Assembly (NCBI RefSeq): GCF_014836755.1
Contig: NZ_JACSQF010000003.1
Coordinates: 72,832-109,095 of the forward strand
Source of the DNA: Oerskovia merdavium
Lineage (GTDB): Bacteria; Actinomycetota; Actinomycetes; Actinomycetales; Cellulomonadaceae
DNA length: 36,264 nucleotides
Reading direction: 5' to 3'
Part shown: piece after piece, positions 1 through 36,264 of the stretch
Position numbering within the stretch: the first letter of the stretch is position 1
Layout: each line of letters opens with the position of its first letter
Program-made: the position numbers and the translations under genes
The notes under the pieces: model-generated
Seen by the model: only the letters and a program-made list of their open reading frames with translations
What the model was told of the DNA's origin: nothing
The model's database searches: none

Positions 1-25
1 CCCCCCCCCCCCCGACCCTCGTGGC

Positions 26-1024
<999 letters not shown>

Positions 1025-1174
1025 TCACAACGCCCGGGCGCTCCCCAGGGGTACCCGCACCCCCGGCGGACGGGGCGTCGGTCACACCCGCGCACACCCT
1101 CGGCAGACGGCGGGCGCGCCCCGCCCGGGCGCCGTGCCCGCCACGGTGCGCGGAGTCGTGGCGGGTCTCCGCAG

Positions 1175-1224
1175 ACGCCCGACGGCGCCGCTCACCGGAC
1201 GAGGTGAGCGGCGCCGTCGGGCGT
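1175..1224 (-). terminator. Strong hairpin terminator after icd
   Basis: A perfect 22-bp inverted repeat (1175-1196 with 1203-1224) around a 6-base loop starts 14 bases past the icd stop. There is no clear U tract, which is usual in high-GC actinobacteria. Each arm contains the dispersed element GCCCGACGGCGCCGCTCACC, also used in the pcrA terminator at 15551-15596. Confidence 0.85.
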
Positions 1225-1237
1225 GCGGGGACGAGGA

Positions 1238-2455
1238 TCAGGCCAGGCGTGCGGCCAGGTTCTCGTCGAGCGCCGCGAGGAAGTCCTCGGTCGTCAGCCA
1301 CTCCTGGTCCGGGCCGACCAGGAGCGCGAGGTCCTTGGTCATCTTGCCGGACTCGACGGTCTTGATGACGACGTCCTCGAGCGTCTCGGCGAACGCCGTG
1401 ACCTCGGGGGTGCCGTCGATCTTGCCGCGGTGCATGAGGCCACGGGTCCAGGCGAAGATCGACGCGATCGGGTTGGTCGACGTCGGCTTGCCCTGCTGGT
1501 GCTGGCGGTAGTGACGCGTCACGGTGCCGTGCGCGGCCTCGGCCTCGACGGTCTTGCCGTCCGGGGTCATGAGGACCGACGTCATGAGGCCGAGCGAGCC
1601 GAAGCCCTGCGCGACGGTGTCGGACTGGACGTCGCCGTCGTAGTTCTTGCAGGCCCAGACGTAGCCGCCCTCCCACTTCATGGCCGAGGCGACCATGTCG
1701 TCGATGAGGCGGTGCTCGTAGGTGAGGCCTGCGGCCTCGAACTGGTCCTTGAACTCGGCGTCGAAGACCTCCTGGAACAGGTCCTTGAACTGGCCGTCGT
1801 AGGCCTTGAGGATCGTGTTCTTGGTCGACAGGTACACCGGGTAGTTCCGCTGCAGGCCGTACGCGAACGAGGCGCGCGCGAAGTCCTTGATGGACTCGTT
1901 GAAGTTGTACATGCCCATGGCCACGCCACCGTCGTCGCCGTAGGTGACGACCGTCTGCTTGATCTCCTCGGAGCCGTCGGCAGGCGTGTAGGTGAGCGTC
2001 AGGGTGCCGGCGCCGGGGACCTTGAAGTTGGTCGCCTTGTACTGGTCGCCGTGCGCGTGACGGCCGATGATGATCGGCTTGTTCCAGCCCGGCACCAGGC
2101 GCGGGATGTTCGAGATGATGATGGGCTCGCGGAAGACGACGCCACCGAGGATGTTGCGGATGGTCCCGTTCGGGGAGACCCACATCTTCTTCAGGCCGAA
2201 CTCCTCGACGCGTGCCTCGTCGGGGGTGATGGTCGCGCACTTGACGCCCACGTTGTACTGCTTGATCGCGTTCGCGGCGTCGATCGTCACCTGGTCGTCG
2301 GTGGCGTCGCGGTTCTCGATCGACAGGTCGTAGTACTTGAGGTCGATGTCGAGGTAGGGGTAGATGAGGCGGTCCTTGATGAACTGCCAGATGATGCGCG
2401 TCATCTCGTCACCGTCGAGCTCGACGACCGGGTTGACGACCTTGATCTTGCCCAT
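1238..2455 (-). CDS. icd: NADP-dependent isocitrate dehydrogenase (homodimeric type)
   Basis: Decarboxylates isocitrate to 2-oxoglutarate with NADP in the TCA cycle. The product is 405 residues, typical of the eukaryote-like dimeric IDH found in several actinobacteria rather than the ~740-residue monomeric form. It begins [20 protein letters not shown], the family's hallmark N-terminus, and contains the substrate-binding segment SPNGTIRN followed by [26 protein letters not shown] region and the C-terminal [12 protein letters not shown] cofactor motif are also present. The ATG at 2455 was chosen because the reading frame upstream is arginine-rich and unlike any IDH. The gene is divergent from the aquaporin gene, across a 392-base gap. 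A 14-bp palindromic motif at 2570-2583 is shared with the sucC upstream region and may be a regulatory site. Confidence 0.96.
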
Positions 2456-2569
2456 AGCGGGGGTAACTCCAACTCTGCGAGGGGAACCGGCGGTCGCCCG
2501 CCGGCCTCCGGCGAGTGCCGGAACCGCGCGCGAACCGATGATGCTGACCGCCGCCCAGGGTACTCGACT

Positions 2570-2583
2570 TCTCGACGTCAAGA
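2570..2583 (-). promoter_or_regulatory. Palindromic motif upstream of icd
   Basis: On the minus strand this reads TCTTGACGTCGAGA, a near-perfect palindrome 115 bases upstream of the icd start. It differs at only two positions from the 14-mer upstream of sucC (15380-15393). It also supplies a TTGACG that could act as a -35 box. The binding protein is unknown. The rest of the icd/aquaporin gap (2456-2847) holds GC-rich sequence and one small hairpin (2745-2761), with no credible gene. Confidence 0.45.
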
Positions 2584-2744
2584 TACTTTCCCCCGGCCGC
2601 GAGGGGGCGCACGCGGACTCGGGGTCACCCTCTGCGCGCTGCCCGACGGCGGTCCGCCCTGGCGCGCCCGCGCCCCGCCCTCTGGCGCGCTCGAGTTCAG
2701 CAGGTGAGACTGGTCACGTTCTCATCAGCGAACTCCCAGAGATC

Positions 2745-2761
2745 GGTGGCAGGATGCCACC
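2745..2761 (+). other. Small hairpin in the aquaporin leader
   Basis: A 7-bp perfect inverted repeat, GGTGGCA and TGCCACC, around a 3-base loop, about 87 bases before the aquaporin start. It could be an operator or a leader hairpin. Nothing else supports a function. Confidence 0.25.
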
Positions 2762-2847
2762 GAGATGCCGGTTCTGCACCGACGTCGGCTGTTCATCCGG
2801 AAGGTCCGGCCTTCCCGGACTCCCCACGCACACGAGACAGGAACATC

Positions 2848-3897
2848 ATGTCCCAGGACACTTCAGCACCCGACGCAGTGGTCGTCGAAGAGGCGACGGT
2901 CGTCGTCGGGCCCAGCCTGCTCGCCCGGCTCGGCGCCGAAGCCTTCGGTACGTTCTTCCTCGTCCTCTCGATCCTCGGGGTCGCGCTCTACGGCCGCTTC
3001 ACGGGCGCCGGGCTGGTCCTGCCGGTCGCGCTGGCCGCCGGCATCGCGCTCCTCGCGGCGATCGCAGCCGTGGGCCACGTGTCGGGCGGGCACTTCAACC
3101 CGGCGGTGACGCTCGGCGCCGCGATCGGTGGGCGCACCGCATGGCGCGACGTCCTGCCCTACTGGCTCGCCCAGGTCGTCGGCGGCATCATCGCCTCGCT
3201 CATCCTCTTCGCGACGCTCCCCAGCGCAGCGCTGCCGATCCTCCAGCAGAACCAGGTGATCGCCGACGCGACCAAGCAGGCCTTCATCTCCGGCACGGCC
3301 AACGGGTTCGCCGAGCACTCTCCCCTCGCAGCCAGCACTGGCGGCGCGTTCTCGTTCGAGTGGTTCTCGGCGTTCCTGATCGAGGTCGTCGCCACCGCCA
3401 TCTTCGTCGGGGTGATCCTCGGCGTCACGGACAAGCGCTCCAACTCCAAGCTCGCACCGACCGCGATCGGCCTGTCGTTCGCCGCGCTGCTCCTCATCGC
3501 CGCCCCGTTCACCAACGGTTCGCTCAACCCCGCGCGCTCGATCGCCGCAGCGATCTTCTCCGACTCGTGGGCCCTGAGCCAGCTCTGGCTCTTCATCGTC
3601 GCCCCGCTCGTCGGCGCGGCCATCGCGGCCCTGTTCTACCGCGCTTTCGCCTTCGCCCCGGTCCAGGACGACCTCTTGGCCGAGGACGAGGTCTTCGTGG
3701 TCGAGGAGGAGACCGACCTGCCCGGCGCCCCCGCCGCGACCGCCGCCGTGGTCGCCGAGGAGGCGGCATCGCCCGCCGCCGAGGTTCCCGGCGCAGTGGA
3801 GACCGTCGAGGTCACCGAGGTCGAGATCACCGAGGTCGCCGAGACCGAGGCCGGCAAGCCCTCGCCGGACGAGGACGGCACGGCCCCCAAGGCCTGA
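2848..3897 (+). CDS. MIP-family aquaporin with acidic C-terminal tail
   Basis: A six-helix membrane channel of the major intrinsic protein family, 349 residues. Both half-helix motifs are present: HFNPAV (NPA at residues 84-86) and SLNPARS (NPA at 227-229). The ATG at 2848 follows a purine-rich GAGACAGGA; the frame upstream is not MIP-like. By alignment with E. coli AqpZ the selectivity filter is unusual: Phe43 becomes Ala64, His174 becomes Leu215, Thr183 becomes Gly224, and only the Arg (230) is kept. The pore is therefore probably wider and more hydrophobic than a strict water channel, but the transported solute cannot be told. After the last helix there is a tail of roughly 85 residues rich in Glu, Val and Ala, absent from typical aquaporins. 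The gene stands alone between two divergent or convergent neighbours. Confidence 0.92.
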   Translation: MSQDTSAPDAVVVEEATVVVGPSLLARLGAEAFGTFFLVLSILGVALYGRFTGAGLVLPVALAAGIALLAAIAAVGHVSGGHFNPAVTLGAAIGGRTAWRDVLPYWLAQVVGGIIASLILFATLPSAALPILQQNQVIADATKQAFISGTANGFAEHSPLAASTGGAFSFEWFSAFLIEVVATAIFVGVILGVTDKRSNSKLAPTAIGLSFAALLLIAAPFTNGSLNPARSIAAAIFSDSWALSQLWLFIVAPLVGAAIAALFYRAFAFAPVQDDLLAEDEVFVVEEETDLPGAPAATAAVVAEEAASPAAEVPGAVETVEVTEVEITEVAETEAGKPSPDEDGTAPKA

Positions 3898-3913
3898 TCC
3901 GCACCTCCACCGC

Positions 3914-3955
3914 ACGACGAGGCCCGGGCCGCGGCTGCGGACCGGGCCTCGTCGT
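3914..3955. terminator. Bidirectional terminator between aquaporin and DUF3017 genes
   Basis: A 14-bp perfect inverted repeat (3914-3927 with 3942-3955) with a 14-base loop sits between two convergent genes, 16 bases past the aquaporin stop and 6 bases before the end of the DUF3017 gene. Confidence 0.8.
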
Positions 3956-3961
3956 CTCGTC

Positions 3962-4453
3962 TCAGATGTTAGGGACGGTCACCGCGAGGGCACCCATCAC
4001 GGTGGCCGTCGCGAGGTACATGATCACGTCGGTCCAGCGGGTGCGGACCGTCAGTCCCACGGGTCCGGGACCGGGCAGGAACGCGCGGACCCCCGCCCCG
4101 ACGACCAGGATCCCGACGATGACGAAGACCCCCGCCCGGGCGCCGGCCAACAGGGTCACCGCGACCGCGAGCAGGACGCCCGCGAACACGAGCCACATCG
4201 CCAGGTTGCTCTGGGGCGCCGGCACGACGACCACGGTCGCCTGCTCGGCGGGCTGCACTCCCCCCGCCCCGTTCCCGGCGCTCACCCGGGGGATGCCCGC
4301 GAGCGGCCCGACAGGAAGCGGTCGGTCCTCGTCCGACGCCTCGGGCGCACCGTCGAGACGGTGCCACGCAGGGGCGGCGGCCGGCCGATGCTGCGTCGAG
4401 GGGTCGTTGTGCGGTCCGCGCCCACGCGCGGTGACGTCGCTCACGCTGCCCAC
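3962..4453 (-). CDS. DUF3017 family membrane protein
   Basis: A 163-residue protein with a polar, Pro/Ala-rich N-terminal half (about 80 residues) and three hydrophobic segments: LAMWLVFAGVLLAVAVTLLA, a second reading VFVIVGILVVGAGVRAFL, and a third near the C-terminus, VIMYLATATVMGALAV. This layout, and the linkage to purH and mdh, match the actinobacterial DUF3017 family, whose function is unknown. The GTG at 4453 is taken as the start; an in-frame GTG at 4444 is also possible. It is divergent from the FAD reductase with only about 40 bases between start codons, so the two promoters must overlap. Confidence 0.75.
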   Translation of the reverse strand: MGSVSDVTARGRGPHNDPSTQHRPAAAPAWHRLDGAPEASDEDRPLPVGPLAGIPRVSAGNGAGGVQPAEQATVVVVPAPQSNLAMWLVFAGVLLAVAVTLLAGARAGVFVIVGILVVGAGVRAFLPGPGPVGLTVRTRWTDVIMYLATATVMGALAVTVPNI

Positions 4454-4495
4454 CAGTTCACGGTTCCGAGCCTACCGCCGACTACGGTGGTGAAC

Positions 4496-5905
4496 GTGCC
4501 CTCACCAGTCACCACCGATGTCCTGCCGCACGCGCGGCGCCCCGCGGCCGGGTCCGTCGTCGTCGTGGGAGCGGGCCTCGCCGGCGCGCAGACCGTCGCC
4601 GCACTGCGCGCGCACGGTTTCACGGGGCGCGTGACGCTCCTCGGCGCCGAAGGAGTCCCACCCTACGACCGTCCCCCCTTGTCCAAGGAGCTCGTGTCAC
4701 GGCCCGAGCCCGCCTGGCTGACCGGGGAGATCGGGGTCGACGTCAGCACGCTGGCCGACGAGCTGCTGCTCGACGACCCGGCCGTCGACCTCGAGCCCGG
4801 CACCGACGAGGTCACGGTCACGACGCGGTCGGGGCGGCGCGTCACGGCCGACGTCGCGGTCCTCGCCCTGGGCTCCGAGCCCGTGCGCCCGCCCGGCTGG
4901 GAGGCCGCGCTCACGCTGCACACGGCCGACGACGCCGCGCGCCTGCGCGGACGGCTCACGCCCGGCACGCGCCTGGTCTCGATCGGCGCGGGCTGGATCG
5001 GCGCGGAGGTCGCCGGGGTCGCCGCGAAGGCAGGCTGCGAGGTCACCGTGCTCGAGGCCGCGCAGACCCCGCTCGAGCGTCAGCTCGGCGCCGAGGTCGG
5101 CGCCCACCTGGTCCGCTGGTACGCCGACGCCGGCGCGCGCCTCCTCACCGGCGCGCAGGTCACCGAGGTGGGCGCGAGGTCCGTGGTGCTGGCCGACGGG
5201 TCGCGGATCGAGGGCGACCTCGTGCTCGCGGCCGTGGGCGCACGCCCCGCGACCGCGTGGCTCAAGGGCACGCTCCCGCTCGACCCGCGCGGCTCGATCC
5301 GGGTCAACAGCGCGGGGCGGGTGGCTCCCCCGACCGTCGCGTCGCCGTCGGGCACCTCGGGGCACCTGCCCCTCAAGGCGCTGCGGCGCCTGTACGCGGT
5401 GGGCGACTGCGCGACGCGCGACAACGCGGTGTTCGGCCCCGTGCCCGGCGGGCACTGGTCCGCCGCGCTGCACGACCCCGAGCCGACCGTCCGCGCCCTC
5501 CTGGGCGTCGACGAGATGCCCGCCGAGCCGCAGCCCGTCCGCGAGCTGCTCGGGCTCGCCCCGGTCCCCCAGCACGCGCCGTACGTCTTCTCGCAGCAGC
5601 TCGGGCACGACATCGCGCTGTTCGGTACGCCCTCGCCCTTCCACGAGGTCGTCTACCGCGGCGACCCGACCGGCGGCGCGTCGGGCCACGAGGGCTGGAT
5701 CGCGCTGTACCTCGAGACCGTCGCGGGCGCGCACCGCACCAACACCGAGGGGCACCGGCTCGCGACCGTGCGGGCGGTCCTCGTGGTCGACGCACCGCGC
5801 GAGGTGGGCCAGGTGCGCAAGCTCATGAACCGCGACGTGGCGCTGCACGTCGACGTCGAGGTCGCGACGGACCCGTCGCGCAGGCTGCGCGACGCGGTCG
5901 TCTGA
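4496..5905 (+). CDS. NAD(P)H ferredoxin/rubredoxin-type FAD oxidoreductase
   Basis: A pyridine-nucleotide-disulfide-family flavoprotein of the kind that passes electrons from NAD(P)H to a ferredoxin, 469 residues. Near the N-terminus is the FAD Rossmann motif VVVVGAGLAGAQT, followed by PPYDRPPLSKEL, typical of dioxygenase and P450 ferredoxin reductases. The middle holds the NAD-binding motif SIGAGWIGAEVAGVAAKAG and an ATG-like VLALGSEP loop. The second FAD contact is LYAVGDCA. The C-terminal third is the reductase dimer domain. I chose the GTG at 4496: a -10-like TACGGT at 4483-4488 places the transcription start on it, suggesting a leaderless message. Its partner is not adjacent; the 7Fe ferredoxin at 30953-31270 is one candidate, by inference only. 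Confidence 0.85.
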   Translation: MPSPVTTDVLPHARRPAAGSVVVVGAGLAGAQTVAALRAHGFTGRVTLLGAEGVPPYDRPPLSKELVSRPEPAWLTGEIGVDVSTLADELLLDDPAVDLEPGTDEVTVTTRSGRRVTADVAVLALGSEPVRPPGWEAALTLHTADDAARLRGRLTPGTRLVSIGAGWIGAEVAGVAAKAGCEVTVLEAAQTPLERQLGAEVGAHLVRWYADAGARLLTGAQVTEVGARSVVLADGSRIEGDLVLAAVGARPATAWLKGTLPLDPRGSIRVNSAGRVAPPTVASPSGTSGHLPLKALRRLYAVGDCATRDNAVFGPVPGGHWSAALHDPEPTVRALLGVDEMPAEPQPVRELLGLAPVPQHAPYVFSQQLGHDIALFGTPSPFHEVVYRGDPTGGASGHEGWIALYLETVAGAHRTNTEGHRLATVRAVLVVDAPREVGQVRKLMNRDVALHVDVEVATDPSRRLRDAVV

Positions 5906-5961
5906 AGGAGGCGGGGGCTCGCCCCGGCCTCGGCCGCTCGGCCGCTTGACCGCTCGGCGCT

Positions 5962-6072
5962 CGGCCGATCGGCCGATCGGCCGATCGGCCGCCGAGCATG
6001 CGGTTGTCGTCCGGGTCCGGGTCGACCCGGACGAGAACCGCATGCTCGGCCCGCAGGAACCGCATGCTCGGC
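5962..6072. repeat. Octamer array, long palindrome and repeated arm in a convergent gap
   Basis: The gap between the convergent reductase and purH genes starts with about 3.6 copies of the octamer CGGCCGAT (5962-5990). A 27-bp inverted repeat with one mismatch (5991-6017 with 6024-6050, 6-base loop) follows. The last 16 bases of the right arm, GAACCGCATGCTCGGC, are then repeated directly at 6057-6072. The palindrome can serve as a bidirectional terminator. The same left arm, right arm, repeated right arm layout occurs at 19624-19718. Confidence 0.8.
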
Positions 6073-6098
6073 GCGCCCCTCCCCTGAACGGGGCGCCG
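6069..6098 (-). terminator. Probable purH terminator
   Basis: CGGCGCGCCCC pairs with GGGGCGCCG, with a 2-base bulge and a 10-base loop. It lies 12 bases downstream of the purH stop on the minus strand and abuts the larger palindrome. Confidence 0.55.
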
Positions 6099-6109
6099 AG
6101 CCGGACGGG

Positions 6110-7771
6110 TCAGTGCGCGAAGTGGCGCGTGCCCGTCAGGTAGAGCGTGACGCCGGCAGCCTGTGCGGCTGCGATGACCTCGTCGTCGCGGACCGAGCCA
6201 CCGGGCTGGACCACGGCCTTGACGCCGGCGTCGAGCAGGACCTGCAGGCCGTCCGCGAACGGGAAGAACGCGTCGGACGCGGCCACCGAGCCGCGCGCAC
6301 GCTCCTCGCCCTCGGCGCCCAGGGTGTTGGCACGCTCGACCGACAGGCGGCACGAGTCGACGCGGTTGACCTGGCCCATGCCGATACCGACCGCTGCCCC
6401 GCCCTTGGCGAGCAGGATCGCGTTCGACTTCGCGGCACGCACGGCACGCCATGCGAACTCGAGGTCTGCGAGCGTCTCGGCGTCCGCAGCCTCGCCCGTC
6501 GCGAGCGTCCACGACTGGGGGCTGTCTCCACCGTTCTCCGACGCGGCGTCGATGCGGTCGACCTGCTGCATGAGCAGACCACCCGAGATGGGGCGGATCT
6601 CGACGCCTGCGCTCGGGGCGCCGTCGACCTGGAGCAGGCGGACGTTCTTCTTGCGCGAGAGGATCTCGAGCGCCTCGGGCTCGTAGCCCGGCGCCACGAC
6701 GACCTCGGTGAAGACCCCCGCGATCTGCTCTGCGGCGGCCGCGCTCACCACGGTGTTGGTCGCGATGACCCCGCCGTAGGCCGAGACCGGGTCGGTCGCG
6801 TGGGCCTTGGCGTGGGCGTCGGCCACGTCGGTGCCGACCGCGACGCCGCACGGGTTGGCGTGCTTGATGATCGCGACCGTCGGGGCGTCGCCGTGGTCGT
6901 GCGCGGCGCGCCACGCGGCGTCGGCGTCGACGTAGTTGTTGTAGCTCATCGCCTTGCCGTGGAGCTGGGTCGCCTGCGCGAGGCCCGAGGCACCGTGGCC
7001 GTTGGTGTAGAGCGCGGCACGCTGGTGCGGGTTCTCGCCGTAGCGCAGCACGTCGGAACGGTCCCAGGTGGCGCCGACCCAGGCGGGGAAACCGGTGGAG
7101 ACCGGACCGGCCTCGGCAGTGTCCACGACGTCGGTGGGCGCGACCACGCTGCTCATCCAGGACGCCACCGCGACGTCGTAGGTCGCGGTGTGCACGAACG
7201 CCTGCGCCGCGAGGAGCTTGCGCTGCGCGTACGTGAAGCCGCCCGCCTGGACGGCGGCGATCACGTCGCCGTAGGCGGCCGGGTCGACGACGACGGCCAC
7301 GCTCGGGTGGTTCTTCGCCGCGGCGCGGACCATCGAGGGGCCGCCGATGTCGATCTGCTCGATCACGGCGTCCGGACCGGCACCCGAAGCGACCGTGTCG
7401 GCGAAGGGGTACAGGTTGACGACGACGAGCTCGAACGGTGCGATCTCGAGCTGGGCGAGCTGCTCGAGGTGGTCCTGCTTGCGGGTGTCCGCGAGGATCC
7501 CCGCGTGCACGCGCGGGTGCAGGGTCTTGACGCGCCCCTCGAGGCACTCGGGGAAGCCCGTGAGCTCCTCGACCTTGGTCACGGGGATGCCCGCGGCTGC
7601 GACCGTGGACGCGGTCGAGCCGGTCGAGACGAGCTCGACGCCCGCGGCGTGCAGGGCCGTGGCCAGCTCGACCAGGCCGGTCTTGTCGTAGACGCTCAGC
7701 AGAGCGCGACGCACGGGACGCTGGGCGTCGTCGGCGATCTGGGTCTCGGGAGACGTGGGGGCTGCGGACAT
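6110..7771 (-). CDS. purH: Bifunctional AICAR formyltransferase / IMP cyclohydrolase
   Basis: Catalyses the last two steps of IMP synthesis: formylation of AICAR with 10-formyl-tetrahydrofolate, then cyclisation to IMP. At 553 residues it is slightly longer than the usual ~520-530. The N-terminal MGS-like cyclohydrolase domain is seen as [20 protein letters not shown], with [17 protein letters not shown] after it. The transformylase domain includes the catalytic [11 protein letters not shown] and ends in [12 protein letters not shown], the conserved C-terminus. The ATG at 7771 has a good AGGAG about 8 bases upstream. In most actinobacteria purN lies directly upstream; here three genes and a palindrome separate them, so purH probably has its own promoter. 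A weak TAAGAT -10 candidate lies at 7909-7914 on the minus strand. Confidence 0.97.
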
Positions 7772-7932
7772 CGGAGTACTCCTGTGGGTCGTCAGCGGGT
7801 CGCGGGAAGATACCGGTCACCCAGGCGCCCAGGCGGACGACGCACCAACAGGTCGATCGGACGCTCCCCGGTGGTCGTTCCCACCCTCGCCAGTCGCGGC
7901 CGCCTCCGATCTTACCGTGCCCTCTTGGCGGC

Positions 7933-8019
7933 GGGCTGGGGGTCGGGGCTGGGTGGGGGGCGGGGCTGGGTGGGTCGCGCGGGCGGCGTCGGCGGGCGCT
8001 CGGGTAGGGCCGGGTGGGG
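7933..8019 (+). other. G-run region upstream of purH (G-quadruplex candidates)
   Basis: Eight runs of three or more G lie between 7933 and 7974, including two copies of CGGGGCTGGGTGGG (7944-7957 and 7961-7974). A second four-run cluster lies at 8002-8019. The G-rich strand is the template strand for purH. The rest of the 7772-8057 stretch shows no gene; the long palindrome 8058-8160 follows. Confidence 0.6.
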
Positions 8020-8057
8020 TGGCGGTGTCCGCCTGCCCGACGGCGCCACGCACCTGT

Positions 8058-8160
8058 GGCGACCGGGGCCCGCCACGTCCTCCGCGAGATGCGGCTTGTG
8101 GGGGTCAGGACGCGTGTTCGACCCCCACGAGCCGCATCTCGACGGAGGCCCCCGGTCGCC
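8058..8160 (-). terminator. 103-base palindrome after the ArsR/AHSA1 operon
   Basis: Outer arms 8058-8068 and 8150-8160 pair perfectly over 11 bp. After an asymmetric internal loop, inner arms 8079-8106 and 8120-8148 pair almost completely, with one mismatch and one bulge around a 13-base loop. The element ends 14 bases before the AHSA1 stop codon on the plus-strand map, so in the transcript it follows that stop. It is probably a terminator and shares a CCGCATCTCG core with the palindromes at 5991 and 19624. Confidence 0.75.
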
Positions 8161-8174
8161 GCGACCACCAGGTG

Positions 8175-8663
8175 TCAGGCGACGGCGTCCGAGGCCAGGA
8201 GCTCGTCCAGGCGCTCGTAGCCCTCGCTCATGCCGTCCGCCATGCCCGAGCCGACCATGGCGTCGCGAGCCTCGACCGACTGGTGGACCGAGCGGGTGGT
8301 GATCCTGGTCCCGCCGCCGGGAAGGTCCTCGAACGAGACGGTGTCGAGGCTCACGTGACCGGGCGCGCCCGCGAACTCGAACGTCTGGACTGCGCGCTCG
8401 TCCGGCACGACCGAGTGGAACGCGCCGAAGAACCCGTACTCCTCGCCGCCTGCGCGATGGGTGTAGGCCCACGAGCCGCCCGTCCGGGCGTCCCAGTGGT
8501 CGAGGACCATCTCGTAGCGGCGGGGGCCGAGCCACTGCGTGACGAGCGTGGGGTCGGTGAAGGCCCGGAACACGAGAGGGCGCGGCGCGTCGACGTCGCG
8601 GACGATCTCGATGAAGGGCGTCCCCGGAGGGGCGGTGACGGTCGTGGGGTGCGTGCTGCTCAT
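8175..8663 (-). CDS. SRPBCC / AHSA1-family protein
   Basis: A 162-residue START-like (SRPBCC) domain protein of the AHSA1 (activator of Hsp90 ATPase homologue 1-like) family, probably cytoplasmic and ligand binding; the ligand is unknown. Landmarks are FIEIVRDVDAPRPLVFRAFTD at the N-terminus (first strand and helix) and LVTQWLGPRRYEM, the classic family signature. SWAYTHRAGGEEYGFFGAFHSV and the C-terminal helix GMSEGYERLDELLAS complete it. The ATG at 8663 overlaps the stop of the upstream ArsR gene by four bases (ATGA), so the two are translationally coupled. ArsR-AHSA1 pairs are common in actinobacteria, often in stress or detoxification settings, and the regulator presumably represses the pair. 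Confidence 0.9.
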   Translation of the reverse strand: MSSTHPTTVTAPPGTPFIEIVRDVDAPRPLVFRAFTDPTLVTQWLGPRRYEMVLDHWDARTGGSWAYTHRAGGEEYGFFGAFHSVVPDERAVQTFEFAGAPGHVSLDTVSFEDLPGGGTRITTRSVHQSVEARDAMVGSGMADGMSEGYERLDELLASDAVA

Positions 8664-9040
8664 GACTGCTCCTTCGATGGGTCCGACGACGTCGCCTGGA
8701 GCCGCCCGAGGAGGGCGTCGAGCCGGCGGTACTGCCGCTCCGCGGTGAGCCGGTACTCGTCGATCCACGCCGTGAGCCGTTCGAGTGCGGCGGGGTCGAG
8801 GTGGCAGGGTCGTCGTTGGCCGTCCCGGGTGCGGGTGATGAGACCCGCGGCCTCGAGGACCTGGATGTGCCGGGACACGGCCTGCTTCGTGATGGGGAAG
8901 GGTGCGGCGAGCTCGTTGACAGTGGCCGGCCCCCGGGACAGCGTGGCGACGATGCTCCGGCGGACCGGGTCGGCCAGTGCGAGGAACGCACGGTCGAGGG
9001 CTGCGTCGGTGTCGTCGTGGGAACCGTCCGGGAGAGTCAT
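8660..9040 (-). CDS. ArsR-family winged-helix transcriptional regulator
   Basis: A 126-residue DNA-binding regulator with a single winged helix-turn-helix. The start of the domain reads ALDRAFLALADPVRRSIVATL, the turn-helix is VNELAAPFPITKQAVSRHIQVLEAAGLI, and the wing follows (RTRDGQRRPCHLD). A C-terminal helix (LTAWIDEYRLTAERQYRRLDALL) probably mediates dimerisation. No metal-binding CxC motif is seen in the recognition helix, so it is not a typical arsenic or metal sensor. I chose ATG 9040; an upstream in-frame TTG (9079) lies inside the promoter and operator and is upstream of the predicted transcript start. Two overlapping palindromes at 9058-9092 are the likely autoregulatory operator. 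It forms an operon with the AHSA1 gene. Confidence 0.9.
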   Translation of the reverse strand: MTLPDGSHDDTDAALDRAFLALADPVRRSIVATLSRGPATVNELAAPFPITKQAVSRHIQVLEAAGLITRTRDGQRRPCHLDPAALERLTAWIDEYRLTAERQYRRLDALLGRLQATSSDPSKEQS

Positions 9041-9057
9041 GTCGGCCTGCTCGTCGT

Positions 9058-9107
9058 GATCAACAGTTACATTGATCAACGTACTCGTTGATAACGTGGC
9101 GCGTCAA
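9058..9107 (-). promoter_or_regulatory. ArsR/AHSA1 promoter with overlapping operators
   Basis: On the minus strand, TTGACG (9102-9107) and TACGTT (9078-9083) are 18 bp apart, a plausible promoter. The palindrome ATCAAC-N6-GTTGAT (9075-9092) covers the -10 box. A second palindrome, GATCAA-N8-TTGATC (9058-9077), overlaps it at the predicted start point. Binding at either would block transcription. Confidence 0.65.
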
Positions 9108-9234
9108 GGGTCCGCGTCCCCCGGCATGCGAGACGGGTCTTCCCGGCCGAGACCGGTCCCCGGACCGTGGTGCACGCGCCCTTCTCGAACCGACGACCCC
9201 GTCTCGAGCAGCTGATGGCCGCCCGGTGCCCCCG

Positions 9235-10227
9235 TCAGAACCGGTCGACCCGGACCCGGACCACACCGTCCGCGTCAGCGCATGCCGCGCGGTGCAGCAG
9301 CATCGGCAGCGCCTCGTCGACCGTTCCCGGGACGGCGAACCCGCCGACCGCGCCGGCGAGGTGTCGCTCGATCCTCGGCAGGCTGTCCTCGTCGATCCGC
9401 ACCGAGCGCACCGCACCGTCCGCCGTGAGGTAGACAAGATCGCGCTGCGGGTCGTCGTCCTCATCGAGGATCCCCCTCAGCACAGCCGCGACGTCGGCGG
9501 ACACGTCCGGCCAGACCTCCACCACGGCTCGCGGGCGGAACACAGGCCGGGGACCACCCGCGACGACCCGGTGCCAACGGTCCCAACCAGCGTGTTCCTG
9601 GAGGAGCGCACCACCGCGCTCGTCGACCAGGGCGTCGACGGCCGCCCAGAACACCTCGTCGACCGGAGGCACGTCGGCCATCTCTCCCATCGCGCCCGCC
9701 GACGTCGGGTCGTACGGGGACTGCTCGACCAGGACCGGGAACAGGCCCGACGCCGCGACTGCCTCGACTGCAGGCAGGCACGACTCCGACGCCCCGATGT
9801 ACAGGTAGAGGTCGTAACCCGTGTGCACGAACATGCGCCCCTCGGCCTCGAAGCGGCACCACAGCGTCGGCTCCTCGGGCGCGGGGGGATCGAAGCTCTC
9901 GGCACGGAGCGCCTCGCGCACCAGGAGCCTGGCCCCGTCGACGTCCACGGTCGCGCCGTCGTAGCAGCCCTCCAGGCGCGGCCCGAAGAGCCGGGCCAGG
10001 ACGCTCCCCGGGTCGAGGTCCGAGTCGTCGTGCCGGAGCTCGATGTCGCGCAGCGTCAGCCGCTCGACCCCGAGCTCGCGCGCGAAGGTCGAGATCGCGT
10101 CGAGGTAGGCCGCCTCGATCGAGCCGTCCGCGTCCGGCCGCTCCGCCCAGTCGACGCTCCCGTCAGGGTTGACGGTCCGCGTCGCGGGGTCCCACTTGGT
10201 GACCTGGTAGGCGAACGAGAGCTGCAC
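9235..10227 (-). CDS. Conserved actinobacterial protein of unknown function
   Basis: A 330-residue, acidic, soluble protein with no signal peptide or membrane segment. It begins with MQLSFAYQVTKWDPATRTV and has no recognisable catalytic motif. Trp, Tyr and His are concentrated in the middle (LWCRFEAEGRMFVHTGYDLYLYIGA, and further on HAGWDRWHRVVAG). Two similar C-terminal segments, RAVVEVWPDVSADVAAVLRGIL and ADADGVVRVRVDRF, suggest an alpha/beta fold. It recalls uncharacterised Streptomyces proteins that open the same way, but I cannot name a Pfam family. The GTG at 10227 is supported by a strong AGGAGG Shine-Dalgarno seven bases upstream. It lies between purN and the ArsR/AHSA1 pair, inside what is usually a compact purNH unit. 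Confidence 0.7.
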   Translation of the reverse strand: MQLSFAYQVTKWDPATRTVNPDGSVDWAERPDADGSIEAAYLDAISTFARELGVERLTLRDIELRHDDSDLDPGSVLARLFGPRLEGCYDGATVDVDGARLLVREALRAESFDPPAPEEPTLWCRFEAEGRMFVHTGYDLYLYIGASESCLPAVEAVAASGLFPVLVEQSPYDPTSAGAMGEMADVPPVDEVFWAAVDALVDERGGALLQEHAGWDRWHRVVAGGPRPVFRPRAVVEVWPDVSADVAAVLRGILDEDDDPQRDLVYLTADGAVRSVRIDEDSLPRIERHLAGAVGGFAVPGTVDEALPMLLHRAACADADGVVRVRVDRF

Positions 10228-10373
10228 GGACGGCCTCCTGACGAGTCGCGCGGCACGGAGTCGTGCCGCCCGCCCGATCCTGCCCGACGGCGCGCCCTGC
10301 GCACCCCACCTTTTCGCCGCCCCCGCGCAGCATCACCCTCTCGACGCTCGACCTACCGCCGCCCCGCGCTGGC

Positions 10374-11015
10374 TCAGCCCAGCAGCGCCCGGCGACCCTC
10401 GACCCGCAGGCCCTCGCGCGCGGCGCGACCGACCGTCTCGACCAGCAGCGCCCGCTCGGCGACCTTGATCCGCTCGTGCAGGGTCGACTCGTCGTCGGAG
10501 TCCTCGACCGTCACCGTCGCCTGCGCGATGATCGGCCCCGTGTCCACGCCGTTGTCGACCACGTGGACCGTGCAGCCCGTGACCTTGACGCCGTACGCGA
10601 GCGCGTCGCGCACGCCGTGCGCGCCGGGGAACGAGGGCAGCAGCGCCGGGTGCGTGTTGATCGTCCGGCCCGCGAACCGGTCCACGAACGCCGGGCTCAG
10701 GATGCGCATGAAGCCCGCGAGGACCACCAGGTCCGGCGAGAAGACCGCCACGGCCTCCGCGACGCCGTCGTTCCATGCGTCGCGGTCCGCGAAGTCACCC
10801 GGCGCGACGACGACCGAGGCGACCCCTGCGTCGCGCGCCAGGTCGAGCGCACCCGCGCCCGGCTTGTCCGTGACGACACCCACGACCCGCGCCCCGTAGG
10901 CGGGGTCCTCGTGCGCCGCGAGCAGCGCCGCGAGGTTGCTCCCAGCCCCTGAGACCAGGACGACGACGCGCGCCGCGCTCGTCGTGTCGATGGGCTGACC
11001 GGAAGGTGTGCGCAC
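10374..11015 (-). CDS. purN: Phosphoribosylglycinamide formyltransferase (GART)
   Basis: Transfers the formyl group of 10-formyl-tetrahydrofolate to GAR in purine synthesis. The 213-residue protein contains the phosphate loop VVVLVSGAGSNLAALLAA, then FMRILSPAFVDRF and NTHPALLPSFPG with the catalytic Asn and His, and the catalytic Asp in VDNGVDTGPIIAQ. The GTG at 11015 is preferred because AGGAG sits just upstream; an in-frame TTG at 11027 would overlap that Shine-Dalgarno. It is divergent from the Pro-rich membrane protein gene and is followed by the 330-residue hypothetical. Although purH belongs to the same pathway, it lies 2.6 kb downstream, past unrelated genes. Confidence 0.95.
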   Translation of the reverse strand: MRTPSGQPIDTTSAARVVVLVSGAGSNLAALLAAHEDPAYGARVVGVVTDKPGAGALDLARDAGVASVVVAPGDFADRDAWNDGVAEAVAVFSPDLVVLAGFMRILSPAFVDRFAGRTINTHPALLPSFPGAHGVRDALAYGVKVTGCTVHVVDNGVDTGPIIAQATVTVEDSDDESTLHERIKVAERALLVETVGRAAREGLRVEGRRALLG

Positions 11016-11177
11016 GGTGCTCCTCAAGGGCGTCTGCGGTGGGGGGAGAATGCGGGAGAATAGCCAGGCACCACCCTAGTCCGCGCCGGAGAGGCGCCGG
11101 TCTGCTCCGCGTCCTCCGGGCCCGGGACGAGCACCGACCCGCTCCCGTGCCATCCGCGAAGCACCGAGGAGCTGCCC

Positions 11178-11762
11178 ATGGGCAACCCGTACGCGCCCCC
11201 ACGTCCCGGCGCCCAGAAGCCGACCGACGAGGCGCGACAGCCCGGCCCTCCCCCGGTGCAAGGACCTCCCGGCGCGCCTCAGGGCCCGCAGCAGGGCCCG
11301 CCTCCCGGTCACGGCCGCACCGGCGGTCCGGCGGGCCCCGGCGGCCCCGGCAAGCCCGACCCGCTCGCGCAGGTCGACCCCGAGCAGCTGCGCGCCACGA
11401 CGCGCCAGGTCCTGCACTTCGGGCTGCTCATGCTCGTCACGCTCGTCACGAGCTCGCTGGCCTTCCCCTGGCGGGTCGCGAGCCTGTTCTTCGCGGTCGT
11501 GACCATCGTGTTCGGCGTCCGCGCGCTGCGCGCGGTCTGGCGTGCCCGGCTCGGCGGGGCGCTGCTGCCCGCGGTCGCCGTGGGACTGGGCCTGACGGTG
11601 ACCATGTCGCTGTCGATGATCGGCGGCCTCGCGATGTGGGACATCGAGATGGACAACCAGGCCTGCCTCGACGGCGCGATCACCGTCGCGGCGCAGCAGG
11701 AGTGCGCGGTCCAGTACGAGCAGGCGCGCGAGCAGTGGACCAAGGACCAGCTGGGCCGCTAG
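11178..11762 (+). CDS. Proline-rich membrane protein, function unknown
   Basis: A 194-residue protein. The first ~65 residues are disordered and rich in Pro, Gly and Gln (for example QGPPGAPQGPQQGPPPGHG). Three hydrophobic segments follow: VLHFGLLMLVTLVTSSLAF, VASLFFAVVTIVFGVRAL and ALLPAVAVGLGLTVTMSLSM. A short extracytoplasmic or cytoplasmic tail carries two Cys (NQACLDGAITVAAQQECAVQ), which could form a disulfide if outside. The ATG at 11178 has GAGGAG seven bases upstream. The layout recalls DUF4190-like actinobacterial proteins, but the family assignment is uncertain. It is divergent from purN. Confidence 0.75.
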   Translation: MGNPYAPPRPGAQKPTDEARQPGPPPVQGPPGAPQGPQQGPPPGHGRTGGPAGPGGPGKPDPLAQVDPEQLRATTRQVLHFGLLMLVTLVTSSLAFPWRVASLFFAVVTIVFGVRALRAVWRARLGGALLPAVAVGLGLTVTMSLSMIGGLAMWDIEMDNQACLDGAITVAAQQECAVQYEQAREQWTKDQLGR

Positions 11763-11778
11763 TCAGCAACCGGTAGCT

Positions 11779-11795
11779 GCCCCGACGCCCGGGGC
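11779..11795. terminator. Short hairpin between convergent genes
   Basis: GCCCC pairs with GGGGC around a 7-base loop, midway between the stops of the Pro-rich membrane protein and DUF6350 genes. The 5-bp stem is weak. Confidence 0.3.
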
Positions 11796-11799
11796 GATC

Positions 11800-13083
11800 T
11801 CAGTCGCCCGGGCGCGCTCCGTCGTCGGGCTCCTCGTCGTGGCGGTGCCGCACCCGCTCGGTCACGGCCGCCTTGCCCCAGACCAGGGCGAGCGCCGCTC
11901 CCCCGGCGATCTCCGCCGCGACGAGCCCGCCCGCGAGCAGGGGCGGCGCGCCCACGTGCGCCATGCGCCCGGGCCCGACGGCGCCCCCCGCCGCGACCTG
12001 CAGCGTCACCACGAGGAGTCCCGAGGCCAGGGCCACGCCCAGGACCGCGAGCCCGAGGTCGGTCCAGCGGGCGTCGAGACCTCCGCATCGGCGCCACACG
12101 AACGCACCGGCGACCAGCCCCGTGGCGACCACGAGCACCGGGGAGAACGAGGCGAGGACCGTCGTCCACTCGGCCCCCGGCAGCGCGCCCAGGAGCGGGA
12201 CCGCAGGTAGCGCCCCGGGCTCGGAGGCCGCGGTCGTGAAGCTGCTCCCGTCCCCGACCACGAACCCCGGACCGGCGATCCACGAGCTCACCCAGAGCAC
12301 CAGGTTGGGCACGACCATGACCTGGGCCACCGCGAGGATCAGGCCACCGACCGCGCCGGGGGCCAGGCCGGTGATGATGTCGGCCGCGGTCGCGCGCCCG
12401 GCCACGACCCACACGCCCAGCACGACGCTCGAGAGCCCCACGAGCAGCGCGACGCCCAGCAGTCCCGCGCGGGCGCCCAGCCGGACCACCGGCGGGACGT
12501 AGGGGTCCAGGACCGCGGTCAGCTCGCCGACCCGGGGCGCGTCGGGGCGCGCGAGGATCCCGGCACCCAGACCGAGGGCGGCGACGACCGCGCCGCCCAG
12601 CGGGGCGAACAGGACGTCCCAGCCCGGCGCCGCGCCGGACAGCAGCGCGATGACCAGGGTCATGAGCGCGTACACGCCCACGCCCACGGCCCACGCGGAC
12701 CAGGCGGTGTGCGCCGAGCGGCGCGCCGAGGCGTAGCACGTGAAGAGCGCCAGGGCCGTGAGCCCGAGCGGGACGAGGGTGACCGACGTGCCCGCAGCAG
12801 CCAGCGGGACGCCGTGCGCGAGCAGCCACAGGCCGGCCGCGACCGACACCGACTGCCCCCAGCCCGTGCCGTCGTCGGCCGGCCCTGCCGAGGACGCGAG
12901 GAAGGCCGCGACGGCCGGCAGGATCACGACGGCGAGCGAGAGCGCGAGCGCCTGGAGCGCTGCGACGAGACCGGAGACCCAGCGCCGAGGGGCCTCGAGC
13001 GGGCGCCGTGGACCCCCGACGGGTTCCTCGAGCGTGCGGGGCGTCCCGCGCCGGGCTGCGGCGGACTGGGTCGGCGTGGTCAT
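11800..13083 (-). CDS. DUF6350 family polytopic membrane protein
   Basis: A 427-residue protein with about ten hydrophobic helices. It starts with a polar, Pro/Arg-rich N-terminus, then WVSGLVAALQALALSLAVVI. Its position between sucD and purN and its overall hydropathy match the actinobacterial DUF6350 family (sometimes labelled as a PerM-like cell-division membrane protein), whose function is not established. The loop between helices near ELTAVLDPYVPPVVRLGARAG and the segment WVSSWIAGPGFVVGDGSSFT are typical of the family. I chose the ATG at 13083, with GGAG five bases upstream, over the in-frame ATG at 13092. It ends in a charged tail (RVRHRHDEEPDDGARPGD). Confidence 0.85.
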   Translation of the reverse strand: MTTPTQSAAARRGTPRTLEEPVGGPRRPLEAPRRWVSGLVAALQALALSLAVVILPAVAAFLASSAGPADDGTGWGQSVSVAAGLWLLAHGVPLAAAGTSVTLVPLGLTALALFTCYASARRSAHTAWSAWAVGVGVYALMTLVIALLSGAAPGWDVLFAPLGGAVVAALGLGAGILARPDAPRVGELTAVLDPYVPPVVRLGARAGLLGVALLVGLSSVVLGVWVVAGRATAADIITGLAPGAVGGLILAVAQVMVVPNLVLWVSSWIAGPGFVVGDGSSFTTAASEPGALPAVPLLGALPGAEWTTVLASFSPVLVVATGLVAGAFVWRRCGGLDARWTDLGLAVLGVALASGLLVVTLQVAAGGAVGPGRMAHVGAPPLLAGGLVAAEIAGGAALALVWGKAAVTERVRHRHDEEPDDGARPGD

Positions 13084-13243
13084 GGTCTCCATCGTCGTCG
13101 ATCGGGTGGGCGTCGTGGGGCACGTCGTGCGGCGCGCCCGCGACCCGCCCAGGAGCGGGGTCCCCAGGGTACGCCGACGGCGCCCGGCCACGAGGGGCCG
13201 GACGCCGACGGATGATGCTCAGGTGCTGCTCAGGCGTGCGAGG

Positions 13244-14131
13244 TCAGGAGAGGATCTCGCGCATGAGAGCGGCGGTCTCGGACGGCGTCTTGCCGACCTT
13301 GACACCAGCGGCCTCGAGGGCCTCCTTCTTGGCCTGCGCGGTGCCCGACGAGCCCGAGACGATGGCGCCTGCGTGGCCCATCGTCTTGCCCTCGGGAGCC
13401 GTGAAGCCCGCGACGTAGCCGACGACCGGCTTGGTCACGTGCGCCTGGATGTACGCCGCGGCGCGCTCCTCGGCGTCGCCACCGATCTCGCCGATCATGA
13501 CGATCGCCTCGGTGTCGGGGTCCGCCTCGAACGCCGCGAGGGCGTCGATGTGCGTGGTGCCGATGATCGGGTCGCCGCCGATGCCGATCGCGGTCGAGAA
13601 CCCGAAGTCCCGCAGCTCGTACATCATCTGGTAGGTCAGCGTGCCGGACTTCGAGACGAGCCCGATCTTGCCGGGGCCCGTGATGTCGGCCGGGATGATC
13701 CCGACGTTCGACTTCCCGGGGCTGATGATGCCCGGGCAGTTGGGGCCGATGAGGCGGACGCCCTTGGCCTCGGCCAGGGTGAAGAACTCCGCGGAGTCCG
13801 CGACCGGGACGCCCTCGGTGATGATGACGGTGAGCGGCATGCCGGCCTCGATGGACTCGACGACCGCCGACTTGGTGAATGCCGGGGGCACGAAGATCAC
13901 GGAGACGTCGGCGCCCGTGGCGGCGATCGCCTCGGCGACGGACCCGAAGACGGGGACGTCGACCGTGCCCTCACCCTTCGGGAAGCTGACCGAGGTGCCG
14001 GCCTTGCGCGGGTTCACGCCACCCACGATGTTGGTGCCGGAGGCCAGCATGCGCGTCGTGTGCTTCTGGCCCTCCGAACCCGTCATGCCCTGGACGATGA
14101 CCTTGGAGTCCTCGTTGATGAAGATTGCCAT
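13244..14131 (-). CDS. sucD: Succinyl-CoA ligase (ADP-forming), alpha subunit
   Basis: Forms a complex with SucC and converts succinyl-CoA to succinate with substrate-level ATP (or GTP) synthesis in the TCA cycle. The 295-residue product has the CoA-binding Rossmann domain at the N-terminus ([20 protein letters not shown]) and the ligase motif [38 protein letters not shown] follows, and His253 in GHAGAIVSG is the phosphorylated active-site residue. The ATG at 14131 gives the usual N-terminus [15 protein letters not shown]. It lies 30 bases downstream of sucC in a two-gene operon. Confidence 0.97.
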
Positions 14132-14161
14132 GTCTGTCTGTTTTCTCTCTCGGGTCTCGGG

Positions 14162-15334
14162 TCAGGAAGCGGCGTTGGCCAGCTCGGCAGCCTTGTCGGC
14201 GCCGCCGTCCATCGTCTCGGCCAGGGTGACGAGCGGGTGGTTCGCCTCCGCGAGGATCGCGCGACCCTCCTCGACGTTGTTGCCGTCCAGGCGGACGACG
14301 AGCGGCTTGTTCGCCTCGTCGCCGAGGATCGCGAGCGCCTGGACGATGCCGTTGGCGACCTCGTCGCACGCCGTGATGCCGCCGAAGACGTTCACGAACA
14401 CGCTCTTGACCTGCTCGTCGTTGAGGATGACGTCCAGGCCCGCAGCCATGACGGCTGCCGAGGCGCCGCCACCGATGTCGAGGAAGTTGGCGGGCTTGAC
14501 GCCGCCGTGCTGCTCGCCCGCGTAGGCGACGACGTCGAGCGTGCTCATGACGAGCCCCGCACCGTTGCCGATGATGCCGACCTGGCCGTCGAGCTTGACG
14601 TAGTTGAGGTCGTTCTCCTTGGCCTTGGCCTCGAGAGGGTCGGCCGCGTCCTTGTCCTCGAGCTCGGCGTGGTCCGCGTGGCGGAAGCCTGCGTTCTCGT
14701 CGAGGGTCACCTTGCCGTCGAGGGCGACGATCGAGCCGTCCTCGGTGCGGACCAGGGGGTTGACCTCGACCAGGGTCGCGTCCTCCTCCTTGTAGACGGT
14801 CCACAGCTTCTGGATGACGTCGGCGACCTGCGCCTTGATGTCGTCGGCGAACCCGGCGGCGGCGACGATCTCGTCAGCCTTGGCCTGGTCGATGCCGACG
14901 GTCGGGTCCACCGCGACCTTGGCGAGCGCCTCGGGGCGCTCGACCGCGAGGACCTCGATCTCCATGCCACCCTCGACGCTCGCCATGGCGAGGTACGAGC
15001 GGTTGGCCCGGTCGAGGAGCACCGAGAAGTAGAACTCCTCGGCGATCTTCGCGCCGGCCGCGATCATGACGCGGTGGACGGTGTGTCCCTTGATGTCCAT
15101 GCCGAGGATCTCGGACGCCTTCTCGGCGGCCTCCTCGGGCGAGTGGGCGAGCTTGACGCCGCCCGCCTTGCCACGTCCTCCGGTCTTGACCTGGGCCTTG
15201 ACGACCACGGTCCCGCCACCGAGCTTCTCAGCGCCCTCGCGAGCCTCTTCGGGGGTCGTGGCAACCACGCCGCCCAGCACGGGAACCCCGTGCTTCTCGA
15301 AGATGTCGCGCGCCTGGTATTCGAACAGGTCCAC
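14162..15334 (-). CDS. sucC: Succinyl-CoA ligase (ADP-forming), beta subunit
   Basis: The ATP-grasp subunit of succinyl-CoA synthetase, 390 residues. [20 protein letters not shown] is the standard N-terminus and fixes the start at the GTG at 15334; extending to an ATG at 15352 would add six residues found in no family member I know. The ATP-grasp region includes [19 protein letters not shown], then LVEVNPLV for metal binding, and the C-terminal domain has [10 protein letters not shown] and [15 protein letters not shown]. The first gene of sucCD, it has a palindromic motif 46 bases upstream that is shared with icd. Confidence 0.96.
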
Positions 15335-15375
15335 CCTGTGTCGTCCTTCCATCTGACTGCCCTGACCGGCCTACC

Positions 15376-15397
15376 GATGTCTCGACATCGAGACATC
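15376..15397 (-). promoter_or_regulatory. Palindromic operator-like site upstream of sucCD
   Basis: A perfect 9-bp inverted repeat, GATGTCTCG-N4-CGAGACATC. Its central 14-mer (15380-15393) matches the icd upstream site at 12 of 14 positions. On the minus strand a TACCCT -10 candidate lies just upstream, so the site would be close to the transcript start. Confidence 0.5.
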
Positions 15398-15550
15398 CCG
15401 TAACAGGGTAGCCCGGCGACACGCCGGGACCTACACGGGGCGGCCCGAACGGCGGCCCCGACGCTGTCTCGTTGGCCACACCCGGGCGGCCTGGCGCAGC
15501 GCGGGAAACGTCCGGGAGGGCGCACCTCGCGCCGTTGCGCAGAAGGTCGT

Positions 15551-15596
15551 GCCCGACGGCGCCGCTCACCCTGGGAGGTGAGCCGCGCCGCCGGGC
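15551..15596 (-). terminator. Hairpin terminator after pcrA
   Basis: A 20-bp inverted repeat with two mismatches (15551-15570 with 15577-15596) and a 6-base loop, 20 bases past the pcrA stop. Its left arm, GCCCGACGGCGCCGCTCACC, is identical to 20 bases of the icd terminator arm. Confidence 0.85.
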
Positions 15597-15615
15597 AGCG
15601 AGGCGGGCGGGCGCC

Positions 15616-18252
15616 CTACAGCTTGGTGACGGGCGAGAACCGCAGCAGGAGCCGCTTGGTGCCGTCGGCACCGAAGTCGATCTTGGCGACCGCGTTGGTG
15701 CCCGCGCCCTCGACCGCGACGACCGTGCCGAGCCCGTAGGCGTCGTGCGTGACCTTGTCGCCGATCGCGAGCGAGGGGATGTCCCCCTCCTTGCGCGGCG
15801 TCGCCGAGCCGAACTTGGGGCCGTCCGGGTTGGGCGTGACCGATCGCGTGCGCACCGCGCCGTTGCGCGAGCCCGAGCCCCCGGATCCGTAGCCGCTGCC
15901 CGAGCCGCCGCGCGAGGAGCCCGACGACGAGCCCCACCCGCCCGTGTACCCGCCGGGCCCGCGCAGGGTCGCCATGGACGACTCCCTGCGGCGCCAGTCC
16001 CACAGGTCCTCGGGGATCTCGTCCAGGAAGCGGCTGGGCGGGAACTCGTTGGCCATGCCCCAGGCAGAGCGCACCGCGGAGCGCGAGATGTAGAGGCGCT
16101 CCCGGGCACGCGTGATGCCCACGTAGGCGAGGCGGCGCTCCTCGGCGAGCTCGCTGTCGTCGTGCAGCGAGCGCATGTGCGGGAACGTGCCGTCCTCCAT
16201 GCCGCTGAGGAACACGACGGGGAACTCGAGGCCCTTGGCCGTGTGGAGCGTCATGAGGGTCACGACCCCCGGGTCCACGACGGGCTTGCCCTCGTGCCCC
16301 TCGTCGTCGCTCGACGGGATCTGGTCCGAGTCCGCGACGAGCGAGACCCGCTCCAGGAAGTCCGTGAGGTCGCCCTCGGGCTCGAGCTCGGTGAACTCGC
16401 TCGCGACCGCGTGCAGCTCGGCGAGGTTCTCGACGCGCGAGCCGTCCTGCGGGTCCTCGCTCGCGCGGAGCTCGGCGAGGTAGCCCGAGCGGTCGAGGAC
16501 CGCACCGAGGATCTCCGCGGGCGTCGCCCCGGTGGCGTACAGGTCGAGGAGCCCGTGGAACAGCTCGCGGAAGGTCCGCAGCGGGTTGAGGGTCCGGGTC
16601 GTCATGCCCGGGATCTCCTCGGCGCGGTCGAGCGACGCGGCGAACGAGATGCGCTCGCGCTCGGCGAACGCCGCCACGAGGGCCTCCGCACGGTCGCCGA
16701 GCCCGCGCTTGGGCACGTTGAGGATGCGCCGCAGGTTCACGTCGTCGTCCGGGTTCGCGATGGCGCGCAGGTAGGCGATCGCGTCCTTGATCTCGCGCCG
16801 CTCGTAGAAGCGCGTGCCACCGACGACCTTGTACGGCAGGCCGACCCGGATGAGCACCTCCTCGAGCGCACGGGACTGGGCGTTGGTCCGGTAGAAGATC
16901 GCGACGTCGCCCGGGCGCACGCCGTCCGAGTCGCCGAGGCGGTCGATCTCCTCCGCGATGAAGCGCGCTTCCTCGTGCTCGTTGTCCGCGACGTAGCCGA
17001 TGATCTTGACGCCCGCCCCCGCGTCGGTCCACAGGCGCTTGGGCTTGCGGTCGACGTTGCGCGAGATCACGGCGTTCGCGGCCGAGAGGATGTTCTGCGT
17101 CGAGCGGTAGTTCTGCTCGAGCAGGATGGTGCGTGCGTTCGGGTAGTCGGCCTCGAACTCGAGGATGTTGCGGATGGTCGCACCACGGAAGGCGTAGATC
17201 GACTGGTCGGCGTCGCCGACGACCGTGAGCTCCCCGGGCGGGATGGTCCCCGGCGCCCACGTGCCCTCGCCGTCCTCCGCCACGGGGGCCGAGGCTCCCG
17301 CGAGCTCGCGCACCAGCACGTACTGCGCGTGGTTGGTGTCCTGGTACTCGTCGACCAGCACGTGCCGGAACCGTCGGCGGTAGTGCTCCGCGACCGCCGG
17401 GAACGCCTGGAGGAGGTTGACCGTGGTCATGATGATGTCGTCGAAGTCGAGCGCGTGGGCCTGCGCGAGACGTGCCTGGTAGCGCGTGTAGACGTCGGAG
17501 AGGACCTGGTCGAACGCGTCGGCCGAGCCGTCGGCGGCCGACGCACCGCTCTCCCGCGCGTAGCGCTCGGGGTCGATCAGCTCGTTCTTGAGGTCCGAGA
17601 TCTTGTTGGACAGCGTCCGCGCGGGGTACTTCTTCACGTCCAGGTCGAGCTCGCGGCTCACGAGCGTGATGAGTCGCTGGGAGTCCGCCGCGTCGTAGAT
17701 CGAGAAGCTCGACTTGAGCCCGAGCGCCGAGGCCTCCTTGCGCAGGATCCGCACGCACGCCGAGTGGAAGGTCGAGACCCACATGTACTTGGCCGCGGGG
17801 CCGATGAGCGACTCGACGCGCTCGCGCATCTCCGCCGCCGCCTTGTTGGTGAAGGTGATCGCGAGGATCTCGCCCGGCCGGGCCCGCCCGGTCGCGAGCA
17901 GGTAGGCGATGCGGTGCGTGAGCACACGCGTCTTGCCCGACCCCGCACCCGCGACGATGAGCAGGGGGCTGCCCGAGTGCACCACGGCCTCGCGCTGCTC
18001 CGGGTTGAGCCCCTGGAGGAGCGACTCGGGATCGATGTGCGAGAACCCGCTCGAGCGGTGCCCGTCCTCGTCGGGCGCACCGGCACCGCCCGACCCCGAC
18101 GAGCCGCGCCCGGGGCGCGTGGCCGCGCGGGCGGAACCTCCGCCGTCGGGCGCCTCGTCCCACCGCGGCGCGGTGGACGGCAGGCGCGACGAGTCCCCGA
18201 GGGACGCGAGGTCGAATCCGGGCAGCGGCAGGTTCTCGAAGAGCGATGTCAT
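15616..18252 (-). CDS. pcrA: ATP-dependent DNA helicase PcrA/UvrD
   Basis: An SF1A 3'-5' helicase for nucleotide-excision repair, mismatch handling and clearing replication or transcription blocks, 878 residues. Domains in order: a disordered, Gly/Ser/Pro-rich extension of about 70 residues; the Q-motif and start of domain 1A (LNPEQREAV); Walker A GAGSGKT near residue 102; the Walker B segment VDEYQDTNHAQYVLV; motif III VVGDADQSIYAFRGA; motif IV LEQNYRST; motif V TLMTLHTAKGLEFPVVFL; motif VI RLAYVGITRARERLYI. A Gly/Ser-rich linker leads to a C-terminal Tudor-like domain (IGDKVTHDAYGLGTVVAVEG) that in PcrA contacts RNA polymerase. The ATG at 18252 follows GGAGGG. Located directly upstream of sucC, as in many actinobacteria, but separated from it by a strong terminator. 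Confidence 0.97.
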   Translation of the reverse strand: MTSLFENLPLPGFDLASLGDSSRLPSTAPRWDEAPDGGGSARAATRPGRGSSGSGGAGAPDEDGHRSSGFSHIDPESLLQGLNPEQREAVVHSGSPLLIVAGAGSGKTRVLTHRIAYLLATGRARPGEILAITFTNKAAAEMRERVESLIGPAAKYMWVSTFHSACVRILRKEASALGLKSSFSIYDAADSQRLITLVSRELDLDVKKYPARTLSNKISDLKNELIDPERYARESGASAADGSADAFDQVLSDVYTRYQARLAQAHALDFDDIIMTTVNLLQAFPAVAEHYRRRFRHVLVDEYQDTNHAQYVLVRELAGASAPVAEDGEGTWAPGTIPPGELTVVGDADQSIYAFRGATIRNILEFEADYPNARTILLEQNYRSTQNILSAANAVISRNVDRKPKRLWTDAGAGVKIIGYVADNEHEEARFIAEEIDRLGDSDGVRPGDVAIFYRTNAQSRALEEVLIRVGLPYKVVGGTRFYERREIKDAIAYLRAIANPDDDVNLRRILNVPKRGLGDRAEALVAAFAERERISFAASLDRAEEIPGMTTRTLNPLRTFRELFHGLLDLYATGATPAEILGAVLDRSGYLAELRASEDPQDGSRVENLAELHAVASEFTELEPEGDLTDFLERVSLVADSDQIPSSDDEGHEGKPVVDPGVVTLMTLHTAKGLEFPVVFLSGMEDGTFPHMRSLHDDSELAEERRLAYVGITRARERLYISRSAVRSAWGMANEFPPSRFLDEIPEDLWDWRRRESSMATLRGPGGYTGGWGSSSGSSRGGSGSGYGSGGSGSRNGAVRTRSVTPNPDGPKFGSATPRKEGDIPSLAIGDKVTHDAYGLGTVVAVEGAGTNAVAKIDFGADGTKRLLLRFSPVTKL

Positions 18253-18444
18253 AGCCCTCCAAGGGTAGGCGCGGGCACCGACACTTCCGGCATCGACACC
18301 TGCCGCGGCACAGGCGTCGCGTCTCGCGCGTCCTCCCCCGGCGCGCCCCCGCGGGCGCCGGGACGCGACCGATGACTTCGCGACCGCCGCACGGTCCTAC
18401 CGACGACGCCTCGCACCAGGGCGCCCCGCAGCGAGGGAGGAATC

Positions 18445-18828
18445 ATGACGACGACCCACTTCACAGGACTGCACACGGTCGCGGTCCCCGTCGACGACCA
18501 GGACGCCGCTCTCGCGTTCTACCGCGACGTCCTGGGCTTCGAGGTCCGCATGGACGGCGACCTGCAGGAGGGCTTCCGCTGGATCGAGGTCGCCCCGCCC
18601 GGCGCCGCGGTCTCGGTCGCGCTCGTCGCCGCCGGCCCGGACCAGCCCGCGGGCGTCGACACGGGGATCCGGCTCGCGACCTCGGACGCCGCAGCCGACC
18701 ACGCGACGCTCGGGGCCCACGGCGTGCGCGTCGAGGAGCTGCTGCGCTGGGACGGTGTGCCGCCCATGTTCTCGATGCGCGACCTCGACGGCAACATGCT
18801 CTACGTGACGGAGATCTCGGTCGGCTGA
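18445..18828 (+). CDS. VOC-superfamily (glyoxalase-like) protein
   Basis: A 127-residue metalloenzyme-fold protein of the vicinal oxygen chelate superfamily. It shows two beta-alpha-beta-beta-beta modules: TVAVPVDDQDAALAFYRDVL and, in the second half, TGIRLATSDAAADHATLGAHG, ending FSMRDLDGNMLYVTEI. Candidate metal ligands are His10 in GLHTVAV and the acidic residue near the C-terminus. Substrate is not predictable. The ATG at 18445 follows a good GGAGGA. It is divergent from pcrA and followed by the GNAT gene on the same strand after 160 bases that hold no clear feature apart from the GNAT -10 box. Confidence 0.9.
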   Translation: MTTTHFTGLHTVAVPVDDQDAALAFYRDVLGFEVRMDGDLQEGFRWIEVAPPGAAVSVALVAAGPDQPAGVDTGIRLATSDAAADHATLGAHGVRVEELLRWDGVPPMFSMRDLDGNMLYVTEISVG

Positions 18829-18975
18829 GCACAGGGCGGTCCCCGGCCCCCCGCAGCAGAGCGAGCGCGGGATCGGCGCCGTTCCGCGCCTGGCGAGGTT
18901 CCCGAGCCGTTCTCGGCACGCGACCACCGACCGACCACGATCAGGTCGCCCGGGCCTGCCACGTCCCGCGCCCGA

Positions 18976-18981
18976 TAGTGT
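18976..18981 (+). promoter_or_regulatory. -10 box for leaderless GNAT transcript
   Basis: TAGTGT ends eight bases before the GTG start at 18989, the spacing expected if transcription begins on the start codon. No convincing -35 box was seen. Confidence 0.4.
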
Positions 18982-18988
18982 CCGAGGC

Positions 18989-19591
18989 GTGAACGCCTTC
19001 ACCGAACCAGTGACCCTGACCGGCCGCCTCGTGCGCCTCGTCCCGCTGCGCCCGGACCACCACGACGCGCTGGTCGAGGCCGTGCGCGACGGCGAGCTGT
19101 GGAACCGCTGGTACACCTCGGTCCCGACCCCCGAGGAGATGGCGGTGTACATCCACGACAAGATCGCCGCCCGGGAGGCCGGGGCGGCGAATCCGTGGGT
19201 CGTGGTCCGCAACGCCGACGACCAGGTGCTGGGCGTCACGACGTTCCTCGGGATCGACCCGCTCAACCGCCGGGTCGAGATCGGCGCGACCTGGCAGCGG
19301 GCGGGCGCCCAGGGCACGGGCGCGAACCCCGCCGCCAAGCTCCTGCTGCTCGCGCACGCGTTCGACGACCTCGACGCGATCGCGGTCGAGTTCCGCACGC
19401 ACTTCCACAACCGGGAGTCCCGCTCCGCGATCGAGCGCCTGGGCGCCAAGCTCGACGGCGTGCTGCGCAGCCACCAGATCGGGTACGACGGCACGCTGCG
19501 CGACACCGTGGTCTACTCGGTCACTGCCGCCGAGTGGCCGACCGTGCGCGTGGGCCTCGAGTACCGGCTGCGGGCGCGGCTCGAGGCCTGA
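18989..19591 (+). CDS. GNAT-family N-acetyltransferase (RimJ/RimL-like)
   Basis: A 200-residue acetyltransferase that uses acetyl-CoA. The opening, VTLTGRLVRLVPLRPDHHDALVEAV, is typical of the RimJ/RimL group, which acetylates protein N-termini or small amines. The strand NPWVVVRNADDQVLGVTTFLGI precedes the CoA-binding region, RVEIGATWQRAGAQGTGANPAAKLLLLAHAF in two parts with the Q/R-x-x-G-x-G/A-like GAQGTGAN, and then FRTHFHNRESRSAIERLGAK, a standard GNAT motif B. Start GTG 18989 is supported by its spacing to the -10 box. The true acceptor substrate is unknown. Confidence 0.88.
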   Translation: MNAFTEPVTLTGRLVRLVPLRPDHHDALVEAVRDGELWNRWYTSVPTPEEMAVYIHDKIAAREAGAANPWVVVRNADDQVLGVTTFLGIDPLNRRVEIGATWQRAGAQGTGANPAAKLLLLAHAFDDLDAIAVEFRTHFHNRESRSAIERLGAKLDGVLRSHQIGYDGTLRDTVVYSVTAAEWPTVRVGLEYRLRARLEA

Positions 19592-19623
19592 GCCTCTGAG
19601 GGCTGACGCTAGCCTGCCGAGGA

Positions 19624-19718
19624 GCCGCCGAGAACGGGGTTGCGGTCGTCCTGCCGCTCATCGCGACCGCAACCTCGTTGTCGGCGGCCCCCACGACTCA
19701 TCGCGACCGCAACCTCGT
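19624..19718. repeat. Long palindrome with a repeated right arm between convergent genes
   Basis: A 25-bp inverted repeat with two mismatches (19624-19648 with 19664-19688, 15-base loop). A 22-base segment of the right side (19657-19678) is repeated exactly at 19697-19718, starting 40 bases later. It lies between the convergent GNAT and DUF456 genes and probably terminates both. It is built like the element at 5991-6072. Confidence 0.8.
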
Positions 19719-19744
19719 GCTCGGCACCGCGGGGCCCCGCGGAC

Positions 19745-20227
19745 TCACGTCAGCGCGAGCCCCACGCCCCACGCCGCCGTCGCGAGCAGCCCACCGAGGA
19801 GCTGGACCACGATCGTGATGCCGGTCGCCTGGAGCGCGGCGACCGTCGCCCGCCAGGCCGCCCGGCGGTCGCGACGGCGCAGCAGCTCGGCGACGAACAC
19901 CGCGAGCACGAACCCGATGAACAGCCCGACCACGGGGATCACGAAGAAGCCGACGACGCCCAGGAGCCCGCCCCAGGCGAGCGTCGACCAGGGCACGTCG
20001 GCCCGTCGCATGTGCCGTCCCGCGAGCAGGAGCTGCCCGCCCTCGGCCGCCACGACGAACGTGGCCGCGACCGCGAAGCACACCCAGGCCGTGGTGCCGC
20101 CCGTCAGGATCGCCCAGACGAGGATCGCCCCGCCCACGAGCGTGTTCCCCGGCAGCACCTGCACGACGATCCCGGCCAGCCCGACCAGGATCACCAGCCC
20201 GACGACGATCTCTCCAGCGATGCTCAC
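19745..20227 (-). CDS. DUF456 family membrane protein
   Basis: A 160-residue, strongly hydrophobic protein with about five helices. The N-terminal segment (VVGLVILVGLAGIVVQVLPG followed by NTLVGGAILVWAIL) and the Gly-rich repeat FFVIPVVGLFIGFVLAVFVAEL match the DUF456 family, in which glycine-zipper-like hydrophobic segments recur. Function is unknown. The GTG at 20227 is the only start near the family N-terminus. It lies upstream of a palindrome shared with the GNAT gene and downstream of another small membrane-protein gene on the same strand, 189 bases away, with a terminator between. Confidence 0.85.
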   Translation of the reverse strand: MSIAGEIVVGLVILVGLAGIVVQVLPGNTLVGGAILVWAILTGGTTAWVCFAVAATFVVAAEGGQLLLAGRHMRRADVPWSTLAWGGLLGVVGFFVIPVVGLFIGFVLAVFVAELLRRRDRRAAWRATVAALQATGITIVVQLLGGLLATAAWGVGLALT

Positions 20228-20348
20228 GGGGCCAACCCTCGCACGTCGGTGACCGCGCGCTGCGCCCGGGCACCGGTCTCCTCGAGACTCTCACGCCGGC
20301 AACCGCCGCCCGCAGCCGTCGACGGTGAAGACGCACCAGGACGACGAA

Positions 20349-20377
20349 GGCCCCCGACGGTCGAACCGCCGGAGGCC
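20349..20377 (-). terminator. Hairpin terminator after the small membrane-protein gene
   Basis: A 13-bp inverted repeat with two mismatches (20349-20361 with 20365-20377) and a 3-base loop, 39 bases past the stop codon at 20416. Confidence 0.7.
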
Positions 20378-20415
20378 CTGGTCTCGTGCCGGCGCGCTGC
20401 GCGCACCGGAACCCG

Positions 20416-20766
20416 TCAGACGAAGACGGCCACGATGATGTTGACGAGCGTGAGGCCGCCGATCGAGTGCTTGAGCGCGGGCGAGATCTTGTCCCCCTGG
20501 CGCACGCCGACGAACGCGAGGACGGCGATGATCACGGCGATGACCAGCTTGATGCCGATCTTGACCATGCTCGGCCCGCCGTCGTCCCACATGCCGCTCA
20601 TCTCGGCGACGCCGACCATGAGGATGCCCGCGACGGCAGCCGTCGCAGCACCGTGGAAGACGCCCTTGTTGAGCGCCGCGGACTTGAGCGACACGAAGTA
20701 GCCGCCGAGGACGATGGCCCAGCCGACGAAGTGCAGGACCGCGAACACGTTGTAGACGATTTCCAT
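20416..20766 (-). CDS. Small four-helix membrane protein
   Basis: A 116-residue integral membrane protein with about four hydrophobic helices: IVYNVFAVLHFVGWAIVLGG, a second around HGAATAAVAGILMVGVAEM, then KIGIKLVIAVIIAVLAFVGV and GGLTLVNIIVAVFV. A His in the first helix and Lys/Asp loops are present, but no catalytic motif. The family is not recognised; small actinobacterial proteins of this shape are annotated only as integral membrane proteins. The ATG at 20766 is preferred over an ATG at 20775 because a promoter puts the transcription start on it (leaderless). Confidence 0.75.
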   Translation of the reverse strand: MEIVYNVFAVLHFVGWAIVLGGYFVSLKSAALNKGVFHGAATAAVAGILMVGVAEMSGMWDDGGPSMVKIGIKLVIAVIIAVLAFVGVRQGDKISPALKHSIGGLTLVNIIVAVFV

Positions 20767-20773
20767 GGGCCCC

Positions 20774-20802
20774 ATCCTAGTTTGCTGACGCGACTGTCGG
20801 AA
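20774..20802 (-). promoter_or_regulatory. Promoter of the small membrane-protein gene
   Basis: On the minus strand TTCCGA (20797-20802) and TAGGAT (20774-20779) are separated by 17 bp. Transcription would begin at about 20766, exactly on the ATG, giving a leaderless message. Confidence 0.5.
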
Positions 20803-20928
20803 AAACTCCGCGTGTCGCCGCGCGGCGGGGACAGCCGACGAGACGTCTGGAGCCGCAGCGGCGAGGCCGAAGTCTGAGACACCCATCCACCATGCGGACA
20901 GGGGCTACCCATACGGTCGCGGCCTCTG

Positions 20929-20934
20929 TAGCGT
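20929..20934 (+). promoter_or_regulatory. -10 box of the cys operon leader
   Basis: TAGCGT ends eight bases before the ATG at 20942, so transcription should begin on that ATG. The -35 region is not consensus, which would fit activator-dependent expression. Confidence 0.5.
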
Positions 20935-20941
20935 TCCCGCC

Positions 20942-21028
20942 ATGACCACGGCAGCGCACCTCCTCCTCGTGACGACGCGTCACGAGTCGACGGCGTGCGC
21001 CCGCAACAGCTTCTGCTGTTGTTGTTGA
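20942..21028 (+). CDS. Cysteine-rich leader peptide of the sulfur operon
   Basis: A 28-codon open reading frame, far too short for routine gene calling. It begins MTTAAHLLLVTTRHES and ends with four consecutive Cys codons (TGC TGT TGT TGT, residues 25-28) directly before TGA; a fifth Cys is residue 19. The LLLVT-RH segment resembles short actinobacterial leader peptides found before sulfur genes, and a run of Cys codons is the hallmark of cysteine-responsive leaderless leaders described in mycobacteria. The ATG lies at the predicted transcription start. Scarce cysteinyl-tRNA would stall ribosomes at the end of the frame and change the folding of 21029-21174. Three of the four Cys codons in the run are TGT, the codon this GC-rich genome should use least, which could strengthen stalling. 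It lies 146 bases upstream of cysI. Confidence 0.85.
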   Translation: MTTAAHLLLVTTRHESTACARNSFCCCC

Positions 21029-21174
21029 CCCGCGCCTGACTCAGCCCGAGCCGTCCTCGCCGACAGCTCGCCATCTTTCTGAGCCGAGGGCGCGCGTGGT
21101 CGGCCCTCAGCCACTCCCCTCGTCGCGCTGAGACCTCTGGCCCCGTGTGCCCATGTCCCCCCATGAGGAGCACG
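21029..21174 (+). promoter_or_regulatory. Candidate attenuator between leader peptide and cysI
   Basis: Four short complementary segments alternate: CTCAG at 21040-21044, CTGAG at 21079-21083, CTCAG at 21106-21110 and CTGAG at 21128-21132. Segment 2 with segment 3 gives the best stem (21083-21091 with 21103-21111, 8 of 9 pairs, 11-base loop). Segments 3 and 4 form a competing 6-bp stem (21106-21111 with 21127-21132). This is a trp-like 1/2/3/4 arrangement. The terminator form would lack a U tract. The cysI ribosome site GAGGAG (21165-21170) is also complementary to CTCCTC inside the leader frame. Confidence 0.55.
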
Positions 21175-22998
21175 ATGACGCCGCCGCACACCACCACCGA
21201 GGCGACCCCGGTCGCCGACCGGTCGGCCGGCAGCAGCCCCGCCACCCCGGCAGAGGCCACCGTCGGCACGACCGCCGCGACCACCCCGCAGACGCCCGAC
21301 GGCGCCGCTCCCGCCGCGCGTCCGGCCCGCCCGGCGCGGGTCGCCCGCCCCAACGGCCAGTGGGCCGTCGACGGCAAGGAACCGCTCAACGGCAACGAGA
21401 AGTGGAAGCAGGAGGACGGCGGGCTCTCGGTGCGCCAGCGCATCGAGGACGTCTACTCGCGCGAGGGCTTCGACTCGATCTCGGGCGACGACCTGCACGG
21501 CCGCTTCCGCTGGTGGGGCCTGTACACGCAGCGCAAGCCCGGGATCGACGGCGGGCGCACGGCCCAGCTCGAGCCGCACGAGCTCGAGGACAAGTACTTC
21601 ATGCTCCGCGTGCGCATCGACGGCGGCGCGGTGAGCACCGAGCAGCTCCGGGTCATCGCGGACATCTCCCGGGACTTCGGACGCGACAGCGCCGACATCA
21701 CCGACCGCCAGAACATCCAGCTCCACTGGGTCGAGGTCGAGAACGTCCCGGAGATCTGGCGCCGGCTCGAGTCCGTCGGCCTGCAGACCACCGAGGCCTG
21801 CGGCGACGTCCCGCGCGTCGTGCTCGGCAGCCCCGTGGCCGGGATCGCGGCCGACGAGCTGATCGACCCCGCCCGCGTCATCAAGGAGATCACCGACAAG
21901 TACATCGGCGTCCCCGAGCTCGCGAACCTCCCCCGCAAGTTCAAGACCGCCGTCACGGGTCACCCGTCCCAGGACGTCGTCCACGAGATCAACGACGTCG
22001 GGTTCGTCGCGCTCGAGCACCCCGAGCTGGGCGTCGGGTTCGACCTGTGGGTCGGCGGCGGCCTGTCGGCGAACCCCCGCCTGGGCGAGCGCCTCGGTGC
22101 CTTCGTGACCGAGGAGCAGGTCGCCGACGTGTGGCACGGAGTGGTCCAGATCTTCCGCGACTACGGGTACCGCCGGCTGCGCAACAAGGCGCGCCTGAAG
22201 TTCCTGCTCGCGGACTGGGGGCCCACGAAGTTCCGCGAGGTCCTCGAGACCGAGTACCTGGGCTACGCGCTGCCCGACGGCCCGCCCGCCCCGCAGCCCA
22301 CCCAGCCGGGCGACCACGTCGGCGTGCACAAGCAGAAGGACGGCCTCAACTACATCGGCGCGGCCCCCTACGTGGGGCGGGTCTCGGGGAGCATCCTCGC
22401 GGCCGTCGCGGACCTCGCCGAGTCGGCCGGCTCGCAGCGCGTGCGGTTCACGCCGCACCAGAAGCTGCTCGTGCTCGACGTCCCCGACGAGCACCTCGAG
22501 CGCGTCGTCTCGGGTCTCAAGGAGCAGGGCCTCGACGCCGACCCGAGCCCCTTCCGCCGCAGCACCATCGCGTGCACGGGCATCGAGTACTGCAAGCTCG
22601 CGATCGTCGAGACCAAGGCCTCGGCGAGCCGCGCGATCGACGACCTCGAGAAGCGCCTGGGCGACCTGTCCGCGATGAAGCCGCTCTCGCTGCACATCAA
22701 CGGCTGCCCCAACTCGTGCGCCCGCATCCAGACCGCGGACATCGGTCTCAAGGGTCAGCTCGTGCTGGACGACGAGGGCAACCAGGTCCCCGGCTTCCAG
22801 GTGCACCTCGGTGGCGGGCTCGCCTCGGACGACCGCGCCGAGGCGGGCATGGGCCGCACGGTCCGTGGCCTCAAGGTCACCAACGACGACCTGCCCGAGT
22901 ACGTCGAGCGCGTCGTGCGCCAGTTCGAGAAGGAGAAGGACGGCACCGAGACCTTCGCCCAGTGGGCGCACCGCGCGGACGAGGAGTCGCTGCGATGA
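21175..22998 (+). CDS. cysI: Assimilatory sulfite reductase (siroheme, [4Fe-4S])
   Basis: Reduces sulfite to sulfide with six electrons, in the cytoplasm. The 607-residue product has the two-fold nitrite/sulfite reductase architecture: a ferredoxin-like half-domain (YFMLRVRIDGGAVSTEQLR, then GRDSADITDRQNIQLHWVE) and the siroheme/cluster domain. Cys467 and Cys473 (CTGIEYC) with Cys511 and Cys515 (NGCPNSC) bind the [4Fe-4S] cluster bridged to siroheme. The absence of a flavoprotein gene (cysJ) nearby and the overall type suggest ferredoxin as electron donor, as in actinobacterial SirA/NirA enzymes. The first ~60 residues are a low-complexity Ala/Pro/Thr extension that includes one copy of the dispersed GCCCGACGGCGC element. 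Start ATG 21175 is fixed by AGGAG five bases upstream. It is the first structural gene of the sulfur operon, under the Cys leader. Confidence 0.95.
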   Translation: MTPPHTTTEATPVADRSAGSSPATPAEATVGTTAATTPQTPDGAAPAARPARPARVARPNGQWAVDGKEPLNGNEKWKQEDGGLSVRQRIEDVYSREGFDSISGDDLHGRFRWWGLYTQRKPGIDGGRTAQLEPHELEDKYFMLRVRIDGGAVSTEQLRVIADISRDFGRDSADITDRQNIQLHWVEVENVPEIWRRLESVGLQTTEACGDVPRVVLGSPVAGIAADELIDPARVIKEITDKYIGVPELANLPRKFKTAVTGHPSQDVVHEINDVGFVALEHPELGVGFDLWVGGGLSANPRLGERLGAFVTEEQVADVWHGVVQIFRDYGYRRLRNKARLKFLLADWGPTKFREVLETEYLGYALPDGPPAPQPTQPGDHVGVHKQKDGLNYIGAAPYVGRVSGSILAAVADLAESAGSQRVRFTPHQKLLVLDVPDEHLERVVSGLKEQGLDADPSPFRRSTIACTGIEYCKLAIVETKASASRAIDDLEKRLGDLSAMKPLSLHINGCPNSCARIQTADIGLKGQLVLDDEGNQVPGFQVHLGGGLASDDRAEAGMGRTVRGLKVTNDDLPEYVERVVRQFEKEKDGTETFAQWAHRADEESLR

Positions 22999-23900
22999 GC
23001 GGGACGACCACCGCGCCGGGTGACGCGCTCGACGCTGCGGGCGCGGCGCCGTCGGGCACGCCGCTCGCCACGACCGGCAACGACCCGCTCGCCGCGCTGC
23101 GCGCCGCCGCCAAGGCGCGCACCGAGGCGCGCGCCACGTCCAAGGCCGCGCACGCGGCCCGCCGGGCGCGGGACGCCCGCCCCAAGCGGTCGGCCGACGA
23201 GCTGCGCGCGATCGTCGAGCGCGGTCAGGCCGAGCTGCACGGCTCAGGGCTGGGCGCCGCTGATGAAGCGACCGCCGAGCAGGTCGTCGCGTGGGCCGTG
23301 CGCGAGTTCAGCGGCTCGATCGCCGTCGCGTGCTCCATGGCCGACGCGGTCCTCCCGCACGTCGTCGCGCAGCAGGCACCGTGGGTCGACGTCCTGTTCC
23401 TCGAGACCGGATACCACTTCCCCGAGACCACGGGGACGCGCGACGCCGTCGAGCAGCAGATGGAGGTCACGATCGTCGACGTCCTGCCCCGGCTCACGGT
23501 CGCCCAGCAGGACGAGGCGCACGGCAAGGACCTCTGGTCGCGCGACCCCGCAGCGTGCTGCGCGATGCGCAAGGTCGAACCGTTGACACGCACGCTCGGC
23601 GAGTACGAGGTCTGGGTCACGGGCGTGCGTCGCGACGAGGCACCGACCCGCACCAGCACCCCGCTCGTGACCTGGGACGAGAAGAACGGGCTGGTCAAGA
23701 TCAACCCGCTCGCCGCGTGGTCGTTCGACGACCTGCTCGGCTACGCGGCCCAGCACCAGGTCGTCCTCAACCCGCTCCTCAACGACGGGTACCCCTCGAT
23801 CGGCTGCGCGCCCTGCACGCGGCGGGTCGCCCCCGGCGAGGACCCGCGCGCGGGCCGCTGGTCTGGGCTCGACAAGACCGAGTGCGGGCTCCACGTATGA
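22995..23900 (+). CDS. cysH: APS reductase (adenylyl-sulfate reductase, thioredoxin-type)
   Basis: Reduces adenosine 5'-phosphosulfate to sulfite and AMP. The 301-residue protein carries both cysteine pairs (Cys188-Cys189 in AACCAMRKVEPL and Cys271-Cys274 in GCAPCTRR) that bind a [4Fe-4S] cluster, marking it as an APS rather than a PAPS reductase; this fits the lack of a cysC kinase. The PP-loop-type fold shows VACSMADAVLPHVV, DVLFLETGYHFPETTGTRD and WVTGVRRDEAPTR. The C-terminal Cys in KTECGLHV is the catalytic one. The first ~75 residues are an Ala/Arg-rich extension not needed by the family. Its ATG overlaps the cysI stop by four bases, so translation is coupled. Confidence 0.95.
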   Translation: MSGTTTAPGDALDAAGAAPSGTPLATTGNDPLAALRAAAKARTEARATSKAAHAARRARDARPKRSADELRAIVERGQAELHGSGLGAADEATAEQVVAWAVREFSGSIAVACSMADAVLPHVVAQQAPWVDVLFLETGYHFPETTGTRDAVEQQMEVTIVDVLPRLTVAQQDEAHGKDLWSRDPAACCAMRKVEPLTRTLGEYEVWVTGVRRDEAPTRTSTPLVTWDEKNGLVKINPLAAWSFDDLLGYAAQHQVVLNPLLNDGYPSIGCAPCTRRVAPGEDPRAGRWSGLDKTECGLHV

Positions 23901-24937
23901 GCGCGCCCACCGCGACCACGGCGACGTCCTCGCCGACCGCACCGACCACCGCGACCGCACCCCCCACGCACACCGACGAGAAGAGCGACGCCGTGACCGC
24001 CCCAGTGGCTTCCCCTGCGGATACCGCCCAGACCTACCGCCTGACCCAGCTCGAGTCCCTCGAGTCCGAGGCCATCCACATCATCCGCGAGGTCGTCGCG
24101 GAGTTCGAGCGCCCCGTGCTGCTCTTCAGCGGTGGCAAGGACTCGGTCGTCATGCTGCACCTGGCGACCAAGGCGTTCTGGCCCGCCCCCGTGCCGTTCC
24201 CGCTGCTGCACGTCGACACGGGCCACAACTTCCCCGAGGTCCTCGCCTACCGAGACACGACGGTCGCCCGCCTCGGCGCCCGCCTCGAGGTCGCGAGCGT
24301 CCAGGACTACCTCGACGACGGTCGCCTGCTCGAACGTGCCGACGGCACGCGCAACCCCCTCCAGACCCAGCCCCTGCTCGACGCCATCACAGGGCACAAG
24401 TTCGACGCCGTGTTCGGCGGCGGCCGCCGCGACGAGGAGAAGGCGCGCGCCAAGGAGCGCGTCATCTCGCTGCGCGACGAGTTCGGGCAGTGGGACCCGC
24501 GCAACCAGCGCCCCGAGCTGTGGAACCTGTACAACGGCCGTCACCGCCCGGGCGAGCACGTCCGCGCGTTCCCCCTGAGCAACTGGACCGAGCTCGACAT
24601 CTGGCGCTACATCGCCGCCGAGAAGATCGACCTGCCCAGCCTGTACTACGCGCACGAGCGCGAGGTCTTCGAGCGCGACGGCATGCTGCTCGCCGTCGGG
24701 CCGTACTCCCAGCCGCGCACCGACGCCGAGGCCTCGAACGTGCGCACCGAGACCGTGCGCTACCGGACGGTGGGCGACATGTCCTGCACGGGCGCGGTCG
24801 AGTCCGACTCCTACACGGTCGACGACGTCATCACCGAGGTCGCAGCGACCCGCATCACCGAGCGCGGCGCCACGCGCGCCGACGACCGCATCTCCGAAGC
24901 CGCCATGGAAGACCGCAAGAAGGAGGGGTACTTCTAG
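23897..24937 (+). CDS. cysD: Sulfate adenylyltransferase, subunit 2
   Basis: The catalytic, PP-loop subunit of ATP sulfurylase; it forms APS from sulfate and ATP together with CysN. The 346-residue protein begins with a ~45-residue Thr/Ala/Pro-rich extension (about 300 is usual). The core starts at LTQLESLESEAIHIIREV, with the PP-loop LFSGGKDSVVML near residues 76-87, and continues with HVDTGHNFPEVLAYRD and FGGGRRDEEKARAKER. The C-terminal GRHRPGEHVRAFPLSNWTE, YYAHEREVF and DRISEAAMEDRKKEGYF are all highly conserved. The ATG overlaps the cysH stop by four bases. Confidence 0.96.
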   Translation: MSAPTATTATSSPTAPTTATAPPTHTDEKSDAVTAPVASPADTAQTYRLTQLESLESEAIHIIREVVAEFERPVLLFSGGKDSVVMLHLATKAFWPAPVPFPLLHVDTGHNFPEVLAYRDTTVARLGARLEVASVQDYLDDGRLLERADGTRNPLQTQPLLDAITGHKFDAVFGGGRRDEEKARAKERVISLRDEFGQWDPRNQRPELWNLYNGRHRPGEHVRAFPLSNWTELDIWRYIAAEKIDLPSLYYAHEREVFERDGMLLAVGPYSQPRTDAEASNVRTETVRYRTVGDMSCTGAVESDSYTVDDVITEVAATRITERGATRADDRISEAAMEDRKKEGYF

Positions 24938-26325
24938 TGAGCGCCACCACCACGCACCCGCAGCCCGCCGAGGGCACGGCCGCCCAGGACTCGCCCGTGC
25001 TCCCCACGAGCACCCTGCTGCGCCTCGCGACCGCCGGATCCGTCGACGACGGGAAGTCGACGCTCGTCGGCCGCCTGCTGTTCGACTCCAAGTCCGTGCT
25101 CGCGGACCAGCTCGACGCCGTCGAGCGCGTCTCGCGCGACCGCGGTCTCGCGACGGCCGACCTCGCGCTGCTGACCGACGGCCTGCGCGCCGAGCGCGAG
25201 CAGGGCATCACGATCGACGTCGCCTACCGCTACTTCGCGACCGCCAGGCGCTCGTTCATCCTGGCCGACTGCCCCGGGCACGTGCAGTACACGCGCAACA
25301 CCGTCACGGGGGCCTCGACCGCCGACGTCGTCGTGCTGCTCATCGACGCCCGCAAGGGCCTGCTCGAGCAGACGCGCCGCCACCTCGCGGTCGCGAGCCT
25401 CCTGCGCGTCCCGCACGTGATCGTGGCCGTCAACAAGATCGACCTCGTCGACTACAGCCAGGAGCGCTACGAGGAGCTCGCCGACCAGATCCGCGAGGCC
25501 GCGGCCTCGCTCGGCGTCCCCCACATCCTCACGCTGCCCGTCTCGGCGCTCGAGGGCGTCAACGTCGTCGACCGCTCGGACGGCCCGGGCGGCAAGACCC
25601 CCTGGTACGACGGACCGAGCCTGCTCGACCTGCTCGAGGAGCTCCCCGCGGCAGAGACCCCGGACACCGAGGCGTTCCGCTTCCCCGTCCAGGTGGTCCT
25701 GCGTCCCCAGGGCGCCGCGCTCGAGGAGCGCTTCCGCGACTACCGCGGGTACGCCGGGCAGATCGCCTCGGGCGTCGTCCGCGTGGGCGACGAGATCGTG
25801 GTCCTGCCCAGCGGGAGGAGGAGCACGGTCGAGGGCATCGACACGGCCGACGGCACTCTCGCCGAGGCCTTCGCCCCCCAGTCCGTCACGATCCGCCTCA
25901 CGGACGAGATCGACATCGCCCGCGGCGACCTCATCGCCGCCGCGGTCGACGCACCCCAGGTCACGCAGGACGTCGAGGGCACCGTCGCGTGGCTCAGCGA
26001 CAAGACGCTGCGCCCCGGCACCCGCGTCCTGCTCAAGCACACGACCCGCACCGTGCAGGCCGTGGTGCGCGACGTCGTCGGGCGCCTGGACCTCGACACG
26101 GCCGAGCTCGAGCCCGCGGAAGCGCTCGAGCTCAACGACATCGGGCGCGTCACGCTGCGCCTCGCCTCCCCCGTCGCGGCCGAGGAGTACATCACCTCGC
26201 GTCGCACCGGTGCTTTCCTCCTGATCGACGGTCAGGACGGCGGCACCCTTGCAGCAGGAATGGTCGGAGACGCTCTGGCGGCCGTGCGATGTCCTTCGCA
26301 GCGCCCCGTGCAGTACGCGATCTGA
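24937..26325 (+). CDS. cysN: Sulfate adenylyltransferase, subunit 1 (GTPase)
   Basis: An elongation-factor-like GTPase whose hydrolysis drives APS formation by CysD. The 462-residue product shows the P-loop GSVDDGKST (residues 34-42), the switch II motif DCPGH (111-115) and the base-specificity motif NKID (166-169). Domain 2 and 3 barrels follow, including QVVLRPQGAALEERFRDYRGYAGQI in two parts. There is no CysC (APS kinase) fusion at the C-terminus, consistent with the direct APS reductase route. The GTG at 24937 shares one base with the cysD stop and has AGGAGG upstream. The last 14 bases before the stop form one arm of a long inverted repeat that closes over the following gap. Confidence 0.96.
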   Translation: MSATTTHPQPAEGTAAQDSPVLPTSTLLRLATAGSVDDGKSTLVGRLLFDSKSVLADQLDAVERVSRDRGLATADLALLTDGLRAEREQGITIDVAYRYFATARRSFILADCPGHVQYTRNTVTGASTADVVVLLIDARKGLLEQTRRHLAVASLLRVPHVIVAVNKIDLVDYSQERYEELADQIREAAASLGVPHILTLPVSALEGVNVVDRSDGPGGKTPWYDGPSLLDLLEELPAAETPDTEAFRFPVQVVLRPQGAALEERFRDYRGYAGQIASGVVRVGDEIVVLPSGRRSTVEGIDTADGTLAEAFAPQSVTIRLTDEIDIARGDLIAAAVDAPQVTQDVEGTVAWLSDKTLRPGTRVLLKHTTRTVQAVVRDVVGRLDLDTAELEPAEALELNDIGRVTLRLASPVAAEEYITSRRTGAFLLIDGQDGGTLAAGMVGDALAAVRCPSQRPVQYAI

Positions 26326-26388
26326 GGTCACCCGACCACCGCAGGTAGGGGCCCGGACCACCGGGCCCTCGGATCGCGTACTGCATGG
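26306..26388 (+). terminator. Nested hairpin spanning the cysN stop codon
   Basis: Outer arms 26309-26322 and 26372-26385 are a perfect 14-bp inverted repeat, extended to 17 bp with one G-U pair (26306-26388). Inside is an 8-bp GC hairpin, GGGCCCGG and CCGGGCCC (26349-26356, 26361-26368). It separates the cysIHDN part of the operon from the transporter part, and may partly terminate transcription or protect the upstream mRNA. Confidence 0.7.
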
Positions 26389-26454
26389 ATCGGCGCTGCC
26401 GGGACTCGACACGTCCACCGCCAGGCACCCTCCGACCATCCAGAAGGATCTTCC

Positions 26455-27585
26455 ATGAACACCTCGTCCCGCCCGACCCGCGCCTCCCGGGCCGCCACGC
26501 CACGACACCGCTTCGCCCGGACCCGGTCCGCGGTCGCAGCGCTCGCCGTCGCGCCGCTGCTCCTGCTCGCCGCCTGCTCCACGGGCACGTCCGACGCCGC
26601 CGACGCCCCCGCCGCGTCGTCCGGCCCGGCCGACGAGCTGCGCCTCGGCTACTTCGCGAACGTCACGCACGCCCCCGCGCTCGTCGGGGTCGCGGGCGGC
26701 CAGTTCGAGGAGGCCCTGGGCGACACCAAGCTGACGACCCAGGTCTTCAACGCCGGTCCCGCCGCGATCGAAGCCCTCAACGCGGGCGCCATCGACGCCA
26801 CGTTCATCGGCCCCAACCCCGCGATCAACAACTTCGTGAAGTCGAACGGTGAGGCCGTGCGCATCATCGCGGGCTCGACGTCGGGCGGTGCGCAGCTCGT
26901 CGTGCGCGAGGGGATCGACACGGCCGCCGACCTCGAGGGCACCAAGATCGCCTCGCCCCAGCTCGGCGGGACCCAGGACGTCGCGCTGCGCGCCTGGCTC
27001 ACCGAGAACGGCCTGGAGAACGACATCCAGGGCGGCGGGGACGTCGCGGTCACCCCGACCGAGAACGCCCAGACCCTCACGCTGTTCCAGAACGGCGAGC
27101 TCGACGGCGGCTGGCTGCCCGAGCCCTGGGCCTCGCGCCTCGTGCTCGACGCCGGAGCGCACGTCCTGGTCGACGAGAAGGACCTGTGGGACGACGGCCA
27201 GTTCCTCACCACGCACCTGATCGTCCGCACCGACTTCCTCGAGGAGCACCCGGAGACGGTCGAGGCGCTCCTGCGCGGCGAGGTCGCGGCGATCGACTGG
27301 CTCGACGCCAACCCCGACGAGGCCAAGACGCTCGTCAACGGCGAGATCGAGAAGATCGCCGGCAAGCCGCTGTCGGACGCGGTCCTGGACCGCGCCTTCA
27401 CCAACATCACCTTCACCACGGACCCGCTCGCGGGCACGCTCAACACCCTGCTCGAGGACGGCGTGACCGCCGGGACCACCACCGAGGCGGACCTGAACGG
27501 CATCTACGACCTGAGCCTCCTCAACAAGGTGCTGACGGAGGCCGGTCAGCCGACCGTCTCCGCCGCCGGTCTCGGCAAGGAGTAG
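26455..27585 (+). CDS. SsuA/TauA-type substrate-binding lipoprotein
   Basis: The extracytoplasmic binding protein of an ABC importer, 376 residues. It has a lipoprotein signal: a basic N-terminus, hydrophobic AVAALAVAPLLLLAAC and a lipobox LLAAC with Cys41 as the lipidated residue. The mature part is of the NitT/TauT (SsuA-like) class: LRLGYFANVTHAPALVGVAGG, then GPAAIEALNAGAIDATFIGP, and VVREGIDTAADLEGTKIASPQLGGTQD in two stretches. Sulfonates, taurine and related sulfur compounds are typical ligands, and the cys context supports a sulfur source; nitrate-like or vitamin ligands in the same superfamily cannot be excluded. The start ATG follows AGAAGGATCTTCC. It is separated from cysN by a nested hairpin. 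Confidence 0.9.
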   Translation: MNTSSRPTRASRAATPRHRFARTRSAVAALAVAPLLLLAACSTGTSDAADAPAASSGPADELRLGYFANVTHAPALVGVAGGQFEEALGDTKLTTQVFNAGPAAIEALNAGAIDATFIGPNPAINNFVKSNGEAVRIIAGSTSGGAQLVVREGIDTAADLEGTKIASPQLGGTQDVALRAWLTENGLENDIQGGGDVAVTPTENAQTLTLFQNGELDGGWLPEPWASRLVLDAGAHVLVDEKDLWDDGQFLTTHLIVRTDFLEEHPETVEALLRGEVAAIDWLDANPDEAKTLVNGEIEKIAGKPLSDAVLDRAFTNITFTTDPLAGTLNTLLEDGVTAGTTTEADLNGIYDLSLLNKVLTEAGQPTVSAAGLGKE

Positions 27586-27589
27586 CACC

Positions 27590-28405
27590 ATGACCACCAC
27601 GTCCCCCGCCCGCACGGGCTCCCCTGCCGGCATCACCCTCGACGAGGGTGCCGGCCCCACGACCGGCGTCCGCCTGCGCGGCGTGTCCAAGCGGTTCTCC
27701 CCGACGGGCGCCCCGGTGCTCGAGGGGATCGACCTGGACATCGCGCAGGGCGAGTTCGTCTGCCTGCTCGGAGCCTCCGGCTGCGGCAAGTCGACGCTGC
27801 TCAACATCGTCGCGGGTCTGGAGCGCCCGACCACGGGGGACGTGGAGGTCGCCGGGGGCGGCGCGGCCCTGATGTTCCAGGAGTCCGCGCTGTTCCCCTG
27901 GCTCACCGCGAGCCGCAACATCGAGCTCGCGCTGAAGTTCCGCGGCGTGCCGCGCGCCGAGCGGCGTGAACGTGCCGCCGAGCTCCTCTCGCTCGTGCGG
28001 CTCGACGGATCGGGCGACAAGCGCGTCCACGAGCTCTCGGGCGGCATGCGCCAGCGCGTCGCGCTCGCTCGCTCGCTCGCCCAGGAGCGGGACGTCCTGC
28101 TCATGGACGAGCCGTTCGCCGCGCTCGACGCCATCACGCGCGACCTGCTCCACGACGAGCTCGAGCGCGTCTGGGAGCAGACCGGGCGCACCATCGTCTT
28201 CATCACGCACAACGTCCGCGAGGCCGTGCGGCTCGGGCAGCGCGTGCTGCTCATGTCCTCGCGCCCCGGACGCATCGTGCGCGAGTGGGACGTCGACGTG
28301 TACGGCGCGAACGAGCAACGCAGCATCGAGGCCGCCGCCGCGTCGCGCCTCGCGACCGAGATCACCAACGACCTCCGTGAGGAGATCCGCCGTCATGCCG
28401 TCTGA
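27590..28405 (+). CDS. SsuB-type ABC transporter ATPase
   Basis: The cytoplasmic ATPase of the importer, 271 residues. Walker A is GASGCGKST (residues 61-69), the Q-loop is FQESALFPW (Gln97), the ABC signature LSGGM is at 149-153, Walker B is VLLMDEP (169-175) followed by the D-loop ALDA, and the switch His is in FITHN. The short N-terminal extension (about 25 residues) is low complexity. The motifs MFQESALFPWLTASRNIELAL and VREAVRLGQRVLLMSSRPG are typical of NitT/TauT/SsuB ATPases. The ATG lies four bases after the binding-protein stop, with AAGGAG upstream. Confidence 0.92.
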   Translation: MTTTSPARTGSPAGITLDEGAGPTTGVRLRGVSKRFSPTGAPVLEGIDLDIAQGEFVCLLGASGCGKSTLLNIVAGLERPTTGDVEVAGGGAALMFQESALFPWLTASRNIELALKFRGVPRAERRERAAELLSLVRLDGSGDKRVHELSGGMRQRVALARSLAQERDVLLMDEPFAALDAITRDLLHDELERVWEQTGRTIVFITHNVREAVRLGQRVLLMSSRPGRIVREWDVDVYGANEQRSIEAAAASRLATEITNDLREEIRRHAV

Positions 28406-29441
28406 GACCCTGACCCCGCGGGACGAGGCCCGTCCCGGTTCCGGCCCGGCCGAGAGTCCCACCACCCGGCCCGCCGACGAGGTGAGCACACCCCGCGAGG
28501 TGAGCGCCGTCGTCGGGCACGCCAAGGACGTGGGCGACATCGAGGCGGGCCTCGACGCCCTCCAGACGAGCGTCGCGCCCAGCGCGAGCCGGTGGTCCAA
28601 GGTCTTCCAGGCCGTGTACCCGCCCGTGCTCGCGATCGCGATCCTGCTCGCGGTCTGGCAGGTGCTGGTGTGGCTCGAGGTCCAGCCCATCTACAACCTG
28701 CCCGGCCCCACGCAGGTCTGGGAGGCCGTGACCCGGGCCGCCGCGAGCGGCACGCTCTGGCAGGCGCTCGGCACGAGCCTCTCGCGCGGTGTCCTGGGCT
28801 TCCTCGCAGCCGTCGCGATCGGTACCCCGCTGGGCATCCTGGTGGCACGCGTGCGCTGGGTGCGGGTGTCGTTCGGGCCCATCATCACGGGCCTGCAGGT
28901 GCTGCCGTCGGTCGCCTGGGTGCCCGCGGGCATCATCTGGTTCGGGCTGTCGGACGCCACGGTGTACTTCGTGATCCTCATGGGCGCGGTCCCGTCGATC
29001 ATCAACGGGATCGTGTCCGGCGTGGACCAGGTGCCGCCGCTGTACCGGCGCGTGGGCCAGGTCCTGGGCGCGGGCCGCTTCCAGATGATCAAGGACGTGA
29101 TCCTGCCCGCAGCGTTCCCCGGCTACCTCGCGGGCCTCAAGCAGGGCTGGGCGTTCTCGTGGCGCTCGCTCATGGCCGCGGAGATCATCGCGGTCGGCGG
29201 CGGGATCGGGTTCGGGCTGGGGGCCTTCCTCCAGCAGGGCCGCGAGCTGTCCGACATGGCGCTCGTCTTCACCGCGATCCTGCTGATCCTCGTGGTCGGC
29301 ATGGTCATCGAGCTGCTCTTCTTCGCTCCGGTCGAGAAGACCATGCTGCGTCGCCGCGGCCTGGCTCCCGAGACGTCCACGAGCAAGGGCCCGGGGTGGC
29401 TGCGCCGGCGTGAGCTGGCTTCGGCCGCTCTCGGGCGATGA
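28395..29441 (+). CDS. SsuC-type ABC transporter permease
   Basis: The membrane subunit of the importer, 348 residues. A polar N-terminal region of about 70 residues precedes six hydrophobic helices, from PPVLAIAILLAVWQVLVWL to LVFTAILLILVVGMVIELLF. The EAA-type cytoplasmic loop that contacts the ATPase is GAGRFQMIKDVILPAAFPGY, and the family segment WRSLMAAEIIAVGGGIGFGL follows. The start ATG at 28395 overlaps the end of the ATPase gene by 11 bases. The N-terminal extension is longer than in E. coli SsuC (about 260 residues in all), so a later start remains possible, but no better one with a Shine-Dalgarno was seen. Confidence 0.9.
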   Translation: MPSETLTPRDEARPGSGPAESPTTRPADEVSTPREVSAVVGHAKDVGDIEAGLDALQTSVAPSASRWSKVFQAVYPPVLAIAILLAVWQVLVWLEVQPIYNLPGPTQVWEAVTRAAASGTLWQALGTSLSRGVLGFLAAVAIGTPLGILVARVRWVRVSFGPIITGLQVLPSVAWVPAGIIWFGLSDATVYFVILMGAVPSIINGIVSGVDQVPPLYRRVGQVLGAGRFQMIKDVILPAAFPGYLAGLKQGWAFSWRSLMAAEIIAVGGGIGFGLGAFLQQGRELSDMALVFTAILLILVVGMVIELLFFAPVEKTMLRRRGLAPETSTSKGPGWLRRRELASAALGR

Positions 29442-29448
29442 TGGGCGC

Positions 29449-30831
29449 ATGAACTCTGAGCTCTACCCCCTCGGTCTGCGGATCGCAGGCCGTCCGGTCG
29501 TCGTCGTGGGCGGGGGGCCGGTGGCCGCGCGCCGCACGCGGTCCCTCGTGGGCGCGGGCGCGCAGGTGCGTGTCGTGGCCCCCGAGGTCTGCGAGGACCT
29601 GGCGGCGCTGGTCGCCCTCCCCGCGCCCGACGGCGCGACTCACCTGCCCGACGGCGCGACTCACCTGCCCGACGGCGCGGGGCCCCTCGCCGGGTCCGGC
29701 ACGCCCCGGCCCGTGGTCACGTGGGACGCGCGCGCGTTCCGCCCGGGCGACCTCGAGGGTGCGTGGCTCGTGCACACCGCGACCGGTTCGACCGAGGTCG
29801 ACGCCCAGGTCGCTGCCGAGGCCGAGGCGCTGCGCATCTTCTGCGTGAACGCGGGCGACGCCGAGGCCGGGACCGCCTGGGTGCCCGCGGTCGCGCGGGT
29901 CACGGTCGGCGGCACTGCGGTCGGCGGCACTGCGGCGACCGCTTCGTCGTCCGCGACCGTCGCGTCGGATGCCCGCGCCACGGAGATCACCGTCGCCGTC
30001 AACGCGGGGCGCGACCCGCGACGGGCCCAGCGGATCCGCGACGCGATCGACGCCCTGCTCGCGACCGGTGAGCTCCCCCTGCGTCAGGTCCGCCCGGGCA
30101 CGGGCGGCGTCGGGATGGTCGCGCTCGTGGGTGGTGGCCCCGGCGACACCGGGCTCATCACGGCGCGCGGGCGGCGGCTGCTCGCCCAGGCCGACGTCGT
30201 GGTCACCGACCGCCTGGGGCCGCGTTCGCTGCTCGACGACCTGGACGACGACGTCGTGATCGTCGACGTCGGCAAGACCCCGGGCTTCCACCCGGTCCCG
30301 CAGGAGGAGATCAACGCGCTGCTTGTCGAGCACGCGCTCGCCGGCCGAAGAGTTGTACGACTCAAGGGCGGCGACCCGTACGTATTCGGCCGCGGAGGTG
30401 AGGAGCTCATCGCGTGCGAGGAGCACGGCATCCCGGTCGAGGTCGTGCCTGGCGTGACGAGCGCGGTCTCGGTACCTGCGGCGGTGGGGATCCCGGTCAC
30501 GCACCGTGGCTGGTCGCGCGGCTTCACGGTGCTGACCGGGCACGAGGACATCGGCAAGGTCCCGGCCGCGGCCGACCACACCGTGATCCTTCTCATGGGT
30601 GTCTCGCGGCTGCGCGACTCGGCCGCGGCCCTCGTGGCCTTCGGGCGGTCACCGCGGACGCCGGTCGCCGTGGTCGAGGACGGCTACGGCCCGCGCCAGC
30701 GCTCGACCGTCGGCACGCTCGAGACCATCGCGGACGTGGCCACCGCGGCCGGGGTCCGTGCGCCGGCCGTGACCGTGGTCGGGGACGTGGTGCGCGTCAG
30801 CCCTGCCTGGCGGGCTGCCGGGCTGGACTGA
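29449..30831 (+). CDS. cysG: Siroheme synthase: precorrin-2 dehydrogenase and uroporphyrinogen-III C-methyltransferase
   Basis: Makes siroheme precursors for CysI. The 460-residue protein has an N-terminal NAD-binding dehydrogenase (VVVVGGGPVAARRTRSLV, glycine loop at 21-27) and a C-terminal SUMT domain from about residue 223 (VALVGGGPGDTGLITARGRR, then RLKGGDPYVFGRGGEE at 304-319, and VPGVTSAVSVPAAVGIPVTHRG in two parts). The dehydrogenase domain carries two in-frame insertions: a 7-residue repeat PDGATHL (about residues 60-78) encoded by a 21-bp tandem array, and VGGTA twice (residues 153-162). Placement as the last gene of the cys operon, seven bases after the permease, fits its role. Whether the chelatase activity is retained is unclear. 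Start ATG 29449. Confidence 0.93.
   Translation: MNSELYPLGLRIAGRPVVVVGGGPVAARRTRSLVGAGAQVRVVAPEVCEDLAALVALPAPDGATHLPDGATHLPDGAGPLAGSGTPRPVVTWDARAFRPGDLEGAWLVHTATGSTEVDAQVAAEAEALRIFCVNAGDAEAGTAWVPAVARVTVGGTAVGGTAATASSSATVASDARATEITVAVNAGRDPRRAQRIRDAIDALLATGELPLRQVRPGTGGVGMVALVGGGPGDTGLITARGRRLLAQADVVVTDRLGPRSLLDDLDDDVVIVDVGKTPGFHPVPQEEINALLVEHALAGRRVVRLKGGDPYVFGRGGEELIACEEHGIPVEVVPGVTSAVSVPAAVGIPVTHRGWSRGFTVLTGHEDIGKVPAAADHTVILLMGVSRLRDSAAALVAFGRSPRTPVAVVEDGYGPRQRSTVGTLETIADVATAAGVRAPAVTVVGDVVRVSPAWRAAGLD
29625..29679 (+). repeat. 21-bp tandem repeat inside cysG
   Basis: Two exact 21-base units (29625-29645, 29646-29666) and a 13-base partial third (29667-29679). Each begins GCCCGACGGCGC, the core of the icd and pcrA terminators, and keeps frame, adding PDGATHL per unit. 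Confidence 0.9.
29904..29933 (+). repeat. 15-bp tandem duplication inside cysG
   Basis: GGTCGGCGGCACTGC occurs twice in direct succession (29904-29918, 29919-29933), adding VGGTA in frame. Confidence 0.85.
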
Positions 30832-30889
30832 CTCCCGCCGGTCGGCCGGGACCAGCTCAAGCAGGCAGAGCAGCCCGACGACGCGAGAA

Positions 30890-30935
30890 ACCCCGAGGGG
30901 CCCGTCATCCACAGGATGACGGGCCCCCTCGGGGT
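30890..30935. terminator. Bidirectional terminator between cysG and fdxA
   Basis: A 21-bp stem with one bulged base (30890-30910 with 30914-30935) and a 3-base loop, between the convergent cysG and ferredoxin genes. It is the strongest hairpin in this part of the window. The 30832-30889 stretch holds nothing else. Confidence 0.9.
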
Positions 30936-30952
30936 ATCGGAGAAGGCTGCGC

Positions 30953-31270
30953 TCAGGCCTGCGGGGCCAGGGCAGCGATCATCGGGTCGTCCTTCTCGAT
31001 CATGCCCATCTTCGCCGCACCACCCGGCGACCCCAGGTCATCGAAGAACTCCACGTTCGCCCGGTAGTAGTCGCTCCACTCCGAGGGCACGTCGTCCTCG
31101 TAGTAGATCGCCTCCACCGGACACACCGGCTCGCACGCACCACAGTCCACGCACTCGTCAGGATGGATGTACAACGACCGCTTGCCCTCGTAGATGCAGT
31201 CCACCGGACACTCCTCGATGCACGCCTTGTCCTTCACGTCCACACAAGGCTGAGCAATCACGTACGTCAC
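30953..31270 (-). CDS. fdxA: 7Fe ferredoxin
   Basis: A small electron carrier with one [3Fe-4S] and one [4Fe-4S] cluster, 105 residues. By alignment with Azotobacter FdI, Cys9, Cys17 and Cys50 would hold the 3Fe cluster and Cys21, Cys40, Cys43 and Cys46 the 4Fe cluster. Residue 12 is Val where FdI has Cys11. The core reads CVDVKDKACIEECPVDCIYEG and ECVDCGACEPVCPVEAIYYE. The GTG at 31270 gives the standard MTYVIAQPCVDVKD start. In actinobacteria FdxA feeds electrons to various oxidoreductases; here it faces the sulfite-reductase operon and could be the donor for CysI, though that is inference. It is convergent with cysG. Confidence 0.93.
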   Translation of the reverse strand: MTYVIAQPCVDVKDKACIEECPVDCIYEGKRSLYIHPDECVDCGACEPVCPVEAIYYEDDVPSEWSDYYRANVEFFDDLGSPGGAAKMGMIEKDDPMIAALAPQA

Positions 31271-31416
31271 GTCGGAGGTCCTTTTCGTCGGGCCGGAGGG
31301 CTTCACCCGGCTGCCTCCAGGCTATCGCCCCACCCGGCTGCGGCGAACCGCTTCTCACCTGCTAATACGGCCAGATCTCGCGGTTCGTCAGGTGTCCCCG
31401 GAGCGGACCGACGGGC

Positions 31417-32109
31417 TCAGAGGAGGCGCCGGGCCGCGGCCCACCGCGTGAGCTCGTGGCGCGAGGAGAGCTGGAGCTTGCGCAGCACCGACGACACGTG
31501 GGTCTCGACCGTCTTGACCGAGATGAAGAGCTCCGAGGCGACCTCGCGGTAGGCGTAGCCGCGCGCGATGAGCCGCATGACCTCCTGCTCGCGGGCCGAG
31601 AGCCGGTCGAGCTCGTCGTCGGCGACCGCGACGTCGGCCTGCCCGGTGCCGAACGCGTCGAGCACGAACCCCGCGAGCCGCGGCGAGAAGACCGCGTCGC
31701 CGCTCGCGACCTGGACGACCGCGCCCGCCAGGTCCGGACCCGAGATCGCCTTGGTCACGTAGCCGCGGGCTCCCGCCCGGATGACCGCCACGACGTCCTC
31801 GGCCGCGTCGGACACGGACAGGGCGAGGAACCGCGTGGAGCCCAGGAGGTCGGAGCAGCGGGTGATGACCTCGGCCCCGCCTCCGCCGTTGCCGCCCGGG
31901 AGGTGCACGTCGAGCAGGACGACCGGTGGCCGCAGGGCGCGGATGGCCTCGACGGCGCCGTCGACGCTGTCGGCCTCGCCCACGATGTCCACGCGCCCGT
32001 CGAGGCTCGCACGGACCCCCGCGCGGAACATGTGGTGGTCGTCGACGAGCACGACCGGGACGGGCGCGCCCGGGAGCGTGGCCGGTTCGGGGTTCGGGAT
32101 GGTGGTCAC
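31417..32109 (-). CDS. LuxR/NarL-type response regulator
   Basis: A 230-residue two-component response regulator, cytoplasmic. The receiver domain shows acidic residues Asp23-Asp24 (VVLVDDHHMFRAG), phosphorylation site Asp67 (VVLLDVHLPGG), Ser98 (LALSVSD) in the Thr/Ser position and Lys120 (GYVTKAI). The LuxR-type helix-turn-helix occupies about 165-228 (LSAREQEVMRLIARG, then KTVETHVSSVLRKLQL). The start is GTG 32109, overlapping the kinase stop by four bases, so kinase and regulator are translated together. It probably acts on the divergent promoter at 33621-33776, where phased TCAGGG boxes lie, and may thereby autoregulate the pair. Confidence 0.92.
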   Translation of the reverse strand: MTTIPNPEPATLPGAPVPVVLVDDHHMFRAGVRASLDGRVDIVGEADSVDGAVEAIRALRPPVVLLDVHLPGGNGGGGAEVITRCSDLLGSTRFLALSVSDAAEDVVAVIRAGARGYVTKAISGPDLAGAVVQVASGDAVFSPRLAGFVLDAFGTGQADVAVADDELDRLSAREQEVMRLIARGYAYREVASELFISVKTVETHVSSVLRKLQLSSRHELTRWAAARRLL

Positions 32110-33620
32110 GTGCGCTCCTGGGTCGTGCGGGCGATGGGCTCGGGCTGCGGCGCGGGTCCCGTGAAGGGCGTCGGCGCAGGCCGCGCCCCGTTCCGGGCCG
32201 GTCCGACGGGCGTCGTGCCCGCGTCGGGCTCCCCCGGCATCCTAGGTGCGGTCGCACCCGGGGCGGCCGTCGAGGCCGTCGACTCGCCCTCGGCCTCGGC
32301 CGCCCGGGGCACCTTGAGCCGCACCTCGGTCCCCCACCCCGGCCGCGACACGACCTCGGCCTGCCCTCCGCGCCGCGTCACTCGCCCGATGATCGACTCG
32401 CGCACGCCGAACCGGTCCTGGGCGATGTCCTTCATCTCGAACCCGTCGCCGCGGTCGCGCACGAACACCTCGACCATGTCGTCGGACACCTCGAGGTAGA
32501 CCGAGACGGGCGGACGCCCGTGCGCGACGGCGTTGACGAGCGCCTCGCGCGTGGCCTGGAGGAGCGCCGTGGTCTCGTCGGTCGGCACGCAGTCCCCCAC
32601 GACGACGACGTCGACCACGACCGCGGCCGTCCCGGCCGACCCGCCGTCGCCGACGGTCCCCGCAGCGCTCATGCCCGCGGTGCTCGCGGCGCCGGCCGCG
32701 AGCCGCCAGCTCTGGCGGTCCTCGACCTCGCCCACGAGCGTCCGGAGCTCGGCCGCGAGCGACGTACCAGGAGCCGGTCGGTCGTTGTACAACCACTCGC
32801 GCAGCTCGCGCTCCTGGGCCCGCGCGAGGCGTGCCACGGTGTCCGCGTCGGCCGCGCTGGCCCGGATGAGCGCGAGCGTCTGCAGGACCGAGTCGTGCAG
32901 GTGGGCCGCGATGTCCGCCCGCTCGGCCTCGCGTGCCCGGGCAGCGCGCTCGTCGCCGAGCTCGCGCACGAGCCGCAGCCACCACGGGGCGAGCACGATC
33001 GCAGCGCCCGCGAGCACGGCGAGCGACGCCACGGTCGCCCGGACCATGTCCGAGGCCGTCGAGTCCTGACCCACCAGGAGCAGGACCCCGACCAGGACGA
33101 GGACCAGACCGCCCGCGAGCCGCAGCACCCCGGCGGGTGTCCGCCCTCCCGCGCGCGAGAGCCAGCGTCCTCGCTGCGCGGCGTCGAGCTGGGACCACGC
33201 GAGGGCGGTCCCCGCGAGCGCGATGAGCACCGGCAGGACCCACGAGACCTCGACGTCGACGCCGGCACGCGCTGCCACCAGGACCGCGGCACCGCTCAGC
33301 AGGACCACGCCGATCGCGACGTCGCGCACCGGGAGCTTGCGTACGCGCCCCTGCAGGCGGGGCGCGATCCGCCGGAGCGAGGTGGGACGCTCCTCGTCCG
33401 CGGCCTGCGCCGGGTCGCCCACGGGCACCGTGACCCAGAGGAAGACGTACAGGACGATCCCCGCGCCGCCCGCGAGGGCGAGCAGGACCATCACGAAGCG
33501 CATCGCGCCCACGGGCAGGTCGAGGTGCAGCGCCAGCCCTCGGCACACGCCACCGACCCAGCGCCCCTGCTCGGGGCGCCGGAGCGGGAGCCGTCTGGCT
33601 GGTTGCGCGGTCTGTGTCAC
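32106..33620 (-). CDS. PspC-domain sensor histidine kinase
   Basis: A 504-residue membrane kinase of the HisKA_3 class. The N-terminus is a PspC domain (residues about 17-68: GRWVGGVCRGLALHLDLPVG followed by a helix GGAGIVLYVFLWVTVPVG), normally an envelope-stress sensing module. Five or so further hydrophobic segments follow up to residue ~212. The phospho-acceptor is His242 in AAHLHDSVLQTLALI. The ATPase domain shows an N-box (ATREALVNAVAHG), a G-box (VRDRGDGFEMKD) and a late GWGTEVRLKVP. About 60 residues of Pro/Ala/Thr-rich tail close the protein. Start GTG 33620. PspC at the N-terminus of the kinase, with a separate PspC protein next door, points to a LiaFSR/Psp-like cell-envelope sensor. 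The stimulus is unknown. Confidence 0.9.
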   Translation of the reverse strand: MTQTAQPARRLPLRRPEQGRWVGGVCRGLALHLDLPVGAMRFVMVLLALAGGAGIVLYVFLWVTVPVGDPAQAADEERPTSLRRIAPRLQGRVRKLPVRDVAIGVVLLSGAAVLVAARAGVDVEVSWVLPVLIALAGTALAWSQLDAAQRGRWLSRAGGRTPAGVLRLAGGLVLVLVGVLLLVGQDSTASDMVRATVASLAVLAGAAIVLAPWWLRLVRELGDERAARAREAERADIAAHLHDSVLQTLALIRASAADADTVARLARAQERELREWLYNDRPAPGTSLAAELRTLVGEVEDRQSWRLAAGAASTAGMSAAGTVGDGGSAGTAAVVVDVVVVGDCVPTDETTALLQATREALVNAVAHGRPPVSVYLEVSDDMVEVFVRDRGDGFEMKDIAQDRFGVRESIIGRVTRRGGQAEVVSRPGWGTEVRLKVPRAAEAEGESTASTAAPGATAPRMPGEPDAGTTPVGPARNGARPAPTPFTGPAPQPEPIARTTQERT

Positions 33621-33678
33621 CCTCTGATGGTCACACGTCCTGACGCCCTCACCGGGCGAAACGCCCCCTTGGTCCCTT

Positions 33679-33731
33679 CCCTGACCGGAAGATCAGGGTC
33701 GCGCGGCACGGGATTCAGGGTCGGCTCAGGG
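33679..33731. promoter_or_regulatory. Phased TCAGGG boxes in the kinase/PspC promoter region
   Basis: An inverted pair, CCCTGA-N8-TCAGGG (33679-33698), is followed by TCAGGG at 33715-33720 and at 33726-33731. The starts of the direct copies (33693, 33715, 33726) are 22 and 11 bases apart, about whole helical turns. They lie between the divergent kinase and PspC-protein starts (33621-33776) and are likely response-regulator sites. Confidence 0.5.
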
Positions 33732-33776
33732 GAACACCCGATACCGGCCGGCCGCTGCGCGCGTCAGGCTGGAGCC

Positions 33777-35441
33777 ATGAGAACCGAGGACACCTCCCCA
33801 GAACCGCCGGCCGGGAGCTCCGCACCGACCGGGGCGGCCCAGCAGACCGCCGGCACGCCCTTCTCCGCGAACGGTCCGGCCCCGGCAGGGCCTGAGGGCC
33901 CGCCGACCCCGTCCACCGGGATGGACAGCTTCTTCGACGCCGTCCGACGTCTCGGCATCTCCCGCTCGGACGACCGCTGGATCGGTGGCGTCGCCGGCGG
34001 GATCGCCGACCGGTTCGGGATCGACCCCCTGATCGTGCGTGGTCTCCTCGTCGTCTCGGTCTTCCTCTCGGGAGCCGGCCTCGTCCTGTACGGCGTCGCC
34101 TGGGCTCTCCTCCCCGAGGCCCGCGACGGCCGCATCCACCTGCAGCAGACGGTCCGCGGCGACTTCGACGTCGCGATGCTCGGTGCGGCCGCGACGACGA
34201 TCGTCGGCCTGAGCTGGAGCACCGGCTGGTCGTCCTGGTGGCACTTCGCAGGGCTCGAGTGGCTCAACGGGCTGTTCTGGACCGCCGCGGTGATCGTCGT
34301 GATCGTGCTGGTCGTCAACCGTCGCAACGACAAGCGGGCCGCGTACACCGCGGCCCAGCACACGCAGCAGCAGGCCCCGCCGGTCGCCCAGCCCGGCCAG
34401 CCCTACCCCGCGCAGCCGTTCGGACCGGGCGTCGCGCCGTCCCAGCAGGGACACCAGGGGAATGCCTGGCAGCACGGCCGCCCCGGCCAGCCCGCGCAGG
34501 CCCGCCCCCCGTACGGACCTCCCGTGCCGGGCGCTGCGCCCGCACCCGGGGTGACGTACCCCGCGACCCCCGCGGCGCCGTCGGGCCCCGCGTACACCGC
34601 CTCCGCTCCCCTGCCCCCGCAGGCCTACGCGGGCCAGCGCCCCACGCCGCCCGTCCCGCCCCAGGCCTACGCCGCCCAGCAGGCAGCGCGGGCCCAGGAG
34701 CAGGCGCGTCGCCAGGCCCAGCGCGAGGCGGACCGCCTGCGCCGCGTCGAGGAGCAGCGCGCCCGCGCCGCCCGGCGGCCGCGCGGCCCCGGGACCGCGA
34801 TCGTGGGGATCACGCTCGGCGTGAGCCTGCTCGGCGCAGCGGTCCTCATGCTGCTCGAGCGTCGCGACGTGATCGACGTGCCGTTCTTCTACACGTGGAT
34901 CGGCGCGACGATCATCCTCCTGGGCCTCGGCGTCGTGATCTCGGGCCTCCGTGGTCGCACGAGCGGAGCCATGGGCGGCCTCGCGATCGTCGCGACGATC
35001 ATCGCGCTCCCGATCGCCGGCTGGAACTCGGTCGATCGCTTCGACGTGAACCTCCAGGGCCGCGCGTCGGACTCGACCTACACGGTCACCTCGGTCCAGG
35101 ACGCCGAGAACGGGTTCGCCTTCACGTTCGGTGACCCCGTCGTCGACCTGAGCCGGCTCGACCTGAGCACGGTCGGTGAGGCCCCGGTCGTCGTGCCCGT
35201 CGACCTGCGCGCCGGGGACCTCACCGTGATCGTCCCCTCGGGCGTCCCGGTCGAGGCCGAGGTCCGCGTCCTCGCGGGCAACGCGACCTGGACCGTCGAC
35301 GGCGAGCGCCGCAGCATCAACGGCGTCAACACCCGCCCGCACACCTTCACCACCGACTCCGTCTCCGACGGCGCCGACCCCGTGCTCCTGCTCGAGGTCG
35401 ACGTCGCCGCGGGAGACGTCACCATCCGGGAGGAATCATGA
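33777..35441 (+). CDS. PspC-domain membrane protein with LiaF-like C-terminus
   Basis: A 554-residue protein. Residues 1-50 are disordered and Pro-rich; the PspC domain is at about 60-118 (DDRWIGGVAGGIADRFGIDP then GLVLYGVAWALLPEA). Further hydrophobic segments lead to a Pro/Gln/Ala-rich linker of about 130 residues, then a charged helix with coiled-coil character (QAARAQEQARRQAQREADRL). A cluster of three more helices follows, and finally an extracytoplasmic beta-rich domain (LSRLDLSTVGEAPVVVPVDL and PSGVPVEAEVRVLAGNATW) resembling the DUF4097/LiaF-type domains that gauge envelope stress. Start ATG 33777 follows GGAG. It is divergent from the kinase and overlaps the next gene by four bases; it probably works with the kinase and regulator. 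Partner and signal are inferred. Confidence 0.85.
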   Translation: MRTEDTSPEPPAGSSAPTGAAQQTAGTPFSANGPAPAGPEGPPTPSTGMDSFFDAVRRLGISRSDDRWIGGVAGGIADRFGIDPLIVRGLLVVSVFLSGAGLVLYGVAWALLPEARDGRIHLQQTVRGDFDVAMLGAAATTIVGLSWSTGWSSWWHFAGLEWLNGLFWTAAVIVVIVLVVNRRNDKRAAYTAAQHTQQQAPPVAQPGQPYPAQPFGPGVAPSQQGHQGNAWQHGRPGQPAQARPPYGPPVPGAAPAPGVTYPATPAAPSGPAYTASAPLPPQAYAGQRPTPPVPPQAYAAQQAARAQEQARRQAQREADRLRRVEEQRARAARRPRGPGTAIVGITLGVSLLGAAVLMLLERRDVIDVPFFYTWIGATIILLGLGVVISGLRGRTSGAMGGLAIVATIIALPIAGWNSVDRFDVNLQGRASDSTYTVTSVQDAENGFAFTFGDPVVDLSRLDLSTVGEAPVVVPVDLRAGDLTVIVPSGVPVEAEVRVLAGNATWTVDGERRSINGVNTRPHTFTTDSVSDGADPVLLLEVDVAAGDVTIREES

Positions 35442-36199
35442 CCACCGAGAAGAACCCCTACGAGTCCGACGACCACGACGAGACTCAGGCCCTCCCCCCG
35501 GTCGACCCGACGATCGAGCTCGCGGCCACGCCGGGCGAGGCCCCGGGCTCCGTGTCCGAGGAACAGGCCGAGGACCGGCCCGAGGCACCGGCAGAGGCCG
35601 GCGTGCTCGCGTCCGAGGACACCTCGACCGACCCCGACGCGACCCAGGTCCTGGAGGCGGCCGCTCCGTCCGACGCCGACCTGGCCGACGAGATCTTCCG
35701 GACCGAGGCGACCCAGGCGCTGCCCGTCGCCGAGCCCACCCAGGCTCTCCCGGTGACTCCCCCGACCCAGGCGCTGCCCGTCTGGGAGGCTGCGCCGACG
35801 CACACGCAGGCCTACCCCGTGCAGGACGCGCCGGTCGACCCCGAGCCCGCCGCCGCGAGCGTGCCGGCACCGGTCCCCGCTCCGGCGGTGGCGACGCCCG
35901 CTCCCGCGGTCGACCCGGCAGCGCAGTGGAACACCACGGCGCAGCAGAAGGCGAACCTCGCCCCGGGCGGCCCCGTCCCCGGCGAGGACCCGCGCAACCG
36001 GGGCCTGCGCGTGGGCACGGTCGTGTGGGGTTTCGTCATCGTCGCGGTGGGCGCGGGCATCCTCGCCCTGGCCCTCGGTGCGACGTACGACCTGGACGTC
36101 GCCCTCATCGCCCTGCTGAGCGTCGCGGGCCTCGTGCTCGTGGTCGGCTCGATCGCGTCGAGCGCACGTCGCAACGCCCGGGAGAGAGCTCACCGGTGA
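35438..36199 (+). CDS. Membrane protein with TQALPV repeats
   Basis: A 253-residue protein with no recognisable family. The first ~185 residues are acidic, rich in Pro, Ala and Thr, and presumably disordered. They contain the motif TQALP four times (ETQALPP, EATQALPV, PTQALPV, PTQALPV) plus variants DATQVLEA and HTQAYPV. Two hydrophobic helices follow at the C-terminus: VGTVVWGFVIVAVGAGILAL and VALIALLSVAGLVLVVGSIA, with a basic end (SSARRNARERAHR). With that topology the repeat region is cytoplasmic or outside depending on helix orientation. ATGA overlap with the PspC protein gene shows a two-gene operon. An 18-bp exact DNA repeat (35711-35728 and 35765-35782) underlies two of the motifs. 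Function unknown; repeated Thr in an acidic context would suit phosphorylation and FHA binding, by inference. Confidence 0.75.
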   Translation: MTTEKNPYESDDHDETQALPPVDPTIELAATPGEAPGSVSEEQAEDRPEAPAEAGVLASEDTSTDPDATQVLEAAAPSDADLADEIFRTEATQALPVAEPTQALPVTPPTQALPVWEAAPTHTQAYPVQDAPVDPEPAAASVPAPVPAPAVATPAPAVDPAAQWNTTAQQKANLAPGGPVPGEDPRNRGLRVGTVVWGFVIVAVGAGILALALGATYDLDVALIALLSVAGLVLVVGSIASSARRNARERAHR

Positions 36200-36231
36200 C
36201 TCACCTTCCGTGAGTGCGTGGAAGGGGTGAG
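36200..36231 (+). terminator. Terminator after the TQALPV-repeat gene
   Basis: CTCACCTTCC (36200-36209) pairs with GGAAGGGGTGAG (36220-36231), with a 2-base bulge and 10-base loop, immediately past the stop codon. Confidence 0.65.
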
Positions 36232-36244
36232 CACGACGGCGGCG

Positions 36245-36264
36245 CACCGGTCGAAGGACCGGTG
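36245..36264. terminator. Hairpin at the window edge
   Basis: CACCGGTC pairs with GACCGGTG around a GAAG tetraloop. It reaches the last base of the window, so its full extent and neighbour are unknown. Confidence 0.5.

What the first reader, a model, noticed from the sequence alone, without database searches (positions are those of the whole stretch)
20929..21174. Poly-cysteine leader peptide and candidate attenuator control the sulfur operon
Seen: a 28-codon frame ends in four Cys codons (TGC TGT TGT TGT) just before its stop, 146 bases before cysI, with a -10 box that puts transcription start on its ATG. Downstream, CTCAG/CTGAG segments alternate four times and allow competing stems. Established: Cys-rich leaderless short frames act as cysteine-responsive attenuators in mycobacteria. 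Inference: this genus uses the same logic with a trp-like 1/2/3/4 fold on an operon that also carries a transporter and cysG. The LLLVT-RH segment joined to the Cys run is a distinctive combination.
Basis: partly seen in the sequence, partly recalled or inferred. Interest (0 to 1): 0.9.

Follow-up and report, generated by a model that had tools for sequence, protein, structure and literature searches.

The report
Cysteine-sensing leader of sulfur operon
Just before a set of sulfur-uptake genes, this actinobacterium encodes a tiny cysteine-rich peptide followed by RNA that can pair in two competing ways, very probably a switch that turns the genes on when cysteine runs short; the same kind of switch is known from mycobacteria.

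Summary
A 28-codon frame (20942-21028) ends Cys-Cys-Cys-Cys-stop, 146 nt before the cysI/sirA ATG (21175); a TANNNT -10 box sits 7 nt before its ATG (leaderless geometry). It is not chance: 42 of 66 same-family cysI loci carry such a leader with that box, against 0 of 66 reverse complements and 0 of 2640 shuffles. Poly-Cys leaders before actinobacterial cys operons were predicted in 2005 and, as later papers describe Canestrari et al. 2020, act as cysteine-responsive attenuators in M. smegmatis, so the logic is known. Added here: the RNA after the stop is conserved, and an alignment-free test supports two mutually exclusive pairings, 1:2 (p=0.0039) and 2:3 (p=0.0001), and SD sequestration (p=0.004; 0.061 in a first, smaller version), with flat controls. 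3:4 is not significant and no U-tract follows it, so a trp-type terminator is not supported. Equilibrium folding does not couple the switch to Shine-Dalgarno access and does not predict 2:3 in the window's own sequence; the output step (translation or Rho) is open. A site like the published NdgR motif lies upstream in 44 of 46 leader loci.

The parts
20885..20899 (+). ATCCACCATGCGGAC, imperfect palindrome ending 42 nt before the leader ATG; resembles an NdgR (IclR-type) operator
   Evidence: CC...AT..GGAC 39-43 nt before the leader ATG in 44 of 46 fetched leader loci; reversed-sequence control 0 of 67 and 0 of 79 upstream regions; 38 of 40 distinct upstream sequences; agrees at 14 of 15 positions with the NdgR motif printed in PMC4340878
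20929..20934 (+). -10 box TAGCGT placing the predicted TSS at or next to the leader ATG
   Evidence: TANNNT 6-8 nt before the leader start in 42 of 66 family loci; no TSS mapped
20942..21028 (+). leader ORF, 28 codons, poly-Cys
20966..20986 (+). CTCGTGACGACGCGTCACGAG inverted repeat inside the leader ORF (codes the LVT-RH part)
   Evidence: GTGAC-N5-GTCAC in 19 of 38 distinct leaders
21014..21025 (+). Cys codons TGC TGT TGT TGT before the TGA stop (21026-21028)
   Evidence: Cys is 122 of 228 last-six codons against 59 of 960 other codons over 38 distinct, related leaders
21031..21044 (+). segment 1: CGCGCC + CTCAG
   Evidence: pairs with segment 2; p=0.0039; most measures
21079..21096 (+). segment 2: CTGAG + GGGCGCGCG
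   Evidence: alternative partner of segments 1 and 3
21099..21110 (+). segment 3: GTCGGCCCTCAG
   Evidence: 2:3 p=0.0001
21128..21132 (+). segment 4: CTGAG, can pair with segment 3; no T-rich stretch follows
   Evidence: 3:4 not significant, p=0.077; no + strand terminator-like site; T-rich 8-mers only at 21071-21083
21144..21152 (+). CGTGTGCCC, anti-SD element; can also pair with GGGCGCGCG of segment 2
   Evidence: anti-SD region:SD p=0.004, 0.061; pairing with segment 2 p=0.13, not above shuffles
21165..21170 (+). Shine-Dalgarno GAGGAG of cysI
21175..22998 (+). cysI/sirA, first gene of the operon
22995..30831 (+). rest of the operon: cysH, cysD, cysN, substrate-binding protein, ABC ATPase, permease, cysG
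   Evidence: exact starts of the later genes not settled

Best explanation
A ribosome-stalling, cysteine-responsive attenuator. Transcription starts at the ATG of a leaderless leader ORF (inferred from the -10 geometry). With enough Cys-tRNA the ribosome reads the UGC UGU UGU UGU run, ends at the UGA and leaves; segment 1 (just after the stop) then pairs with segment 2, 3 can pair with 4, and the cysI SD stays in its local hairpin (OFF). With little Cys-tRNA the ribosome waits on the Cys codons, its front covers segment 1, segment 2 is freed and pairs with segment 3 instead, and the operon is expressed (ON). Shown here: the ORF, its conservation, and covariation for both competing pairings and, less firmly, for SD sequestration. 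Inferred: the cysteine signal and the ribosome's part. My choice for the output is cysI translation initiation (about 55%), as later papers describe for M. smegmatis; how the 1:2/2:3 choice reaches the SD is not explained by my folding models.
For: Leader with -10 box in 42/66 family loci, 0/66 reverse complements, 0/2640 shuffles. Leader peptides keep C-terminal Cys while the rest drifts. Stop-to-cysI spacing 129-163 nt in 37 of 41 non-redundant loci; the others 78, 101, 111, 119 (start codons chosen by SD score). Own-versus-foreign duplexes, 37 of 41 loci in 11 groups: 1:2 p=0.0039, 2:3 p=0.0001, anti-SD:SD p=0.004; controls 1:3 0.68, 1:C 0.53, 2:4 0.20, 1:4 0.23. 1:2 on alignment A5: cells paired 1/500, double-changed cells 3/500 and score 3/500 shuffles as high. 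Masking 8-11 nt after the stop cuts mean 1:2 pairing from about 8 to about 2.5 pairs and raises mean 2:3 from about 1.2 to about 2.6 over 15 loci. An RNA model found a like arrangement upstream of cysI in another family (E=4.1e-5). TGT is 117 of 181 Cys codons in 38 leaders but 1 of 19 in six operon genes.
Against: SD accessibility does not change with ribosome position (means 0.31-0.34, 27 loci) or between forced 1:2 and 2:3 states (0.36 against 0.37; 8 loci more open, 6 less, of 35). Equilibrium 2:3 reached 5 pairs at some mask in only 6 of 15 loci and never in the two Oerskovia-type loci tested, the window's own included (at most 0.2 pairs). The two measures least prone to relatedness (pairs with double change 202/500, further types 318/500) do not exceed shuffles, and one slide has more double-changed pairs (4 against 3). 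anti-SD:SD was 0.061. RNAalifold chose the B:C helix as consensus, not 1:2 or 2:3, though B:C does not exceed shuffles. A ribosome at the first Cys codon would leave segment 1 uncovered. 24 of 66 family loci and 55 of 55 more distant named loci lack such a leader (L029, which has one, set aside). In the out-of-family hit, control 1:3 is as strong as 2:3, and 1:2 is ordinary (34 of 74). No expression data.
Confidence: 0.65

Rival explanations
1. Same leader and switch, but the output is Rho-dependent termination in the untranslated C-rich stretch between leader and cysI.
For: No U-tract; C/G ratio 1.37-2.38 in 41 of 41 non-redundant loci; the window's own value (1.56) is reached by 2.4% of 146-nt windows on both strands. 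Seliverstov et al. suggested Rho for mycobacterial cys leaders, calling the prediction rather weak (PMC1262725, passages). SD access not coupled to the switch.
Against: Composition alone does not show a rut site; later papers describe the M. smegmatis case as translational.
Confidence: 0.25
2. Classical trp-type attenuator with 3:4 as intrinsic terminator.
For: CTCAG/CTGAG segments and covarying 1:2 and 2:3 pairings.
Against: At most 2 to 5 T in any 8 nt of the leader-cysI gap in 41 loci; 3:4 p=0.077, hairpin z -0.36; no + strand terminator site; the window's T-rich 8-mers lie before segment 2.
Confidence: 0.08
3. The leader is a plain upstream ORF whose translation only delivers or releases ribosomes; conserved RNA stems are stability elements.
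For: Folding does not link the stems to the SD and does not predict 2:3 in the window's own sequence; leader and gene are 146 nt apart.
Against: Conserved terminal Cys run in otherwise drifting peptides and covariation of mutually exclusive pairings.
Confidence: 0.12
4. Control is at the promoter through an NdgR-like regulator; the ORF is incidental.
For: Palindrome resembling the NdgR motif at fixed distance in 44 of 46 leader loci; NdgR bound upstream of and induced cysI in S. coelicolor (PMC4340878, passages).
Against: Does not explain the Cys run, the spacing or the covariation; both layers can coexist.
Confidence: 0.06

Closest known systems
Polycysteine-encoding leaderless short ORFs of mycobacteria (Canestrari et al. 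2020; paper not held; known here from citing passages, and recall of its abstract)
   Same: Leaderless start, Cys run near the stop, upstream of cysteine genes, proposed stalling that frees a hidden RBS
   Different: Here one leader heads one operon holding assimilation genes, a transporter and cysG; two stop-anchored Cys-run patterns and the RNA model showed no second convincing one in this genome, a search that is not exhaustive; six loci in M. smegmatis are recalled. RNA pairings covary across the family
Predicted Cys leader peptides of Mycobacterium, P. acnes and B. longum cbs (Seliverstov et al. 2005, PMC1262725; abstract and passages)
   Same: Runs of Cys codons near the stop, no obvious terminator
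   Different: [quoted passage not shown] here competing pairings are supported
trp-type attenuators (recalled)
   Same: Segments 1:2 and 2:3 mutually exclusive, controlled by ribosome position
   Different: No U-tract terminator; leaderless; SD hairpin instead
uORFC-8-2 motif upstream of cysS in Rhodobacterales (PMC8632094, passages)
   Same: Tandem Cys codons in a uORF with RNA stems
   Different: Alphaproteobacteria, cysS, run of U consistent with an intrinsic terminator

Membership tests
Polycysteine leaderless sORF attenuators | Leader starts at the transcript 5' end | tested here: inconclusive
   -10 box 6-8 nt before the start in 42 of 66 family loci; no TSS data
Polycysteine leaderless sORF attenuators | Run of Cys codons at the end of the leader, conserved | tested here: met
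Polycysteine leaderless sORF attenuators | Located upstream of a cysteine/sulfur operon | tested here: met
Polycysteine leaderless sORF attenuators | RNA structure hides the downstream RBS and ribosome stalling frees it | tested here: inconclusive
   anti-SD:SD p=0.004, 0.061; models show no release
Polycysteine leaderless sORF attenuators | Expression rises on cysteine limitation | not testable with these tools
   no expression data
trp-type transcription attenuator | Mutually exclusive 1:2 and 2:3 helices | tested here: met
   covariation; but equilibrium folding shows 2:3 in only 6 of 15 loci and not in the window's own
trp-type transcription attenuator | 3:4 intrinsic terminator with U-tract | tested here: not met
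   no U-tract in 41 loci, 3:4 p=0.077
Known Rfam RNA family | Match above gathering score at 20929-21174 | tested here: not met
   only ZMP/ZTP at 7820-7907 in the window (gathering threshold)

The most novel reading that the evidence does not exclude
A family-wide RNA switch, without a match in Rfam, in which a leaderless poly-Cys ORF chooses between two mutually exclusive, covarying pairings without any terminator, its sensing run built mostly from the rare Cys codon UGU, stacked under an NdgR-like promoter site so that one operon reads both amino-acid supply at the ribosome and a regulator at the promoter.
Probability: 0.42. Interest if true: 0.6.

Novelty: new variant of a known kind. Interest (0 to 1): 0.5.

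Why it matters
It extends cysteine attenuation from mycobacteria to another actinobacterial family and supplies what the 2005 prediction lacked: RNA pairings supported by covariation. The 1:2 / 2:3 competition, the SD hairpin and the UGU-rich sensor run give precise, testable mutations, and a single-operon system is simpler to test than one spread over several loci.

Tried and rejected
Intrinsic terminator: rejected. Element B:C helix (GGGCGCGCG with CGTGTGCCC) as the main anti-sequester: picked by RNAalifold (in one search together with a small hairpin in the segment 1-2 loop), 90.3% of cells paired on A4, but not above shuffles and p=0.13; kept only as possible. Thermodynamic switching of SD access: not found. 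Other Cys leaders in the same genome: TGYTGYTGYTGA gave 4 places; the other three have no ATG or GTG in frame. TGYTGYCGNTGA gave 24 places; the script printed 23 (L166 not printed), none with a TANNNT-preceded start. Model R2 gave only this locus at a convincing E; the next were 0.44 and 3.68. NCBIfam (E up to 1) and Pfam (E up to 0.001) have no family for the peptide.

Rows dropped: A4 used 31 of 41 non-redundant loci (dropped: six Promicromonospora-like, L019, L099, L103, L138); one search used 19 representatives; one search used 37 of 41 (L019, L099, L103, L138 had no element B by the pattern); one search used 35; one search used 15; A5 and R2 used 25. Six GTG-started leaders were left out of the RNA work. 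In one search L071 was dropped (too little upstream) and L029 was set aside from the 55-locus set because it has a leader. Segment windows were set after looking at the sequences, nine pairings were tested and the groups are related, so p values are guides. In one search, 6 of 8 hits are loci used to build the model, 1 (L183) is new and 1 (L184) has no cysI and is probably chance; at least five family genomes there had no match. Literature: no paper tying Oerskovia or Cellulomonas to cysteine attenuation in the listings; some searches gave the works cited.

Full report
What is there. The window lies in an actinobacterial genome (G000) whose nearest named relatives by CysI are Oerskovia species (93% identity). 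Upstream of a sulfate-assimilation operon (cysI-cysH-cysD-cysN-ABC transporter-cysG) lies a 28-codon frame, 20942-21028, ending TGC TGT TGT TGT TGA. A TAGCGT -10 box (20929-20934) leaves 7 nt before its ATG. The cysI ATG is at 21175 behind GAGGAG.

It is not chance. Among 66 cysI loci from same-family genomes, 42 have a short frame with a Cys-rich end and a TANNNT box 6-8 nt before its start; 0 of 66 reverse complements and 0 of 2640 dinucleotide shuffles do. Among 79 of the 80 named loci 17 do; the 55 named loci beyond L026 (mostly Arthrobacter, Pseudarthrobacter and Microbacterium; L029, which has a leader, set aside) show none with the box and 2 without it, no more than their reverse complements (2). 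In one search, 62 of 81 family genomes had cysI at E<=1e-100. The leader peptides differ widely (MTTAAHLLLVT-RH..., MHTARNLDLTQ..., MTASARPLAP...), yet end in Cys: 122 of 228 of the last six codons against 59 of 960 elsewhere over 38 distinct leaders. The sensing codons are mostly UGU, 117 of 181, while six operon genes use UGU once in 19 Cys codons; a rarer, wobble-read codon would make the run more sensitive to Cys-tRNA supply (inference). The leaders are related, so these counts are not independent events.

RNA after the stop. The stretch from stop to cysI keeps a similar length (129-163 nt in 37 of 41 non-redundant loci; the others 78, 101, 111 and 119). In the Oerskovia and Cellulosimicrobium loci it keeps CGCGCC plus CTCAG (segment 1), CTGAG plus GG(G)CGCGCG (segment 2), GTCGG-CCTCAG (segment 3), CTGAG (segment 4), an anti-SD element and the SD; elsewhere in the family the segments change in sequence. 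Because ordinary alignment misplaces these segments by a base or so, I tested covariation without alignment: the duplex energy of two segments from the same locus against the same segments taken from different groups. With 37 of 41 loci in 11 groups, 1:2 (p=0.0039), 2:3 (p=0.0001) and anti-SD:SD (p=0.004) are stronger in their own locus; 3:4 (0.077) and element B:C (0.13) are not significant; four control pairings are flat (0.20-0.68). The worst leave-one-group-out p values are 0.0245, 0.0015 and 0.0255 for the three significant pairings. A first version with 19 representatives gave 0.0002, 0.0014, 0.061, 0.27 and 0.12, so the SD pairing is the least firm. On alignment A5 the 1:2 structure exceeds shuffles on three measures (cells paired 1 of 500, double-changed cells 3 of 500, covariation score 3 of 500), but not on the number of double-changed pairs (202 of 500) or of further pair types (318 of 500); it beats every slid version on cells paired, double-changed cells, pair types and score, while one slide has more double-changed pairs (4 against 3). 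Since 1:2 and 2:3 use the same segment 2, they are mutually exclusive: this is the anatomy of a switch.

An independent check. A covariance model of the 1-2-3 stretch (R2) searched through 149 genomes of the order gave 8 hits: 6 loci used to build it, one new locus in another family (L183, E=4.1e-5) and one weak hit with no cysI (L184). L183 lies directly upstream of cysI (73.8% identity). By my reading of its sequence the hit follows a leader frame ending Cys-Arg-Cys-Arg-stop with a TAGATT box 7 nt before its ATG; my leader filter had missed it, as it asks for more Cys. Its 2:3 pairing is strong (5 of 74 foreign pairings as strong), but the control 1:3 is as well (3 of 74) and 1:2 is ordinary (34 of 74), so it supports the location more than the fold.

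What remains open is the output. No 8 nt of the gap hold more than 5 T in 41 loci, and the window's own T-rich stretch (21071-21083) precedes segment 2, so an intrinsic terminator is unlikely. The SD is usually hidden (mean unpaired 0.31-0.34, 27 loci), but neither moving the ribosome edge nor forcing 1:2 or 2:3 (0.36 against 0.37 over 35 loci) opens it in equilibrium models. Masking segment 1 removes 1:2 and on average raises 2:3, yet 2:3 reaches five pairs in only 6 of 15 loci and stays at or below 0.2 pairs in the two Oerskovia-type loci, the window's own included. So the covariation, not the folding model, carries the case for 2:3. C-richness (C/G 1.37-2.38) leaves Rho possible. I favour translational control because later papers describe the M. 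smegmatis leaders so: PMC13236596 (passages) speaks of translation attenuation, PMC9031893 (passages) of regulation of translation depending on cysteine availability. The original paper (Canestrari et al. 2020) was not held.

Promoter layer. An imperfect palindrome, ATCCACCATGCGGAC at 20885-20899, stands 39-43 nt before the leader ATG in 44 of 46 leader loci and in none of the reversed controls (0 of 67, 0 of 79); counted once per sequence, 38 of 40. It fits 14 of 15 positions of the NdgR motif printed in PMC4340878, where NdgR bound upstream of and induced cysI in S. coelicolor (passages). G000 holds 10 IclR-type HTH matches; which one, if any, is NdgR was not determined.

Prior art. Seliverstov et al. 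2005 (PMC1262725; abstract and passages) predicted Cys leaders without terminators for Mycobacterium, P. acnes and B. longum; Shell et al. 2015 (PMC4633059, passages) saw ribosomes on such a frame in M. smegmatis. The kind is therefore known; the covarying competing pairings, the spread through this family and the single-operon layout are the additions. I saw no mention of this in Oerskovia or Cellulomonas in the listings.

Noticed in passing
20885-20899: Palindrome like the published NdgR (IclR-type) motif at a fixed distance before the leader in 44 of 46 leader loci: a possible second, promoter-level control.
   Followed up: partly
20966-20986: Inverted repeat CTCGTGAC-N5-GTCACGAG inside the leader ORF; GTGAC-N5-GTCAC in 19 of 38 distinct leaders and all 20 Arg-His pairs coded CGT CAC. 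RNA hairpin or DNA operator, purpose unknown.
   Followed up: partly
7820-7907 (-): ZMP/ZTP riboswitch (Rfam RF01750) just upstream of a purH-type AICARFT/IMPCHase gene at 6110-7771 (-).
   Followed up: yes
38 distinct leaders: Leaders prefer the Cys codon TGT (117 of 181) while six operon genes of the window use TGC 18 to 1.
   Followed up: partly
L099, L103: Two loci have shorter gaps (111 and 101 nt) with a long GCGCGAC...GTCGCGC-type stem before cysI instead of the four-segment layout.
   Followed up: no
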